DNA from: an uncultured Mucispirillum sp.
GTDB lineage: Bacteria > Chrysiogenota > Deferribacteres > Deferribacterales > Mucispirillaceae
Reading direction: 5' to 3'
Assembly: GCA_944325215.1 (NCBI GenBank)
Contig: CALUZC010000017.1
Coordinates: 1-64,000 of the forward strand
DNA length: 64,000 nt
Position 1 is the first letter of the stretch; every line of letters starts with the position of its first letter. Positions 1 through 64,000 of the stretch are shown here, piece after piece. Both the position numbers and the translations under genes were made by a program. The notes beneath the pieces were generated by a model. That model searched no databases, was not told where the DNA came from, and saw nothing but the letters and a program-made list of their open reading frames with translations.

Positions 1-3
1 ATC

Positions 4-189
4 CTACCAGCTTGACTTGCGAACGCCTGGTATATCACCATTTAACGCAAGTTTACGGAAACACATACGGCACATATTAAACCGTCTCATAAAAGCACGT
101 GGACGACCACAAAGTGGGCATCTATTATTTTTACGTACTTGAAATTTTTTCTTTTCAAAAGCACTGTTATATTTCGCAGTAGTAGCCAT
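4..189 (-). CDS. rpsN: 30S ribosomal protein S14, zinc-binding form
   Basis: Component of the 30S head near the decoding region. The 61-residue length is that of the short zinc-dependent (type Z) S14. Two CxxC pairs (C-P-L-C at about residues 24-27 and C-R-M-C at about 40-43) form the zinc ribbon, followed by the conserved tail FRKLA...IPGVRKSSW. It lies 13 bases downstream of rplE in the spc-type order, and the operon presumably continues beyond the window edge with rpsH and rplF. The ATG is preceded by an AGGAGGT Shine-Dalgarno sequence. Family identity is clear. Confidence 0.97.
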
Positions 190-202
190 TTATACCTCCT
201 GC

Positions 203-739
203 TTAAGCAAACGGCATACCGAGAGCTTTCAGCAGTTCCCTGCCTTCCTCATCAGTTTTAGCCGTTGTAGTAATAATAACATCTAATCCACGTACTTTAT
301 CTATTTTATCGTAATCAATTTCCGGGAAGATAATTTGTTCTTTAACACCCATAGCATAGTTGCCTCTGCCGTCGAATGATTTAGGGTTTACACCTTTAAA
401 GTCACGAACGCGGGCAAGAGCAATATTGAAAAAGCGTTGTAAAAATTCATACATAGTGTCATGGCGTAAAGTAACTTTACAACCAATTGCTTGACCTTCA
501 CGAATTTTAAAACCAGCTATTGATTTTTTTGCTCTTGTAACAACAGGTTTTTGACCTGCAATTTTAGTCATATCACTAATAGCATGTTCAAGAACTTTTG
601 CATTTGCAGCTGCTTCGCCAACACCCATGTTTAAAACTACTTTTTCAACTACTGGCACTTGGTTAATGTTTTTGTATGAAAAAGTTTTCATCATGTGTGG
701 CACAACTTCTTTGAGATATTTCTCTTTTAATTCAGTCAT
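203..739 (-). CDS. rplE: 50S ribosomal protein L5
   Basis: Central-protuberance protein that binds 5S rRNA and contacts P-site tRNA. The protein is 178 residues from the ATG at 739, starting MTELKEKY, which matches the usual length of about 180. Conserved blocks are visible: [43 protein letters not shown] and [22 protein letters not shown]. The open frame extends 66 bases further upstream, but that would overlap rplX heavily, and the start at 739 has an AGGTGG ribosome-binding site 6 bases away. It follows rplX and precedes rpsN. Confidence 0.97.
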
Positions 740-749
740 ATCTTTCCAC

Positions 750-1079
750 CTATGCCTTATCAATAACTTCACTGCATTTTTTGCAATAGCGAACTTTTTT
801 GCCATTATCTAAAACTTTAATGCCAAGACGAACGCCAGTATTGCATTTTGGGCAATGATACATAACATTAGAGATGGAAAACGGCATATTTTTTTCAATT
901 ATACCGCCGTCCGGGTTAGTTTGGTTTGGACGAGTGTGACGTTTTACAACATTAACATTCTCCACAACCACTTGACCTTTCTCTTTATCTAATTCAAGTA
1001 TTTTAGATACAGTTTTTTTGTTTTTACCAGAGATAACTACCACTGGGTCATTTTTTCTTAATTTATATTTTATAGGCAT
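750..1079 (-). CDS. rplX: 50S ribosomal protein L24, C4 zinc-ribbon form
   Basis: Early assembly protein of the 50S subunit that lies near the peptide exit. It has 109 residues with an N-terminal KOW motif ([20 protein letters not shown]) and the conserved block [29 protein letters not shown]. Instead of the more usual sequence, the C-terminal half carries CPKC and CKKC separated by about 20 residues, a four-cysteine knuckle that probably binds zinc. S14 in the same operon is also of the zinc form. GGAG lies 7 bases before the ATG. Confidence 0.96.
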
Positions 1080-1088
1080 TTTTATCTC

Positions 1089-1457
1089 CTATAACACTTC
1101 AGGTGCCATAGATACGATTTTAAGGAAGCCTTTACCCCTTAATTCTCTGGCAACTGGTCCGAAAACGCGTGTACCTATTGGTTCGTTTTGTTTATTTAAT
1201 AAAACTGCTGCGTTATCGTCAAATTTAATATAAGTTCCATCAGCACGGCGTTTTTCTTTTGCAGTGCGAACTACAACTGCACGAACAACCGCACCTTTTT
1301 TAATGTTACTATCTGGGCTTGCTTCTTTTACGCTAGCCACTATTATATCGCCTACTTTACCGTAGCGTTTACGTGAGCCACCAATAACTTTAATAGCCAT
1401 GATTTCTCTAGCACCAGAGTTATCAGCAACTGTTAAGCGTGATTGAACCTGAATCAT
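1089..1457 (-). CDS. rplN: 50S ribosomal protein L14
   Basis: L14 sits at the subunit interface and forms bridges to the 30S subunit. The 122-residue length is exactly that of the family, starting [20 protein letters not shown] and containing [11 protein letters not shown] and [18 protein letters not shown], all diagnostic. The start codon overlaps the rpsQ stop region by one base, consistent with translational coupling. No unusual features. Confidence 0.98.
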
Positions 1458-1738
1458 TAAACAGTCTCCTCCCCTGTAGATTCAACAGAGCGAGTAATGA
1501 TACTGTCGAGTCTCCAGCGCTTATTTTTGCTAAGTGGTCTTGTTTCAACGATTTGAACAAAATCACCAATTCTTGCTGTATTTTCTTCATCATGAGCAAA
1601 AAATGTTTTACTGCGTTTGATGAATTTTTTATACATTGGATGCAGGATTTGACGCTCTACTTTAACAGTGATAGTCTTCTGCATTTTATCGCTAACCACG
1701 ATGCCGCGGCGAACTTTCCTACGTCCTCTACTTTCCAT
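1457..1738 (-). CDS. rpsQ: 30S ribosomal protein S17
   Basis: Primary 16S rRNA-binding OB-fold protein of the 30S body. It has 93 residues from the ATG at 1738 and contains [40 protein letters not shown] and [20 protein letters not shown]. An in-frame TTG lies two codons upstream, but the ATG has AGAGG at the right distance, so it is preferred. It overlaps the 3' end of rpmC by 11 bases, as in many packed S10 operons. It has a short, slightly extended C-terminus (VESTGEETV). Confidence 0.97.
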
Positions 1739-1937
1739 TTGCAACCTCTTGCTTACGACGCTCAGCTAGTATTGTTTTAATACGAGCAATATCTTTGCGA
1801 GTTTGTTTGATTTTAGATGTATCTTCAAGCTCGCCAGTAGAAAGTTTGAAACGGAGACGGAAAGAATCTTCTCTAAGTTCCGCTTCTTTCTTCACTAATT
1901 CTTCTGTGCTTAATTCACGAATTTCTGCTGCTTTCAC
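1728..1937 (-). CDS. rpmC: 50S ribosomal protein L29
   Basis: Small two-helix 50S protein next to L23 at the polypeptide exit. The protein has 69 residues, within the family range, and shows the canonical pattern [30 protein letters not shown]...[25 protein letters not shown]. The start overlaps the last base of rplP. Normal in length, unlike its neighbours L22 and L23. Confidence 0.97.
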
Positions 1938-2362
1938 TATTTCACCTCTTCAGCTGCTGCTTTTGTAATAACTTTACATTTAACAGGCAGTTTGTGAGCT
2001 GCACGGCGGAATGCTTCTCTTGCTAATGCTTCATCAACACCACCGATTTCATACAGCACTGTTCCTTCTTTAATAGGTGCTACATAACCCTCTAATGGAC
2101 CTTTACCTTTACCCATACGAACTTCGGCTGGGCGTTTAGTAATTGGTTTGTGAGGGAATATTCTAATTACAACATCACCACCACGTTTTAAATAACGGTT
2201 GATGGCAATACGTGCCGCTTCTATTTGACGGCTTGTAATTTTTGCTTTACCAACGCTTACTAAACCGAAATCACCGTATACTACAGTATTACCTTTATGA
2301 GCTTTACCTTTAATACGGCCTTTAAACATTTTGCGGTATTTGGTTTTCTTTGGCATTAACAT
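1937..2362 (-). CDS. rplP: 50S ribosomal protein L16
   Basis: L16 organises the A-site region of the 50S subunit. It has 141 residues, starting [21 protein letters not shown], and includes the conserved [27 protein letters not shown] and [25 protein letters not shown]. The first of two nearby ATGs matches the family start and lies shortly after a GGGGGC purine-rich stretch at the end of rpsC. A two-base gap separates it from rpsC. Confidence 0.97.
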
Positions 2363-2364
2363 GA

Positions 2365-3018
2365 TTATTCTGCCCCCTTGCCGCTTCTATCTTCAAGGAT
2401 TTCACCAGTGAATATCCATACTTTTACGCCTATGATACCATAAGCTGTAAGTGCTTCTGCTGTGCCATAATCAATAGCAGCACGAAGTGTTTGAAGAGGA
2501 ACGCGTCCTTTAATATACCATTCGCTGCGTGCAATATCTGCACCTGCAAGCCTGCCACCACACATTACTTTAATGCCTAATGCACCAGATTTTAATGTTT
2601 GTAACACAGCTTTTTTCATAGCTCTTCTAAAAGCTACACGGCGAATAAGCTGCTGAGCAATAGAATCAGCCACAAGTGCTGCATCAAGCTCAGGTTTTTT
2701 CACTTCACGGATTACAAGCAGCACTTCTGCTGAAGTGAATTTTTTAAGCTCACTTTTGAGCTTTTCAATTTCCGCACCTTTTTTACCGATAACGATACCC
2801 GGACGGCTAGTATTAAGTGTTACTCTGATTTTAGAGCTCATACGCTCAATACCAATTTGTGCAATACCTGCTTGGTTTAAGCGTTTTCTTAAAAACTGAC
2901 GAATTCTGATATCTTCAATTAAATTTTGGCTGTATTCTTTTTTATTAGAATACCATACAGAGTTCCAGTTTTTGTTAATACCAAGTCTAAAACCATTAGG
3001 ATTAACCTTCTGTCCCAC
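2365..3018 (-). CDS. rpsC: 30S ribosomal protein S3
   Basis: S3 forms part of the mRNA entry tunnel of the 30S subunit. It has 217 residues, starting [23 protein letters not shown]. The KH domain carries [20 protein letters not shown], and the C-terminal half has the S3_C motifs [28 protein letters not shown] and [19 protein letters not shown]. It overlaps rplV by one base. Length and order are ordinary. Confidence 0.98.
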
Positions 3019-3440
3019 TATTTCACCTCCGTTTCATCTTGTAAAACTACTTTAATGTGAGTAGTCGGTTTACGGATAAGAGATGCTCTACCATATGCAC
3101 GAGGAGTATACCTCTTCATAGGAGGGCCCATTTCAATTCTAAGTACGCCTACTTTTAAGCGGGTCACATCACGAATCCCTTTGTTTTCCTCAGCATTTGC
3201 CATAGCTGATTTAATAACTTTAGCTATGATAGCTGCTGCTTTTCTAGGGGTAAATTTAAGGATAGCCATAGCTTCCTCTACTGGTTTACCTCTAACTAAT
3301 TCTGCTACTTCGCGGGCTCTTCGTGTGGATACCCGAGCGAACTTTGCTACTGCCCAAACACCTTGTTCTAATTGTCTTTGAGTTTTTCTTCTAACTCTTT
3401 CTTTAGGTGTTTTAGATGGTTCTGTTGCTTTAACATCCAT
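3018..3440 (-). CDS. rplV: 50S ribosomal protein L22 with N-terminal extension
   Basis: L22 lines the nascent-peptide tunnel, with its globular part at the exit. The core ([25 protein letters not shown] to [23 protein letters not shown]) is canonical. The protein is 140 residues, about 25-30 longer than typical. The extra length is a charged N-terminal segment ([27 protein letters not shown]). The extension seems translated: the ATG has AAAAGG about 8 bases upstream, rpsS ends only 5 bases before it, and no alternative start with a ribosome-binding site is evident inside the core. Confidence 0.94.
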
Positions 3441-3445
3441 ACGTC

Positions 3446-3724
3446 TTACCTTTTGACCTTTTTATCATCTTTCTTATGACCACGAAAAGTTCTAGTCAAA
3501 GAAAATTCACCTAACTTATGTCCTACCATGTTTTCTGTAACATAGACAGGGATAAATTTATTTCCATTATGCACAGCAAATGTTAAGCCTATCATATCTG
3601 GCACGATAGTGCTTCTGCGAGACCAAGTTTTAATAACTTGTTTGCTGTTTGTTTCTTTAGCTTCTTTTACCTTTTTTTCAACATGAGCGTCTACAAAAGG
3701 TCCTTTTTTAAGCGATCTTGGCAC
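3446..3724 (-). CDS. rpsS: 30S ribosomal protein S19
   Basis: S19 binds the 16S 3' domain in the 30S head. It has 92 residues, starting [22 protein letters not shown], and contains the family signatures [23 protein letters not shown] and [19 protein letters not shown]. It follows rplB by 17 bases and has an AGGAGGAAG Shine-Dalgarno before the ATG. Nothing unusual. Confidence 0.98.
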
Positions 3725-3741
3725 TTCTTCCTCCTATCATG

Positions 3742-4563
3742 CTATCTTTTAGATACAATATACTTATTAGATGGTTTATTTTTCTTACGAGTTTTGTAAC
3801 CTTTAGTTGGTTTACCCCAAGGTGTTGTAGGGTGACGACCACCACTAGTTCTACCTTCACCACCACCCATTGGGTGATCAACAGGGTTCATGGCAACACC
3901 ACGAACAGTTGGTCTGATACCTTTCCAACGTTTTCTACCTGCTTTACCAATTTTTAAGTTTTCATGTTCTGTATTAGATACTTGACCGATAGTAGCTTTA
4001 CATTCTGCTTTAACAAGCCTAATCTCGCCAGATGGGAGCCTTACGTGGCAGTATTCGCCTTCTTTTGCAAGTAATTGTGCATAAGAACCAGCTGAACGTG
4101 CAAGCTGACCACCTTTACCAGGTCTTAATTCAACATTGTGGATAACTGTACCAACAGGCATATCTTTTAATGCCATAGCATGACCTGCTTTAATATCGGC
4201 ACCCTCACCACTTTGAACTATATCACCAACTTTTAAAGATATTGGAGCAACAATATAACGTTTCTCACCATCTTTATATACAACTAATGCAATACGAGCA
4301 GAACGGTTTGGATCATACTCGATTGTTGCAACTGTTGCTGGAATACCATCTTTATTTCTTTTAAAGTCAATAATACGGTATAATCTTTTATTACCGCCAC
4401 CTTGGTGACGAACTGTAATACGGCCTCTATTGTTACGACCGCCTTTTGATTTAATAACTTTTGTAAGCGATTTTTCAGGTACAGAAGATGTGATATCTGC
4501 ATAATCGCTGTTTGTTCTAAAACGAACGCCTTTTGACGTTGGTTTAAAGGTTTTAATACCCAT
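3742..4563 (-). CDS. rplB: 50S ribosomal protein L2
   Basis: L2 is needed for subunit association and peptidyl-transferase assembly. The 273-residue length is standard. Visible signatures are [22 protein letters not shown] in the N-terminal OB-fold region and [29 protein letters not shown] near the C-terminus, which includes the functionally important histidine region. GGGAGAG precedes the ATG. It sits between rplW and rpsS in canonical order. Confidence 0.98.
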
Positions 4564-4577
4564 TAATCACTCTCCCA

Positions 4578-5036
4578 CTACACTAAATCTAGCCTTTCGC
4601 CCTCTTTAAGAGTAACGACAGCTTTTTTCCAATCATTTCTTCTACCAAGAGTTCTGCCAAAGCGTTTTTCTTTGCCTTTGTAGTTTGCTGTTCTAACATG
4701 AGCAACTTTTACTTTAAAAAACTCTTCTACTGCTTCTTTGATTTGAGTTTTTGTAGCATCAACATGAACTTGGAAAACTATTTTTGCTTCTACTAAACCT
4801 TCAGCAGCTTCTTCAATTTGTGCTTTAGCAGCATTTTTATCTAACTTAGCTACTATATCAGCAAGCATTTTTCTGCTTACTGCATTACGTTTAGTTTTAG
4901 AAGTTTCAGATTTTTTATCTTTTGATAAAACTGCTCTTCTAACTCTTGTAACTGCTGATTTTTTAGCATCTTCCTGCATCATCATTGATTTTTCAGTAAG
5001 AAAGGGTCTTCTTATAACATCATACTTAGTAATCAT
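4578..5036 (-). CDS. rplW: 50S ribosomal protein L23 with internal insertion
   Basis: L23 lies at the polypeptide exit and is the docking site for trigger factor and SRP. The N-terminus ([13 protein letters not shown], residues 5-17) and C-terminal half ([22 protein letters not shown], then [26 protein letters not shown]) are canonical. Between them, from about residue 18 to 84, lies an extra lysine- and alanine-rich stretch that raises the length to 152 against roughly 95-100 for the family. Part of it ([22 protein letters not shown]) resembles the following [14 protein letters not shown] helix, suggesting partial internal duplication. The frame is unbroken, so this is not a frameshift artefact visible from sequence. 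Confidence 0.95.
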
Positions 5037-5677
5037 TATTCACCTTCCACTGCAACGCCTGTGGCTTTTTCTACCATAGGGAGACTGTTTTTGAGGAAAA
5101 TTATTTTGTAAGAGTTCATAATATCATAAACATTTAAGCCGTCTACATGTAAAATATCTGCATACGGAATATTACTGAATGCTCTTGCTACTTTCTCATC
5201 AATTGCATCAACAACAATAAGAACTCTTCTGTCTGCGTTGAAAGCTTTTAATATTTCAACTGCTTCTTTTGTTTTGCCGTTTTCTACAAAAAGATTATCA
5301 ATAACTGTTACACAGCCTGCATCAAATTTAGCATGGATTGCACTTTTTAATGCATTTTTAACCTTTTTCTTAGGCATAGAATAAGAATAATCTCTTGGTT
5401 GTGGACCAAATATAGTGCCACCACCTCTCCATAATGGAGACCTAGATGAACCAGCTCTTGCTCTACCAGTTCCTTTTTGTTTCCATGGTTTTCTACCACC
5501 ACCAGAAACTAAACCCTTAGTCTTAGTAGCATGTGTACCTGCTCTTTTGCATGCAAGCTGCATTTTAACTACTTCATGGATTAAAACAGTATTCACTGGA
5601 TAATCAAGAATAGCATCATGCAGTTCTGCTGTGCCGACTTTAGAGTTTTTCACATCAAATACATCAATTTTTGCCAT
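5036..5677 (-). CDS. rplD: 50S ribosomal protein L4
   Basis: L4 binds 23S rRNA, lines the exit tunnel and in E. coli also represses its own operon. It has 213 residues from the ATG at 5677 ([19 protein letters not shown]), preceded by AGAGGAAA. The longer open frame to 5770 has no support. The tunnel-loop motif is present: [27 protein letters not shown], with a usual length. It is the first gene of the ribosomal cluster here: rplC and rpsJ, normally immediately upstream, are absent and the preceding gene is unrelated. Overlaps rplW by one base. Confidence 0.97.
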
Positions 5678-5963
5678 TAGATTTCCTCTAAATTTTTTCA
5701 CACTTTTCAGATAGGTTATCCTGAAATAGTGTATTTGTGCATAAAAGGCTTTTACAAGCTTATCGCACAAATCTTTTTTATTAAAAAGGCTTAAAAGCCC
5801 TTAATTAACTATATAATTTACTATATATACCTTAATTTTAGGCATAAATATAGGTATAGCGCATTTATGCGTGGATAGATACTTTTACATATTTTTATAC
5901 AAATATCAAGTATTTTTTTTATTTTTTTTAATTTTTTTTATAAGTTCACTAACTTATTGGTAT
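5678..5963 (-). promoter_or_regulatory. Leader and promoter region of the rplD-led ribosomal operon
   Basis: This 286-base gap separates the CoA-disulfide reductase from rplD. Read on the minus strand, it starts with long A-tracts (about 5910-5947), then a TTGATA (5909-5904) with a weak -10 about 16-17 bases on. A terminator-like hairpin follows (5802-5783, GGGCTT/AAGCCT stem ending in five T). A second stem-loop lies close to the ribosome-binding site (5731-5701: CACT/AGTG plus TTTCAG/CTGAAA around a 10-base loop with one bulged A). The arrangement suggests a transcription start here followed by an attenuator or an L4 target. Promoter elements are weak and inferred. Confidence 0.5.
5783..5802 (-). 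terminator. Terminator-like hairpin upstream of rplD
   Basis: Minus strand: AAGGGCT, loop TTTA, then AGCCTTT followed by T residues; about seven pairs including one G-U. It could end transcription of the upstream CoA-disulfide reductase gene, or act as an attenuator if the operon promoter is upstream of it. Sequence alone does not decide. Confidence 0.5.
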
Positions 5964-7625
5964 TTATTTATTTTTATTATATATCTCATTGTATAGTGCA
6001 TAGCCGCCACTTAAATTATAGCTGTCAAAACCATGACCTTGTAAAATCCTGCATGCTACATGGCCTCTTAAACCAACTTGACATACAATATATACTTTTT
6101 TATTTTTATCTAGTTCTGATAAATGCTGCCTTAAATTATCAACTGGTATATTAATGAAGCCTTCAATATGTCCAGCAGCATATTCTCCACGAGTTCTTGT
6201 ATCTATTAAATGAATAGAACCATCTCTTTTTAAATCTGATACTTCATGATGATGAAATATTTTACTTACGCCATTTAATATATTTTCTGCCACATAACCT
6301 GCCATATTAACAGGGTCTTTTGCTGAAGAATATGGTGGAGCATAACAAAGCTCTAGTTTTGTTAAATCATCTACTGTTCCATTAAAATGAATAACTGATG
6401 CTATAACATCACACCTTTTATCAACACCTTCTCCCCCTGCTATTTCTGCACCTAATACTTTTCCTGTATCTTTATGAAAAATCAATTTCACATACATTTC
6501 TTCAGAACCGGGATAATACGATGTATGGCTTGATGACACTGTAAAACTTTTTTCATAGTTAATACCAAGTCTTTTTGCAGTTTTCTCATTTATCCCTGTG
6601 GAAGCTGCTGTTAAATTAAATACTTTTAATATGGAGCTGCCTTGAGTGCCTCTGTATTTGCTCTTTATTCCTGCAATATTATCTGCTGCAATCCTACCTT
6701 GTTTATTAGCAGGACCTGCTAAAGGGACCATTGCTTTTTCTTTTGTATTATAATCTAATACTTCTATGGCATCACCTACTGCTAAAATATGCTCATCACT
6801 TGTAAACATATTATCATTTACAATAATGCCGCCTCTTTGGTTTACAGATAAACCTGCATCAACAGCTATTTTACTTTCTGCTTTTACACCTATTGCTAAA
6901 ATAACCATATCAGTTTCTATAACGCCTTTACTGGTATATACTTTTAGGCTGCTGCCATTTTCTTCTATTTTTTCTAAAGCAGTTTCAAGCATTAAATTTA
7001 TGCCATGCAGACGCATTTCATTTTGTATAATGCATGCCATATCGTAATCAAAAGGTGGCATTACTTGATTTTGCATTTCTATTAAATCAACTTTTACACC
7101 TGCTGTTACTAGATTTTCTGCCATTTCTACACCAATAAAGCCACCACCTATAATCGTGGCAGATTTTGGCGAGTTCTCTGTAATATAATCTTTGATTTTA
7201 TATGTATCTGGAATATTTCTTAAAGTGAAAACTTTATCTAGATTAATACCTTCAATACCAGGGCGGAAAGGTTCAGCACCGGGAGATAAAAGAAGTGCAT
7301 CATAACTTTCAACATATTTTTCAGAAGTTAAATGGTTTATAACTTCCACAGTTTTTTCTTCTTTATTTATAGATATTACTTCATTAAATGTGCGAACATC
7401 TACTTTAAAGCGTCTGCCAAAACCTTTTGGAGTCTGCAGAGTTAAATCTGATTTATTTTTAATTTCGCCACCTATATAATAAGGAAGCCCACAATTAGCA
7501 AAAGAAATATATTCGCCTTTTTCAAATAATATTATTTCTACATCTTCATTTAATCTTCTAAGTCTTGCAGCAGTACTTGCTCCACCTGCTACACCACCAA
7601 CTATTAACACTTTTGATACATTCAT
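5964..7625 (-). CDS. CoA-disulfide reductase (FAD/NAD(P)H-dependent) with C-terminal rhodanese domain
   Basis: Flavin disulfide reductase expected to reduce CoA disulfide or CoA-persulfide/polysulfide in the cytoplasm. There are 553 residues from the ATG at 7625, which has GAGGGA upstream; a further in-frame ATG at 7649 lacks one. Order of domains: FAD-binding GGVAGGASTAARLRR (residues 10-24), the single redox cysteine in FANCGLPYY (C45), a second dinucleotide fold IIGGGFIGVEMAENL, the FAD motif ILAVGDAIEV, a dimerisation domain, and a rhodanese domain from about 460 with active cysteine C515 (CQVGLRG). The fusion matches the CoADR-RHD subclass linked to sulfur or polysulfide metabolism. It is a single gene with its own flanking gaps. 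Confidence 0.9.
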   Translation of the reverse strand: MNVSKVLIVGGVAGGASTAARLRRLNEDVEIILFEKGEYISFANCGLPYYIGGEIKNKSDLTLQTPKGFGRRFKVDVRTFNEVISINKEEKTVEVINHLTSEKYVESYDALLLSPGAEPFRPGIEGINLDKVFTLRNIPDTYKIKDYITENSPKSATIIGGGFIGVEMAENLVTAGVKVDLIEMQNQVMPPFDYDMACIIQNEMRLHGINLMLETALEKIEENGSSLKVYTSKGVIETDMVILAIGVKAESKIAVDAGLSVNQRGGIIVNDNMFTSDEHILAVGDAIEVLDYNTKEKAMVPLAGPANKQGRIAADNIAGIKSKYRGTQGSSILKVFNLTAASTGINEKTAKRLGINYEKSFTVSSSHTSYYPGSEEMYVKLIFHKDTGKVLGAEIAGGEGVDKRCDVIASVIHFNGTVDDLTKLELCYAPPYSSAKDPVNMAGYVAENILNGVSKIFHHHEVSDLKRDGSIHLIDTRTRGEYAAGHIEGFINIPVDNLRQHLSELDKNKKVYIVCQVGLRGHVACRILQGHGFDSYNLSGGYALYNEIYNKNK

Positions 7626-7712
7626 TTTTTCCCTCACAAATTTAATCATGCAATTTAATATGTATGAAAATATTTTTCAAGTAGTAATTAATAGTTTGGT
7701 GTGAATTTATAC

Positions 7713-7740
7713 AAAAAAACCACCTTATAAAAAGGTGGTT
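7713..7740 (-). terminator. Rho-independent terminator after the META-domain gene
   Basis: A perfect 9-bp stem, AACCACCTT / AAGGTGGTT with loop TTTAT (minus strand), is followed by six or more T. It lies 23 bases downstream of the stop of the minus-strand gene ending at 7764. Confidence 0.9.
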
Positions 7741-7763
7741 AATAAATATATAATATATTTTTC

Positions 7764-8132
7764 TTATTTTTTTTGTTTAAATTCCATCTGTCCTATTACT
7801 AACTTACCAGTAGCACTGTCATAAGAATAAGTTTTTGCTTTTTTTAAATAATCAAAATATTCATATTCACCATCATTTTGTTTCATAGTGCCTTCCATTT
7901 TAGTAGATGCCATATAACTTAAATTAATTTTATTATTTCCTTTAATTTCATACATGCCCATATATGTATTAACTAAAGCATAACCATATACGCCACCATT
8001 TCTAAAACCTATCATAATTGATGGATATTTAACAGAAATAAATTCTTTACCAGATAACTCATCTTTTGGTGCAGCAAATGCAAATGATGGAATAAGTAGT
8101 AAAGATATAATTAATAATTTTAAATATTTCAT
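7764..8132 (-). CDS. Secreted META/HslJ-like domain protein
   Basis: Small exported protein of 122 residues. A signal peptide is clear: MKYLKLLIISLLLIPSFAFA, cleaved before APKDEL. The rest follows the META (HslJ) fold pattern: FRNGGVYGYALVNTYMGMYEI, then LSYMASTKMEGTM, FDYLKKAKTYSYD and a final GKLVIG. META proteins are periplasmic or lipid-anchored and HslJ has been tied to heat and novobiocin tolerance in E. coli, but the molecular role of this one is unknown. Monocistronic between two gaps, with a strong terminator downstream and an AGGTGAT stretch before the ATG. Confidence 0.7.
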   Translation of the reverse strand: MKYLKLLIISLLLIPSFAFAAPKDELSGKEFISVKYPSIMIGFRNGGVYGYALVNTYMGMYEIKGNNKINLSYMASTKMEGTMKQNDGEYEYFDYLKKAKTYSYDSATGKLVIGQMEFKQKK

Positions 8133-8195
8133 ATAATCACCTCATAAAATTATCACTAAACTTATACAAAAATCTTTTTGTTTTTGCAAGAAAAT

Positions 8196-9344
8196 TTATA
8201 ATAAAGACTGCCTTTGTTTCTGCTGCCATTTAACAGCAAGTAATGCAGTGATAAAATAAATAAAAACCTGTATCCATAAATTTACATACATAAACATAAT
8301 ATTTGACACATCTGCCCCCATTTGGCGAATGTATAAAAACCCTGTTACTCCCGGCGTTGATGGGATTAAGTATGATAATAATTTCACCCATTCAGGCATC
8401 ATAAAATGGGGCCATATAAAACCTGCCATCATAACAAAAGGAATAGATGTCATAAGTAATACAAGTAATATTGCATCTCTATCTCTAGCAAATACACTTA
8501 AAGATAAACCAAAAAGTATAATAGATAACCCATAGGGCACTGCATAAGATACAGCATCACTTAATGAATTGTGCAGCTGAATACCAAAAACCATAGGTCC
8601 TATTGTAAAAAAATATGAAAATACTGCTGCATATATTGGAAGATATGCTAATATTTTACCTAATAAAATTGAAACAGTATTCATATTATCTTTATACCCA
8701 TAACCATTTTCATAACCTGTTGCATGAACAAGCAGTATAACCATTAATAAAATCTGCTGCACAATTAATGCATATATGGCAGGGGCAACAAATGTAACGT
8801 AACCTCCCCTTGGATTAAATACTGGTTTTGCTGTTAAATTTACAGCAGACTGCAGCTTTAAAGCATCTTCAAAATGAACTCCAAGCATACTCATTTTTTG
8901 TATTTTAACTCCTGCTGCTGTTGTTAAAACAATCTGCGTTGCAGCTGATATGGCTGTGGAATAAAGAATAAAATATGAGCCGTCTGCAAAAACTGAAACA
9001 CTTGGGCTTTCCCCCCGTGCTACAAGCTTATAAAATTCATCTGGAATATATATAATACCGAAAACTTCTCTTAAATATATGCCCTTTTTTGCTTCCTCCA
9101 TAGATGGATACTTTATCACTTTCAAACTTTCTGTATTATCAAGCATTGTTACAACTGTTTTAGATAAATCAGACTTATCTAAATTAACAACAGCCACAGG
9201 CATATCACGAACTATGTCATTTTTATATGGAAATGGATAGTAAAAGGAATAAAAAGCAGTGCCTACAAAAATAATTGTAATTGCAAGCTTATCAAATATA
9301 ATTCTTCTATATTCTAAAAGCATTATGGAAAATATATTTTTCAT
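8196..9344 (-). CDS. ABC-2 type transporter permease (second of pair)
   Basis: Inner-membrane subunit of an ABC-2 export system, 382 residues. Topology: one N-terminal membrane segment (residues about 19-37), a large periplasmic domain (VAVVNLDKSDLSKTVVTMLDN...) to about 185, then five or six membrane segments to the C-terminus. This is the YhgE/YbhR-like layout with a long first extracytoplasmic loop. It overlaps the preceding permease gene by 4 bases and closes the four-gene exporter operon. The two permeases are homologous in layout and probably form a heterodimer. No ATP-binding subunit is nearby. Confidence 0.85.
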   Translation of the reverse strand: MKNIFSIMLLEYRRIIFDKLAITIIFVGTAFYSFYYPFPYKNDIVRDMPVAVVNLDKSDLSKTVVTMLDNTESLKVIKYPSMEEAKKGIYLREVFGIIYIPDEFYKLVARGESPSVSVFADGSYFILYSTAISAATQIVLTTAAGVKIQKMSMLGVHFEDALKLQSAVNLTAKPVFNPRGGYVTFVAPAIYALIVQQILLMVILLVHATGYENGYGYKDNMNTVSILLGKILAYLPIYAAVFSYFFTIGPMVFGIQLHNSLSDAVSYAVPYGLSIILFGLSLSVFARDRDAILLVLLMTSIPFVMMAGFIWPHFMMPEWVKLLSYLIPSTPGVTGFLYIRQMGADVSNIMFMYVNLWIQVFIYFITALLAVKWQQKQRQSLL

Positions 9345-10525
9345 AACTGCCTCCGAATATATTTATATGTATATATTTTTATAACTGCAATTGATATGGC
9401 AAAAGCTACAGTGCCAAGAATTATCATATACATTATTTCTGAATATGTAGAGTTATATGGAGAACTACCCCTTATTGCTTCATTAACTAAAACCCTGTGG
9501 TAATGGGTAAGGGGAAAAAATTCACTTAAATAATAAGCAAATTTAGGCATTGCAATCTGTGGATATGATACACCAGCATATGCAAATGTAGGGGCTGCAT
9601 AAACTGCTGCTGCACTAAATGCTAACGGCCTTAAAATAACTGCTATAAAAAGACCTGCTGCCATAGAAACAAAAATATAACACATGGTAGCAAACAATAT
9701 TTTTCCAAATCCATCAACTAAAGGAACCTTCATATATACAAATAAAATAAAAAGCATAAGTGTGCCAGAAAAAATATAAATTATACCATAAGGAAGCAGT
9801 TTTCCTACTGTGTAAGAAAATGGTGCATTATCTACAATATGAGCTATATCATGATATTTTCCAGAACGTTCTTCATATAAAACACCATAAAGTAATGAAC
9901 TTATTACAAAAAGCTGAAACGCTGCAGGGATTAAACCAAATACAAAAAAATACTGGTAATTTAAATATGGGTTAAATAATATTTTTTCACTAAGTTCAAC
10001 AGGTTTTATTTGAAATTCTGCATCATAAGCAGGCACTCCATGGCTCATAAAATATTTTTTATTATAAACATCAGAATAATATTTTACTGCTGTAAAAACC
10101 CCTTTATTAACAAGGGAACCTACTAAAAAAAGTTCATTATTATAATAAAGCACAACTTCTGCACCTTTATAACCTAACACTTTTTTAGAAAAATCACTTG
10201 GAATTAGGACAACACCATATGTTTTACCACTAACCATTAATGAGCGTGCTTCATTCATATTTGTAACAGTTTCTACAATTTCCACATATGGCGATGCATT
10301 TATAACACCTGTTATCTCTCTTGATAAGGCACTATTATCTTCATCTATTAAAGCAATAGGGATTTCCCTAATTACTGGGTTAGAAAACACACCAATAATC
10401 AATGCACATATTACAAGTGGTGTAAAAATAAGAAAGTAAAAAAGCTTCCTGCGTTTATAAAGCAGAAAATCCCACTCCCTGTCAAAAAAATATTTAACTG
10501 TTTTTAAATATTCTCGTATATTCAT
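9341..10525 (-). CDS. ABC-2 type transporter permease (first of pair)
   Basis: There are 394 residues with the same plan as its partner: an N-terminal membrane anchor (about 26-48), a periplasmic domain beginning REIPIALIDEDNSALSREITGVIN, and a block of membrane segments from about 195. These ABC-2 permeases with HlyD and TolC partners export drugs, dyes or envelope components in relatives such as YbhFSR and YhiI-YhhJ. The substrate cannot be told here. It starts one base after the HlyD gene. An attached ATPase domain is absent. Confidence 0.86.
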   Translation of the reverse strand: MNIREYLKTVKYFFDREWDFLLYKRRKLFYFLIFTPLVICALIIGVFSNPVIREIPIALIDEDNSALSREITGVINASPYVEIVETVTNMNEARSLMVSGKTYGVVLIPSDFSKKVLGYKGAEVVLYYNNELFLVGSLVNKGVFTAVKYYSDVYNKKYFMSHGVPAYDAEFQIKPVELSEKILFNPYLNYQYFFVFGLIPAAFQLFVISSLLYGVLYEERSGKYHDIAHIVDNAPFSYTVGKLLPYGIIYIFSGTLMLFILFVYMKVPLVDGFGKILFATMCYIFVSMAAGLFIAVILRPLAFSAAAVYAAPTFAYAGVSYPQIAMPKFAYYLSEFFPLTHYHRVLVNEAIRGSSPYNSTYSEIMYMIILGTVAFAISIAVIKIYTYKYIRRQL

Positions 10526-10526
10526 A

Positions 10527-11516
10527 TTATTTACTATATTTTACATCAGAATAAAAAAGTGCTGTCATACCTGCTCTTAAGCCATCTATTTTAGATTTTG
10601 GATAAAGCTTTACTTCAAAAGTTTTCAAATCAAAATCTGCGCTTGTTTTTGTAGCACTCCATACAGCATAGCTTCCAGCAGGCGAAATATACCTAACTTC
10701 GCAAGGGTATACTTCTGTATCTGAAAGTGCAGGTATTTCCACATTAATAACTGTTCCCATACGTATATTTTTTAATAAGTCTTCTCTTAAGTAAAATGTT
10801 ATCCAAACATCTTCCATATCTATTAAACTTATAATCGGAAATCCTGGTGTAACAAGCTCTCCCTGCTCCACAACAACTGTTGATACTTCCCCATCAATGG
10901 GAGAATAAAGTATAGTATCTTCAAGTAAAACCATTACTTCTTTTAATGCGCCTTGAGCCTGTTCTTTAATAGCTTCTGCTGCTGTTTTATCTTCTTTTCT
11001 TGCACCAGTTTTTGCCATTTCATAGTTTGCTTGTGCAGCACGCACATCATTTTGCAGCACTTTCCACTGGGTTAATGCCTCATCTAAACTTTGTGTTGTA
11101 ACAACACCATCATTGTGTAGTGATTTTACCCTGCTGTATGTTTTAAATGCATATCTTTCTGCTGCTATTGCCTTTTGATATACATTATATAATGCTGTAA
11201 TTTCTTCCTGCCTTGCCCCTATATTTACTTTATTTTCTTGAGCTTCAGCAGCTTTAACAGCAGCTAGTGCCTGTAATTCTTTTGCTCTTAAAGTTGGCGA
11301 ATCTACTTTTGCAAGAACTTCCCCTTTTTTTACATGCTGCCCTTCAATTACAGAAAGAGATAAAACATTGCCAGGAACCTTTGCTGCTACCTGCACTTGT
11401 TTTGCATGAACTTCCCCCTGTATAGTAAGTGGAACAGGACGTGTTGCATACCAAACACTAACAGAAATAATGGCTCCCACCACAATAAATGCTAAAGAAT
11501 AATAAATATATTTCAT
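10527..11516 (-). CDS. HlyD-family membrane fusion protein
   Basis: Periplasmic adaptor linking the ABC-2 permeases to the TolC channel. The 329 residues begin with a membrane anchor (residues 6-24), then a lipoyl/barrel-sandwich half (GEVHAKQVQVAAKVPGNVLSLSVIEGQHVKKGEVLAKVDSPTL). A long alpha-hairpin covers about 75-195 (alanine- and glutamate-rich), followed by the second lipoyl half (DTILYSPIDGEVSTVVVEQGELVTPGFPIISLIDM) and a beta-barrel region. It starts 18 bases after the TolC-like gene. Confidence 0.92.
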   Translation of the reverse strand: MKYIYYSLAFIVVGAIISVSVWYATRPVPLTIQGEVHAKQVQVAAKVPGNVLSLSVIEGQHVKKGEVLAKVDSPTLRAKELQALAAVKAAEAQENKVNIGARQEEITALYNVYQKAIAAERYAFKTYSRVKSLHNDGVVTTQSLDEALTQWKVLQNDVRAAQANYEMAKTGARKEDKTAAEAIKEQAQGALKEVMVLLEDTILYSPIDGEVSTVVVEQGELVTPGFPIISLIDMEDVWITFYLREDLLKNIRMGTVINVEIPALSDTEVYPCEVRYISPAGSYAVWSATKTSADFDLKTFEVKLYPKSKIDGLRAGMTALFYSDVKYSK

Positions 11517-11534
11517 AAAAACGTCTCCTAATAA

Positions 11535-12947
11535 TTATTTAAGACCTGGTTCTACAAAAGCACGTGCTCTATATGTTTCAAAAGAATCAAATATTCCTGA
11601 AGTTGCAAGCATACCTAATAGTGCCATATCAAATTTATAAGCTGCTGTAATAGCAGACATTTTTGAGTTTGATAATGCAAGTTCAGCATCTACCACATCA
11701 AGCGAAGTTGCCATACCTTGATTAAAAGCTTTCTGCCTTGCTCTTAAATATTCTTCAGAAAATGCACGAGATTTAAGTGAAGCCATATAATCTTCCCTTG
11801 CATTCTGCATTGTTAAATACTGCTGTTCAACAAGAGTTCTAATATCTTTTTCTGCACGGACTACCATTAATTTTGTGCTTTCTTCTGCCTGTTTGCTTGC
11901 TCTATATTGATGATAATTTTGTAAACCGTCAAATAAGTTTAACGATACCTGAACACCTACCATATATTCTGGTGACATAGATGAAAGCTGATAATCATAA
12001 ATATTTGCCATACCAAAAGCATTTACTTTAGGAATAAAAGAAGATACACTATTTATCACCCCAGCTTTTGCAATGTTTTTAGCTTCTTGAACCTGCTTTA
12101 TTTTACCATTAGATGATACTGCCATATCTTGAAAATATACAAGGCTTTCCACATCTTTTTCTGCAATAATAAATAATGGAGTTGACGGAGTAACATTATC
12201 TTCCTGACTGTTTATCATAGATTTTAATGCTGATTCTGCTAATTTTGCTTCTCTTATAGAAGTATTTAATGAATTTTCTGCATCACTTAATGCCATTTCT
12301 GCATGCAGCCTTTCCACCTTTGCAAGCATACCAGCTTTTTCAAGTTTTAATGCTTTATTATAATGGTCCTGCATAGAGTCCCGCACTTCCTTTTTTACTT
12401 CAATTACTTCACGCATAAAGCGTAATGTAAAATATTTCTCTGCCATTGAAACACCAAGCTCATCATGGCGAACCTTTTGCCCAGCTTTTGAAATATTAAG
12501 GTTTGCACTGGCTAATTTATTAGCTGCAAATATTTTACCACCAGTAAATACAGGCCAAAGCATAGTTGCATTAAGTGTAAAAAACTGTTCTTGTTGCACA
12601 ACCTGTTGTGTTGTATCTGGAAAATTAAGTGGTGGTAAAGGAATAGGAAGTCCTCCAAGCACTCCATTAATACCGCTTTTTACATGGGTTAAATCTACGT
12701 CCATAACTAAATCATTACCAAAATAGGTATATACCCCGTTAATAAAAAAACGTGGTGAATAAAGCCCAAGTGCTGCCTTTTTTAAATACTGCTTTTCCTT
12801 ATAATCAGACTCTGCCTGAGCCATACTTTCATGAGTGCCGTATAACCTTTCTAATGCCTCAGCATATGATACTTCCGACGCATTTACATTGTTATAAAAA
12901 CATATAAAGAAAAATAATAAAAAAACAATTTGATTTAATTTTTGCAT
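11535..12947 (-). CDS. TolC-family outer membrane efflux protein
   Basis: Outer-membrane channel of the exporter. There are 470 residues from the ATG at 12947, whose product starts with a signal peptide (MQKLNQIVFLLFFFICFYNNVNA). The longer frame to 13040 would put 31 unlikely residues before the signal. Two OEP repeats are visible: SYAEALERLYGTHESMAQAESDYKEKQYLKKAALGLYSPRF near the N-terminus and a similar helix-rich block from about 250. Long coiled-coil stretches contain LEKAGMLAKVERLHAEMALSDAENSL and AFNQGMATSLDVVDAELALSNSK, typical of TolC. First gene of the operon. Confidence 0.92.
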   Translation of the reverse strand: MQKLNQIVFLLFFFICFYNNVNASEVSYAEALERLYGTHESMAQAESDYKEKQYLKKAALGLYSPRFFINGVYTYFGNDLVMDVDLTHVKSGINGVLGGLPIPLPPLNFPDTTQQVVQQEQFFTLNATMLWPVFTGGKIFAANKLASANLNISKAGQKVRHDELGVSMAEKYFTLRFMREVIEVKKEVRDSMQDHYNKALKLEKAGMLAKVERLHAEMALSDAENSLNTSIREAKLAESALKSMINSQEDNVTPSTPLFIIAEKDVESLVYFQDMAVSSNGKIKQVQEAKNIAKAGVINSVSSFIPKVNAFGMANIYDYQLSSMSPEYMVGVQVSLNLFDGLQNYHQYRASKQAEESTKLMVVRAEKDIRTLVEQQYLTMQNAREDYMASLKSRAFSEEYLRARQKAFNQGMATSLDVVDAELALSNSKMSAITAAYKFDMALLGMLATSGIFDSFETYRARAFVEPGLK

Positions 12948-12984
12948 ATTACCATACCAAATATATTTTCGTAATTCCACATAT

Positions 12985-13013
12985 ATTATACAATAATTTT
13001 TATATTTTACTAC
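12985..13013 (-). promoter_or_regulatory. Candidate promoter of the exporter operon
   Basis: Perfect TATAAT at 12990-12985 (minus strand), with a weak GTAGTA 17 bases upstream. The predicted start would leave a leader of about 30 bases before the TolC-like ATG. Confidence 0.4.
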
Positions 13014-13084
13014 TATTATTTTATTGATTTTTAAATACATTATTAAGTATTATGTATTTTATTAGACATAAGGATACAAAGTGT

Positions 13085-13633
13085 ATGTACTTAAATTTTA
13101 ATTTTTTAGCAGTAATAGATGATAACTACTTTATGGATAATGCATTTTTTTATGCTTCTAAAATTGAAAACTATGCTGATATTATATGGTATAGGATTAA
13201 AAATAAAGATAGCAATTATGAAAAAAAAATAAAGAAAATGCGTTTACTCGTAAAAAAATGTCCACTTGTTTTAAGCTGTGATTATGTATCTGCTTTAAAA
13301 TATGGATATAATGGTGTTCATCTTAATAAATCATGTGTTGAAAATTTAGAGTATATAAAAGAAAAAGGACTTATAACTGGTTATTCAAGCCACAGTGCAA
13401 ATGAATTAGAGTTAATTAATACAGATTATTATACATTAAGCCCAGTATATGATACACCAAAAGATTATAAGGTAAAACCTTTAGGAATTATAGATTATAA
13501 TAAAAATAAAAAAGTATATGCTTTAGGTGGTATAAATTTAGAAAATTTAAAAGATACTGCAGACCATTTCTATGGGGTTGCGGGTATCAGGCTTGTGGAA
13601 GAAATTGTAAATAAACTAATTTTTAATACGTAA
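13085..13633 (+). CDS. ThiE/TenI-like TIM-barrel protein (thiamine phosphate synthase superfamily)
   Basis: There are 182 residues from the ATG at 13085, which has AAGGA about 10 bases upstream; an in-frame ATG at 13052 has no ribosome-binding site. Superfamily motifs are visible: YGYNGVHLNKSC, ITGYSSHSANEL, TLSPVYDTPKDYKVKPLG, VYALGGINLENL and GVAGIRLVEE. ThiE joins HMP-PP and thiazole phosphate, while TenI aromatises the thiazole. The protein is shorter than ThiE (about 210) and lacks an obvious N-terminal pyrophosphate motif (typical QYR-K), so TenI-like function is as likely. No other thiamine gene is adjacent. It ends 18 bases inside the convergent RhtB gene. Confidence 0.68.
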   Translation: MYLNFNFLAVIDDNYFMDNAFFYASKIENYADIIWYRIKNKDSNYEKKIKKMRLLVKKCPLVLSCDYVSALKYGYNGVHLNKSCVENLEYIKEKGLITGYSSHSANELELINTDYYTLSPVYDTPKDYKVKPLGIIDYNKNKKVYALGGINLENLKDTADHFYGVAGIRLVEEIVNKLIFNT

Positions 13634-14236
13634 AATATTTAATCCTAAAATAATAAATATTACACCAGATATTTTATTTAAATAGCTTGAAAAATTTGAT
13701 GTTCTTAAAGATGAAGAAATATAAGATGATGCTGCGACTAAAAATAAACTCCAAACCGTTCCTATAGCAATAAATGTTAAACCTAATATTAGAAATGGAA
13801 CAGGTGTAGAAGCATTAATGTTTACAAACTGGGGAAGAAGTGCTAAAAAAAATAAAGCTACTTTAGGATTTAATATATTTGTAAAAAAACCCTGTCTAAA
13901 TGTTTTTTTAATGGAAACTGTTGCTTTTTCTGATGATATAATAATATTAGATTTTGATTTAATAGCCATTATGCCAAGATATATTAAATATGCTGCACCT
14001 GCAATTTTTACAATATTAAAAAGTAAAGATGAAGTCATTAAAATAATAGATAAACCAAAAGCAGCTAAAGCCGTATGAACAAATAACCCACAAATAATAC
14101 CAGCAACTGAAGCAAACCCCTGCTTGTATCCACCAGCTATTGATTTTGTCAGTATAAATATAGTATCAGCACCCGGTGTTATGCTTAAAATAATTACAGC
14201 TCCAATAAAGCCTAAATAATCCGTTATATTTTCCAT
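13616..14236 (-). CDS. LysE/RhtB-family amino-acid exporter
   Basis: Inner-membrane exporter of 206 residues with about six membrane segments. Family hallmarks: the N-terminal block SITPGADTIFILTKSIAGGYKQGFASVAGI, then AGAAYLIYLGIMAIKS and FRQGFFTNILNPKVALFFLALLPQFV. Members expel amino acids such as threonine, homoserine or leucine; the substrate is not predictable here. Its start touches the stop of gspF (one shared base), so it may be co-transcribed as the last gene after gspC-F. It converges with and overlaps the ThiE-like gene. Confidence 0.9.
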   Translation of the reverse strand: MENITDYLGFIGAVIILSITPGADTIFILTKSIAGGYKQGFASVAGIICGLFVHTALAAFGLSIILMTSSLLFNIVKIAGAAYLIYLGIMAIKSKSNIIISSEKATVSIKKTFRQGFFTNILNPKVALFFLALLPQFVNINASTPVPFLILGLTFIAIGTVWSLFLVAASSYISSSLRTSNFSSYLNKISGVIFIILGLNILRIKN

Positions 14237-15435
14237 TACTGCACCAAAGAATTCATAGAGAATAAAGGCTGCATTATTGATATTACAATAAAACCAACAA
14301 GCACACCTATTATAACAATAAATATAGGCTCAATAGCCGAAATAAATGATGTTAAAAATTTATCTACATTTTTAGAATAAAATTCATTTACACGTTCTAA
14401 AAGTTCAGGCATATTACCTGAAGATTCACCAGTTGATACCGCTGCTGGAAAAAGCTCTGGAAAAATCCCTGCATTTCTAACTGCTACTGAAAATTTTGTT
14501 CCAGACTGAACAGCCTCCCTTACTTGAGCAATAGTATCATACATATATTTATTATCTATTACTAAAGATGCATAATGAAGTGCATCTGTTAAAGGCAGCC
14601 CTTCTTTTAGCTGAAATGATAAAACATGTGCAAATTTGGCAACAGATACATGGGAAATAAGGTTTATCTTAAAAAGCTTTTTATCAACTGCTAACCTAAA
14701 TTTTGGATTATTTTTATATAAATACCTGATAGCAAATATAATAAATAATAAAAATAATAATAGTACAAGCCCATAATTACTTACAAAATCAGATACTTTT
14801 AATAAAAACTGAGTAGAAGCTGGTATCTGCTGTTTCATAGATGAAAAGATTGATTCCATTTTTGGAACAACAAAAGCAAGTAAAAAGCCAAGAACAGCAA
14901 AGCCCATTACAAGTATAGTCATAGGATATATCATAGCCGTTTTTATTTTGTCTGTATTTTTCCTTTTATCATCTTCATAAACTGCAATATCTGCTAAAAC
15001 TGCTGCAAGTTTACCAACCTGCTCTGATGCTTTAATTAAATTTACATACATTGGATCAAATATTTTTGGGTATTTAGATAAACTTTCTGAAAAACGCATA
15101 CCTTCAGACACTTTTGAAGCAGATTCCATTAAAGCATTTTTCAAATGCTGTTCTTTCGTGCTTTTTGCAACTATTTTCACTGCTTCTACCAAAGGAATAC
15201 CACTTCTTAAAAGTAATGAAAGCTGAAAAAAAGTATCTGATAAGTTTAATTTTTTTGCAAACATTTCCTGCAGCTTTGCTAAAGATGAACTAGATGAGCC
15301 TGATTCTGTAATGCTGGAAACAAAAATCCCTTCTGATAAAAGCTCATTAGTAAGAGACTGCTTGCTTAATGCATCACGGACACCTTTTACTTCCTTTCCT
15401 GTTTTTGATATTCCTTTATAAATATAACTTGGCAT
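14236..15435 (-). CDS. gspF: Type II secretion inner-membrane platform protein GspF
   Basis: Polytopic core of the inner-membrane assembly platform that couples the GspE ATPase to the pseudopilus. There are 399 residues with two T2SSF repeats (FFQLSLLLRSGIPLVEAVKI at about 69-90 and FAHVLSFQLKEGLPLTDALHYA at about 268-290). Each is followed by membrane segments, the last at about 370-392 (IEPIFIVIIGVLVGFIVISIMQP). The N-terminus MPSYIYKGISKTGKEVKGVRDA is canonical. Shares one base with gspE upstream and with the RhtB exporter downstream. Confidence 0.95.
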   Translation of the reverse strand: MPSYIYKGISKTGKEVKGVRDALSKQSLTNELLSEGIFVSSITESGSSSSSLAKLQEMFAKKLNLSDTFFQLSLLLRSGIPLVEAVKIVAKSTKEQHLKNALMESASKVSEGMRFSESLSKYPKIFDPMYVNLIKASEQVGKLAAVLADIAVYEDDKRKNTDKIKTAMIYPMTILVMGFAVLGFLLAFVVPKMESIFSSMKQQIPASTQFLLKVSDFVSNYGLVLLLFLLFIIFAIRYLYKNNPKFRLAVDKKLFKINLISHVSVAKFAHVLSFQLKEGLPLTDALHYASLVIDNKYMYDTIAQVREAVQSGTKFSVAVRNAGIFPELFPAAVSTGESSGNMPELLERVNEFYSKNVDKFLTSFISAIEPIFIVIIGVLVGFIVISIMQPLFSMNSLVQ

Positions 15436-16886
15436 TAATCAACCTTTGTAACAGAAAGCACTTCTGAAGGGGTAGTAATACCCTTTTCAACTAATGACGC
15501 ACCATATTCAAACATGGTCCTAAACCCTTCTTTCCTTGCTGCCTCTTTAATATCATAACTTGATGCTCTTTTATTTATTAAAACACGCAAGCTGTCAGTA
15601 ATTTCAAGCATTTCAAAAATACCAATCCTGCCACGATAGCCTGTATTAAAACAGTTTGGGCAGCCCTTACCTGCCATGTATTTATCAATAGTTATACCAG
15701 CTTTAGCAAAGGTGGATTTTATAAAATCATCTGCCTGCACTTCTTCCTGACAGTGTGGACAAATTTTACGAACAAGCCTTTGACCTATTACAATAGCAAG
15801 TGATGAGGAAATTAAAAATGGCTCAACTTCCATTTCTATTAAACGTGCTATTGCTGTTGGTGAGTCGTTTGTGTGCAGTGTAGATAAAACCAAGTGACCT
15901 GTCAATGATGCCTGTATGGCAGCTTCTGCTGTCTCATTATCCCTAATTTCACCAACAAGTATAATATCTGGGTCCTGCCTTAAAAAAGTTTTAATGGCTT
16001 GGGCAAATGTTAAATTAACAGCAGGGTTCATTTGCACCTGCGTAACATTATCAATATGGTATTCCACTGGGTCTTCTATTGTTACCACGTTTTTATTATC
16101 CCTGTTCATAGCAAGCAGTGATGCATATAAAGTTGTTGTTTTACCACTACCTGTTGGACCTGTTACTAATATAATACCATTTGGCCTGTCAAGATATGGG
16201 CGAAATCTTTCATAAAGTTCACCATCTAAACCTATCTGCTGCAAAGATGTAAAATCTGAAGAACGCTCTAGTATCCTTAAAACTGCCTTCTCACCGTTAA
16301 TAGATGGCATAGTAGATACACGAATATCTATAACTCTGTTACCAATTTTTAAATTTATCCTGCCATCTTGAGCACGCCTTGTTTCTGCCACATCAAGCTG
16401 TCCAATAACTTTAATACGTGCTAAAATTGGATCATGAACACTTTTTGGATATGTTTTTAAGGTATTTAAACAACCATCTACTCTAATGCGAATTAAAAAT
16501 GCTCCATCTCTGCCTTCAAAATGAATATCACTGGCACCATTTTTAACAGCACTAATTATTATTTGGTTTACAAGACGAATAACTGGTGCGTCATCATAAG
16601 AAGAAGTTAAGATATTTGCGTCATCATCAATATCATCACTTTCTTCTGCTGTTACATCATCAACTTCTCCACCAAAGCTTTCTAAAATCTCTAATATATG
16701 TTTTTTTTCTGCATATTCATAATCAGGGGATATGCCTAGAGAAAAGCTCATAAATTTAGCTTTTTGCAGCCCATGTTCATCACTGTAAAAAAACTTTACT
16801 TTATCATCTTCTTCCACAGGAACAAAATCACTTTTATCAGGAAATTTCATGTAATGAGCTCTTACTTTCTCAAACTCAGCATTCAT
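15435..16886 (-). CDS. gspE: Type II secretion ATPase GspE
   Basis: Cytoplasmic hexameric ATPase that powers pseudopilus assembly. 483 residues. The ATPase core has Walker A GPTGSGKTT (about 246-254), Asp box VVTIEDPVEYHID, Walker B DPDIILVGEIRDNETAEAA and the His box SLTGHLVLSTLHTNDS. A zinc-finger insertion has CPHC and CPNC about 30 residues apart (about 376-410). The N-terminal GspL-binding region is short and carries an acidic stretch (EESDDIDDDA). Three bases separate it from gspD. Confidence 0.96.
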   Translation of the reverse strand: MNAEFEKVRAHYMKFPDKSDFVPVEEDDKVKFFYSDEHGLQKAKFMSFSLGISPDYEYAEKKHILEILESFGGEVDDVTAEESDDIDDDANILTSSYDDAPVIRLVNQIIISAVKNGASDIHFEGRDGAFLIRIRVDGCLNTLKTYPKSVHDPILARIKVIGQLDVAETRRAQDGRINLKIGNRVIDIRVSTMPSINGEKAVLRILERSSDFTSLQQIGLDGELYERFRPYLDRPNGIILVTGPTGSGKTTTLYASLLAMNRDNKNVVTIEDPVEYHIDNVTQVQMNPAVNLTFAQAIKTFLRQDPDIILVGEIRDNETAEAAIQASLTGHLVLSTLHTNDSPTAIARLIEMEVEPFLISSSLAIVIGQRLVRKICPHCQEEVQADDFIKSTFAKAGITIDKYMAGKGCPNCFNTGYRGRIGIFEMLEITDSLRVLINKRASSYDIKEAARKEGFRTMFEYGASLVEKGITTPSEVLSVTKVD

Positions 16887-16888
16887 TA

Positions 16889-19096
16889 CTATTCACCTTG
16901 ATTTTCCTGATTTGCAGGCTCTATTGTAATAACTTCTGAATTATTATTTTCTTCCTGCTTATTATTTTCTTCCACACTACCATCAACAGCTACTGGAGTA
17001 AGTAACTGATTATTTTCTTTTACTTCTTTTGCACTATTTTTTTCTTTTTCAGCTTTTTTCAATGCTTTTTGACGCTCTTTTTCAAGACGTTTTGCTTCTT
17101 TTTCTCTATCTGCTTTTTCTTTATCACGCTGCCTTTGTGTTTTTTTAGCTTCTTCTGGAGTTAAGCCTTCTATATCATTTTTCAGCTGTATTGACCTGCC
17201 AGTATCAGTAAAGGAACCTTTACTAAATTCTTTATCACCCTGCCTGTTAAAATCTTCCATTGTAGCACGTTTACCCTGCATTAATTTGTCATTATCTTCT
17301 ACAGTATCAATAATATGTGCAGTTATAAAAAGCATAACATTTGTTTTTTGGGTACTTGTTGTCTGTTTCTTAAAAAGCCAGCCAAGTATAGGAATATTAG
17401 AAAGCCCCGGAACCCCAGATACTGTTGTGGTAGAATCATCTTTTATCATACCTGAAATTACCATAATGGAATGGTTTTTAAGTTTAACAGTAGTATTTGT
17501 ACTTCTTGTAAGGGTAGTAGGTGCAGTAGAACTTGCTGCAGAACCTGATACCTTTTTTATTTCCTGTTCTATAGTTAGTGTAACCATATCATCACTTGAT
17601 ATTTGAGGCGTTACTTTTAATTTTACACCAACATCTCTATAATCAAATGTTTGAATCGGGTTATTATTTGAATCATATTTTGTACTTGTTTGATAAGGCA
17701 TATTTTCACCAACAAATACTTCTGCAGGTGAATTATTTAACGTTAAAATTTGTGGATTTGAAATAATATTTATACCACTAGAAGTTCTAAGTGCTGAAAT
17801 TAAAGCACCAATAGATGGAAATTTTGCACCTTGAAATGATATAATATTACCAATAACACCAACACCAAGCCCAGTTCCTAGCCCTGTAAGTGATGGGGCG
17901 CCTTGATTAATAGAACCAAGAATACTGCCAAGACCACCTCCTCCGCCCTGCATGGAGCCACCTACTATAGTGCCAGATGTATTACCACCACCTAAAAACC
18001 ACTCAACTCCAAATTGTGAGCTTTTATCTATACTTGTTTCTAAAATTAAAGCTTCCACATAAACCTGTCTTCTAGGCACATCAAGTTTATTGATTAAAGA
18101 ATCTAAATTATCATAAAGCTCTTTATCACCTATGGCTAAAATAGAGTTCGTTGCATTATCTGCAGATATGCTGACCTTTGATGATGCTGTAGTAGTTGCA
18201 ACAGCACCTGCTGCCCCTGCTGCACCCGGTTTTTGAGAAAGAGATGTTACAAGTTTTGATAATACTTTCTCCACATCTTCTGCCCTTGCATTTTTTAAAT
18301 AAAAAACTCTAGGTTCTGTATTAACTGCCATACTCTTTGTATCAAGGTTAGATACAATAGCCGCAATTCTGTCATAATCTTTTTTTGTGGCTGCTATTAT
18401 CAATGTGTTTGAAATATCATCAGATATAACAACAGGTGATGTTGGATTTATAGAGTTTTTTGCAAGCTCATTGAAAAATTTGGTAATTTGCTGTTCAATT
18501 TTGCTGGCAATAGAATATTCCAGTGGCATCGTATAAAACTCATAGCCTGCTGCCACATTATCAACCCTATTAATTAATGAATTCATTTTTTCTATTCTTG
18601 AAGCATCATCTCTCACAACAATAATATTTAAGCCACGAACAACTTCCACATAACCAGTTTTTGATTTCATTCTATTTAAAACAGGAAGTAATGTGGCTGC
18701 ATTATAATTCTTTAAAGCAATTACCGTAGTAATATACCCATAAGAACCATTTTTGCCCATTGATAAATCTTCATCAAAAGATTGAATATCTTTTTCTGCA
18801 ATAATTTGAATACTGTCACCTTTTGTTACAGGCTGATATCCATTTAATTTTAAAACAGAATAAAAAATATCTAAAATTTCTTTTGCGTCCATATTTTTTT
18901 GGGAAGATATGGTTACATTGCCTCGTAAATCAGCCTCATTGTATATAACATTTTTACCAGTAAATTCTGATACAAACGTTATAAAATCTTTCATGGGAAC
19001 ATTTTTAAAATTAACTGCATAAGTCCCATTATCTTGAGCATAAGCATTAAAACTTAATAATAATGCAAAAATAACTATAAATATCTTTTCTTTCAT
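16889..19096 (-). CDS. gspD: Type II secretion secretin GspD with charged C-terminal tail
   Basis: Outer-membrane secretin channel, 735 residues. A signal peptide (MKEKIFIVIFALLLSFNAYA) is followed by N0 (KNVPMKDFITFVSEFTGKNVIYNEADLRGNVTI), then N1-N3 domains. A Gly-rich gate region at about 370-420 (GGGGGLGSILGSINQGAP) and the secretin core (INIISNPQILTLNNSPAEVFVGENMPY, VSGVPGLSNIPILGWLFKKQ) follow. After about residue 610 comes a roughly 120-residue Lys/Glu-rich, probably coiled-coil tail (KKTQRQRDKEKADREKEAK...) replacing a recognisable pilotin-binding S domain. No pilotin gene is seen in the locus. Overlaps gspC by 4 bases. Confidence 0.95.
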   Translation of the reverse strand: MKEKIFIVIFALLLSFNAYAQDNGTYAVNFKNVPMKDFITFVSEFTGKNVIYNEADLRGNVTISSQKNMDAKEILDIFYSVLKLNGYQPVTKGDSIQIIAEKDIQSFDEDLSMGKNGSYGYITTVIALKNYNAATLLPVLNRMKSKTGYVEVVRGLNIIVVRDDASRIEKMNSLINRVDNVAAGYEFYTMPLEYSIASKIEQQITKFFNELAKNSINPTSPVVISDDISNTLIIAATKKDYDRIAAIVSNLDTKSMAVNTEPRVFYLKNARAEDVEKVLSKLVTSLSQKPGAAGAAGAVATTTASSKVSISADNATNSILAIGDKELYDNLDSLINKLDVPRRQVYVEALILETSIDKSSQFGVEWFLGGGNTSGTIVGGSMQGGGGGLGSILGSINQGAPSLTGLGTGLGVGVIGNIISFQGAKFPSIGALISALRTSSGINIISNPQILTLNNSPAEVFVGENMPYQTSTKYDSNNNPIQTFDYRDVGVKLKVTPQISSDDMVTLTIEQEIKKVSGSAASSTAPTTLTRSTNTTVKLKNHSIMVISGMIKDDSTTTVSGVPGLSNIPILGWLFKKQTTSTQKTNVMLFITAHIIDTVEDNDKLMQGKRATMEDFNRQGDKEFSKGSFTDTGRSIQLKNDIEGLTPEEAKKTQRQRDKEKADREKEAKRLEKERQKALKKAEKEKNSAKEVKENNQLLTPVAVDGSVEENNKQEENNNSEVITIEPANQENQGE

Positions 19097-19989
19097 CTAA
19101 TTTCCACAAATAAGGATTTTTTTTCTTTATTTCTAAGCATATCAACATTTAATGCTGATATATCATCAACTTGAGAAAACATATTAAATAATGCAGCAGG
19201 GTTTGTAAGCTCACTGCCATTAATTCTTGTTATTATATCGCCAACTTGCAGCCCTAACTTTAGTAAAGGTGATTCTGGTTTTAACATTGCTACCCTATAT
19301 CCTACAAATTGACCATCTTCATAAAATGTTGCAACGCGGGCACTTTGCAGCACCTGATTAATATCTTTTAAGTCATTTTTAAGCTCATCTCTAGGCACTG
19401 TAATATTTATATTTGCACCAGTATCCTGTATCTTAACACCTGTATTTTGTGCTGATGCCATAGGTGTCTGTGGTGCTGGAATGGACTGAACTACTGCTCC
19501 ATTATCAATAACTATTGAATATATTTTACCATCTTTTGCTATATTTGCAAAGCTGTATGATAATTCAATAAGTTTTATACCCTCTTTTTCTCCACCTAAA
19601 GATATGCTTATTGTTCCACTATCAAGAACAATTGTGGCAATACCAGTATTATTAACCTCATCAAAAATTACACCAATAAGCTTAGCGTTAAATGGTGGTG
19701 CTGGGTTTAGTGGAGCACCACTAGAATTTAAAACCATACTACCATTATCACCTGTTTGAGAAGCAGCTGTAAGCCTAGGTGTAATATCAAGCATAAAAAC
19801 ATTTTTATCAATAATATCTGATGCTGTCTTATTATAATCAATCTGTTGTTTTTCTACCTTTTTTACTCTAGGAACAGGAAGCGGTTTTGGTGCTGTATAT
19901 ATACTGCTTGTAATGGCAGAAACTAAATACCCACAAGCTATACCTATTACCACAGGATAAACAAGGTACGGTAGTTTAAAATTAACCAT
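19093..19989 (-). CDS. gspC: Type II secretion protein GspC with PDZ domain
   Basis: Links the inner-membrane platform to the secretin. 298 residues. One N-terminal membrane segment (about 8-28), a proline-rich linker, and the homology region (PFNAKLIGVIFDEVNNTGIATIVLDSGTISISLGGE) that binds GspD N0. The C-terminal PDZ-like domain contains PESPLLKLGLQVGDIITRINGSELTNPAALFNMF. It heads the gspCDEF block and lies 45 bases downstream of the CPBP protease gene. Confidence 0.9.
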   Translation of the reverse strand: MVNFKLPYLVYPVVIGIACGYLVSAITSSIYTAPKPLPVPRVKKVEKQQIDYNKTASDIIDKNVFMLDITPRLTAASQTGDNGSMVLNSSGAPLNPAPPFNAKLIGVIFDEVNNTGIATIVLDSGTISISLGGEKEGIKLIELSYSFANIAKDGKIYSIVIDNGAVVQSIPAPQTPMASAQNTGVKIQDTGANINITVPRDELKNDLKDINQVLQSARVATFYEDGQFVGYRVAMLKPESPLLKLGLQVGDIITRINGSELTNPAALFNMFSQVDDISALNVDMLRNKEKKSLFVEIR

Positions 19990-20034
19990 GTTATATGATG
20001 TATCAATTATTTATATAAAAATCAATTATTTTTT

Positions 20035-20478
20035 TTATTGTATTAATATTATTTTCATAATAGACGGAAACAAATCTACAGGATAATTAATAAACACAAT
20101 AATATTTAATATGCTGTGGGCAAAAAAAGGCTGTTTTATGCTTTTGTATTGGTCATATAAAATCCCTAAATATATAGATGGTATAAATATTAAAGTGGTT
20201 ACAATAAAATTACTGTCTGCTACAAAATGGCAGGCTGTAAAAATTATTGATGTTATAATATTACTTAAAGTAATATATGAAAAAAATGTATATTTTATAT
20301 ATTTTTGTATATTTTTTTGAACTAAACCCCTAAATATATATTCTTCTACTAATGGAGAAGCAAATAAGAATAAAATAATATTGTATACACTAATATTTTT
20401 AACTCCATAAAAAGCTATGCTTATAATATACACAAGTATTATAATATATAAAATAATATGTAACGATTTACTGTTCAT
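20035..20478 (-). CDS. Small CPBP-family (glutamic-type) intramembrane protease in the T2SS locus
   Basis: Integral membrane protein of 147 residues with four or five hydrophobic segments. The CPBP (CAAX protease/Abi) active-site pattern is intact: E45-E46-x3-R50 in PLVEEYIFRG, H84-F85 in TACHF, and H121-x3-N125 in HSILN. It is shorter than the usual 200-280 residues and consists of little beyond the catalytic core. It is the first gene on the leftward side of the divergent T2SS locus, 45 bases before gspC and in the same direction. CPBP enzymes called myxosortases are known to process C-terminally anchored T2SS-dependent proteins in other bacteria. A similar job is only inference here. No clear ribosome-binding site. 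Confidence 0.78.
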   Translation of the reverse strand: MNSKSLHIILYIIILVYIISIAFYGVKNISVYNIILFLFASPLVEEYIFRGLVQKNIQKYIKYTFFSYITLSNIITSIIFTACHFVADSNFIVTTLIFIPSIYLGILYDQYKSIKQPFFAHSILNIIVFINYPVDLFPSIMKIILIQ

Positions 20479-20578
20479 ATTACACTATAATATAAATTAT
20501 AATAAATTTAAATGATTTATTGATTTTTAAATAATCTTATGATACTTTCTTAAAAATATAGTTTGTAAGGAGAAATAC
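20479..20578. promoter_or_regulatory. Shared divergent promoter region of the T2SS locus
   Basis: A 100-base, very AT-rich gap between the leftward CPBP/gspC-F genes and rightward gspG-N. The minus strand carries TATAAT-like boxes close to the CPBP start. The plus strand has TTGATT followed 17 bases on by TACTTT, a weak promoter, and AAGGAG for gspG. Both halves could be co-regulated from here; the elements are weak individually. Confidence 0.35.
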
Positions 20579-21028
20579 ATGAGAAAAAGAAAAATGCGTC
20601 CCGGTTTTACCTTAATAGAGCTTATGGTTGTATTAGTTATATTAGGTCTTTTAGCTACATTTATTGGTCCTCAAATAATGAGTGCACCAGATAAAGCAAG
20701 AGTTTCAAAAGCAAAGAATGATATAACAGTATTAAAAAATGCCATTGAATTATACAGGGCAGAAAATGGTAACTACCCTACAACAGATCAAGGCTTACAA
20801 GCTCTTGTCGTAAAACCGGAAATTGACCCTGTTCCTAGCAGCTGGAGCCCTGGTGGTTATTTAAACTCACAAGTTGTTCCTAAAGACCCTTGGGGAAGAG
20901 ATTACATTTATAGAAGCCCTACTGAAGATGAAAACAGACCTTATGAAATTATAACATATGGTGCAGATGGTCAGGAAGGTGGCGAAGAATATAATGCTGA
21001 TATTACAAGCTACAATATTGTTAAATAA
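20579..21028 (+). CDS. gspG: Major pseudopilin GspG
   Basis: Main subunit of the type II secretion pseudopilus. There are 149 residues with prepilin cleavage site [25 protein letters not shown] (G at residue 9), N-methylated Phe and Glu at +5. The C-terminal part has the GspG signatures [23 protein letters not shown] and [15 protein letters not shown], ending in the GADGQEGG calcium-loop region. AAGGAG precedes the ATG. First gene of the rightward gspG-N block and followed by an intrinsic terminator, which would make it the most highly transcribed gene of the set. Confidence 0.97.
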
Positions 21029-21036
21029 ATTATTCT

Positions 21037-21066
21037 GGGGCAAGGTTTAACCTTTCCCCCTTTTTT
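21037..21066 (+). terminator. Intrinsic terminator between gspG and gspH
   Basis: GGGG-C-AAGG, loop TTTAA, CCTT-T-CCCC, then C and six T (21061-21066). The C/T pair is an internal mismatch in an otherwise 8-bp stem. The ATG of gspH follows directly after the last T. It probably makes readthrough partial, so that the minor pseudopilins and platform genes are expressed below gspG. Confidence 0.85.
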
Positions 21067-21498
21067 ATGTATATGAAACAAGCATTTACTTTAATAGAAT
21101 TAATGATTGTTATGCTTATTATAGGCATAGGGCTTATGAGTATAACACCTAGATTTACTTCAAAAAGCGTAGGCATAGACCCTCGTCTTGAATATTTAGA
21201 TAAATTAATAAAAGAAGAATGGGCACGTTCCATTGAGTTAGGACAGCCTATTGCAATTACTGGTTTTAAAGGAAGTGCAAACCTTTTAAATCATGATAAG
21301 GAAAGTAAAACCCTGCCTGATACAAAAGAAGTAAGTGAAGTATCCATTAATAAATATGAAGTGCGAAGCAATGAATATGCTATTAGAGTATATCCCGATG
21401 GGTTTTGTGATTATTTTGAATTAACATTAAATGATGGACGGATAATTGAATCTATCCCACTTTTAATGACAACCAGGTATAAAAATGAAAACCAATAA
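21067..21498 (+). CDS. gspH: Minor pseudopilin GspH
   Basis: 143 residues starting MYMKQAFTLIELMIVMLIIGIGLMSITP; an ATG two codons later (21073) is an alternative start. The cleavage-site residue before Phe is alanine (KQA|FTLIE) rather than the usual glycine. The remainder has a small beta-rich domain typical of GspH, including EWARSIELGQPIAITGF. The upstream sequence is the C-run and T-run of the terminator, so no Shine-Dalgarno sequence exists for either start. Overlaps gspI by 14 bases. Confidence 0.85.
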   Translation: MYMKQAFTLIELMIVMLIIGIGLMSITPRFTSKSVGIDPRLEYLDKLIKEEWARSIELGQPIAITGFKGSANLLNHDKESKTLPDTKEVSEVSINKYEVRSNEYAIRVYPDGFCDYFELTLNDGRIIESIPLLMTTRYKNENQ

Positions 21499-21862
21499 AA
21501 AAGTAAAAAAAGGATTTACACTTTTAGAAGTTTTGATTGCTTTAGCAGTTTTAAGTATAAGCATACTTGGAATTTATTCTATTCAAAATATGTCATTAAA
21601 TGCCATTGCATCTTCTAAAGCAAAAATGTTTGTAATAGAAAGAGCATATGATAGAATTACAAGGCAGATTAATTTTCCTGATAAAGCATTTGAAGAAACA
21701 GAAGATTATAATGGTACATTAGTTCATTACTCATTTTTAAAAGAAGCCTCAGGCGTTCAAATGGTGCAGAAAGTTACAATGACAGTTTCCACAGATCAGG
21801 CTACAGTTAGTTTTATATATTATGAAAAAGCCAGTGGAAGCAGCTCTGGGTTTGGTATGTAA
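21485..21862 (+). CDS. gspI: Minor pseudopilin GspI
   Basis: Tip-complex pseudopilin of 125 residues with a class III signal KKG|FTLLEVLIALAVLSISILGIYSIQNM. The body has the GspI pattern of paired residues after the helix (AKMFVIERAYDRITRQINFP) and ends in a short Ser-Gly tail. An AGG ribosome-binding site lies inside the end of gspH. Its stop overlaps the gspJ start by one base. Confidence 0.9.
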   Translation: MKTNKKVKKGFTLLEVLIALAVLSISILGIYSIQNMSLNAIASSKAKMFVIERAYDRITRQINFPDKAFEETEDYNGTLVHYSFLKEASGVQMVQKVTMTVSTDQATVSFIYYEKASGSSSGFGM

Positions 21863-22383
21863 TGAAAAAAGGGTTTACTTTATTTGAATTATTAATTGCT
21901 GCTGCTATTTCATCAATTGTGGCATTAGGTTTATTTTCCATTTTTTCTTCAGTTGTCACCACGAGAGATAGAGCTGTTGTTCAAAGTAAAAATATTGTGC
22001 TGCAGCAGTCATTAACAAGGCTTATTAATAAAGATGCAAGAATGATGCAGGGCGATTCTATTAAGGTAGATAAATCTGGGCAGGTATACAGGCTTACTTT
22101 TACTACACAAAACAGCTTAAGGTTTAATAAAGCTTTACCTGTTGATGTAACATATTATATTGATGATGAAAATTATCTTGTAAGAAAAGAAGAAAATGCA
22201 GATACTGCCTTTAGTATGGAAATGCGCATATTACCTAATGCATCTGAATTATCTGCTACATTTTATGATGGAAGTGAATATAAAGAAGATGCAGTAGCAA
22301 ATGCAAAAATGTTTAATATTTCATTGAAAATTAATGAGCAGCTGATAACTATTCCAGTTGCAAGGACGATGGATAATACATAA
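21862..22383 (+). CDS. gspJ: Minor pseudopilin GspJ
   Basis: 173 residues with cleavage site MKKG|FTLFELLIAAAISSIVALGLFSIFSSVV. The downstream part (LQQSLTRLINKDARMMQGDSIKV, then LRFNKALPVDVTYYIDDENYLVRKE and RILPNASELSATFYDGSEY) follows the GspJ beta-domain pattern. It sits between gspI and gspK as in other T2SS loci, starting on the gspI stop. Confidence 0.9.
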   Translation: MKKGFTLFELLIAAAISSIVALGLFSIFSSVVTTRDRAVVQSKNIVLQQSLTRLINKDARMMQGDSIKVDKSGQVYRLTFTTQNSLRFNKALPVDVTYYIDDENYLVRKEENADTAFSMEMRILPNASELSATFYDGSEYKEDAVANAKMFNISLKINEQLITIPVARTMDNT

Positions 22384-23295
22384 ATGAATAAAAATATGAA
22401 AAAAGGTTCCATTTTAGTTACAGTTATGGTTGTTGTAACAGCCTGCACATCGCTGGCTCTTTTTATTAATGAAAAAACACTTGCTGCCTATGGAACTGTT
22501 ATAAGTCTGCAAAATGATTACCAAGGGGCAATTTATGCCATGACTGCCATTGAAGCTTTAGAAATGGCGTTTCAATATGATGAAGCTTCATATGATGCAG
22601 CTGATGATATATGGACACAAATACCTACTATCCCGCTTGATAATGGATTTATGACAATTACAATGAAACCACTTAATGCTAAAGTGCCTATGGCTACTTT
22701 AAACTCAAAAGATGAAGATGTAAAAGAAAGAGCAACAAATGCATTAAATGAATTAATGAGACAGTTAGAAATTACAGAGCCAGATATATATGAACTTTTA
22801 ACATGGGTTGGTGCAAGTGATCCAACAGGTGAACGTTTTGATGAAAATGGAGCCCCCTACAGCATGAAATCTGCTCAGTTACAAACTCTAGCAGAGCTTG
22901 CCCTGCTGCCTTCATTTCAAACAGACTATAAAAAATTAATACCTTATATTTCTATTGCAGGAGACGGTAATAAAATAAATGTAAACCTTGCTTCAAAAGA
23001 AGTAATTGATGCATACGTTCCAGAACTTGCCCCTTATACAGACCAAATAATTTCTACAAGAGAAACAGAACCTTTCAAAGATGTTTCTGCTGTATATAAT
23101 ATAATGGGAGCAGCCATGCAGGACGAATATAGTAAAATTTTACCATATATTGATGTAAAATCTTCTTTATTTTATATTAAAATTGAATTAAATATAGGAG
23201 ATGATAATATATACTATCATCTGCTTGTTCAAAGAAATGGCAGCAGTGTATCACCTTTAAAATATATAGAAGGTAATAATATAGATTATTTTTAA
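22384..23295 (+). CDS. gspK: Minor pseudopilin GspK
   Basis: 303-residue tip pseudopilin, the large one of the set. The prepilin-type leader is MKKG|SILVTVMVVVTACTSLALFI, with Ser instead of Phe at +1, and no Glu at +5, as is usual for GspK. The alpha domain contains NALNELMRQLEITEPDIYELLTWVGASDPTGE and the helix-hairpin-helix-like GDGNKINVNLASKEVIDAYVPEL. It immediately follows gspJ with no gap. Confidence 0.9.
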   Translation: MNKNMKKGSILVTVMVVVTACTSLALFINEKTLAAYGTVISLQNDYQGAIYAMTAIEALEMAFQYDEASYDAADDIWTQIPTIPLDNGFMTITMKPLNAKVPMATLNSKDEDVKERATNALNELMRQLEITEPDIYELLTWVGASDPTGERFDENGAPYSMKSAQLQTLAELALLPSFQTDYKKLIPYISIAGDGNKINVNLASKEVIDAYVPELAPYTDQIISTRETEPFKDVSAVYNIMGAAMQDEYSKILPYIDVKSSLFYIKIELNIGDDNIYYHLLVQRNGSSVSPLKYIEGNNIDYF

Positions 23296-23318
23296 ATAAA
23301 TTGGAGAAATAAAAGTTT

Positions 23319-24323
23319 ATGGACCATAACTACTACTTTAAAGAAGGGCTGCTTTATAAAATTACAGGCAGTTCCACATATAGAGTTAGTGTTGAAGATG
23401 TAATAAATGACAGTAATAAAGCTGCTTTATTAATTGATGATACGTATTTTTTCTATGTAGGAATTGAGCATATTGCAACAAGTGCTAAAAAAATGAAAGC
23501 AATTGCACAAAACTACCTTAATGTTATGTTCCCTGCTGATATGGTTGCTAATTATGGAGTATTTCAAAATACTTCTAAAACTGTTATATATATTATAAAT
23601 AATAATTTAATTGATATTATTAATAATAACAAAGAACTTTTTTCATCTTTTAAAAAAATATCAACACCTTTTTTAGAGTTTTGCACTAAATATAATGAGT
23701 TTATTTTTTCAGATGGAGAAAAAAAATATTCTTTATCTAACAATATGGTTACTCTTTCAGACAATAAAGATAGTGACTTTATTACATCAAAAGATTTATT
23801 TGATACTTTAGATACTGTAAAATATTCCATAATACTGCCAGGTGTTCAAAAAAAATCACCTATTAATCTTCCTATTGCATTACCTGCAGCATTATTATTT
23901 ATAATATATATTTTTTTCATAATTGGCTATATTAGTGAAATATCAGCAAATAACAGGTTAAATAAATACTATGAAGATGCTCTTGCAAAAGTTTATACTA
24001 ATTTAGGTGTTGCCTCATCAAAGGACCCATACGGTTCACTTATACAACAGTCAAAATCTGTTTCAGGTGGCTCATCTTCCAAAAGAATACTAAGTATATT
24101 AAATGATTTAAATAATGCAGCAGTTAGTGGAGTTATTTTTGAAGGTATAAATATTAGAGATAATGATATTAGAATATCTGGAACAGCCTCTGATTTTGCC
24201 CAAGTTGAAGAAGTGAAAAAAAATATGGAAAACCAGCTGCAAAATTCTATTAATATTGATGATACAAAAAAATCAAAAGATGGCATTACTTTTACAATGA
24301 AGTATGAAAAGGACAGTAAATAA
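23319..24323 (+). CDS. gspL: Type II secretion platform protein GspL-like
   Basis: 334 residues, expected to recruit GspE to the membrane. An N-terminal cytoplasmic domain of about 185 residues is strongly diverged from the actin-like fold of GspL. One membrane segment follows (about 190-210, ALPAALLFIIYIFFIIGYI). The periplasmic part ends in a ferredoxin-like domain (RILSILNDLNNAAVSGVIFEGINIRDNDIRISGTASDFAQVEEVKKNM), typical of GspL C-termini. Identification rests on this layout and the position between gspK and gspM. Ends one base before the chosen gspM start. Confidence 0.78.
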   Translation: MDHNYYFKEGLLYKITGSSTYRVSVEDVINDSNKAALLIDDTYFFYVGIEHIATSAKKMKAIAQNYLNVMFPADMVANYGVFQNTSKTVIYIINNNLIDIINNNKELFSSFKKISTPFLEFCTKYNEFIFSDGEKKYSLSNNMVTLSDNKDSDFITSKDLFDTLDTVKYSIILPGVQKKSPINLPIALPAALLFIIYIFFIIGYISEISANNRLNKYYEDALAKVYTNLGVASSKDPYGSLIQQSKSVSGGSSSKRILSILNDLNNAAVSGVIFEGINIRDNDIRISGTASDFAQVEEVKKNMENQLQNSINIDDTKKSKDGITFTMKYEKDSK

Positions 24324-24324
24324 C

Positions 24325-24993
24325 ATGGAAAAACTAAAAGAAATTTTTCATAAATTAAGAACTACAGAAATAAATTTAAAAGATTTAAAGTTATCATCTG
24401 TAAAAGATAAGTTAAAAAATATTAAATTAGCTGATAATACGCAGCAAACTAGTATTAAGTTTAATATTAAAAACTTAAAAAATATATCATTACAGGATAT
24501 TAAGACCTTTGATTATAAGAATTTTTATATTCAAAATAAACAACAAATATTGACTATATTTGTTGTAATAATGAGTATATTTTTTCTTTTTTACTGGACT
24601 AATTTATTTTTAAGTTCAAAACTTGCATCTTCCATAGAAAAGGCTGATAATACATATAAAAAACTTGAAAATGTTGCTAATATGGCAGGTCAAATTCAGT
24701 TTGCAAAATCAAGAGGCGTAAATGCTATGAATCAAAGCCTTTTAGTATTTATTCAAAATACTGGCTCGTCAATAGGTATATCTGATAAAATAATTAATTT
24801 ACGCCCTATTAGTGCTTCTAAAGGCATAGAACATGTTTCATTAAGAATGGAAAACTTATATTATGATGAATTAATTAATTTTATTAGAGATATTGAAAAG
24901 TATGATAATCTTTCAATTAAAGTTATTACTTTTAATAAAAGATACGATAATCCAAAAATGATTGATGCTTCACTTGAAGTAGTAAAAATGTAA
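24325..24993 (+). CDS. gspM: Type II secretion platform protein GspM-like
   Basis: 222 residues from the ATG at 24325, which has AAGGA upstream; the open frame reaches 24304 inside gspL. A Lys/Asn-rich cytoplasmic segment of about 70 residues is unusually long for GspM and contains near-repeats (LKDLKLSSVKDKLKNIKL, FNIKNLKNISLQDIKTF). One membrane segment follows (ILTIFVVIMSIFFLFYWTNLFL), then a periplasmic ferredoxin-like domain (HVSLRMENLYYDELINFIRDIEKY). Assigned by position and topology. Confidence 0.75.
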   Translation: MEKLKEIFHKLRTTEINLKDLKLSSVKDKLKNIKLADNTQQTSIKFNIKNLKNISLQDIKTFDYKNFYIQNKQQILTIFVVIMSIFFLFYWTNLFLSSKLASSIEKADNTYKKLENVANMAGQIQFAKSRGVNAMNQSLLVFIQNTGSSIGISDKIINLRPISASKGIEHVSLRMENLYYDELINFIRDIEKYDNLSIKVITFNKRYDNPKMIDASLEVVKM

Positions 24994-25002
24994 AGGTAGA
25001 AT

Positions 25003-25722
25003 ATGAATAAAAAACAAATTATCTTTTCCGTAATTGCTTTTTTTGCAGCTTTTTTAATTACTATTATAATTAAATTTCCATTAAATGCAGTTGTTACTAA
25101 TATTATTACAGATACTGTTCAAAATAAAAAAATAGATATTAGGTATGATAGTATAAATGTTACATTTTTCGGTGCCACTGCTACAAACGTTAAAACAGGT
25201 CCATTAGTAATTAGTAATTTAGAGCTTGATTATAACCCACTGGGTTTATTATTTAAACGAGTTGCTTTTAAAGCTGATTCCACTGCATTCAATTTAACAG
25301 GAAAACTTAGCGGCAGTAAAGTAAATGCTGATATAAAAGGATATATTGCCACACTTGCCCAAATGGGTAACATGACAGGCAGTGGTTCATTTAACAGTAA
25401 TATTACATATAATATTAAAGATGAAACAGGAAAAATTACATTAGATGCACCAAATAAAGTAACTTTTAACCACCCCTTAATGCCTATTGCAGTTGATAAT
25501 ATAAAAGCTGAAGCAGATATAAATAAAAATAAACTTACTATTAATAATTTTTCTGCAACAGGCAGTAATTCATTAAAAGTTACTGGTTTTGTTGATTTAA
25601 ATAAACAAAAGATAGATACTTCTATCTTAAATATTCAAGGGGAAGCTTCTATGGGAAATTTCCCACTGAAATTTACATTAACAGGTCCTGCTAGAATGCC
25701 TAAAGTGGCATTGGTTAAATAA
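25003..25722 (+). CDS. gspN: Type II secretion protein GspN
   Basis: 239-residue inner-membrane-anchored periplasmic protein. It has an N-terminal membrane segment (IIFSVIAFFAAFLITIIIKFPLNAVV) followed by a beta-rich AsmA-like domain with repeated strands (LVISNLELDYNPLGLLFKRVAFKAD, NKLTINNFSATGSNSLKVTGFVDL). This is the pattern of GspN, an accessory T2SS component found in some lineages. It ends the gspG-N operon; the SDR gene starts 17 bases later. Confidence 0.8.
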   Translation: MNKKQIIFSVIAFFAAFLITIIIKFPLNAVVTNIITDTVQNKKIDIRYDSINVTFFGATATNVKTGPLVISNLELDYNPLGLLFKRVAFKADSTAFNLTGKLSGSKVNADIKGYIATLAQMGNMTGSGSFNSNITYNIKDETGKITLDAPNKVTFNHPLMPIAVDNIKAEADINKNKLTINNFSATGSNSLKVTGFVDLNKQKIDTSILNIQGEASMGNFPLKFTLTGPARMPKVALVK

Positions 25723-25739
25723 TTTATTTGGAGGTTTTT

Positions 25740-26510
25740 ATGATTAGTGTAAAAGATAAAATAGTATTAATTACTGGTGCAACTTCAGGTATAGGAAAGG
25801 CTTGTGCTTACTTATATGCAAAACATGGTGCAAATATTATTATTACAGGAAGAAGAGAAGAAAGACTTATTAGTATAAAAAATGATATAGAAATAAAATA
25901 TGGAGTAAAAGTTTATCCCTACTGCTTTGATATTACAGATAGATTTGCCTGTGAAAAATTTGGTAATGATTTAAAAGCAAATAATCTCACTCCATATATT
26001 TTTATAAATAATGCAGGGCTTGCAAAAGGACTTTCACCACTTCAAGATGGCAATATTGATGACTGGGAAGAAATGATAGATACTAATATTAAAGGGTTTT
26101 TATATGCTGCAAAAGCTGTGCTTGGCTTAATGATTGAAAAAAATGAAGGCTGTATTATTAACCTTGGCAGTATTGCAGGCTCACAAGTTTACCCTGGTGG
26201 TAATGTGTATAATGCTACAAAATTTGCAGTCCGTGCATTAAGTCAGGCTATGAACATGGATTTATTAAAAACTAATATACGTGTATCATCTATTGAACCA
26301 GGTGCTGTAGAAACTGAATTTTCCCTTGTTCGCTTTAATAATGATAAAGAAAAGGCAGATAATGTTTATAAAGGTTTTAAACCTCTAATGGCAGAAGATA
26401 TTGCTGATATTATATTTTTTATGACTACTTTATCTGAAAATATTAATATACAACATTTAATGGTAACCCCAACAGCCCAGCGTTCCTCTACACTTTTTAA
26501 CAGAGGATAA
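25740..26510 (+). CDS. Short-chain dehydrogenase/reductase, YdfG-like
   Basis: 256 residues from the ATG at 25740, placed 5 bases after a strong GGAGG; an upstream in-frame TTG overlaps that site and is unlikely. NAD(P)-binding TGATSGIG at 12-19, NNAG, the catalytic Ser in LGSIAGS and Y157-x3-K161 in YNATK are all present. IRVSSIEPGAVETEFSLVRF resembles YdfG-type 3-hydroxy acid dehydrogenases acting on serine or malonic semialdehyde reductase substrates. Probably read through from the gsp operon. Its stop abuts that of the convergent gene without a gap. Confidence 0.88.
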   Translation: MISVKDKIVLITGATSGIGKACAYLYAKHGANIIITGRREERLISIKNDIEIKYGVKVYPYCFDITDRFACEKFGNDLKANNLTPYIFINNAGLAKGLSPLQDGNIDDWEEMIDTNIKGFLYAAKAVLGLMIEKNEGCIINLGSIAGSQVYPGGNVYNATKFAVRALSQAMNMDLLKTNIRVSSIEPGAVETEFSLVRFNNDKEKADNVYKGFKPLMAEDIADIIFFMTTLSENINIQHLMVTPTAQRSSTLFNRG

Positions 26511-27752
26511 TTACTTTAGGTTATCAAAATAATAATATATTGTATTATTTTCAATACGGCGATACATTACTGCTTGATGGTTATTTTTTATTGGTGATGA
26601 AAACTTACCACAAACCTTACCATTACAGTAAAATTCGCCGTAATTTAACACAATATTTTTGTAATTACATTTTTTAGGAAATGATGATACCTGCTCTTCC
26701 TTTGCCTTAGTCTGCTTGAAAATTAACCCACTAAATGATTGATAATAAATGGTATTATTAAGTTTACATACTTTTGGAAGTTTATAACTCATTGATAAAA
26801 ACCGCTGCCACAATGTTTCAAGATAATATATTTGCAGATTACTGTTATCAAGTATGATAAATGTAGTAGATGATGCAGCAAAATCTTTTGATTTTGGCAG
26901 ATCGTGATATTTTTCTTTATCTGTAATAAGTGTGCTGCCACATACTGCTGCTATACTATGGCTGCTAACTTTACAGTCTGTTTCATCACTTATTTTAACA
27001 GTTTCATTATCTATAACAAAAAATTTATTTTTATCTTTTAATGTTCCATAAAATTTCCCTTCTTGATGGTATATTTTACTATAACCTGAGGGTAGCTGAC
27101 CAGATATTACAAAAGATTTTAATTTATTATTATATACAAGCAGATATCCATTATTTTGCAGTAGTGCCGGCATACCTTTAATATAGCCTGCTGCTGCAAT
27201 TGGAATACCTGTATCACCATGGTATAAAATCTCTCCATTATAAGAATTTCTTAAAACTGCTGTCTGTCCAACCCATTCTATTATATAGTTTGGTATAATC
27301 TCAACACTGCCATTTAGTATTCGTTTATATACTCCAATACTGGCACACTCTTTTGCAGAATAAACATCAATATAGCCGCCGTTATAAATTGCTGCTTCAT
27401 ATCCGTAAACACGCACTTTATAATACTTTTCTTTTAATGCAAGACCAGAACAGTAAGGCATAGTAAACCCTATTTCATTGTCTTTTAAAACAACTATCAT
27501 ATCTTTTCCAGCTGCCACATCATTTACACTGTTATCTGAATATACTTTTTGGTATGATTTACTAAAACTTACAAGTGAGTTTCGTATCATAGAAGATTGT
27601 GGAATAGATTTTTCAAAATCTTTAGGGTGCGAAGGTTCTGCCTTAACAGGCTGAACTGCCTGCATTAAAGGGATATTAGTAATTATTTTTGATTTATCAG
27701 CACAGTTTGTTATAAAAAAACACGTAACAAAAATTACTAATATTTTTTGCAT
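26511..27752 (-). CDS. Cys-rich secreted protein, possible lipoprotein with beta-propeller-like repeats
   Basis: 413 residues from the ATG at 27752; a GTG four codons upstream is an alternative. Signal sequence MQKILVIFVTCFFITNC could be a lipobox, though Asn at -1 is non-canonical. The body consists of short strand-turn-strand blocks (GGYIDVYSAKECASIGVYK, NGYLLVYNNKLKSFVISG, KFYGTLKDKNKFFVIDNE) suggesting a beta-propeller. It has about ten cysteines in the mature part, some paired (TDCKVSS...AAVCGS; FYCNGKVCGK), which points to disulfides. It is the last gene of the envelope operon, 34 bases after barrel copy A. No family recognised; function unknown. Confidence 0.6.
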   Translation of the reverse strand: MQKILVIFVTCFFITNCADKSKIITNIPLMQAVQPVKAEPSHPKDFEKSIPQSSMIRNSLVSFSKSYQKVYSDNSVNDVAAGKDMIVVLKDNEIGFTMPYCSGLALKEKYYKVRVYGYEAAIYNGGYIDVYSAKECASIGVYKRILNGSVEIIPNYIIEWVGQTAVLRNSYNGEILYHGDTGIPIAAAGYIKGMPALLQNNGYLLVYNNKLKSFVISGQLPSGYSKIYHQEGKFYGTLKDKNKFFVIDNETVKISDETDCKVSSHSIAAVCGSTLITDKEKYHDLPKSKDFAASSTTFIILDNSNLQIYYLETLWQRFLSMSYKLPKVCKLNNTIYYQSFSGLIFKQTKAKEEQVSSFPKKCNYKNIVLNYGEFYCNGKVCGKFSSPIKNNHQAVMYRRIENNTIYYYFDNLK

Positions 27753-27786
27753 TAGTTCATACACCCTAAAAAATTGGTATAAAAAC

Positions 27787-28938
27787 TTATTTTAGTATTT
27801 TATTGTTTGGATTTTTGCTTAACTGGTCCCAACCTAATACTATTTCAAGCACATGCCTTGTATCTGCAAATTGACCTGCATATGCACCAAGTTCTTCTGT
27901 ATAATATGCATAATTTATACGTAATGCCCAAATATTTACACCAGCTCCTGCAGTCCAGTAACCTTGATGAAGCCCAGTACGCAGGAAAATCCTGTTCCAA
28001 AAACCAATTTCAGCACCAATATTAACTCTTTTACCAAAGGAATCATCACTACCTGCCATAAATAATAAATCATTAAAATCTAAAACAATATTAGATGAAA
28101 TAAAATCCCAGCTTGGTGATATAGCCAAACTTAAATTTAATGTTGGATTAATTTTATCAAGTCCTGGAGCAAATGAAGTATAACCAAACTCATTAAAAGA
28201 TAAACCCACTCTAGGATTTAACTCTTTTCTAAGCCATGGCAGTTCATAAATCAAACCAACACTGCCATATATTCCCCAGCCATTATGTTTTAAAACATCC
28301 TTAAGAAGTGAATTTGTATTTACATTAACTAATTGAACTGATGAATAAGAAGTAGTATAAGCCATTCTGTATAACCCAATTAATGATATACCAACATGAA
28401 GTGATTTATCAGGTAAAAAAGAATGTGCATATGTTATTACTGCCCCTGCATCTGCATGTACTTTTGCTGCAACTGTTGGCATAGATGGATTATACGTTAA
28501 TAAATTAACATTACTGTTAAAAAAGATACCAAAAGACCAATTTTTATATGTAAATGCTGGAAATGCACTTATTGGGTTAATATTATTATACTGTCCCATC
28601 ATACCATTTAAAGTTTTTGATATGCTGCTGGCATTCATTCCACTGGAAAACACATCAAGTATCTGAGCAGCATTATTTACAAGATTACTGTTCATACCCA
28701 TTGTTATTGGAATTAAATCAAGGCTCCAATGGCTTTTATTCATAGCAAGCCCTGCAGGATTATAAAATGCTGCATATTTATCATCACTAACACCATAAAA
28801 AGCGTTCCCCATACCCATTGCACGAACTGATGTCATTATTCTTGGGTATTCTCTTGAGAATACACTTTTCTGTGCGTATGCATCTGTTATATATGTGAGC
28901 AAAATAAGTGCTGTTATTAACAAAATATGTTTTTTCAT
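27787..28938 (-). CDS. Outer-membrane beta-barrel (FadL/TraF_2/UPF0164-like), copy A
   Basis: 383 residues with a signal peptide (MKKHILLITALILLTYITDAYA). The N-terminal PRIMTSVRAMGMGNAFYGVSDDKYAAFYNPAGLA motif is the hallmark of FadL-like barrels of the TraF_2/PorV type. Alternating amphipathic strands fill the rest, ending in GAGVNIWALRINYAYYTEELG and a final strand HVLEIVLGWDQL. Closely similar to the barrel at 29923-31080 across its whole length. It lies 20 bases after lipoprotein A. Role is unknown; the paired lipoprotein suggests a two-part outer-membrane unit. Confidence 0.75.
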   Translation of the reverse strand: MKKHILLITALILLTYITDAYAQKSVFSREYPRIMTSVRAMGMGNAFYGVSDDKYAAFYNPAGLAMNKSHWSLDLIPITMGMNSNLVNNAAQILDVFSSGMNASSISKTLNGMMGQYNNINPISAFPAFTYKNWSFGIFFNSNVNLLTYNPSMPTVAAKVHADAGAVITYAHSFLPDKSLHVGISLIGLYRMAYTTSYSSVQLVNVNTNSLLKDVLKHNGWGIYGSVGLIYELPWLRKELNPRVGLSFNEFGYTSFAPGLDKINPTLNLSLAISPSWDFISSNIVLDFNDLLFMAGSDDSFGKRVNIGAEIGFWNRIFLRTGLHQGYWTAGAGVNIWALRINYAYYTEELGAYAGQFADTRHVLEIVLGWDQLSKNPNNKILK

Positions 28939-28958
28939 AGCCGCTCCCTTTCAACAAT

Positions 28959-29801
28959 CTATGGAATTTGTAATCCTAAAGATGTTTTTAAATATTCTAA
29001 AAGACTTGTTTCTGTGATAGCACCAGAACTATCACGCAGTTTAGTAGATAAATCTTTCAAAACACTACTAAAATCATTCTGTCCCATTAATGTGCCAACA
29101 GCAGCTGCACCATCTTCACCTAAAATAAGACCATTATCTAAATACATTATAAAATCATTTTTTTCTTTTAAATAAGAAGCAAGCCCTTGAGCTGCAAGAG
29201 TTCCGTCCATTTCATTTTGAGCAAAGTTTTCAAAGCCAGTTTGCGAAAGTTCTAAAGTATTTGCACCACCACCGCTTGTATTTAACATCATTGCTGTTAC
29301 ATTAACAATAGAACCCATCATACCAGCAAGACCACACAAGGTAGTATTTGTTTCAGTTAATTTAAGATTATTTTTTTCTAATTCTGTCCTTCTATCAAAA
29401 CATACTTTAATGGCTTTATCATAAGATGACTGTAAAGATGCACTTTTATTCATATCTATAACAGTTATACCCATTAATGCTCCTGCAGTTTTATATATAT
29501 CGCTGCCACCATCTATTAGTATGCTGTCTATACCATTAACAATATTAAAACCACTACATGATAGTAATGCACTAACATATTTGTAAAGGTCATCATCATT
29601 TAATATAATATTACTACTTACTTGATTATCATAATGGTTAATTACTGACTGGCAGTTACCTTTAATTAAATCAAAATCAAGCTGATCCGTAACTGCAGCA
29701 GAAGTGCTTTTATCTGCAGCACCATCATAAATACTTTCCCCGCAACCTGAAATGAATAATAATATTATGGTTATAAATGGTAATAATTTAACCTTTTTCA
29801 T
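28959..29801 (-). CDS. Lipoprotein with four conserved cysteines, copy A
   Basis: 280 residues from the ATG at 29801, which has GGAGG upstream; the open frame continues to 29846 without support. Type II signal peptide MKKVKLLPFITIILLFISGC with lipobox I-S-G-C. The mature start CGESIYDG is shared with copy B (CGESIYKG). Four cysteines recur in the same contexts in both copies (C-QSVINHY, LLSC-SGFN, C-FDRR, LC-GLAG), so two disulfides are likely. Mostly helical by composition. No known family recognised. Confidence 0.72.
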   Translation of the reverse strand: MKKVKLLPFITIILLFISGCGESIYDGAADKSTSAAVTDQLDFDLIKGNCQSVINHYDNQVSSNIILNDDDLYKYVSALLSCSGFNIVNGIDSILIDGGSDIYKTAGALMGITVIDMNKSASLQSSYDKAIKVCFDRRTELEKNNLKLTETNTTLCGLAGMMGSIVNVTAMMLNTSGGGANTLELSQTGFENFAQNEMDGTLAAQGLASYLKEKNDFIMYLDNGLILGEDGAAAVGTLMGQNDFSSVLKDLSTKLRDSSGAITETSLLEYLKTSLGLQIP

Positions 29802-29922
29802 TAACTGCCTCCAACATGTTAAAGCATACAAGAATATGATAAGCAAAAATCAGACCAAAATCAAGTATTTAACATAAATTGTATTAATTATAAAAATAAA
29901 TTTGCCTTTAGTTATATGTATT

Positions 29923-31080
29923 TTATAACTTATTTATTGGGTCATCTAATAATTGGTCCCAGCCAAGCACAACTTCTAAAACATGCCTTTTATCTGCAAA
30001 CTGGCCAGCATATGCACCAAGTTCTTCTGTATAATAAGCATAATTTATACGCAATATCCAGATATTCATACCAATACCTGCCGTCCAGTAACCTTGATGA
30101 AGCCCAGTGCGTAAAAATAATCTTTCAAAAAAAACAACTTCAGCACCTATATTTACTCGCTTACCAAATGATTGGTCGCTGCCTGCCATAAATAATAAAT
30201 CGTTAAAATCTACAACTATATTAGATGTAAAATATTCCCATTTTGGTGATATTGCAAAACTTAAATTTAATGTAGGGTTAATTTTTTCCAGCCATGGACC
30301 AAATGAAGAAAATCCAAATTCATTAAAAGATAAACCAACCCTAGGATTTAATTCCTTTCTTAACCATGGAAGTTCATACATTACACCAACACTACCATAT
30401 ATTCCCCAGCCTTGATTACTTGATATATTTTTTAGAAGCTGATCTCCATCAATAGTTGGTATATCTGCAAATGTATAATTTACTGCATACCCCATTCTAA
30501 AAAGACCTATTAATGATGCACCAACATGAAGTGAGTTATCAGGTAAAAATGAATGTGCATATGTAACAACACCACCAATATCAACATGAAATTTTGCACC
30601 AGCTGAAGGCATTGCCCTGCCATATGGTATAAAGGTTGCGTTACTGTTAGCAAACAAACCAACAGACCAGTTTTTATATGTAAATGCAGGAAATATTCCA
30701 GCAGGATTTAAGCTGTTATATGTTCCAATCATACTATCTAGTGCCATTGCTACATTATTGGTATTTACATTGTTTTTATCATCTGCCAAACTAACAATTG
30801 TAACAATATTTTGAAACATATCACTATTCATACCAAACGTTAAAGGCACTAAATCTAAACTCCATAAACTTTTATTTCTAGCAAGCCCAGCAGGGTTATA
30901 GAATGCTGCATATTTATCATCACTAACACCAAAAAAAGCATTGCCCATACCCATTGCACGAACCGATGTCATTATTCTAGGATATTCACGAGAAAAAACA
31001 TCTTGTTGAGCATATAAATTTACATGTGATAAAATAAAAATAAAAAAAGAAATTATAAATATATTTATACTTTTTCTCAT
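29923..31080 (-). CDS. Outer-membrane beta-barrel (FadL/TraF_2/UPF0164-like), copy B
   Basis: 385 residues with signal peptide ending VNLYAQQ and the same PRIMTSVRAMGMGNAFFGVSDDKYAAFYNPAGLA signature as copy A. Near-identical blocks include LPWLRKELNPRVGLSFNEFG, DFNDLLFMAGSD-SFGKRVNIGAE and FLRTGLHQGYWTAG. The middle (about 70-120 and 200-225) is the most divergent part, as expected if exposed loops evolve faster. Its start overlaps the lipoprotein B stop by 4 bases, so the pair is translationally coupled. Confidence 0.75.
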   Translation of the reverse strand: MRKSINIFIISFFIFILSHVNLYAQQDVFSREYPRIMTSVRAMGMGNAFFGVSDDKYAAFYNPAGLARNKSLWSLDLVPLTFGMNSDMFQNIVTIVSLADDKNNVNTNNVAMALDSMIGTYNSLNPAGIFPAFTYKNWSVGLFANSNATFIPYGRAMPSAGAKFHVDIGGVVTYAHSFLPDNSLHVGASLIGLFRMGYAVNYTFADIPTIDGDQLLKNISSNQGWGIYGSVGVMYELPWLRKELNPRVGLSFNEFGFSSFGPWLEKINPTLNLSFAISPKWEYFTSNIVVDFNDLLFMAGSDQSFGKRVNIGAEVVFFERLFLRTGLHQGYWTAGIGMNIWILRINYAYYTEELGAYAGQFADKRHVLEVVLGWDQLLDDPINKL

Positions 31081-31880
31081 AAAGCACCAGATTGTGCTAA
31101 AGTTAGAAAATTATGTAATCTTTCTCTAGAAATTTTTTTATTTTCATCGTATAAATATGATGTATATTTTTCAAGCAGTGGTTTTAAGTCTTCACCAGTA
31201 AGCTTTTCTAATTTAGAAGATAAATTAACAAATACATTCATAGTATTAGTTATTTCTGATATAAATAATGGGTTTTCACTAAGAAATACATCTAATTTAG
31301 TATTAATATCTACCCCTTCTAGTGCAGTTTTAAATCCTTGTGCACTAATAGTTATATTATCTAAATTTGATACACCAGCTACCAGTTCTGATAAATTAAT
31401 AAATGTTCCAACAAAACCAGCAGAAGAACATAAAGTAGCTATATTATGGTCAACAGAATTAATATTTGTAGCATTATCAACACTTCTATTTATACATATA
31501 GTAGTGGCTTGGTCAAATATTTTTGTTATAACATCAAGCTGTTGAAATGAAGCATCATGAACACCTACTATGTATGCTATTGTTTTAATATAATCTATTT
31601 GACCTTCAAATGCTTTTATAATATTTAGATAATTAAATCCACCACATTCTAAAAGAGAAGATATATACATGGTGGCTTCTCTATTACTTAGACTTATACC
31701 AGTAACATCTATTTTACGATAATAGTCGACAACTGGAGCACACTTACCTGTAATATAATCAAACTTTACTTGGTCTTCTATTGAAACATCTGCACTTTTA
31801 TTTTCTCCACCTTTATAAATGCTTTCGCCACAACCTGCAACAAGAAGTGTTAAAAGTAGTGCTAAAATACCTTTAGCCAT
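31077..31880 (-). CDS. Lipoprotein with four conserved cysteines, copy B
   Basis: 267 residues with a lipoprotein signal MAKGILALLLTLLVAGC (lipobox V-A-G-C) and mature start CGESIYKG. Conserved cysteine contexts match copy A: KC-APVVDYY, LLEC-GGFN, C-INRS, LC-SSAG. Overall similarity to copy A is moderate, much lower than that between the two barrels. It starts 18 bases after the MltB-like gene and overlaps barrel B by 4 bases. Confidence 0.72.
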   Translation of the reverse strand: MAKGILALLLTLLVAGCGESIYKGGENKSADVSIEDQVKFDYITGKCAPVVDYYRKIDVTGISLSNREATMYISSLLECGGFNYLNIIKAFEGQIDYIKTIAYIVGVHDASFQQLDVITKIFDQATTICINRSVDNATNINSVDHNIATLCSSAGFVGTFINLSELVAGVSNLDNITISAQGFKTALEGVDINTKLDVFLSENPLFISEITNTMNVFVNLSSKLEKLTGEDLKPLLEKYTSYLYDENKKISRERLHNFLTLAQSGAL

Positions 31881-31898
31881 AAAATCACCTATGTAAGC

Positions 31899-32915
31899 CT
31901 ATCTACCATATAAAACAGCACCTGCTCTTGAGCCTACAATATTACCAAGATAATTAACCCCTAGCACATAATGTATACTTGGATTATACCTAAATACTGA
32001 ACAAAAGTTGTTAAATGCTGCATGATATTCTGTGCCATAACTTCCTTCTACCGTAAATAGAATAGCCTTTAAATCATTAGATACCTGAAATGGAAAGCGA
32101 ACACCAGCTTTTTTTAAAGTGCCAACAGTTACTTTATTACCCTTACATGGGTTTTCAACAACATATTTTTTATACCCTTTACCACTAACTCTTACTTTAA
32201 TAGATACTGGCTCTCCAGTTTTCCACCCTTTTTCTGTTAAAAAGTTTGCTACGCTGTATAATGCATCTAAATGATTATTTATTATATCAATATGTTTGCT
32301 GCCTGTTCCACTTACTGCATACGTTAAAACATTACTTGGCATAAACTGTGGTATACCAATTGCCCCTGCATACGAACTTTTTATATCAAATATATTAGTA
32401 TCAGTTTTTCTTGCAAATAAAAGAAGTGCTTCAAGCTCTGCTTGAAAATATTTTGCCCTGCGTGGATAATAAAAAGCCAATGTAGCTATAGAATCTATAG
32501 CTCTAAAACGCATAGGAGAATGTCCATAGTTTGTTTCCATACCAATAATACCAGATATAATATGAGCAGGAACACCATATTGATTTTGTGCTTTTAAAAG
32601 CTCTCCACGATGTTTATGAAAATAATCTACACCATAGCCTATACGAATATCGTTTACCATATTCCTACGGTAGATTTCCCATGTGTTAACAGTTTCTGCT
32701 GGTTTATTCATAAACTTTGGTGTAAACCCTGAATGCATTGTATTATCAAAAACATCTCTTAAATATGATTTTGAAAAACCATGTTTTCGAACCATTTCAT
32801 TAATAAAAGCATCAACATCAGGATTATTTTTAAACTTGCCAGCAGTAAGCTCTGCATAAGAATCAATATTAAAAGTAAATAAAAAAAACAATATTATTAA
32901 AAATTTCTTTTTCAT
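31899..32915 (-). CDS. mltB: Lytic murein transglycosylase, MltB family
   Basis: Periplasmic enzyme cleaving the glycan strands of peptidoglycan with 1,6-anhydro product formation. 338 residues from the ATG at 32915; a GTG two codons upstream is possible. A signal peptide (MKKKFLIILFFLFTFNIDSYA) lacks a lipobox cysteine, unlike E. coli MltB. The SLT_2 domain shows the catalytic Glu in GIIGMETNYGH (E127) and SSYAGAIGIPQFMPSNVLTYA. First gene of a same-strand run with the two lipoprotein/barrel pairs, hinting at a shared envelope role. Confidence 0.9.
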   Translation of the reverse strand: MKKKFLIILFFLFTFNIDSYAELTAGKFKNNPDVDAFINEMVRKHGFSKSYLRDVFDNTMHSGFTPKFMNKPAETVNTWEIYRRNMVNDIRIGYGVDYFHKHRGELLKAQNQYGVPAHIISGIIGMETNYGHSPMRFRAIDSIATLAFYYPRRAKYFQAELEALLLFARKTDTNIFDIKSSYAGAIGIPQFMPSNVLTYAVSGTGSKHIDIINNHLDALYSVANFLTEKGWKTGEPVSIKVRVSGKGYKKYVVENPCKGNKVTVGTLKKAGVRFPFQVSNDLKAILFTVEGSYGTEYHAAFNNFCSVFRYNPSIHYVLGVNYLGNIVGSRAGAVLYGR

Positions 32916-33048
32916 AGGCACTTTTTATACCATATTATTTAAAAAATTAAAAGCAAAAATTTTATTTTTTACAAAATTACCTAAAGTTGAAATTTCTTGC
33001 TATTTTATATTATTTATTATAAATTGCAAATATATACTGGAGGAAATT

Positions 33049-33693
33049 ATGATTGTTTCTGCATCTATATTAAGTGCTGATTTTGCAAATTTAGAAAAAG
33101 AAATTAAGGCTGTAGATATTGCTGGTGCTGACTGGATACATTTAGATATTATGGACGGCTCATTTGTTCCAAATATAACATTTGGAGCACCAGTTGTAAA
33201 AGCATTAAGAAAACATACACAAAAACCTTTTGATGTTCATTTGATGATAGAAAACCCTGCTAAATTTATTGATGATTTTATTGACGCTGGAGCTGATATA
33301 ATTGTTCCACACTTTGAAGCAGACAGGCATATTCAAAGAACTATTTTATATATTAAAAGCAAAGGCAAAAAAGCTGGTGTATCCCTTAACCCTTCCACTC
33401 CCGTTTCCATGCTTGAAGAAATTCTTCCATTTCTTGATATGGTATTGATTATGTCTGTTAACCCGGGCTTTCCTGCACAAAGCTTAATTGAAACAAGTTA
33501 TGATAAAATCAAAAAGTTAAAAAACATGGGTGAAAACATAAAACATAATTTTATAATTGAAGTTGATGGAGGGGTTAATGATAAAACGGTAGCAAAACTT
33601 GCCGAATCAGGAATGACTGCTGCTGTGGCAGGAAGTTATATATTTAACACAAATGACTATACCATACCTATTAATACATTAAAAAAACACTAA
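33049..33693 (+). CDS. rpe: Ribulose-phosphate 3-epimerase
   Basis: Interconverts ribulose-5-phosphate and xylulose-5-phosphate in the pentose phosphate pathway. 214 residues with the TIM-barrel landmarks SASILSADFANLE, WIHLDIMDGSFVPNITFG, DVHLMIENP and IIEVDGGVN. The phosphate-binding loop reads VNPGFPAQ where the family has VNPGFGGQ, an uncommon change. A strong GGAGGAAATT precedes the ATG. Divergent from mltB across a 133-base AT-rich gap. Confidence 0.95.
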   Translation: MIVSASILSADFANLEKEIKAVDIAGADWIHLDIMDGSFVPNITFGAPVVKALRKHTQKPFDVHLMIENPAKFIDDFIDAGADIIVPHFEADRHIQRTILYIKSKGKKAGVSLNPSTPVSMLEEILPFLDMVLIMSVNPGFPAQSLIETSYDKIKKLKNMGENIKHNFIIEVDGGVNDKTVAKLAESGMTAAVAGSYIFNTNDYTIPINTLKKH

Positions 33694-33725
33694 ACACATA
33701 TCTTACTGATAAAAAAAGTGTTTTT
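33694..33725 (+). terminator. Weak possible terminator after rpe
   Basis: AAACAC (33692-33697) can pair with GTGTTT (33718-33723) across a 20-base loop, followed by T-rich sequence. The stem overlaps the rpe stop codon and is weak. Confidence 0.3.
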
Positions 33726-33829
33726 TGTTAATTTCATCAAATGTATAATTAGTGTTTTATTTTTGCAAGATTAATATAAAAAAAATAATAAAATTTATAT
33801 TTATTTTTGTAGCAAATTATATTTTTTTA

Positions 33830-33838
33830 TGATATACT
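33830..33838 (+). promoter_or_regulatory. Extended -10 promoter for the response-regulator gene
   Basis: TG-A-TATACT at 33830-33838 fits an extended -10 element; no good -35 is seen (TAGCAA at the 17-base position). A start near 33845 would give a leader of about 135 bases containing the hairpin at 33931-33965. Confidence 0.45.
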
Positions 33839-33930
33839 CATTTTAAGGGATATAATTTATTTAATTTTACTTAAAGAAAAGTTAATATTAAAGGCTATTT
33901 TTATAAAGTATATATAAAAAAATATCTACA

Positions 33931-33965
33931 TTAAATACTTTATAACAATGTTATGAAGTATTTAA
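33931..33965 (+). promoter_or_regulatory. 16-bp stem-loop directly before the response-regulator ribosome-binding site
   Basis: TTAAATACTTTATAAC (33931-33946), loop AAT, GTTATGAAGTATTTAA (33950-33965): all 16 positions pair, one as G-U. It is followed by TTTTA and then the GGAGG of the response regulator (33971-33975). It could be an mRNA-stability or translation-control hairpin, a weak terminator, or an operator. See findings. Confidence 0.7.
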
Positions 33966-33981
33966 TTTTAGGAGGACTATT

Positions 33982-34344
33982 ATGGCTTATAATATTTTAC
34001 TAGTTGATGACGAAGAAGATATTAGGTTTTTATTTTCATCAGTATTAAAAGAAGAAGGTTACAATACATTTGAGGCTTCAAATTCTGCAGAATGTTTTGC
34101 AATACTTGAAAAAGAAAAAATTGATTTATGTCTTTTAGACATTAAATTAAAAGGGGAAAGCGGTATAGATATTTTGCAGCGTATTGTCAAAGAATACAAA
34201 GGTATGAAAACTATTCTCGCCACTGCTTACTCAGCTTATCAAGATGATTTTTCCACATGGAGTGCTGATGGATATTGGGTAAAATCACAAGACACTGACT
34301 CATTAAAAGAAGAAGTGAAAAAAGTGCTTGCAAAAGAAAGTTAA
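33982..34344 (+). CDS. Single-domain CheY-like response regulator
   Basis: Receiver domain only, 120 residues, no output domain. Acidic pocket D9-D10-E11, phosphoacceptor D53 in LCLLDIKLKGESG, the Thr switch in ILATAYSAY, and the conserved Lys in WVKSQD are all in place. It precedes the GDP-mannose pyrophosphorylase fusion and the glucan cluster, with no histidine kinase gene in the window. It probably works by protein contact, but its partner is unknown. A strong GGAGG lies 6 bases before the ATG and a 16-bp hairpin precedes that. Confidence 0.9.
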   Translation: MAYNILLVDDEEDIRFLFSSVLKEEGYNTFEASNSAECFAILEKEKIDLCLLDIKLKGESGIDILQRIVKEYKGMKTILATAYSAYQDDFSTWSADGYWVKSQDTDSLKEEVKKVLAKES

Positions 34345-34348
34345 TATT

Positions 34349-34374
34349 ATAAGGGGTGTAAAATTGCCCCTTAT
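34349..34374 (+). terminator. Hairpin after the response-regulator gene
   Basis: ATAAGGGG / CCCCTTAT, 8-bp stem with a 10-base loop, starting 4 bases after the stop codon. The T-run that would make a classical terminator is poor (CAATAAGC follows), so it may be a partial terminator or an mRNA 3'-end protecting structure. Confidence 0.55.
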
Positions 34375-34429
34375 CAATAAGCTATAAATTTTTATTTAAA
34401 AATAAAAAGAGATAAAAGGTGGTATTACT

Positions 34430-36931
34430 ATGAAAGCAGTTGTTATGGCTGGTGGGTTTGGGACAAGGATACAGCCCCTCACATCAAGTGTTCCTAAACC
34501 AATGATTCCTGTATATAATAAACCGATGATGGAGTATATCATAATGTCATTGCGAGATGCAGGCATTAAAGATATAGCTATCCTGCTCTATTTTAAACCT
34601 GAAATAATTAAAGCTCATTTTGGCGATGGTTCGTCACTGGGTATTAATATTGAATATTTTACTCCAGATGATGACTATGGCACAGCTGGAGCTGTTAAAA
34701 AGGCTGAAAAGTTTTTAGATGAAAGATTTATAGTAGTTAGTGGTGATTTAATTACTGATTTTAGTATTCCAGAAATTATAAAATACCACGAAGAAAAAAA
34801 ATCAAAAGCAACTATTACCTTAACTTCTGTACCTGACCCATTACAGTTTGGTGTAGTTATTACAGACAGTGATGGCAAAATCGTTCGTTTCTTGGAAAAA
34901 CCGGGCTGGGGAGAAGTTTTTAGTGATACTATCAACACTGGTATTTATGTTTTTGAGCCTGAAATATTAAATTATATACCAGAAAATAAAAACTTTGACT
35001 TTTCAAAAGACTTATTCCCTAGCATTATGGCAAGTGGAACTCATATCTATGGTTATAATGCAAAAGGATACTGGAGAGATGTTGGTAACCCTGACAGTTA
35101 TAGGACATCTTTATTAGAAATAGCTCAAGGTATGATAAAACTGCCACTTGATGGGCAAAAGAAAACTTTTAATGAAGGTATTCTTTACCATGGTGCTAAT
35201 TTTAAGATAGCAGAAAGTGCTGAAGTTACTGGCTTAGTTGTTGTTGGCGATAACTGCACTATCGGTGAAAATGTTAAAATTTCAGACTGCTGTTTAGGTA
35301 ATGACTGTAAAATATCTGATAATACTTCCATCTCTAAATCTATACTATGGAATAAAGTTACTATCGGCAGTAATTCAGAAATTACTAATGCAGTATTTTG
35401 TGATAAAGTGCTTGTTGGTAGTAAAGTAAAATGCCCACAGGGTGTGATTATTGCTGAAGGCACAAAAATAGGCAACAATGTTGTATTTGAAAAAGACATT
35501 ATGGCATGGCCTGATAAACAAGTGGAAGAAGGCTCTATTGTTTCTTCTAATCTTATATGGGGCGATAAGTGGAAAAACTCTATTTTTGAAGGTGGCAAAG
35601 TTAGTGCAAGGACAAATATTGAGCTTTCTGCTGATATGGCAGCAAAACTTGGTGCAGCTTTCGGTTCACTTTTACCACAAGGCTCTAAAATCCTTACATC
35701 AAGGGATTATCATAAAGCTTCCCGCATGCTTAAACGTGCATTTTTAGGTGGTCTTTTATCTACTGGTGTTAATGCTGTTGATTTAAAAATGGAAGCTTTA
35801 CCTGCTATGCGTTATAAACTTTCTACTTTTGGAGAAGTTGGTGGCGTTCATTTTAGGCAGTCCCCTAGCGACCCTACTCACACAGAAATACTTTTCTTTA
35901 ATGATGCAGGCGACAGTATAGATTCTGGTGTTGAGAAAAACTTAGAACGTGCTTTTTTTAGAGAAAATTTCAGACGTGTAACACACAATGAAATAGGCGA
36001 TATTAATGAAAAACAGATGGTTAAAGAGTTCTATATTGAAGGCTTGCTTAGAAGTATAGACCAAACTGCTCTCACAACAAAAAGCACAAAAATTGTTCTT
36101 GATTTATTAAACGGTGTTACTGACCCTATTCTTCCAAAAGTTCTTAATAAAGTTGGTATAGATTCTGTTATACTTAATGCAAACCATGATGAATTAAAAC
36201 TTTCAAGAACAGAACATCAGCAGGATATTGCAATACAGCAGGCTGCAAATATTGTGAAAGTATTAAATGCTGAAGCTGGTTTTATTATTTTCCCATCTGG
36301 TGAGAGAATTACAGTTATTGATGATGCTGGAGAAAAATTAAGCGGCCACAGGCTTTTAATGCTTATGCTTTTATTAATTGATAAATCTATTGATAGAAAA
36401 GTAAAAGTATACCTGCCTGCATTTGCTCCAGATGTGCTTGATAATAAACTTAAAAATGTTGAAATCATTCATGGAACTTTTACTGGCATTAAAGGAACAT
36501 TTTTAAGAGAATATTATTTTACAGGTAATTTAAGAAGCTTTATTTGCTTTACAGAACACAATACAACACCTGATGCTATGTATTCATCTTTAAAAATAGT
36601 TGAAATGATGAATAAAATAGGCAAACCATTATCAGAGATTGTGGCAGAAATTCCAGAATATAAATTTTTCCATGCTGTTATTAACTGCCCTGTGGAAGTA
36701 AAAGGTTTCTTAATGAGAAAAATGAGTGAAGAAGCAAGAGAAAGAGATGCTTCATTCCTTGATGGTATTAAAGTTGTTCTTGATGGTGGCTGGGCTCACA
36801 TGGTTCCAGACCAATACTCTCCAAATGTTCACCTTTATATTGAAGGTAATACTGAAAAAGACGGAGAAAGAATCCATAAAGAATATGTTGATAAAATAAA
36901 TAAATGGATTTCAGAACACGAATCAGAATAA
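34430..36931 (+). CDS. Mannose-1-phosphate guanylyltransferase fused to a degenerate phosphomannomutase-like domain
   Basis: 833 residues. Residues 1-235 are a nucleotidyltransferase (MKAVVMAGGFGTRIQPLT with KPM, VSGDLITD, FLEKPGWGE, INTGIYVFEPE, GYWRDVGNPDSY), expected to make GDP-mannose or another NDP-sugar. Residues about 250-370 form a left-handed beta-helix (hexapeptide) region. From about 385 to the end the protein follows the phosphohexomutase fold, but its active site is degenerate: the phosphoserine loop TASHNP is replaced by RQSPSDP (476-482) and the metal loop DGDxDR by FPSGER (621-626). The C-terminal half is therefore probably regulatory or structural. The same layout is known in other bacteria; the substrate is inferred. 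Confidence 0.85.
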   Translation: MKAVVMAGGFGTRIQPLTSSVPKPMIPVYNKPMMEYIIMSLRDAGIKDIAILLYFKPEIIKAHFGDGSSLGINIEYFTPDDDYGTAGAVKKAEKFLDERFIVVSGDLITDFSIPEIIKYHEEKKSKATITLTSVPDPLQFGVVITDSDGKIVRFLEKPGWGEVFSDTINTGIYVFEPEILNYIPENKNFDFSKDLFPSIMASGTHIYGYNAKGYWRDVGNPDSYRTSLLEIAQGMIKLPLDGQKKTFNEGILYHGANFKIAESAEVTGLVVVGDNCTIGENVKISDCCLGNDCKISDNTSISKSILWNKVTIGSNSEITNAVFCDKVLVGSKVKCPQGVIIAEGTKIGNNVVFEKDIMAWPDKQVEEGSIVSSNLIWGDKWKNSIFEGGKVSARTNIELSADMAAKLGAAFGSLLPQGSKILTSRDYHKASRMLKRAFLGGLLSTGVNAVDLKMEALPAMRYKLSTFGEVGGVHFRQSPSDPTHTEILFFNDAGDSIDSGVEKNLERAFFRENFRRVTHNEIGDINEKQMVKEFYIEGLLRSIDQTALTTKSTKIVLDLLNGVTDPILPKVLNKVGIDSVILNANHDELKLSRTEHQQDIAIQQAANIVKVLNAEAGFIIFPSGERITVIDDAGEKLSGHRLLMLMLLLIDKSIDRKVKVYLPAFAPDVLDNKLKNVEIIHGTFTGIKGTFLREYYFTGNLRSFICFTEHNTTPDAMYSSLKIVEMMNKIGKPLSEIVAEIPEYKFFHAVINCPVEVKGFLMRKMSEEARERDASFLDGIKVVLDGGWAHMVPDQYSPNVHLYIEGNTEKDGERIHKEYVDKINKWISEHESE

Positions 36932-37265
36932 AACATTATACCTGCCCTTTTGGGCAGGTATATATTTGCTGAAAAATAAAATATTTTCAGCAAGTATTTA
37001 AAAGCCTAATAATACTTACCACATTTTATTAGGCAGCAAAAAAAACTAAACGAAGATATATGCTTCAAGTTTGGTTTGTTAAGCTGGTTTTAATATAACA
37101 AACATTAATTATTTGAAATTTAAAAACAATTAATGGCTTTAAAAGTTTTATCTGTCTTTTAGGCAGACATATTATAAGTATTATATATTATAGTAGTGTA
37201 TTAAATTTATACCAGTAGATGTTATACTGGTTTATTTTATGTAAAAGGGAAATTTACGAGGCTTT
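36932..37265 (+). promoter_or_regulatory. Structured 334-base intergenic leader before the glucan operon
   Basis: No gene is seen here. After the hairpin at 36939-36960 there are at least four more: GCTGAAAA/TTTTCAGC (36968-36991); GCCTAATAA/TTATTAGGC (37004-37034); a long imperfect stem around CGAAG/CTTC (about 37043-37077); and ACCAGTA/TACTGGT (37211-37231) followed by TTTATTTTAT. The segment GTTTGTT (37074-37080) could instead pair with AACAAAC (37097-37103), making mutually exclusive folds. The last hairpin with its U-rich tail ends about 25 bases before the GH57 start codon, a position suited to an attenuator. Confidence 0.5.
36939..36960 (+). terminator. Strong hairpin after the guanylyltransferase fusion gene
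   Basis: TACCTGCCC, loop TTTT, GGGCAGGTA: a perfect 9-bp GC-rich stem 7 bases after the stop codon. The following TATATTTG is only moderately T-rich. Likely terminator or processing/stability hairpin. Confidence 0.7.
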
Positions 37266-39353
37266 ATGAAAAAGTTGTATTTAAGTTTTTTATGGCATCA
37301 GCACCAGCCATATTATAAAAATGATAGTGAAGGAAGATATTATATGCCATGGGTTTATCTCCATGCTTTAAAAGATTATTATGAAATGGCAGCCCATGTG
37401 GAGAAAACTGGCGTTAGAGTCGTGTTTAATTACGTGCCTTCCCTGCTTATTCAGTTAGAAGAATATACTGATGTTAATGTGGCAGATAATTTTTTAATAT
37501 TAGTGCGTAAACAGGTGGCATCTTTAACTTCAGAAGAACGGCAGACTGTCCTAAACCAGTGCTTTATGGCAAACTTAAATACTATGATTAAACCTTTAAG
37601 AAGATATTATGATTTATACCAGAAAGTTGTGGCAGTATCAGGTAACGCTGCTGAATTTTCTGATAATGATATACTAGATTTGGAGGTTTTGTATATAGTT
37701 GCATGGTGTGGGGAGTATTTAAGACAGGAAGATGCTCACCTGCAATACCTTTTAAGCAAGGGAACATCATATACTGAAGAAGAAAAAATGGAACTTTTAA
37801 AAAGAGCTGCTTCATGGATAGGCAGAATTGTAGATATTCATAAAGGCCTGCAGGAAAGAAACCAGACAGAAATATCATGCACACCTTTTTACCACCCTAT
37901 TCTTCCACTTTTAATTGATATTAATTCAGCAAAAGAAGCATGCCCTGATATGAATATGCCTGTTTTTGAAGGCAATTTATATGATGATGCTCACTGGCAT
38001 GTTAGAGAAGGACTTAATGAATTTGAACATCATTTTGGTTTTCGCCCTAAAGGAATGTGGCCTGCAGAAGGCAGTGTCAGCCAAAAAGCTGTTGAAGTAT
38101 TTGCTGCTAATGACATTAGCTGGATAGCCACAGATGAGGAAGTATTAGGTAACAGCCTGCAGCTTAACATGAAAGACCCAGCTAACAGATACAGGCTTTA
38201 CCAAAAGCATTTCCAAATCCATGATGGTAAAAAAATAAATATATTTTTCAGAGATAAAGCATTATCTGATTTAATAGGCTTTACATATTCTTCATGGAAT
38301 GAAGATGATGCAGTTAATGACTTTATGCACCATTTAAGGAATATATATGATTCTGTTGATTTTTCACCACATGTAGCAGTTATATTAGATGGTGAAAATG
38401 CATGGGAATATTACAACCAAAATGCTTATGTATTTTTTACAAAATTATACCACAGGCTTACAACTACAGACTGGCTTCATACACAAACTTTTACAGATAT
38501 TATAAATAATTATGATATACCAGAAGAAGCACTGCATAATGTAAAAGCAGGCTCATGGATAATGGGTAACTTCCGTATATGGATAGGACACCCTGAAAAA
38601 AATAAAGCATGGGAGCTTTTAAGCAAAACAAAACGTGCCATAGAAAAGCATATATCAAATGTGGACAGTGAAACAGCAGCACAAATCAATAAAGAATACC
38701 ACGCAGCAGAAGGCAGCGACTGGTTTTGGTGGTATGGTGATGACCATTTTTCTATTCAGGCTGATGTGTTTGATAAGTTATTTAGAACTCACCTTGTAAA
38801 TATACACAGGCTTTTAAAGCTTAATGTGCCATCAGAACTTTTTACACCTATAAAATCAGTAAAAAATTCTGGTATTATTACAAGGCCTTCATCATATGTA
38901 TCACCTATTATAGAAGGTAAAATTACAAACTTTTTTGAATGGCTTGGAGCTGGTGAGTTTGATTTAAAATCAGATGCTGGCTCTATGCATGCAGGTGGGG
39001 ATACTCTCCAAAGGCTTTTATACGGCTTTGATGAAAAAAACTTATATATTGCATTAAAAAGTGATTTTTCCACACTAACTGATACAATATGCCAAATAGA
39101 TGTTTCTTTTGGTGATGAAAAAAAATCATTTAATATAGATTTAAATGAAAAGAAAGGTTCAAAACACGGTATAGTATATGCTATCAGCCACATATTAGAA
39201 GCATCTATACCACTGAAAAATTTTAAATCTGCAGAAAAGATTTATTTAGAATTTAAGCTTATCCAAAATGGTGTAGTAATAGAAAAAGCACCACTTTATA
39301 ATGCTGTTGAAGTTAATATAGCAGATGATTTTAAAGAAGAATGGATAGTGTAA
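37266..39353 (+). CDS. GH57 glycoside hydrolase (alpha-amylase/amylopullulanase type)
   Basis: Cytoplasmic alpha-glucan hydrolase or transferase of 695 residues; no signal peptide. GH57 region I is LWHQHQPYY (H11, H13). The candidate nucleophile is E268 in GMWPAEGSVS and the candidate acid/base is D375 in VILDGENAWEYY. Residues about 545-695 form an extra beta-rich C-terminal domain (SPIIEGKITNFFEWLGAGEFDL...), similar to carbohydrate-binding or glucodextranase-C-like modules of GH57 pullulanases. First gene of the glucan operon, 25 bases upstream of the second GH57. Expected to act on stored glycogen; exact bond specificity cannot be read. Confidence 0.87.
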   Translation: MKKLYLSFLWHQHQPYYKNDSEGRYYMPWVYLHALKDYYEMAAHVEKTGVRVVFNYVPSLLIQLEEYTDVNVADNFLILVRKQVASLTSEERQTVLNQCFMANLNTMIKPLRRYYDLYQKVVAVSGNAAEFSDNDILDLEVLYIVAWCGEYLRQEDAHLQYLLSKGTSYTEEEKMELLKRAASWIGRIVDIHKGLQERNQTEISCTPFYHPILPLLIDINSAKEACPDMNMPVFEGNLYDDAHWHVREGLNEFEHHFGFRPKGMWPAEGSVSQKAVEVFAANDISWIATDEEVLGNSLQLNMKDPANRYRLYQKHFQIHDGKKINIFFRDKALSDLIGFTYSSWNEDDAVNDFMHHLRNIYDSVDFSPHVAVILDGENAWEYYNQNAYVFFTKLYHRLTTTDWLHTQTFTDIINNYDIPEEALHNVKAGSWIMGNFRIWIGHPEKNKAWELLSKTKRAIEKHISNVDSETAAQINKEYHAAEGSDWFWWYGDDHFSIQADVFDKLFRTHLVNIHRLLKLNVPSELFTPIKSVKNSGIITRPSSYVSPIIEGKITNFFEWLGAGEFDLKSDAGSMHAGGDTLQRLLYGFDEKNLYIALKSDFSTLTDTICQIDVSFGDEKKSFNIDLNEKKGSKHGIVYAISHILEASIPLKNFKSAEKIYLEFKLIQNGVVIEKAPLYNAVEVNIADDFKEEWIV

Positions 39354-39378
39354 TTAATAATATATAGACGAGGAAATT

Positions 39379-41430
39379 ATGAAAATACCCTTTTTATTTG
39401 GTATTCATTGCCATCAACCAGCAGAAAACTTTTACCATGTTGTTGACTGGGCAATAAATGAAAGCTACGCACCTTTTATAGAAACTGCTGTTAAAAATAA
39501 GAAGTTTCGTTTTTCAGCTCATTACAGTGGCTGGCTGTTAGAATATATTAGAACACATAGAGAAGATGTATTTAATAACTTAAAAAAACTAAGCGATGAA
39601 GGAAGAATAGAATTTTTTACAGGTGGATTTTACGAGCCAATACTTTCTGCTATCCCACAAGATGATAGAATTGGCCAGGTTCAAATGTTAAAAGACTATA
39701 TTAAAAACTATTTTGGACAAGATACTAAAGGCTTATGGCTTACAGAAAGAGTGTGGGACCCTGCTGTTATACCTAACATGGTAGAAATTGGTATTGAAAA
39801 CATTATTGTAGATGACTACCATTTAATAGCTGCAGGCTTTCCAAAAGAATCTCTTACAGGTTACTTTACAACAGAACAGGACGGCTGTAAAATAAACCTT
39901 TTCCCTATTGATATGGGGCTTAGGTATTTAACACCTTTTAAACCTACAGAAGAAGTTGTTAAACATATACTTGATGCTAAAAACAGAAATGTGAAATTAA
40001 TATCATGTTTTGATGATGGTGAAAAATTTGGTGTATGGCCTAATACTTATGAATGGGTTTATAAAAAAGGCTGGTTAAAAGATTTTATAAAAGCAATTGA
40101 TACTGAAAAAGAAATAGAATTTATGCACTATGATGAGGCAGTTAAAAAAGTGCGTCCTTCAGGCCATGTATATCTGCCTATCACAAGTTATGAAGAAATG
40201 GGTGAGTGGTCACTTTTTGCTGATTTTACAGCAAAATTTGAAGAAGTGAAAAAATTTCTTAAAAACTCATCATATGCTGATTATCAAGAACAGTTTTTAA
40301 AGGGCAGTGTTTGGAAAAACTTTCTTGTTAAATATCCAGAAAGTAACAGGCTGCATAAAAGGACTGTTGATTTATCTATTAGAGGTAAAAAACATAAATC
40401 TAATAAAGAGTTTTTAGACCTGCTTTATAGAAGCCAATGTAATGATTCTTTATGGCATGGTGTATTTGGTGGACTTTACCTGCCTAATTTAAGAAATAAT
40501 GCTTGGACGCCGCTTATTCAGGCTGAAAGTTTATATGAAAAATTAGAAAAAATAAAACTTCCTGTTATAGAGCAGCCATGTGATATTGATAGAAATGGTT
40601 ATGATGAAGTGTATGCACGTGGCAAAAACTTTAACTGCCTTTTTGAAACTAGAGATTTTGGACAGCTTACATCCATTGAATTAAAAGATAAAAACTTTAA
40701 TCTTTTAAATGTAATAAGCAGGAAAAAAGAAGCATACCATATTAAACTTTTAAATAATATTAAAGATAAATCTCAAATACAGGCAAATAATGATGAAACA
40801 GCTTCTATTCATGATATGGAATACTCCATTACTCAAGAAGAAGCAGACCGTATTATATATGACTGGTATAACAAAAACTGCTTTGTAGACCATTTTATGG
40901 ATAAGTTTCAATTAGATACTTTTGAAAAATGCTCGTTTAGAGAGTTTAGCGATTTTACAAACCAGCCTGCTGATACTGTAAATGTTGAAGGAAGCAAAAT
41001 TTTATTTAAAAGAAATGGTGGAATTTATATTGATAATAATATGATTAAAACTTCTATGGAAAAAACATATACATTAGAAGATAATAAAATCAATTTCAAT
41101 ATTAAAGCAAAGGCTGCATCAAAAGTATCGCTTGATTATGCATGCGAATTTAACTTCCATTTTGCTGATGTTAGCCAAATCACTATTAATAATAATGAAT
41201 TTGTTGAGCATGGAAGTGTTAAAACTAAGAAATTTGAAATATATGATAAGTTTTTAAATAAAAAGATTGCAATAACATTAGAAAAAGAGATAAACTTTAT
41301 TTGGTATACTATACATACTGTTTCGCAGTCTGAAATGGGGGTTGATTTAACAGTTCAAGGTATTACTGTATCATTTAGTATCCCTTTTGAAAAAGATTTA
41401 AATATTAAAGGAACACTTGAAATAGGGTAG
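39379..41430 (+). CDS. GH57 4-alpha-glucanotransferase
   Basis: Disproportionating enzyme that moves maltosyl or longer units between alpha-1,4-glucans. 683 residues. Domain order: GH57 catalytic barrel (FGIHCHQPAENF at the start), DUF1925-like middle, DUF1926-like beta domain at the C-terminus. The nucleophile E123 in LWLTERVWDP is at the same position as in the Thermococcus litoralis enzyme, and D212/D213 in SCFDDGEKFG matches the acid/base region. Four bases separate it from galT. Cytoplasmic. Confidence 0.9.
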   Translation: MKIPFLFGIHCHQPAENFYHVVDWAINESYAPFIETAVKNKKFRFSAHYSGWLLEYIRTHREDVFNNLKKLSDEGRIEFFTGGFYEPILSAIPQDDRIGQVQMLKDYIKNYFGQDTKGLWLTERVWDPAVIPNMVEIGIENIIVDDYHLIAAGFPKESLTGYFTTEQDGCKINLFPIDMGLRYLTPFKPTEEVVKHILDAKNRNVKLISCFDDGEKFGVWPNTYEWVYKKGWLKDFIKAIDTEKEIEFMHYDEAVKKVRPSGHVYLPITSYEEMGEWSLFADFTAKFEEVKKFLKNSSYADYQEQFLKGSVWKNFLVKYPESNRLHKRTVDLSIRGKKHKSNKEFLDLLYRSQCNDSLWHGVFGGLYLPNLRNNAWTPLIQAESLYEKLEKIKLPVIEQPCDIDRNGYDEVYARGKNFNCLFETRDFGQLTSIELKDKNFNLLNVISRKKEAYHIKLLNNIKDKSQIQANNDETASIHDMEYSITQEEADRIIYDWYNKNCFVDHFMDKFQLDTFEKCSFREFSDFTNQPADTVNVEGSKILFKRNGGIYIDNNMIKTSMEKTYTLEDNKINFNIKAKAASKVSLDYACEFNFHFADVSQITINNNEFVEHGSVKTKKFEIYDKFLNKKIAITLEKEINFIWYTIHTVSQSEMGVDLTVQGITVSFSIPFEKDLNIKGTLEIG

Positions 41431-41434
41431 GATA

Positions 41435-42457
41435 ATGGGAGAATTACGATTTAATCCAGTTACAAGAACATGGGCAATAATATCTCCAGAAAGGGGACAG
41501 CATCGTTACGCCTATGTTACAAAAGATAAACTTGCTGAAGTGCCCTGCCCTTTTTGTGATAAAAATGGTGGTATAAATACAAAACTAAGAAGTATATATA
41601 CAATTAATTTACCAGAAAGTTCTTCCCCTGCATTAATTGTTACACCTAACAGGTATCCTGCTATGGGTATTGAAGGTGTTCTTGTCAGGGAAGACCATGG
41701 TATGTATGACAGCATATCTGCCATTGGTGCTCATGAAGTTATTATTGATTCCTTTAGGCATAATGTAGATATTGCAGGCTATACAGAAGATGAACTTAAC
41801 AACTTATATACTGCTTTTAGAGATAGAATAGCAGATTTAGAAAAAGATGTGCGTTTTAGGTATGTGGCAGCTTTTAAAAAGGTTGGTTTTGGTGCTGGGG
41901 AAGTAATTAACCACCCCCATGCTCAAATTATAGCTATGCCTATTGTGCCTGATAAAGTTCGCAACTATATGCATGATGTTGTATCTTATTACAAGAAAAA
42001 AGAGCGCTGTATGTATTGTGATATTATCAAGCAGGAAAAACATGATAAAGTGCGTATAATTTTTGAAAACTATGAGTTTATAGCATTTGCACCTTATGCC
42101 TCATCATATCCTTTTGAAATATCTATATACCCGAAAAACCATGAAAGCTGTTTTTCTACCATATCAGAAGGTTCTATTAGGCAGCTTGCAGATATTACAA
42201 AAGAGATGTTTTCACGCCTTGCTCAAGTGCTTGGCAATCCTGCATTAACTTTAACATTAAGACTGGCCCCTTATGTTAATAACAGACCAGATTTTAATGA
42301 TGAATATAGATATTTTAGACAGGCGTTTCACTATCACATTGATATACGCCCTGTAGTTGCAAACTTAACAGGCAGTAACTGGGCTGCAAATATTTGCATA
42401 AACCCTGTAAGCCCTGAAGATGCTGCTAAACATTTAAGGGAGGTTAATCAGGTATGA
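41435..42457 (+). CDS. galT: GalT-like nucleotidylyltransferase (galactose-1-phosphate uridylyltransferase family)
   Basis: 340-residue HIT-superfamily enzyme transferring a nucleotidyl group to or from a hexose-1-phosphate. Zinc-binding pairs CPFC and CMYC, and the active-site motif NHPHAQIIAMP with the nucleophilic His, are present; the usual residue after HPH is Gly. The N-terminus GELRFNPVTRTWAIISPERG is typical. Its place between a glucanotransferase and glycogen synthase, without other Leloir genes, makes a role with glucose-1-phosphate or ADP-glucose as plausible as galactose use. The start of glgA overlaps its stop by 4 bases. Confidence 0.85.
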   Translation: MGELRFNPVTRTWAIISPERGQHRYAYVTKDKLAEVPCPFCDKNGGINTKLRSIYTINLPESSSPALIVTPNRYPAMGIEGVLVREDHGMYDSISAIGAHEVIIDSFRHNVDIAGYTEDELNNLYTAFRDRIADLEKDVRFRYVAAFKKVGFGAGEVINHPHAQIIAMPIVPDKVRNYMHDVVSYYKKKERCMYCDIIKQEKHDKVRIIFENYEFIAFAPYASSYPFEISIYPKNHESCFSTISEGSIRQLADITKEMFSRLAQVLGNPALTLTLRLAPYVNNRPDFNDEYRYFRQAFHYHIDIRPVVANLTGSNWAANICINPVSPEDAAKHLREVNQV

Positions 42458-43875
42458 ATATTATTCACGTTACATCAGAAGTTCTTCCTTTCTCTAATAA
42501 TGGTAGTATGTCAGAGACACTTTTTTGTCTTCCCTTTGCTACAAAGAGGGCTGGGCATGAGGTATCTATTTTATCCCCTCTTTATGCCTCTATTGATGTA
42601 GCAAAACATAATATAAAATCTACTCAACTTAAAACATGGGTTAATGCTGGTTTTGCAGTATATGAATTTGAAATATTTGAAACATACCTTAACGATATTA
42701 GATACATATTTTTCAAAAATGATGAACTTTTTAACCGTGCAGGTCTTTATGGTATGGGCACATTTGATTATGCTGATAATGATATACGTTTTGGCACATT
42801 TTCTCAAGCTGCACTTAACTTTTTAAAATACCATAATATAGATGTGGATATTATACACTGCCATAACTGGCAGACTGCTCTTATACCAGTTTATAAAAAA
42901 CTCCATTTTAATGATTTAAAATGTAAAACTATCTTAACAATTCATTCTGTAGATAATCTTGGGGTTTTTAATAAATTTACCATAGAAGCCTTAAATCTTC
43001 CTTGGGAAATTTATAATATGGAAAATATAGAATATTATGATAATATAAGCTTTTTAAAAGGCGGAATTGTTTTTGCAGATGCTATTACTACTTTAAGCCC
43101 TACTTTTGCAAAAGAATTAATAAAAAATGGCGGTGGCATTGGAGTGGAAGAAATATTTTCTAACCATACCAGTAAGTTAGAGGGCATATTAAACGGTATC
43201 TGCTCTATGATATGGAACCCGGAAGAAGACAGTAATATTGATGCCACATTTTCAAAAGATGATATAAGTGGTAAAAATGTGTGTAAAAATAGTCTATGCA
43301 GCGAACTTGGACTTGACCCTAAGCTGCCTTTAGTAGTATTTATACAGAGACTTATACCTGAAAGAGGTCTTGATTTAGTATTAAATGCAGTAGAAGAATT
43401 TGTTAGTAATAATATTAATTTAATTATTTTTGGTCCAAATAATATTAGTGACTATAATCATAAATTTCAGGAAATAAAAACTAAATATTCAGATAATGTA
43501 AAAATAATATTTAGTGACCATGCAAATAAAAGCCAAAGGGAATATGCAGCAGCAGATATAGTGCTTATGCCTTCTATGTATGAACCATGTGGCAGCAGTA
43601 TATTAATAGGTATGCGTTACGGTGCTGTTCCTGTAGTTAGAAAAACTGGCGGCCTTGTTGATGGCTCTAAAAAAGCAGTTGAACAAGGTGTTGGCTTTAC
43701 CTTTGATGAATTTACAAGTGAAGCAATGATGAAAGCTGTTAAAAAAGCATGTGAACTTGTAAAATCAGATAAACGAGATGAAGCCGTTAAAACTTTACTT
43801 GCCATAGATAATTCATGGCAAAATGCAACAGAGGAATATATAAAATTATATACAAGATTACTGGAGGAAAACTAG
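42454..43875 (+). CDS. glgA: Glycogen synthase-like GT5 glycosyltransferase
   Basis: 473 residues; expected to elongate alpha-1,4-glucan chains from an NDP-glucose. The start MNIIHVTSEVLPF is typical of GlgA, but the KTGGLADV motif that follows in bacterial enzymes (Lys15 contacts ADP-glucose in E. coli) is replaced by SNNGSMSET. The second motif is retained (RKTGGLVDG near 400), as are HCHNWQTALIP and PSMYEPCGSSILIGMRYG with the C-terminal catalytic Glu. Overlaps galT by 4 bases and precedes the DUF4912 gene by 4. Confidence 0.82.
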   Translation: MNIIHVTSEVLPFSNNGSMSETLFCLPFATKRAGHEVSILSPLYASIDVAKHNIKSTQLKTWVNAGFAVYEFEIFETYLNDIRYIFFKNDELFNRAGLYGMGTFDYADNDIRFGTFSQAALNFLKYHNIDVDIIHCHNWQTALIPVYKKLHFNDLKCKTILTIHSVDNLGVFNKFTIEALNLPWEIYNMENIEYYDNISFLKGGIVFADAITTLSPTFAKELIKNGGGIGVEEIFSNHTSKLEGILNGICSMIWNPEEDSNIDATFSKDDISGKNVCKNSLCSELGLDPKLPLVVFIQRLIPERGLDLVLNAVEEFVSNNINLIIFGPNNISDYNHKFQEIKTKYSDNVKIIFSDHANKSQREYAAADIVLMPSMYEPCGSSILIGMRYGAVPVVRKTGGLVDGSKKAVEQGVGFTFDEFTSEAMMKAVKKACELVKSDKRDEAVKTLLAIDNSWQNATEEYIKLYTRLLEEN

Positions 43876-43879
43876 AGAG

Positions 43880-44620
43880 ATGAAGTTAGACAAACTTACA
43901 AAAAAGGAATTGATGGATTTAGCTGCTGCCAAAAAAATAAAAGGCAGAAGCAAAATGGGAAAAGAGGAGTTAATTGCTGCACTGGAGCCGTTCTATAATG
44001 AGCCTGCTCCTGCTCGAGATGCAGAAGATGCAGAAAAAAAAGTGGAACAAAATGTAGGCTATACTTATACAGAACAGCAGCAGCCAATTAAAGTAAAACG
44101 TGACGAATACCCTATTCCACCATACTACGATAAGGATACTATTGCTTTTATGCCAGTAGACCCTTCTAAAGAGCATGTTTACTGGGAAATTAGTGACTAT
44201 ACTTTAAACAGAGTAAAAAGCGAATTAAAGCTTTCAGAATCAAGAATAGTGTTAAAAATATTCTCTAACCTTGATAACTATACATCTGAAGCAGCTTCAG
44301 TTACTGTTGATAGAATAGGTAACTGGTATTTTAATATATACGCTCCAGATACTCTGCTTTGGTCAGAAATTGGGCTTATTGACTCAAATGGTGCATTCCA
44401 CCCTATTTTAAAATCAAATAAAGTTCGCATGCCTTCTGATAAAGTATCAGATATTGTGGACCAGGAAACATGGATGACAATAGGCGGCAACTTAGACAAG
44501 CTTTATGAGCTTTCTGGGGTTGGGTTAAAAGATTTAAACAGTAGTGTTACTATTAATACAGAAATAGTAAAACACTTATCACAACACATGGGTTCCTCAA
44601 ACGTGTTGAAGGATAAATAG
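43880..44620 (+). CDS. DUF4912-domain protein with N-terminal SAP/Rho-N-like motif
   Basis: 246 residues. Residues 1-38 (LTKKELMDLAAAKKIKGRSKMGKEELIAAL) form a Rho-N/SAP-like helix-extended loop-helix, often nucleic acid binding. After an acidic and glutamine-rich linker comes a DUF4912 domain (about 85-190: PVDPSKEHVYWEISDYTLNRVKSEL, then GNWYFNIYAPDTLLWSEIGLIDSNGAFHPILKSNKVRMP), an Ig-like fold resembling starch-binding modules. Such genes commonly accompany GH57 branching enzymes, suggesting a glycogen-associated scaffold. Function is not established. Three bases from the next gene. Confidence 0.78.
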   Translation: MKLDKLTKKELMDLAAAKKIKGRSKMGKEELIAALEPFYNEPAPARDAEDAEKKVEQNVGYTYTEQQQPIKVKRDEYPIPPYYDKDTIAFMPVDPSKEHVYWEISDYTLNRVKSELKLSESRIVLKIFSNLDNYTSEAASVTVDRIGNWYFNIYAPDTLLWSEIGLIDSNGAFHPILKSNKVRMPSDKVSDIVDQETWMTIGGNLDKLYELSGVGLKDLNSSVTINTEIVKHLSQHMGSSNVLKDK

Positions 44621-44622
44621 TT

Positions 44623-46200
44623 ATGAAACAAGGATACTGGATGCTGGTGCTGCATGCTCATCTTCCTTTTGTTAAGCACCCTGATTATGATTATTTTTTA
44701 GAAGAAAACTGGCTTTTTGAAGCAATAACAGAAACATATCTGCCATTACTTTTAAATTTAAAAAGGCTGGAATCAGAAAATGTGCATTTTAGGCTTACTT
44801 CTTCTGTAACTCCACCACTGGCAGAAATGCTTGCGGACCATAATCTGCGTGATAAATATATTAAATATTTAGACAGAAGTATTGAACTTGTGGGCAAAGA
44901 GTTATGGCGAACAAAAGATGACCCTTACTTTAAACCTGTAGTAGAGATGTACAGGGACCGTCTTAACACATTAAAAGGATTTCTACTTAATGATTTAGAT
45001 GGCAGTGTTTTAAATGGTTATAAATATTTTCAAGATAAAGGTTATCTTGAAATTATTACATGTGGTGCTACCCATGGTTACCTGCCCTTTATGACAAATG
45101 AAAAGGCAGTGAGAGCTCAGCTTGAAGTAGCTGCCCAAACTCATGAAAAACACTTTGGCAGACGCCCGCAAGGAATATGGCTTCCTGAATGCGCATATTA
45201 TTCTGGTCTTGAATACCACCTTGAAAATGCTGGTATTAGATACTTTTTCGTAGATACTCACGGTATTTTATACTCAAAACCAAGACCACGTTACGGCACA
45301 TATGCTCCAGTTTACACTAAAAATGGTATTGCTGCTTTCGGTAGAGATTATTTTTCATCAAAGCAGGTATGGAGCTCAAAAGAAGGTTATCCAGGTGATG
45401 TATATTATAGAGATTTCTATCGTGATGTTGGTTATGATTTAGATTATGAATATATAAAACCATATATCTGCCCAGATGGAACAAGGGTTTTTACTGGTCT
45501 TAAATATCACAGAATCACAGGTGATTCTGAATATAAAGAAGTATATCAACCAGATATTGCTTATAATAAAACAGTAGACCATGCAAAACACTTTGTATAC
45601 GGCAGGCAGGAACAAATAAAAGAAGTGGCAGATATTATTGATAGGAAACCACTTATTATTTCTCCATACGATGCTGAGCTTTATGGGCACTGGTGGTTTG
45701 AAGGTCCAGATTTCTTAATGAATGTATTTAGAGAGATGGATAAAAATGAAACAGTAAAAGCTGTAACTGCTTTAGAATATCTTGGAGAATTTCCTACAAA
45801 CCAAGTGGTAGATGTAAACCCATCTTCCTGGGGTGATGAAGGTTACTATAAAGTATGGCTTAATGCAGGCAACGACTGGATATACCGTCATTTACACTTT
45901 ATGGCTGATAATATGGCAATGCTTGCTGATAAATATAGAAACGGCACAGATTCCTTAAAAACTCGCTGTTTAAATCAACTTTTAAGGGAACTTCTGCTTT
46001 GTCAGGCAAGTGACTGGGCATTTTTAATTACAACAGGCACTGCAACAGAATATTCTACAGAAAGAACGAAAGAGCATATATATAATTTTATGAAACTATA
46101 TGGTATGCTTGAAGATGGCAGGATAGATGTTGGGTATCTTGAATGGCTTGAAAGTAAAAACTCAATTTTTTACGGAGTTGACTACAGAGTATTTGCATAA
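44623..46200 (+). CDS. GH57 1,4-alpha-glucan branching enzyme
   Basis: Introduces alpha-1,6 branches into glycogen. 525 residues with the typical GH57 branching-enzyme layout: LHAHLPFVKHPDYDYFLEENWLFEAI at the start, nucleophile E189 in GIWLPECAYY, acid/base D350 in ISPYDAELYGHWWFEGP, and a DUF1957-like helical C-terminus (LLCQASDWAFLITTGTATEYSTER). Residue numbers are close to those of Thermus and Thermococcus enzymes. Ends the glucan operon; a GCAA-loop hairpin follows at once. Confidence 0.93.
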   Translation: MKQGYWMLVLHAHLPFVKHPDYDYFLEENWLFEAITETYLPLLLNLKRLESENVHFRLTSSVTPPLAEMLADHNLRDKYIKYLDRSIELVGKELWRTKDDPYFKPVVEMYRDRLNTLKGFLLNDLDGSVLNGYKYFQDKGYLEIITCGATHGYLPFMTNEKAVRAQLEVAAQTHEKHFGRRPQGIWLPECAYYSGLEYHLENAGIRYFFVDTHGILYSKPRPRYGTYAPVYTKNGIAAFGRDYFSSKQVWSSKEGYPGDVYYRDFYRDVGYDLDYEYIKPYICPDGTRVFTGLKYHRITGDSEYKEVYQPDIAYNKTVDHAKHFVYGRQEQIKEVADIIDRKPLIISPYDAELYGHWWFEGPDFLMNVFREMDKNETVKAVTALEYLGEFPTNQVVDVNPSSWGDEGYYKVWLNAGNDWIYRHLHFMADNMAMLADKYRNGTDSLKTRCLNQLLRELLLCQASDWAFLITTGTATEYSTERTKEHIYNFMKLYGMLEDGRIDVGYLEWLESKNSIFYGVDYRVFA

Positions 46201-46201
46201 A

Positions 46202-46229
46202 TTTTTGGGAAGAGCAATCTTCCCAAAAA
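46202..46229. terminator. Stable GCAA-tetraloop hairpin after the branching-enzyme gene
   Basis: TTTTTGGGAAGA, loop GCAA, TCTTCCCAAAAA. On the plus strand the A-run forms part of the stem rather than giving a U-tail, so the U-tail is on the minus-strand transcript. It may still serve as a 3'-end hairpin for the glucan operon. Orientation is ambiguous. Confidence 0.55.
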
Positions 46230-46253
46230 AAATGCTCAAATTTAGGGGGAGTT

Positions 46254-46859
46254 ATGAAATTTACATTTAATAATAAAGATAATTTTTTTAAAGATTATGA
46301 TAAAGCTTACGTTCAACCACCAAAAAAACTTCCCCTTTTTATTAGGCTTGGTGCATTTATTTCAAAAAAAGTAGTGAAAAAAGATTTAATGATACCAAAG
46401 ATTTTAGCATGGTATCCTAAAACTGCATTTTCTTCTGGTATATTAGAAAGCCTTGTTGCCCATGATGATAAAGAAATTAATAAACGCCTTTTAAAAATCA
46501 TAAGAGTGCAGGTATCAATTATGGCAGCCTGCCCTTTTTGTATTGATATGAACTCTTTTGAATATGAAGAAGCAGGGCTTACAAGAGATGAAATAGATGC
46601 TCTTAAAGACCATGATTATAATTACCACTCTTTTTCAGAACAGGAAAAAGTAATAATAGAATATGTCCATTGTGTTACTTCTACCCCTGTAATTATTTCT
46701 GAAGAACTAGTTAATAAATTACATAATCATTTTTCTGAACGTGGTATAGTGATTATTGCTTCTACAATTGCTCAAGTAAACTATTGGGCAAGGTTAATTA
46801 GAGGGCTTGGAATACCTGTTGCAGGCTTTACTGATGTATGTAAAATTGAAAAAGAATAA
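46254..46859 (+). CDS. AhpD-like/carboxymuconolactone decarboxylase-family protein
   Basis: 201 residues, helical. The CxxC redox motif is C93-P-F-C96 in MAACPFCIDMNSFEYEEAGLTRDEIDAL, followed by EQEKVIIEYVHCVTSTPVIISEELVNKLHNHF, the CMD/AhpD pattern. Members act as peroxidase or alkyl-hydroperoxide reductase partners, but the substrate is unknown. AGGGGGAG precedes the ATG. It is separated from the glucan operon by a hairpin and is probably its own unit. Confidence 0.85.
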   Translation: MKFTFNNKDNFFKDYDKAYVQPPKKLPLFIRLGAFISKKVVKKDLMIPKILAWYPKTAFSSGILESLVAHDDKEINKRLLKIIRVQVSIMAACPFCIDMNSFEYEEAGLTRDEIDALKDHDYNYHSFSEQEKVIIEYVHCVTSTPVIISEELVNKLHNHFSERGIVIIASTIAQVNYWARLIRGLGIPVAGFTDVCKIEKE

Positions 46860-46864
46860 TTTTA

Positions 46865-46884
46865 TTAATAAATATATTTATTAA
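46865..46884. repeat. 20-base perfect AT palindrome
   Basis: TTAATAAATA/TATTTATTAA lies 6 bases after the stop of the AhpD-like gene and is followed by a T-rich stretch. Possible weak terminator or operator; in AT-rich DNA a chance origin is not excluded. Confidence 0.4.
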
Positions 46885-46947
46885 AATATTTTTATTATTT
46901 TCTATTTTTTTCTTTACAAATTACATATTAAAAATTATTAATTTAGT

Positions 46948-49272
46948 ATGGATAATAAACTTCTTTATAAAAATAAATACGATACATTAAATATAGAAGA
47001 AAAACAAACACTATTAAATAATATTGCCCTGCATTACGGCTTTAATATAAAAGAATTTGCTTCCTTTAAAAGTGATGAAACACAGTTTTATACTGCAGTT
47101 TTTACAGATGATAGTAATAGAGAGTTTGTTTTTATTCCCGGAGCAAAAAGTGTTTCTTTAGGCTGGAAAAAAACAATTTCTGGTAAAAAGGAAGATACTG
47201 CTTTAATTGAATATATTAAAGAAGCAATGTTTGACTTTTTACTTTTATCTCTTGATGAAAGCAACCCTGTAACTAAATGGGGAAGGTATGCATCATTAGA
47301 AGAAATAAAAAATAATGCTACTGAAAAAGAGTATGATTTAATTGATAAAACACTTACAAGGCTTACTTTATCTCTTATTGATGATAATACTTCATATATT
47401 AGAAAAGTAGATATAAAACCTATGCTTGTTGAAAGAAGAAGTGAAAGTGTTGACTGGGAATTTGTTAGAAATATTAAATCTTCAGATGTGGCAGACAGCC
47501 CTACATATTTTAAAATATACCAAGAAATTGCAAAATCAGGCAAAAATTTTGTTATAAAAAAATCTACTGTAAAATCCAATAATAAAAAAGTCCAAAAATT
47601 TGTAATTGATGATAAAGGGCTTCTTGTATACAAATATAAAGAAGTAAATAATGAAGAATTACTATTTGATTATATTTCAGAAGGCTATAATATTCCAAAT
47701 ATAAACCAGTGGGAATATATTGCTTCATCAGGTATTTCCACCCTATTTATAAATGATGATGTGTTATACAGCCAGATTGCACAAAATAAACCTAATGGAT
47801 TTGGTGTATTTATATGCAATAATGTTTATGAACCAGAAATTGTATCAGACGATAAATACATATACAAAGGTGGAGATGGTGGCTTTTATAAAACATTCAA
47901 CGGTCCTAAAATGACTAATTTTTCATTAAGCCCATACCATAACACGAAAACAAGCAATTATAATTATACTGACGGCACAGGAATATATGCAAGGCGTATT
48001 TTAGAAATTGATTTTAAAAAAATATATAAGCCTAAAATTAATAAGAAAAATATTAATAAATTTGTAAAAGAAAATATTAAAAATGAAAATTATGACAGTA
48101 TTATATATGCTGTAAATAATATTAAATATAGTGGCTTAACACTGGATAATGCCATTAAAGTAATTGAAATATACCACCAGAAAGGTTTTATTAATAAATC
48201 ACTGGAAATAATAAAAAAATATGAAAATGATGGAAAAAACAATCCAGAATTTTTATATTTAGCAGGCTATACATATTTTAGGCTGCAGCATACTTATACT
48301 GCTCAGCTTACATTAAATAATGCAGTGGCAATAAAAAGAAATATGCCTGAATGTTATCAGTTATTATCTTATATTTACCATAAAACTTCTCTTTATGATA
48401 ATATGAAATCATCTTTTCATAAACTTTATATATTAGCTCCAGATATAGCTGAAAGTATGATGCCAATACTTTTTCCCAGAGGATTATCATATGATGATAT
48501 GGACTATGGAGATTTATGGACTGTTTTTATCCAAAACCTTGCAAAAGATACTGAAAATAAGCAGGTATTTAATGCTGCAGATACATCTATGATTAGTGAA
48601 ATTATATTACTAGACTCCACTATAAAATTAATTATAAATAAAGGGATAGAATCTTATGTTAAAATAATCCGTCCTACTGGCAGCAAATATCTTTTTCATA
48701 TACTTGAAAAAATTGAAACATCAGAATATTTAAAAAACAACAATAATTTTTTAGAAGAAAAATATATAGATATGGTATGGGAAGAATTTACAGCATGTAA
48801 AAATATTATTTATGAGGCAGAATCAATAGATATTAAACGTGTTGATAACGACTATTTACAAAACCTTACAAATAGTTTTTTTGATAATTCATTAGCTCTT
48901 GTTACTTTGGCATACACACATTATAGTAACTGTAGAATATTTGAAGCACAAAAACTATTTGATACAGAATATACTCTATGTAATTTATTATACCAAACAA
49001 AACAACTGCCTGTTATAATTGCTGATGAAATAAGAGTATTACTTGAAAATTTTATTGATAATATTACAATTAACCTGTATACATATGGTGATATACAAAA
49101 GCTTATTGATAATATAATAGAGAAAACAGCTGATATTAGGAAACAGTATTCTGACAAATATCCTGTATATATGCATTTACTTGAAAAAAATCTGTATCAG
49201 GATTTAACATATATTCTTAAATGGTTTAATATAGATATGGATATAAAAGATACAATTCATAAATTAAAATAG
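46948..49272 (+). CDS. Large protein with diverged FGE/SUMF1-like region and TPR-like repeats
   Basis: 774 residues, no signal peptide. Residues 59-74 (EFVFIPGAKSVSLGWK), about 248-260 (YNIPNINQWEYIA) and about 284-312 (NGFGVFICNNVYEPE...YIYKGGDGG) echo in order the three hallmarks of formylglycine-generating-enzyme folds: FVxIPGGxxxMG, LPTEAEWEYAA and GLYDMxGNVWEW...RGGSW. Catalytic cysteines are not evident. From about 370 to 520 it is helical with TPR-like pairs (NPEFLYLAGYTYFRLQHTYTAQLTLNNAVAI, MPECYQLLSYIYHKTSLYDNMKSSFHKLYIL). The C-terminal 250 residues are helical and unassigned. No clear ribosome-binding site. Function unknown. Confidence 0.65.
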   Translation: MDNKLLYKNKYDTLNIEEKQTLLNNIALHYGFNIKEFASFKSDETQFYTAVFTDDSNREFVFIPGAKSVSLGWKKTISGKKEDTALIEYIKEAMFDFLLLSLDESNPVTKWGRYASLEEIKNNATEKEYDLIDKTLTRLTLSLIDDNTSYIRKVDIKPMLVERRSESVDWEFVRNIKSSDVADSPTYFKIYQEIAKSGKNFVIKKSTVKSNNKKVQKFVIDDKGLLVYKYKEVNNEELLFDYISEGYNIPNINQWEYIASSGISTLFINDDVLYSQIAQNKPNGFGVFICNNVYEPEIVSDDKYIYKGGDGGFYKTFNGPKMTNFSLSPYHNTKTSNYNYTDGTGIYARRILEIDFKKIYKPKINKKNINKFVKENIKNENYDSIIYAVNNIKYSGLTLDNAIKVIEIYHQKGFINKSLEIIKKYENDGKNNPEFLYLAGYTYFRLQHTYTAQLTLNNAVAIKRNMPECYQLLSYIYHKTSLYDNMKSSFHKLYILAPDIAESMMPILFPRGLSYDDMDYGDLWTVFIQNLAKDTENKQVFNAADTSMISEIILLDSTIKLIINKGIESYVKIIRPTGSKYLFHILEKIETSEYLKNNNNFLEEKYIDMVWEEFTACKNIIYEAESIDIKRVDNDYLQNLTNSFFDNSLALVTLAYTHYSNCRIFEAQKLFDTEYTLCNLLYQTKQLPVIIADEIRVLLENFIDNITINLYTYGDIQKLIDNIIEKTADIRKQYSDKYPVYMHLLEKNLYQDLTYILKWFNIDMDIKDTIHKLK

Positions 49273-49289
49273 TATAAGGGAGCACATAT

Positions 49290-50504
49290 ATGAAAGAGGC
49301 AAAAAAAGATTATCTTTTAAGAAAAATTGTTATTGCTGTTATATTAGGTATAGTTATAGGGTTGATAATTAATCAAACAAGTGCAGAATCATCTAATGGG
49401 TCTTTAAGCACTCAATATATAATAATACAAGTGGTAATGTCTATTAAGCATATTTTAGGTCAAATCATATTATTTATGGTTCCTTTAATAATCATAGGGT
49501 TTGTAACGCCTGCTATTACAGGTATGAAAACAAATACAAATAAAATGCTTTCTACTATGCTTTTAATGACATATGTATCATCAGTGTTAGCTGCTGCTCT
49601 TGCTATGGCAGCAGGTTATTTAATTATTCCACACTTAGATATTGCAAATGCTGTAAATACAAAAGAGCTGCCTGAAAATATGATATTTAAACTAGATATT
49701 CCAGCAATGTTTCCTGTGCTTTCTGCCCTTTTCTTTTCCATATGTTTTGGGCTTGCAATAGTTTACACAAAATCGGAAATGCTTGAAAAACTATTTAATG
49801 AAATACATAAAGTTGTAATGCTTATTGTTACAAAACTTATTATTCCTATGCTGCCATTTTTTATATGTACAGTATTTATTGAACTAACATATTTAGAAAA
49901 AATTACTGTTCAACTGCCTGTATTTATTAAAATGGTATTAATTGTTTTACTTGGTCATTTTATTTGGCTTACTGTTTTGTATTCAATTGCAGCACTAATA
50001 TCTAAGAAAAACCCTGCAAGAGTTTTTAAGCATTATGCTCCAGCCTACTTAACAGCAGTTGGAACAATGAGTAGTGCTGCTACACTGCCAGTTGCTTTAA
50101 AATGTGCTAAAAAATCTGATGCGTTAGATAGAGATATTGTAGACTTTGCCATACCACTTGGTGCAAATATTCACCTTTGTGGTTCTGTTCTTACAGAAAC
50201 ATTTTTTGTTATGGGCATAAGCTATATACTTTTAGGTGAGCTTCCACCACTTTCTAGTATGCTTGTATTTATTTTCCTTTTAGGCATATTTGCTATTGGG
50301 GCTCCCGGAGTTCCTGGTGGAACAGTTGCAGCATCTATTGGAATAGTAACAACAGTTTTAGGATTAGATGATACTGGCTTTGGTCTTTTAATGGCTATTT
50401 TTGCTCTACAGGATAGTTTTGGAACTGCATGTAATGTAACAGGTGATGGTGCATTAGCACTAATGCTTCAAGGTATTTTTAAAAAGAATAAAGAAGAAAG
50501 CTAG
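49290..50504 (+). CDS. Dicarboxylate/amino acid:cation symporter (DAACS family)
   Basis: Sodium- or proton-coupled importer of 404 residues with about eight membrane segments plus re-entrant loops. Family signatures: VPLIIIGFVTPAITGM in the N-terminal half, YLTAVGTMSSAATLPVALKCAKK (serine-rich HP1 loop), IPLGANIHLCGSVL, and VPGGTVAASIGIVTTVLGLDDTGFGLLMAIFALQDSFGTACNVTGDGAL with the substrate-binding Asp/Asn motif. Substrate is probably glutamate, aspartate, serine or a C4-dicarboxylate. Begins 17 bases after the TPR protein. Confidence 0.88.
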   Translation: MKEAKKDYLLRKIVIAVILGIVIGLIINQTSAESSNGSLSTQYIIIQVVMSIKHILGQIILFMVPLIIIGFVTPAITGMKTNTNKMLSTMLLMTYVSSVLAAALAMAAGYLIIPHLDIANAVNTKELPENMIFKLDIPAMFPVLSALFFSICFGLAIVYTKSEMLEKLFNEIHKVVMLIVTKLIIPMLPFFICTVFIELTYLEKITVQLPVFIKMVLIVLLGHFIWLTVLYSIAALISKKNPARVFKHYAPAYLTAVGTMSSAATLPVALKCAKKSDALDRDIVDFAIPLGANIHLCGSVLTETFFVMGISYILLGELPPLSSMLVFIFLLGIFAIGAPGVPGGTVAASIGIVTTVLGLDDTGFGLLMAIFALQDSFGTACNVTGDGALALMLQGIFKKNKEES

Positions 50505-50505
50505 C

Positions 50506-50553
50506 ATGAGATTTGCAGCAGCATGTATATGCATATTTCTTATTAGCTGTTAA
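50506..50553 (+). CDS. Possible 15-residue peptide resembling a bare lipoprotein signal sequence
   Basis: The frame ATG...TAA encodes MRFAAACICIFLISC. It reads as a type II signal peptide ending exactly at its lipobox cysteine (L-I-S-C), one base after the symporter stop. It may be chance, a decayed lipoprotein gene, or a tiny lipopeptide. Only AGAAAG resembles a ribosome-binding site. No further coding sequence follows in frame. Confidence 0.25.
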   Translation: MRFAAACICIFLISC

Positions 50554-50669
50554 AAACAAACAAAATTGTTAACAAATACATAGGATATCTTTTTCAGTTA
50601 TATTATACTGATTTATGTAATAATGCCAAAAAAAGAGCAGATATTTTTTTAAAAGCAAAAGATAAATTA

Positions 50670-50698
50670 TTGACAAAAATTTTTTTATAATATATAAG
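50670..50698 (+). promoter_or_regulatory. Promoter of tRNA-Leu
   Basis: Perfect -35 TTGACA (50670-50675), 17-base spacer, -10 TATAAG (50693-50698). The predicted start lies near 50705, a few bases before the tRNA. Confidence 0.8.
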
Positions 50699-50710
50699 TA
50701 TATCTCTAAC

Positions 50711-50793
50711 GCCGAAGTGGTGGAATTGGTAGACACGCCATCTTGAGGGGGTGGTGGGGCTTCCTCGTGCGGGTTCAAGTCCCGCCTTCGGCA
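50711..50793 (+). tRNA. tRNA-Leu(GAG)
   Basis: An 83-nt class II tRNA. Acceptor arm GCCGAAG pairs with CTTCGGC and is followed by discriminator A. The D-arm contains TGGTAGACAC, the anticodon stem CCATC/GGTGG encloses loop TTGAGGG with anticodon GAG (reads CUC/CUU), a long variable arm follows, and the T-arm is GCGGGTTCAAGTCCCGC. CCA is not encoded. The K+/H+ antiporter gene begins 35 bases downstream and may be read from the same promoter. Confidence 0.97.
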
Positions 50794-50828
50794 TTTTTAT
50801 TCTATTGTTTCCATATAAAAGGTGTTTT

Positions 50829-52433
50829 ATGATATTTCCGCTTCTTGTATTATCGGCTGTATTAATACTCTGTATTCTTCTTTCAAAAGTATCAAATAAA
50901 CTTGGTATGCCAATGCTTTTAGCATTTATGGTTTTAGGTATGGTATTTGGCTCTGACGGTCTTTTCAAAATACCTTTTGAAAACAACATAATTATGGAAA
51001 ATATTGCTACAATAGCTTTATTATTTATTATATTCTATGGTGGTTTTGGCACAAATTGGAAAACAGCTCGTCCTGTGCTTGGAAAATCAGTTATGCTTTC
51101 CACATTAGGTGTTATATTAACAGCAGCTTTTGTGGGGCTTTTCTGCTATTATATATTAAATATGCCTTTATTAATAAGCTTTTTACTGGGAGCGGTTATA
51201 AGTTCTACTGATGCTGCCTCTGTTTTTTTCATACTTCGTTCAAAAAAATTAAACTTAAAATATGGTACAGCACCTATGTTAGAGCTTGAAAGCGGAAGCA
51301 ACGACCCTGCTGCCTATATGCTTACAATTATCCTTTGTACACTGCTTACTGGTGATTTTAGTACTGGTTCTTTTATATATATGATTTTTGCCCAAATTGT
51401 TTACGGGCTTGCTGCAGGCTTTATATTAGCTTATATAGCTGTGAAAATTTTTAAATATTATATATTTTCATCAACTGGTATGAAAATGATTTTTATGGTA
51501 GCTGTTGCGTTGCTTTCATATGCTTTACCTGCTCATTTTGGCGGCAACGGCTTTTTAAGTGCATATATTGTAGGTATTATACTTGGAAATACTCACATAC
51601 AGGATAAAAAACCACTTGTATATTTTTTTGACGGTATAACAGATTTAATGCAAATGCTTTTATTCTTCCTGCTTGGGCTGCTATCATTCCCTTCTGTTTT
51701 TTCTCAGTATGCCCTTTATGCTCTTTTCATTGCACTATTTTTAACATTTATAGCAAGACCTGCAGCTGTATTTTTACTTTTAAGCCCATTAAAAGCAAAA
51801 TTCAATCAGCAGCTGCTTATATCATTTGCAGGTTTAAGAGGAGCAGCCTCCATTGTGTTTGCCATAATGGCTCAAAACCAGCTAACAAGTCACAATCAAA
51901 GTAATGATGCTATATTTAATATAGTATTTTTAATAGTGCTGTTTTCTATTTTATTTCAAGGCTCTCTTTTACCTTTTGTTTCACGTAAACTTAATATGAT
52001 TGATAACAGTGAAGATGTAATGAAAACATTTACTGATTATTCTGAAAGTATCCCTGTTGAGTTTTTACAATTTAAGATTACAAAAGATAATAAATGGAAT
52101 AATGTGCAGATAAAAAATATTATCATGCCCCCTGATACACTAATAGCTATGATAAAACGTGGCAGTGAAAAAATTGTACCTAATGGCAATACGGTGTTAT
52201 TAGAAAACGATGAAGTAATATTATGCGGTAAATCTGGTGCTGATATGGAAGGTGTTAAAATTAAAGAAGAAAAAGTTGCACCATCAAGCTCGCTTATTGG
52301 CAAAAAAATATTAGATATTAAAACAGAAGAAAATATGGTAATTCTAGTAATTCAAAGGGGTGATAATATACTTATTCCAAAAGGCAACACAGTTATTGAA
52401 AAAGGTGATTTACTAATTATTCACCATGCATAG
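50829..52433 (+). CDS. K+/H+ antiporter, NhaP2/CvrA type, with two RCK-C domains
   Basis: 534 residues from the ATG at 50829 with AAGG upstream; the open frame extends back into the tRNA and is not used. A CPA1-type membrane domain with about 12 segments contains GAVISSTDAASVFFILRS and ELESGSNDPAAYMLTI, the ion-binding ND motif. FAGLRGAASIVFAIMA follows near 355. Residues about 420-534 hold two TrkA-C (RCK-C) domains, which bind regulatory ligands. This layout matches NhaP2/CvrA cation antiporters that protect against excess K+. Its stop abuts the stop of the convergent lpxR gene. Confidence 0.9.
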   Translation: MIFPLLVLSAVLILCILLSKVSNKLGMPMLLAFMVLGMVFGSDGLFKIPFENNIIMENIATIALLFIIFYGGFGTNWKTARPVLGKSVMLSTLGVILTAAFVGLFCYYILNMPLLISFLLGAVISSTDAASVFFILRSKKLNLKYGTAPMLELESGSNDPAAYMLTIILCTLLTGDFSTGSFIYMIFAQIVYGLAAGFILAYIAVKIFKYYIFSSTGMKMIFMVAVALLSYALPAHFGGNGFLSAYIVGIILGNTHIQDKKPLVYFFDGITDLMQMLLFFLLGLLSFPSVFSQYALYALFIALFLTFIARPAAVFLLLSPLKAKFNQQLLISFAGLRGAASIVFAIMAQNQLTSHNQSNDAIFNIVFLIVLFSILFQGSLLPFVSRKLNMIDNSEDVMKTFTDYSESIPVEFLQFKITKDNKWNNVQIKNIIMPPDTLIAMIKRGSEKIVPNGNTVLLENDEVILCGKSGADMEGVKIKEEKVAPSSSLIGKKILDIKTEENMVILVIQRGDNILIPKGNTVIEKGDLLIIHHA

Positions 52434-53438
52434 CTATATGGCAAAACTTAATAATATTGTTCCATAGGTATGGTTTTTCGGTTGAAATGTATATTCTTTA
52501 CTTTTATGGGTTATACCGTAAGATGCTTCAAAGCCTTTATAAGATATTACTAAACCACCTTCAAAATAATATACAAAAGGTTCTATTTTATGCCTGAAAT
52601 TATCTTCCCATGTGTTTCCTTGAATATAAATATTCCTTGCAACAAAACGGTAACCTAAGCCACCATATAAATATATTGAAAAATCATCATTAACAGCACC
52701 TATCATATCTGCTCCATAATTCATTTTTAATGGTCCAAATGATGTGGCTAAATTATGCCCTATTAATAAACGGGTATTAAAATCAAAATATGTAGAACCG
52801 TTGCCTAATGATAATGAAGCAGTAGGCAGCATATGCATACTTATGATTTTTGATTCTGCCATAGGTATTCTACCTGTATAACTGTATAAAAAATTAAATA
52901 TAAATTCATCTCCCACCTGGTTTATCCATGGAAGTTTTTTGTTATGGTCTTTATTAACTGAAGAATGTATAAAATCCTGCACATCTTGTGCAAAAGAATA
53001 TTTTCCGGTTACTCCCATTTGTATATTTATTCTTTCAAGGGAGTTTGCACGCCTTTGGTTTATTCCAAATGTAAAATAAAGACCGCCAGCATAAGGGTGG
53101 TCATATTCACTTACATTTAAAGATTTATCTTCTGGAGTATATATTTCCTGGTTTATACCTATATTAAAACTTGTAACATTATTTTTAGGATATAATGAAA
53201 CATATTTAAGCCATTTTGTTTTGCTGTTATTATCACTTGAAAAATCAAATTCTTTTGAAATGTAGCCTATTCTTTGACCTGCCGAATAATATTTATCACT
53301 ATATTGGTTAAAATATGCATCATTTTCTGATAAAATAATAATCTTATGTTTTTTATAAGGCGTTGGTGTAATCTCAACAGCATATATATTATTTATATAG
53401 ATAAAAATTATGAATATAAGAAAAAATAACTTTTTCAT
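52434..53438 (-). CDS. lpxR: Lipid A 3'-O-deacylase, LpxR family (DUF2219)
   Basis: Outer-membrane barrel enzyme that removes the 3'-acyloxyacyl chain from lipid A, muting TLR4 sensing in Salmonella. 334 residues. Signal peptide MKKLFFLIFIIFIYINNIYA. Family motifs: SENDAYF (N39, D40), DKYYSAGQRIGY, EYDHPYAGGLYF, and QDVQDFIHSS with the catalytic-type H158. Residues corresponding to the Salmonella active-site Asn, Asp and His are therefore present. It begins one base after modE, suggesting co-transcription. Confidence 0.83.
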   Translation of the reverse strand: MKKLFFLIFIIFIYINNIYAVEITPTPYKKHKIIILSENDAYFNQYSDKYYSAGQRIGYISKEFDFSSDNNSKTKWLKYVSLYPKNNVTSFNIGINQEIYTPEDKSLNVSEYDHPYAGGLYFTFGINQRRANSLERINIQMGVTGKYSFAQDVQDFIHSSVNKDHNKKLPWINQVGDEFIFNFLYSYTGRIPMAESKIISMHMLPTASLSLGNGSTYFDFNTRLLIGHNLATSFGPLKMNYGADMIGAVNDDFSIYLYGGLGYRFVARNIYIQGNTWEDNFRHKIEPFVYYFEGGLVISYKGFEASYGITHKSKEYTFQPKNHTYGTILLSFAI

Positions 53439-53439
53439 T

Positions 53440-54228
53440 TTAAACTCTTTTTACTAATAAAACAGAGGAAGCTTTGCAGTATGCATAAACATGGCTGCCA
53501 TAATCAATATTTAATGATGATACACTATCGTTTGTAACCATAACACATAGTTTATGATTATCTTCTATATTAATATATACTTCGCTGTTTACTGCACCTT
53601 TTTTTACAGCACTTACAGTTCCTGCAAATTTATTTCTACAGCTTAAATTTAAAGTATCCATACTTAACACTAAATCATTTGATTTAATTAATGCTTCCAC
53701 CTTATCATTAACTTGCAGCTGCATTTTTTCTACGCTGCTTTTTGAAATAGAAGCATAAATAGTAAATGAGGAAGCAGATAATTCCACCATTGAATAAACT
53801 GCCCCTTCACTAATACTTTTAACTGTTGCAGCAAAGGAATTATCAGCAGAAGTTTTTAAGTTTAAATTATTTTTTATATGGTCAATATCACTATTTTCAT
53901 CTATAAGCAGCAACAGTTCTTCAAAAAGTTTTTCATATTTATCATACTGTTCAATAAATTTAATACCAGCATCTGTTAAAATACTGCCACCGCCATTTTT
54001 ACCACCACTTACACGGCTTACAAGGGACTGCCCTGTTATTTTATTCATAACATCAACACTATCCCATGCAGCTTTATAACTCATACCCATTACTTTTGCA
54101 GCTTTAGAAATAGAACCTGTTTCTTTTATATTTTTTAGAAGCTCTACCCTTCCACTGCCTGCAAAATATTTACCGTTATTAGTAAACCAAAACCTGCCGT
54201 CAATTTTAAAATCGTTTTTATGCTTCAT
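53440..54228 (-). CDS. modE: ModE-family molybdate-responsive regulator
   Basis: 262 residues. The N-terminal winged helix (residues about 1-110) has GSISKAAKVMGMSYKAAWDSVDVMNK and the VSGGKNGGGSILTDAG wing, both characteristic of ModE. Two TOBE/Mop domains follow (about 125-190 and 198-262; NSFAATVKSISEGAVYSMVEL and NKFAGTVSAVKKGAVNSEVYI), the oxyanion-binding part. No molybdate transport or molybdopterin gene is in the window; the only linked gene is lpxR. An inverted repeat upstream may be its own operator. Confidence 0.9.
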   Translation of the reverse strand: MKHKNDFKIDGRFWFTNNGKYFAGSGRVELLKNIKETGSISKAAKVMGMSYKAAWDSVDVMNKITGQSLVSRVSGGKNGGGSILTDAGIKFIEQYDKYEKLFEELLLLIDENSDIDHIKNNLNLKTSADNSFAATVKSISEGAVYSMVELSASSFTIYASISKSSVEKMQLQVNDKVEALIKSNDLVLSMDTLNLSCRNKFAGTVSAVKKGAVNSEVYINIEDNHKLCVMVTNDSVSSLNIDYGSHVYAYCKASSVLLVKRV

Positions 54229-54246
54229 ACTTTTTCACCTAATGGC

Positions 54247-54272
54247 TATATTATACTATAACTTATAATATA
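54247..54272. promoter_or_regulatory. Candidate ModE operator
   Basis: Perfect inverted repeat TATATTATA, 8-base spacer, TATAATATA, 18 bases upstream of the modE start codon. ModE sites in E. coli have TATAT-type half-sites, so autoregulation is plausible. The region is AT-rich, which weakens the case. Confidence 0.4.
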
Positions 54273-54416
54273 ACAAGGATTATATTTTAAATATTATTAT
54301 ACTACACAGCTATTCTATATGATTTATTTTTATTACAATTTTTTAAAATCTTAAGTTGCCTTTTTTTATAATAACAGGTATAATTCTAAATCATATAAAA
54401 ATTTTAAGGTTGTAAA

Positions 54417-55136
54417 ATGTATAATCAAGAATTATGTGATAAGGTTGATGCTCTTTATGAATCTGGCGATTATGAAGCTGTTGTATCTTTAGTGGAAAAT
54501 CTGCCTGATAATGAAAAAAACTACCATTTGCTGTATGTTTTAGCTGCCTCTTACAGCGATTTAAGTGATTTAGGTGATGATGATGATAATACATACCACT
54601 ATAAAGCTATAAAAATACTTAAACAAATTGCAGACCAAGGGGAGCATGATTTAAGATGGCTCTATCTTATAGGCAGAACATATTTTAATGCTAATTTTGA
54701 AGAATATGCCATAGAATATTTTGAAAAAATAAATAGAATTTGCCAAAAAGATCCCGACCTTTCCACATTTATGAACTTAGAGCATTTTGAAAAAAAATGC
54801 AGGGAATGTTTATATGAGCGAGCATTAGCTGTTATTTTTGTTACACTTGAAAATGCATCTAAAGATAAAGATTTAACTGTTGAATCTGTAAAAGAAAATG
54901 ATATAAAATTATTTTTTCCTAAATATAATATTAGAGTTACTATTGATATTTTTGACCTTAGAAGAAGTGGAGCAAGCCTTACATTTAAAATATTTTACCC
55001 TGATAATGAAGTTGAAGATTATACAATAGAAGGTTATGGCCATACATATGAAAATGGTATAACAGATGCTCTTAACAGGTTTATAACAGCAGTAAATAGT
55101 AATTTAAAGCAGCATTGTAAGAATTTAAATGAATAA
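54417..55136 (+). CDS. TPR-like protein, first of a pair
   Basis: 239 residues, no signal peptide. N-terminal half: TPR-like helices (LYESGDYEAVVSLVENLP, YHLLYVLAASYSDLSDLG, DLRWLYLIGRTYFNANFEEYAIEYFEKI). C-terminal half: a beta-rich domain (IRVTIDIFDLRRSGASLTFKIFYPDNEVEDYTIEGYGHTYENGITDALNRFITAV). Both parts resemble, in the same order, residues 1-240 of the next protein. The final pattern recalls DUF6348-type domains, an uncertain inference. Overlaps the next gene by 8 bases. Function unknown. Confidence 0.68.
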   Translation: MYNQELCDKVDALYESGDYEAVVSLVENLPDNEKNYHLLYVLAASYSDLSDLGDDDDNTYHYKAIKILKQIADQGEHDLRWLYLIGRTYFNANFEEYAIEYFEKINRICQKDPDLSTFMNLEHFEKKCRECLYERALAVIFVTLENASKDKDLTVESVKENDIKLFFPKYNIRVTIDIFDLRRSGASLTFKIFYPDNEVEDYTIEGYGHTYENGITDALNRFITAVNSNLKQHCKNLNE

Positions 55137-56733
55137 AGATATTATCAGTAAAATTAACTTTCTCCATGAAAATAACCAGCATGAAGAAATAATCAAACTT
55201 CTTGAAGATGAAAATATTACTTTAGATTATGAACTAACTTGTCTTTTAGCAAGAGCATATAACAATATGAATATGCTTTCAGATGATACAAGCCACTTTA
55301 TTAAAAAAGGTATCGATTTATTACTGTCAGTTAAAGATGAAGGTGTTAATGACCCATTATGGAATTACAGAATTGGGTATGGATATTTTTATACTGATAG
55401 GGAAGAAGAAGCTCTTAAATATTTTAATCGTGCAGTAGAGCTTATTCCTAAAACAAAAGAGCAGGCAGAAGTATGGCGGGAATATAATCTTGGTTATTTA
55501 ATCAGCGAATGTGAAGATTCTATTAAAGCAAAAAAGATTAATGAAGCTTTTGGTAATGGCGAAAATGCTACTGAACAGTCAATTTTAGATTTTATACTTT
55601 TTACACTGCTTCATAGAATATACCCTGTTGATGATATTGTTACAGATAACAGTATATATATACCTGAATGGATGCTTGTTATTAAACCAAATATTTTATC
55701 CTTTACAGAAGACAGGATAGATATTGAATGGAGCATATCATGCCCCTTATTTGATAATGGTATTATAGAAGAATCATTTGGAGCAGGCAATAATTTAAAA
55801 GAAGCTGTATATATGGCTGTTGGTATATTTTCTTCATCACTTTTACAGGCTGTGCAAAATGCTCTTACAAATAATAACCCACTGGAATATACATCTTCAT
55901 TTAATAACCATATACATAAATGGAATGTGTTTTATAACACACCATTTTTTTCCAGTGATAAAGAATTAGATATTACAATAAACGATTTCTATTTTTGGGA
56001 TATTATTAATGATACATTAAAAAATTATATTGGTAATCAAAAAATGGTATGTGTAAAAATTTATGCTGCTAAATTTGCAGGAAATTTAGTTACAGAATGC
56101 CGTATTGATGATATTTTCATGAATGAACTTAGTAATATTGTAGGTGAATATCTTAATGATAACATAAAGTCTGATATTCAGTTTTTTACTATTAAGCAGT
56201 ATTTTATACTTATTCAGCATGAAGAAACAACACTGCCTTACCTATATGCAGACAGCGAAGGCTATATATTATTAAAAAATAATATAAAAAAGATATGCAG
56301 TATTATACACCCTTTTGATTTAGATAAAGATGAAGACACATTTTATGACCTTTTAGATACTTTAAATGAAAGTGTTGATGATTTTACTTTATGTATTGAA
56401 GCTCTTATTTTTATACCTGAAATATTTGCTGCTAATGTGTATGATAATATTGAATTTCCTGAACATATGGTTCTTTCTTTTAATGATGAAGAAACAAGCA
56501 CAATTTATTTTACTCAGTTTGCAGATTATTCAAGGATATATCGAGCAGTATGGGAAATATTTGACAACTATGAAGATACAAATAAACGTGATGAACTATA
56601 TAATAAGTTTATAAATATGAGTATTACAATTAATGCTATTATGTATGAAGGAAAAGAACTTGATGAAATGCATGATGATATAATAGTTCCAGTTTTTGAA
56701 TTAAATGCAGATGAACGGTTTGAAGTAAGGTAA
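55129..56733 (+). CDS. TPR-like protein with extra C-terminal domain, second of a pair
   Basis: 534 residues, acidic, no signal peptide. Residues 1-130 are TPR-like (LHENNQHEEIIKLLEDENI, YFYTDREEEALKYFNRAVELIP). Residues about 150-250 repeat the beta/helix module of the first protein (WMLVIKPNILSFTEDRIDIEWSISCP...IEESFGAGNNLKEAVYMAVGIFSSSLLQAV). Residues about 265-534 are an additional domain with no family I recognise (PFFSSDKELDITINDFYFWDIINDTL...). Ends 5 bases before the convergent rnr stop. Function unknown. Confidence 0.68.
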   Translation: MNKDIISKINFLHENNQHEEIIKLLEDENITLDYELTCLLARAYNNMNMLSDDTSHFIKKGIDLLLSVKDEGVNDPLWNYRIGYGYFYTDREEEALKYFNRAVELIPKTKEQAEVWREYNLGYLISECEDSIKAKKINEAFGNGENATEQSILDFILFTLLHRIYPVDDIVTDNSIYIPEWMLVIKPNILSFTEDRIDIEWSISCPLFDNGIIEESFGAGNNLKEAVYMAVGIFSSSLLQAVQNALTNNNPLEYTSSFNNHIHKWNVFYNTPFFSSDKELDITINDFYFWDIINDTLKNYIGNQKMVCVKIYAAKFAGNLVTECRIDDIFMNELSNIVGEYLNDNIKSDIQFFTIKQYFILIQHEETTLPYLYADSEGYILLKNNIKKICSIIHPFDLDKDEDTFYDLLDTLNESVDDFTLCIEALIFIPEIFAANVYDNIEFPEHMVLSFNDEETSTIYFTQFADYSRIYRAVWEIFDNYEDTNKRDELYNKFINMSITINAIMYEGKELDEMHDDIIVPVFELNADERFEVR

Positions 56734-56738
56734 ACTTT

Positions 56739-58856
56739 TTATCTGCCTTTATTTTTTCTTTTTTTATAAATTGTAAAATCAGCCTGTAAAGCAGCTATAT
56801 TTATTTTAAAAGGCACAACACGTATTTTATCACCTACTCTATAACGTTCTCCACTTTTATCACCAATTACTGATTCTCCCATTTTATAAAAAATATCAAA
56901 ATCAATATATCCGTAATCTACATACCCAGTCATCATTAATTTTTCAATATATATAAACATACCTGTTGTAGTAATTCTATTAATGTAACCTTCAAAAACA
57001 TCTTCATAGTGAGCAGCAATATATTCCAGCTTTTTAAAAGCACCAATATCGTGTTCTGCATCTTGAGCAAACCGTTCCCGTTTTGAACAATGGCTTGCCA
57101 TTTCCTTTAACTCTTCCTCTGTTTCATTAATACTACCCAGCTTTAAACCTGAAAGAAGTGCTCTATGAACCAATAAATCAGGATATCTTCTTATTGGGCT
57201 TGTAAAATGAGTATAAGCACTAGAAGCAAGTCCAAAATGACCTTGATTTTCTACAGTATATTCTGCACGCATCATAGAACGTATTAAAAGAGAGCTTAAT
57301 AAATCAGCATGTTTTGATGATAAAGCAATTTTACTAAGTTCTGATACTGCTTCTGGGGTAACAGGGTATTCAAGTGGTGGTATTTTTAGACCAAAATTTC
57401 TTGCCATATCAACCCAGTCTTCTATTTTTTTAACATCTGGCTCACCATGCACTCTATAAATTCCTTTCAAACCATTACTTTCTAAATATTCTGCAACAGA
57501 TTCGTTAGCTGCAATCATAAAACATTCTATTAACCTTTCTGCTGCTCCCCGTTCACGTGGTTTTATATCTTCTATTTCTCCAAAATCATCAAATATAAAT
57601 TCCGGCTCTGGTAAATCAAAATCTATAACACCATCTTGTTCTCTTTTAATAAGTAATATATTTGATAACTCTTTTGCATTATATAGTAATTCATATAATT
57701 CATTACTAATGCATTCTACCTTTTTATTATAAACATCATTTACATAGTTATATGTTAGCCTGTGGTTACTGTTAATGATAGAACGGTAAAATGATACTTG
57801 CTGCTTAATACCTTTACTATTAAATACAATTTTGCATGTAACAGTATATCTGTCCTCATTTGGTTTAAGTGAGCATACACCATTTGAAAGCACTTCTGGA
57901 AGCATAGGAATTGCAAATTCTGGAAAATATATACTTGTTCCCCTTTGAGCAGCTTCCTTGTTTAAATATGAACCTCGCACCACATACCGTGATACATCAG
58001 CAATATGAACATATAATTCATAACATTCATTATTTTTTATAATACTTATTGCATCATCAAAATCTCTTGCAGTTTCACCATCTATCGTTACAGTAAAAAG
58101 CTTCCTAAAATCAGTTAAATTTTTCTTATCAATTTTAAATTTTCCTGTTTCAATTTGCTGGCATTCATGTATTACTTCTTCTGGATAATCAAATGATAAA
58201 CCGTATTTCATCATTACAATTTTATTATCTATATCTTTATCATTTAATGTTCCTATTTTTTCAATTATTCTTCCAACAGCAAACTTATCTGATGTAGGGT
58301 ATCTTTCTATTTTACAAAGCACCACATCATCATCATTAATATCTTTTGCACCTTTAATAATAATATGACCATGAAAATTTCTTGAAAAAGGAATAACACG
58401 AGTGCTGTTTCTATACTTATCTACAATGCCCACAACATTTTCTATACTGCGTTCAATAATAGATACTACTTCTGCTTCTCGTTTACCTTTATATATGGAA
58501 ATTCTAGCAGTGCATATATCTCCATGCACTGCATTTTTTAGCTTTTTAGGGTGGATAAAAGCATCATCAACACTTTTATCATCTGGAATAAAAAAACCAT
58601 ATCCGTCTTTATGTATAGATATACTGCCTCTTAAAATCTGCCCTACACCATTAGATAATGATTTTTTATTCTCTTTCTTTACAGCAGTGCTTTTATTACT
58701 TTTTATCTTATCCACAATCATATCATAAGGAAGGTTTTTTATAATTTTCCTTGCCTGCCGTTCATCAATACTTAATATACCAGCAAGCTCTTTTGATGAT
58801 ATGTTTGGATATTCAAGTAAAATCTGCTCTGCTTTTTTTCGTAACTTATTATCCAA
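56739..58856 (-). CDS. rnr: Ribonuclease R
   Basis: 3'-5' exoribonuclease that degrades structured RNA. 705 residues. N-terminal winged helix (NISSKELAGILSIDERQARKIIKNLP), two cold-shock domains (SISIHKDGYGFFIPDDKSVDDAFIHPKKL...), RNB catalytic domain with TIDGETARDFDDAISI (metal-binding aspartates near 265) and HFTSPIRRYPDLLVHR, then an S1 domain (EGYINRITTTGMFIYIEKLMMTGYV). A short basic tail YKKRKNKGR ends the protein. The start codon is TTG at 58856 with AGG 6 bases upstream; no ATG lies nearby, and the N-terminal domain is conserved. 15 bases after cysK. Confidence 0.93.
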   Translation of the reverse strand: MDNKLRKKAEQILLEYPNISSKELAGILSIDERQARKIIKNLPYDMIVDKIKSNKSTAVKKENKKSLSNGVGQILRGSISIHKDGYGFFIPDDKSVDDAFIHPKKLKNAVHGDICTARISIYKGKREAEVVSIIERSIENVVGIVDKYRNSTRVIPFSRNFHGHIIIKGAKDINDDDVVLCKIERYPTSDKFAVGRIIEKIGTLNDKDIDNKIVMMKYGLSFDYPEEVIHECQQIETGKFKIDKKNLTDFRKLFTVTIDGETARDFDDAISIIKNNECYELYVHIADVSRYVVRGSYLNKEAAQRGTSIYFPEFAIPMLPEVLSNGVCSLKPNEDRYTVTCKIVFNSKGIKQQVSFYRSIINSNHRLTYNYVNDVYNKKVECISNELYELLYNAKELSNILLIKREQDGVIDFDLPEPEFIFDDFGEIEDIKPRERGAAERLIECFMIAANESVAEYLESNGLKGIYRVHGEPDVKKIEDWVDMARNFGLKIPPLEYPVTPEAVSELSKIALSSKHADLLSSLLIRSMMRAEYTVENQGHFGLASSAYTHFTSPIRRYPDLLVHRALLSGLKLGSINETEEELKEMASHCSKRERFAQDAEHDIGAFKKLEYIAAHYEDVFEGYINRITTTGMFIYIEKLMMTGYVDYGYIDFDIFYKMGESVIGDKSGERYRVGDKIRVVPFKINIAALQADFTIYKKRKNKGR

Positions 58857-58871
58857 AATATGCCTGTAACA

Positions 58872-59783
58872 TTATGATAATAATGATAAATAACGCTCTA
58901 AAGTATCTGGTAAAAATACTAAAATATTTTTATTTTCACTTTCACTTCGCTCAGCTATTTTTAAACCTGCATTTAATGCTGCCCCTGATGATATACCCGA
59001 TAATATACCTTCTACTTTTGCAAGTTTTTTTGCAGTATCATATGCTTCTTCATTTGTAATTTGGATTATTTCATCATAAATTTTAGTATCTAAAACTTCA
59101 GGTACAAAACCTGCCCCAATACCTTGAATTTTATGTGGCGCTGGTTTTCCACCAGATAAAACAGGTGATGATGATGGCTCAACTGCAACTATCTTTACAC
59201 CATTTATTTTCTCTTTTAAAAATGTGCCTACCCCTGTAATTGTGCCACCTGTTCCAACACCTGATACAAAATAATCAATTTTACCGTCCATTGCAGAAAA
59301 AATTTCTTCAGCAGTAGTTTTATAGTGTATATTACTGTTTGCTTTATTCTTAAACTGCTGTGGCATAAAAGAATTTGGAGTGCTTTTAACAAGCTCTTCT
59401 GCTTTTGCAACAGCACCACCCATACCCTTTGCACCTTCTGTCAGCACAATTTCTGCACCAAGAGCAGCAAGCAGCATACGCCTTTCTATACTCATAGTTT
59501 CAGGCATAGTCAATATTAACCTGTAGCCTTTAACTGCTGCAACCCCAGCTAAAGCAATACCAGTATTTCCACTGGTAGGTTCAATAATAACACTGCCTTC
59601 TTTTAAAAGACCATCTCGCTCTGCCTGCTCTATCATAGCTTTACCTATTCTATCCTTTGCACTAGAATATGGGTTAAATGATTCTAATTTTACATAAACA
59701 TTAGCTTTTGTATTATTTAACTTATTTATTTTTACTATTGGTGTGTTGCCTATTAATTCTAAAATATTATTGTATATATTCAT
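58872..59783 (-). CDS. cysK: Cysteine synthase A
   Basis: PLP enzyme making L-cysteine from O-acetylserine and sulfide. 303 residues starting [18 protein letters not shown]. The PLP lysine is K43 ([15 protein letters not shown]); [15 protein letters not shown] is the substrate loop; [15 protein letters not shown] binds the cofactor phosphate. The C-terminus reads [12 protein letters not shown] where most homologues have PDxGERYLS, a small deviation. GGAG precedes the ATG. First gene of a cysK-rnr unit. Confidence 0.95.
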
Positions 59784-59946
59784 ATTCTACTCCATTTTTT
59801 TTATTTTCTTATCATATTTCCTTAAAATAAAAATTGCAATAAAAAATTATATAATGATACACAACTCTACACAAAAATCCCACTATTTCACTATACTTTT
59901 AATTCTTTAGCTTGATAAATAATTAATAATAATTTAAATTATCTAT

Positions 59947-60420
59947 ATGAAATATAAACCTGCAATTAATTTATTACTTATTGCTTTAAGTTTTTATTAT
60001 ACATTAAAATATTTTATTTTAAAAAGTGAAGCTGTGCTTTTTTATGGTCTTATTACTTTTTCTTTATTATTTTTTATTAGCATGGTTATATATATAGTAT
60101 TATTTTTTGATTTTAAGCTTAAACTTAGGTATGTTTCTTTAAATGAAGTAAGTGAAGAAACTAAAGATAAAATTATAAAAGAACAAATACAGGAAAATAA
60201 AGAAAACGAAAAAAATAAAAACTTAAAACACTTTCTATACAGCTTAATTCATAAACAGCTTTATTATCTATCTTTTTTTGAAGTGATTATAATTATCCAC
60301 TATATAATGACAGATATATCACTGTTGAATAAAATATTAATATATACATTCCCTGCATTTTTTGCATTAATTATAACTATTGTAGATATTTATAAAAAAA
60401 TAATGAAAAAAAATCATTAA
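59947..60420 (+). CDS. Small integral membrane protein of unknown function
   Basis: 157 residues with four predicted membrane segments in two pairs (about 6-24 and 30-55; 105-122 and 130-150), joined by a Lys/Glu/Asn-rich cytoplasmic loop (KIIKEQIQENKENEKNKNLK). No family recognised. It has no clear ribosome-binding site. Its stop lies 4 bases from the convergent LysE-family gene. Moderately confident that it is expressed, from codon use and hydrophobic periodicity. Confidence 0.55.
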   Translation: MKYKPAINLLLIALSFYYTLKYFILKSEAVLFYGLITFSLLFFISMVIYIVLFFDFKLKLRYVSLNEVSEETKDKIIKEQIQENKENEKNKNLKHFLYSLIHKQLYYLSFFEVIIIIHYIMTDISLLNKILIYTFPAFFALIITIVDIYKKIMKKNH

Positions 60421-60424
60421 CTGC

Positions 60425-61234
60425 TTAATTATGATGCTCGTCATGGTCATGTTCATCATTTTCGTGGTCATGATTATGTTCGTCATGATTATGGTGTTCT
60501 TCATGATCATGGTTTTCATCGTGAGAATGACCATGTTCATGTTCATGCATATCTTCCAGCACACTGCTTTCTATACCAAAAATACTAAAAAGATTAATAT
60601 GGCTGTGAGTGTGCTCATCTTCATTAAAACTTTTTATAAACTGAAATGCCATGTAAATACATATTAACCCAATAATAACGTTTATAATTTTCCATGTTTT
60701 TGGTTTATTTAAAGGTTTTGCAAGGGTAGCACCAATAGTTCCTAAAAATGTATACCAAACAAAAGCAGCACTGATTACACCTGCACCAAACACCCACTGA
60801 TGAGGATAATACTTTGATGCTAAAGTGCCCATAATTGTAGTATCTATAATTACATGTGGATTTAATAAGGCAAATGCAAGCCCAGTAAATAACACTTCCT
60901 TACTTGTAGCAAGCCCTTTTTCTTCATTATCTATTACTATATAATCAGATTTTTTTACTGCAGCATAAAAAGATTTTAAACCATAAAATATTAAAAATAT
61001 AATTCCAATTCCTGTAATAATCTGCTTTAAATGAGGCACAGACTGAACTAATGCTCCCATACCTGCAATGCCAATAGATACTAATAATGTTTCACCAAAA
61101 AAACATGTAAGCACTGCTATTATTACATACTCTCTGCGTATTCCCTGCTTTAAAATAAAGGCACTTTGAAGACCTACAGTCATTACAAGCCCTAGTTCTA
61201 ATAAAAAACCATCTAAAAAATCAATTAAATACAT
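60425..61234 (-). CDS. LysE-family exporter with long His-rich C-terminal tail
   Basis: 269 residues. Residues 1-205 are a six-segment LysE/ArgO-like membrane domain (LGLVMTVGLQSAFILKQGIRREYVIIAVLTCFFGETLLVSIGIAGMG, ALLNPHVIIDTTIMGTLASKYY, GTIGATLAKPLN). From about 207 the tail is dominated by His, Asp and Glu (EHEHGHSHDENHDHEEHHNH and more), with over 15 histidines in its last 40 residues. ArgO/LysE export basic amino acids, and the superfamily also includes CadD metal transporters, so a metal-sensing or metal-exporting role is possible. Starts 3 bases after the fused ABC gene ends. Confidence 0.82.
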   Translation of the reverse strand: MYLIDFLDGFLLELGLVMTVGLQSAFILKQGIRREYVIIAVLTCFFGETLLVSIGIAGMGALVQSVPHLKQIITGIGIIFLIFYGLKSFYAAVKKSDYIVIDNEEKGLATSKEVLFTGLAFALLNPHVIIDTTIMGTLASKYYPHQWVFGAGVISAAFVWYTFLGTIGATLAKPLNKPKTWKIINVIIGLICIYMAFQFIKSFNEDEHTHSHINLFSIFGIESSVLEDMHEHEHGHSHDENHDHEEHHNHDEHNHDHENDEHDHDEHHN

Positions 61235-61237
61235 GTT

Positions 61238-63538
61238 CTACCTTGTTAATAAAAGTTTTTCATCTGTTATTTCATCTTTTCTAATAGCTTTAAATTTTTC
61301 CATTAAAGTTTCAACTGTTAAGTTTTTCTTTTCTTCTTCTGAAATATCTAAAATAATTTCACCATTATCCATCATAATAAGCCTGTTACCATACTTTATA
61401 GCATGCTGCATATTGTGGGTAATCATCATCATCGTAAGCCCATATTCCTCTCTTAATTTTAAAGTAAGTTCCATTACTCTATTAGAGTTATCTGGGTCAA
61501 GGGCCGCAGTATGTTCATCTAAAAGCACAAGTTCCGGGTGGCTCATAGCTGTCATTAATAATGTTAATGCCTGCCTTTGCCCGCCTGAGAAAAGACCTAC
61601 ATTATCAGCCAATCTATCTTCAAGCCCCATATTAAGCCTTGATACATGCTCTGCAAATTCTTTTCTAACTTTCTTATTTAAGCTGATAATAGGTAGTTTA
61701 AATCCTTTACTTCTACATAATATCATATTATCTTCTAAAGCCATATCTCCACTTGTTCCAAGTAGTGGGTTTTGAAATATTCTTCCTATAAAATGTGCTT
61801 TTATATATTCTTTCATTTTAGTAATATTTCTATTTTTGTAAAAAATTTTGCCATCTGTAACATCATATGTTCCTGATATAACATTAAATAAAGTGGATTT
61901 ACCTGCTCCATTTGAACCTATAATAGTGATAAAATCACCTTTATTAATAGTTAATGAAAGGTTACGAAGCACATGTTTTTCATCAGGTGTGCCTTCAAAA
62001 AACTTTTTATTTATATTTTCAAGGACTAATATGTTTTTACCATTACTTTCAAAATTTTCTTTTGCAGCTAATGCATCTTTACGTTTATTTGCACCTTTAT
62101 TTTTACTGTTGAATATTTTAAAAATAATAAATGGTGCTGCAACATATATTAGTAAAACAGCTATATATATACCTGCATATACACTATTATTTTCCACATT
62201 TATAAAATATAGAATATTTTCAACAATAGCTATAAATACTGCTATATACAAAGGCACAGCAATACATAGTATTAAAATTATTCTATTGAAAAACCCTTCA
62301 ACAAAACTACTTAATAATTTATTTTTTATTTTACCAAATATTTTTTCTCTAACATCTTTTTTTATGGTAATAACCATTAAAAATGGAAATAGTAAATAAA
62401 GCCCCCAGTAATAAAAACCTGCAAAACTCATGTATAATGAAGTTTCAGCTTTTCCTGCATGGCTTAACATCATTTTAAATGTAAGCACTAAAGTTATTGC
62501 ATATATAAATAAAAACCAAAATACATATGTTTTATTAATAAAAGAGTCAACAAAAGCAGATATTTTACTTACTATAAATCTTAAAACTCCAGTTTTATTA
62601 TCTTTAAATACATTTGATTTTTTATTTTTCTTCATTTTGCCAAGCACTATAATAACTATTATAAGAATACCAGTAATTAATTTTAAATCATTTGTGCCAA
62701 AGCCTATAACATAACCATACTTAATAGCAAGGAATACTATACCTTTATATATAATAGAACCAAAAATCACTCCAAATGTAATAAGCCATATTTTATTAGA
62801 ACGTATAATAAATTCCCCAAGCATAACAGCAGCAAGCCCAATTACAATTATACCAACACCACTTTGAGCATTTGCACTGCCTATAAACTGAGCATACAAT
62901 GCACCACTTAATGCCACAAGACCGTTGGAAAGCCCTACACCTATTACTTTTAATGTATTTGGATTTACCCCTTGAGAAAGTATCATCTGTTCATTAGAAC
63001 CCAATGCACCAATTGAAATACCTAAATCTGTTCTAAAGAATATGTCTATTAAAAGCTTTATAAACATAACAAATATTAAGAAAAATATAAACATACCAAC
63101 AGTTGATGCAATAGTATCATCAAATTTAATTCCAATGGAAGATAAAAACTCTAAAATAGCTGATGAAGCAGAATAAACAATCATACTGCCTTCATTTTTA
63201 TAATCTGTTAAAGAAAGATATGATTTATTAAGCAAAATACGTATATTTATTGAATAAAGCATTGTCATGGTAATAATACCTGCTAAAAGGTTTGGTATTT
63301 TTAAAACAGTGTGTAACAGTGCAGTAAATACACCAGCTCCAACCCCTGCAATAAAAGCCATAATTAGCACAGAATTCATGTCGTAATTATTTATAATTAA
63401 TATACCAGCTACACATGCCCCTGTTGCAAAAGAACCGTCCACTGTTAAATCTGGAAAATCAAGTATTCTAAATGTAATAAATACACCTAAAACCATAAGT
63501 GCATAAATCAAACCTTCAACAAATATAGAACTTAACAT
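61238..63538 (-). CDS. Fused ABC importer: TrpY-like permease plus ATPase in one chain
   Basis: 766 residues. Residues 1-300 form an ABC permease of the branched-chain/ribose type (COG4120 style: EGLIYALMVLGVFITFRILDFPDLTVDGSFATGACVAG, MLYSINIRILLNKSYLSL, GLAAVMLGEFI). Residues about 330-480 add several further membrane segments not typical of this family. Residues about 500-766 are an ATPase with Walker A GSNGAGKST (near 540), signature FSGGQRQ and Walker B LVLLDEHTAALDP, like COG1101. In most bacteria permease and ATPase are separate genes next to a binding protein. No binding-protein gene is adjacent here. Substrates of relatives include tryptophan/tyrosine. Confidence 0.87.
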   Translation of the reverse strand: MLSSIFVEGLIYALMVLGVFITFRILDFPDLTVDGSFATGACVAGILIINNYDMNSVLIMAFIAGVGAGVFTALLHTVLKIPNLLAGIITMTMLYSINIRILLNKSYLSLTDYKNEGSMIVYSASSAILEFLSSIGIKFDDTIASTVGMFIFFLIFVMFIKLLIDIFFRTDLGISIGALGSNEQMILSQGVNPNTLKVIGVGLSNGLVALSGALYAQFIGSANAQSGVGIIVIGLAAVMLGEFIIRSNKIWLITFGVIFGSIIYKGIVFLAIKYGYVIGFGTNDLKLITGILIIVIIVLGKMKKNKKSNVFKDNKTGVLRFIVSKISAFVDSFINKTYVFWFLFIYAITLVLTFKMMLSHAGKAETSLYMSFAGFYYWGLYLLFPFLMVITIKKDVREKIFGKIKNKLLSSFVEGFFNRIILILCIAVPLYIAVFIAIVENILYFINVENNSVYAGIYIAVLLIYVAAPFIIFKIFNSKNKGANKRKDALAAKENFESNGKNILVLENINKKFFEGTPDEKHVLRNLSLTINKGDFITIIGSNGAGKSTLFNVISGTYDVTDGKIFYKNRNITKMKEYIKAHFIGRIFQNPLLGTSGDMALEDNMILCRSKGFKLPIISLNKKVRKEFAEHVSRLNMGLEDRLADNVGLFSGGQRQALTLLMTAMSHPELVLLDEHTAALDPDNSNRVMELTLKLREEYGLTMMMITHNMQHAIKYGNRLIMMDNGEIILDISEEEKKNLTVETLMEKFKAIRKDEITDEKLLLTR

Positions 63539-63567
63539 TACCTATTCCTTATTATAAATTTGCATTG

Positions 63568-63596
63568 ATAATATGATTATTTTAAATATTTATCAA
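63568..63596 (-). promoter_or_regulatory. Candidate promoter of the fused ABC importer/LysE operon
   Basis: Minus strand: TTGATA (63596-63591), 17-base spacer, TATTAT (63573-63568), 29 bases before the start codon; AAGGAATAGG lies just before the ATG. Confidence 0.5.
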
Positions 63597-63604
63597 GTAT
63601 TATT

Positions 63605-64000
63605 TTACTTATCCACCACGTATAATTCTTCTTCATGGTGGTGGTCTATATTATCTATATAATATTTTGTATCTTTTGCAATCTGTGATGATAATAGCAG
63701 CACTGCAATTAAATTTGGCACTGCCATAAATGCATTTAATATATCTGCCATAGTCCATACAATATCTAAAGCTAAAACAGGTGCTACTACAAGCACTGTA
63801 ATATAAACAATTTTATAAGGTAATATTGCTTTTTTTCCAAAAAGATATTCTGCACATCTTTCGCCATAATATGACCAGCCTAATATAGTAGAATATGCAA
63901 AAATTGTAAGCGACACCACCAATATAAATGAACCTATATATGGTATTTGGTTAAAAGCAGCCGTAGTCATCTGCCCACCATTTAAAAAATTACTCATATG
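63605..64000 (-). CDS. Alanine/glycine:cation symporter (AGCS), C-terminal part only
   Basis: The final 130 or so residues of a sodium:alanine symporter. AFNQIPYIGSFILVVSLTIFAYSTILGWSYYGERCAEYLFG is the conserved near-C-terminal AGCS block, followed by three membrane segments and a short acidic/His tail (HHHEEELYVVDK). The family is about 450-500 residues, so the real start lies beyond the window edge; the ATG at 63997 is internal. Separated from the next gene on the same strand by a promoter-bearing gap. Confidence 0.85.
   Translation of the reverse strand, partial: HMSNFLNGGQMTTAAFNQIPYIGSFILVVSLTIFAYSTILGWSYYGERCAEYLFGKKAILPYKIVYITVLVVAPVLALDIVWTMADILNAFMAVPNLIAVLLLSSQIAKDTKYYIDNIDHHHEEELYVVDK

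Follow-up and report, generated by a model that had tools for sequence, protein, structure and literature searches.

A predicted MrtJ-family sorting protease encoded in the type II secretion locus of Mucispirillum and its relatives in the class Deferribacteres

What would an intramembrane protease do at the head of one arm of a type II secretion (T2SS) locus? The question is raised by mrtJ (20035..20478, minus strand), a small gene in a 64,000-nucleotide stretch of DNA from an uncultured Mucispirillum sp. (GenBank assembly GCA_944325215.1, contig CALUZC010000017.1, positions 1 to 64,000), referred to hereafter as the window. An earlier note had described a 147-residue membrane protein with a full set of CPBP motifs, encoded between gspC-F and gspG-N of a divergent gsp locus, and both parts of that description were confirmed. 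The reading frame is intact and gives a predicted membrane protein of 147 aa from an ATG, in which the EExxxR, H and HxxxN motifs of CPBP proteins are all present (E45-E46-x3-R50, H84 and H121-x3-N125, respectively). The product scored 58.9 bits against the Pfam Rce1-like model PF02517 (cut-off 22.4) and was the only match to that model in the 2.55-Mb genome. On its own strand it is followed after 45 bp by gspC, and the divergent gspG lies 100 bp away on the other side.

The NCBIfam model for MrtJ (NF033192) gave 75.6 bits against a cut-off of 75, a narrow pass, and scores among relatives in the class reached 97 bits. The next-best models were those of other myxosortase (Mrt) families, all far under their own cut-offs. 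In an alignment of 29 relatives, eleven positions were invariant (P42, E45, E46, F49, R50, F80, H84, G105, Y108, H121 and N125), and these include all of the catalytic positions. A homologue with 63% identity is carried by a Mucispirillum MAG in GTDB (single-protein scan). Within Mucispirillum, dN/dS for mrtJ was mostly about 0.14-0.43, and the two sequences compared nearest to the window gave 0.20 (dS about 0.5); the gene is under purifying selection. AlphaFold2 modeled the protein with a mean pLDDT of 90.8 and a pTM of 0.81. A Foldseek search of the PDB with this model returned no significant match and no match to Rce1, the top rows being meaningless, and a profile of MrtJ had zero matches among PDB sequences. 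As no significant structural match was obtained, the fold evidence is neutral. Judged from its sequence, the gene at 20035-20478 encodes an intact glutamic-type (CPBP) intramembrane protease of the MrtJ family. MrtJ is the predicted sorting protease of the JDVT-CTERM system (Haft 2024, cited in PMC11980579) and a sister of MrtX, a myxosortase whose activity has been shown by experiment.

The leftward arm of the locus reads mrtJ, gspC, gspD, gspE, gspF and the rightward arm gspG through gspN in order. Eight of the genes (gspC, D, E, F, G, K, M and N) were assigned by models, several of them under curated cut-offs. On the minus strand, gspC (19093..19989), which adjoins mrtJ in most relatives, scored 99.9 bits against NF041515 GspC_delta (cut-off 150); the secretin gene gspD (16889..19096) scored 160.6 bits with Pfam Secretin and 452.4 bits with TIGR02517; the ATPase gene gspE (15435..16886) 426.7 bits with PF00437; and gspF (14236..15435) 179.4 bits with PF00482. 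On the plus strand, the divergent arm starts with the major pseudopilin gene gspG (20579..21028; TIGR01710, 169.5 bits against 88.85), and further along are gspK (22384..23295; NF037980 GspK, 91.2 bits, E 8e-26, cut-off 130), gspM (24304..24993; PF04612 T2SSM, 29.7 bits against 27.8) and gspN (25003..25722; TIGR04411 GspN, 54.2 bits against 50). By E-value gspC and gspK are clear, yet both fall below their curated cut-offs. The remaining four genes, also on the plus strand, were assigned from weak matches and position: the minor pseudopilin candidates gspH (21067..21498; N_methyl 29.1 bits, gspH model 26.7, under the cut-off of 80), gspI (21485..21862; N_methyl 36.5 bits, gspI model 31.6, under the cut-off) and gspJ (21862..22383; gspJ model 31.9 bits, under the cut-off), and the gspL-like gene (23319..24323; PilN domain 21.8 bits and a weak match to a GspL model). 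These matches argue that positions 14236-25722 of the window hold a complete set of T2SS genes C through N, GspO aside. A published Mucispirillum genome paper listed no T2SS parts beyond T2SC-T2SG and suggested either a T2SS that does not function or a pilus (PMC5285517). The window corrects that statement, as each gene from C to N has a homologue or a candidate in it.

Sixty relatives were searched for MrtJ. A match was found in all Mucispirillum genomes unbroken at the locus and in most of the order and class; MrtJ was missing from G002 and G008 as an effect of contig ends. The conservation between gspC and gspG that the earlier note had proposed to look for was seen as direct adjacency to gspC in families f1, f3, f6, f8 and f9, mostly with the divergent gspG on the other side. 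Throughout the class Deferribacteres, the T2SS locus thus includes mrtJ as a conserved component. In G006, a single-contig Mucispirillum genome (L183, 3300-3820), the frame is open across all catalytic motifs and a poly-A tract puts the expected ATG out of frame, which could reflect a sequencing error, the use of a different start, or slippage.

In the relatives, unrelated secreted proteins were found to end in a common tag composed of a GGC-S motif, a hydrophobic helix and an Arg-Lys basic end. When 50 relatives were searched with the JDVT-CTERM model (NF033191), the presence of MrtJ not being a condition, such C-terminal tags appeared in many of them and nine genomes had matches above the curated cut-off. 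A custom tag model built from 27 tags was run across 60 genomes, and the matches read out at E < about 0.003 were all at ORF ends. A signal peptide was visible in nearly all tagged ORFs whose N-terminus fell within the stretch examined. The tagged proteins included trypsin, subtilase, cadherin-like, DUF4465, IgGFc-binding, Ig-like and LRR families; a single tail type shared by secreted proteins of unrelated families is the pattern expected of a sorting signal. A subtilase of G048, from the same phylum and another class, also ends in a tag-like GGCG, helix and RPRR tail (L068, 1498-3069), although searches of its genome yielded neither MrtJ nor any Mrt-core protein.

Among class genomes at least 85% complete, 30 had both MrtJ and the tag, 2 had MrtJ only, none had the tag only and 10 had neither (Fisher 4e-8); in other words, the tag was present in 30/32 genomes with MrtJ and in 0/10 without intact MrtJ. 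When carriers of a T2SS alone were counted, the figures were 30/32 and 0/5 (p 5e-5). Both p-values ignore the relatedness of the genomes and overstate independence, and the tag model drew partly on counted genomes, the first tag search having been unconditioned on MrtJ. The two exceptions, G030 and G046, are MrtJ genomes at least 85% complete in which no detectable tag was found. MrtJ presence follows the tag, not the T2SS. A tagged secreted family that accompanies the protease had been anticipated by the earlier note, and together with the conservation of the gene in gsp loci this count supports its proposal that a reduced sorting protease, connected with the T2SS, acts on a C-terminal tag.

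That note had also suggested a processing factor for the secretion apparatus, and such a maturation or quality-control enzyme, cutting for example GspC, a pseudopilin or GspN in place of clients, would suit a gene that adjoins gspC and is conserved within the locus. However, the same divergent gsp locus is found in G018 (f5) and G033 (f7) with gspG directly next to gspC and no mrtJ, and the tag-model search of the 60 genomes found no tag in either. The retention of divergent gsp loci without mrtJ in two families indicates that MrtJ is not needed for keeping a T2SS. In a gspD tree, the MrtJ-less G027 and G033 stood beside the MrtJ-bearing G028 and the MrtJ-less G018 stood elsewhere on a long, unsure branch, placements that make at least two separate absences of mrtJ likely. 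Genomes of family f4 keep tags although their mrtJ is unlinked from the gsp genes, and the distribution of MrtJ tracks the tag rather than the T2SS. Because orthologous gsp loci persist without mrtJ, a role in the apparatus is disfavoured, and we consider it very unlikely.

The same distribution bears on a second alternative, that MrtJ is a general CPBP protease engaged in bacteriocin self-immunity, peptide processing or regulated proteolysis and is linked to the tag by shared ancestry only. CPBP proteins do have many roles, every genome compared is related, and the tag-like C-terminus in G048 occurs without a detectable Mrt enzyme. Against this, the MrtJ model is the best match by far, one tag is found on unrelated proteins, and tag and enzyme were lost jointly in several lineages. 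One of these is represented by G023 (L182, 1250-1740), in which a frameshift splits mrtJ, gspC-F are intact and no tag was found. Likewise G028 has T2SS, MrtJ and tag, and its congener G021 is without all three. We regard a general protease as most improbable, and sorting of tagged clients is the reading followed below.

Rhombosortase and its GlyGly-CTERM tag (as in VesB of Vibrio) resemble the Deferribacteres system in that a C-terminal tag is carried by T2SS clients, trypsin-like proteases among them. In contrast to MrtJ, rhombosortase is a rhomboid serine protease unrelated to CPBP proteins, and the GlyGly-CTERM tag lacks an invariant Cys. MrtS and its Synerg-CTERM tag offer another short CPBP sorting protease, but the window protein reached only 38.8 bits against the MrtS cut-off of 130. 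A search of this genome for Synerg-CTERM gave nothing real and no tag over cut-off. MrtX of Myxococcota and its MYXO-CTERM tag share the CPBP core and the invariant tag Cys; MrtX carries additional helices at its N-terminus and serves dozens of clients, whereas MrtJ consists of the core alone and has one or few. Experiments in Myxococcus established that MrtX cleaves the Cys tag of TraA and that TraA needs the T2SS to reach the surface, and lipidation of the cysteine before the cut was proposed, not demonstrated (Guo, Haft and Wall 2025, PMC11980579). The closest system is MrtJ/JDVT-CTERM itself: the window protein passes the NF033192 cut-off, tags of several relatives exceed that of NF033191, and the tags are alike in being tripartite and containing Cys. 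That system is described as a sporadic one-enzyme, one-client gene pair of beta- and gamma-proteobacteria (Haft 2024, cited in PMC11980579). In the Deferribacteres, by contrast, mrtJ is found in the T2SS locus class-wide, client genes lie apart from it and often number several, and in Mucispirillum the tag scores under the curated cut-off.

Already known are the family of the enzyme, the kind of tag and, for the sister system, the link to the T2SS. The earlier note's claim of an undescribed system with an unnamed tag was therefore too strong, the enzyme being MrtJ (NF033192) and the tag either a member of JDVT-CTERM (NF033191) or a derivative of it. NCBI annotation may already name some of the proteins because several pass its cut-offs. 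As far as the literature examined shows, what is new is the presence of mrtJ in the T2SS operon class-wide, the occurrence of several clients encoded away from it, and a Mucispirillum version with a single client whose tag has diverged. No description of mrtJ in a T2SS operon was found in that literature, a mention in the founding paper (Haft 2024) being possible, nor was any earlier link of the MrtJ family or its T2SS tie to Deferribacterota. Gene order and patterns of loss here connect a predicted sorting protease family with the T2SS.

We propose that MrtJ is very probably a minimal sorting endopeptidase within the T2SS operon that trims the Cys tag of secreted clients and so leads to their anchoring at the surface. 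Sec would bring secreted proteins into the inner membrane, where the C-terminal tag would halt them by means of its GGC-S motif, hydrophobic helix and basic cytoplasmic end. The tag cysteine would probably be lipidated by a housekeeping enzyme ahead of the cut. MrtJ, with E45 and H84 as the predicted water-activating pair and H121 and N125 as the predicted oxyanion hole, would cut just past the invariant cysteine, and the T2SS would then move the freed, lipid-tailed protein to the outer surface, where it would be anchored. We infer cleavage, lipidation, anchoring and the order of the steps from MrtX and TraA. The location of mrtJ within the gsp operon agrees with an order of Sec export, MrtJ cut and T2SS transport, and it would allow enzyme and exporter to be inherited together and probably made together.

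The sole client recognised in this Mucispirillum would be a 526-aa LRR protein encoded elsewhere in the genome (G000:C20:14567-16147), on contig C20; mrtJ is on C17, and client and enzyme are not adjacent. The protein has a signal peptide, its N-terminal part is rich in Cys, its leucine-rich repeats are internalin-like, and it ends in the tail PGGCSIAKGKSTGSDIIIILAFLILVFKAVKYIGRKIW, in which a Gly-Cys motif, a hydrophobic helix and a basic C-terminal end make up a JDVT-CTERM-like tripartite Cys tag. This tag scored 12.1 bits against NF033191 (cut-off 27), under the curated threshold. In a hold-out model from which family f1 was left out, it ranked second in its own genome at E 0.64, and by that measure it is not independently detected. 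With the tag peptide alone as query, the own genome returned only the self-match. These sub-threshold scores would suit an ordinary single-pass anchor, MrtJ acting on something unrecognised. As the tag is so diverged, its identity rests on orthology with LRR proteins in sister genera. A protein search showed that the orthologues in families f1 and f4 end in a Gly-Cys-Ser, helix and basic tail; those in sister genera carry intermediate or more typical, clearer tags, and in every Mucispirillum genome that has the gene the protein retains the Gly-Cys-Ser core, the helix and the basic end. A scan of 464 kb, made up of the window and 400 kb from elsewhere in the genome, revealed no further tag, and the genome-wide tag-model search gave no other candidate client. 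G006, whose genome is complete, has exactly one tagged protein. Against this evidence an ordinary anchor is unlikely, and we retain the LRR protein as the candidate client.

On balance we think it likely that, in the Deferribacteres, the sorting protease is a standing member of the T2SS operon and the tag divides clients into released and anchored ones, with Mucispirillum reduced to one enzyme, one internalin-like LRR client and a private tag. If so, the Mucispirillum pair would be among the smallest sorting systems of its kind. The analysis thereby identifies a probable surface protein in a bacterium that lives in gut mucus, and a minimal pair of one enzyme and one client suits testing what modifies the tag cysteine.

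Two features were noted in the surroundings of the LRR gene on contig C20. Downstream of it, a 61-aa and then a 151-aa ORF (L003, 2077-2730) resemble by eye a HicA/HicB-like toxin-antitoxin pair. At a distance of 1.4 kb downstream lies the gene for a predicted 550-aa lipoprotein (G000:C20:17593-19245) with RCC1-like repeats of the form LYAWGxNxxGQLGVGD.
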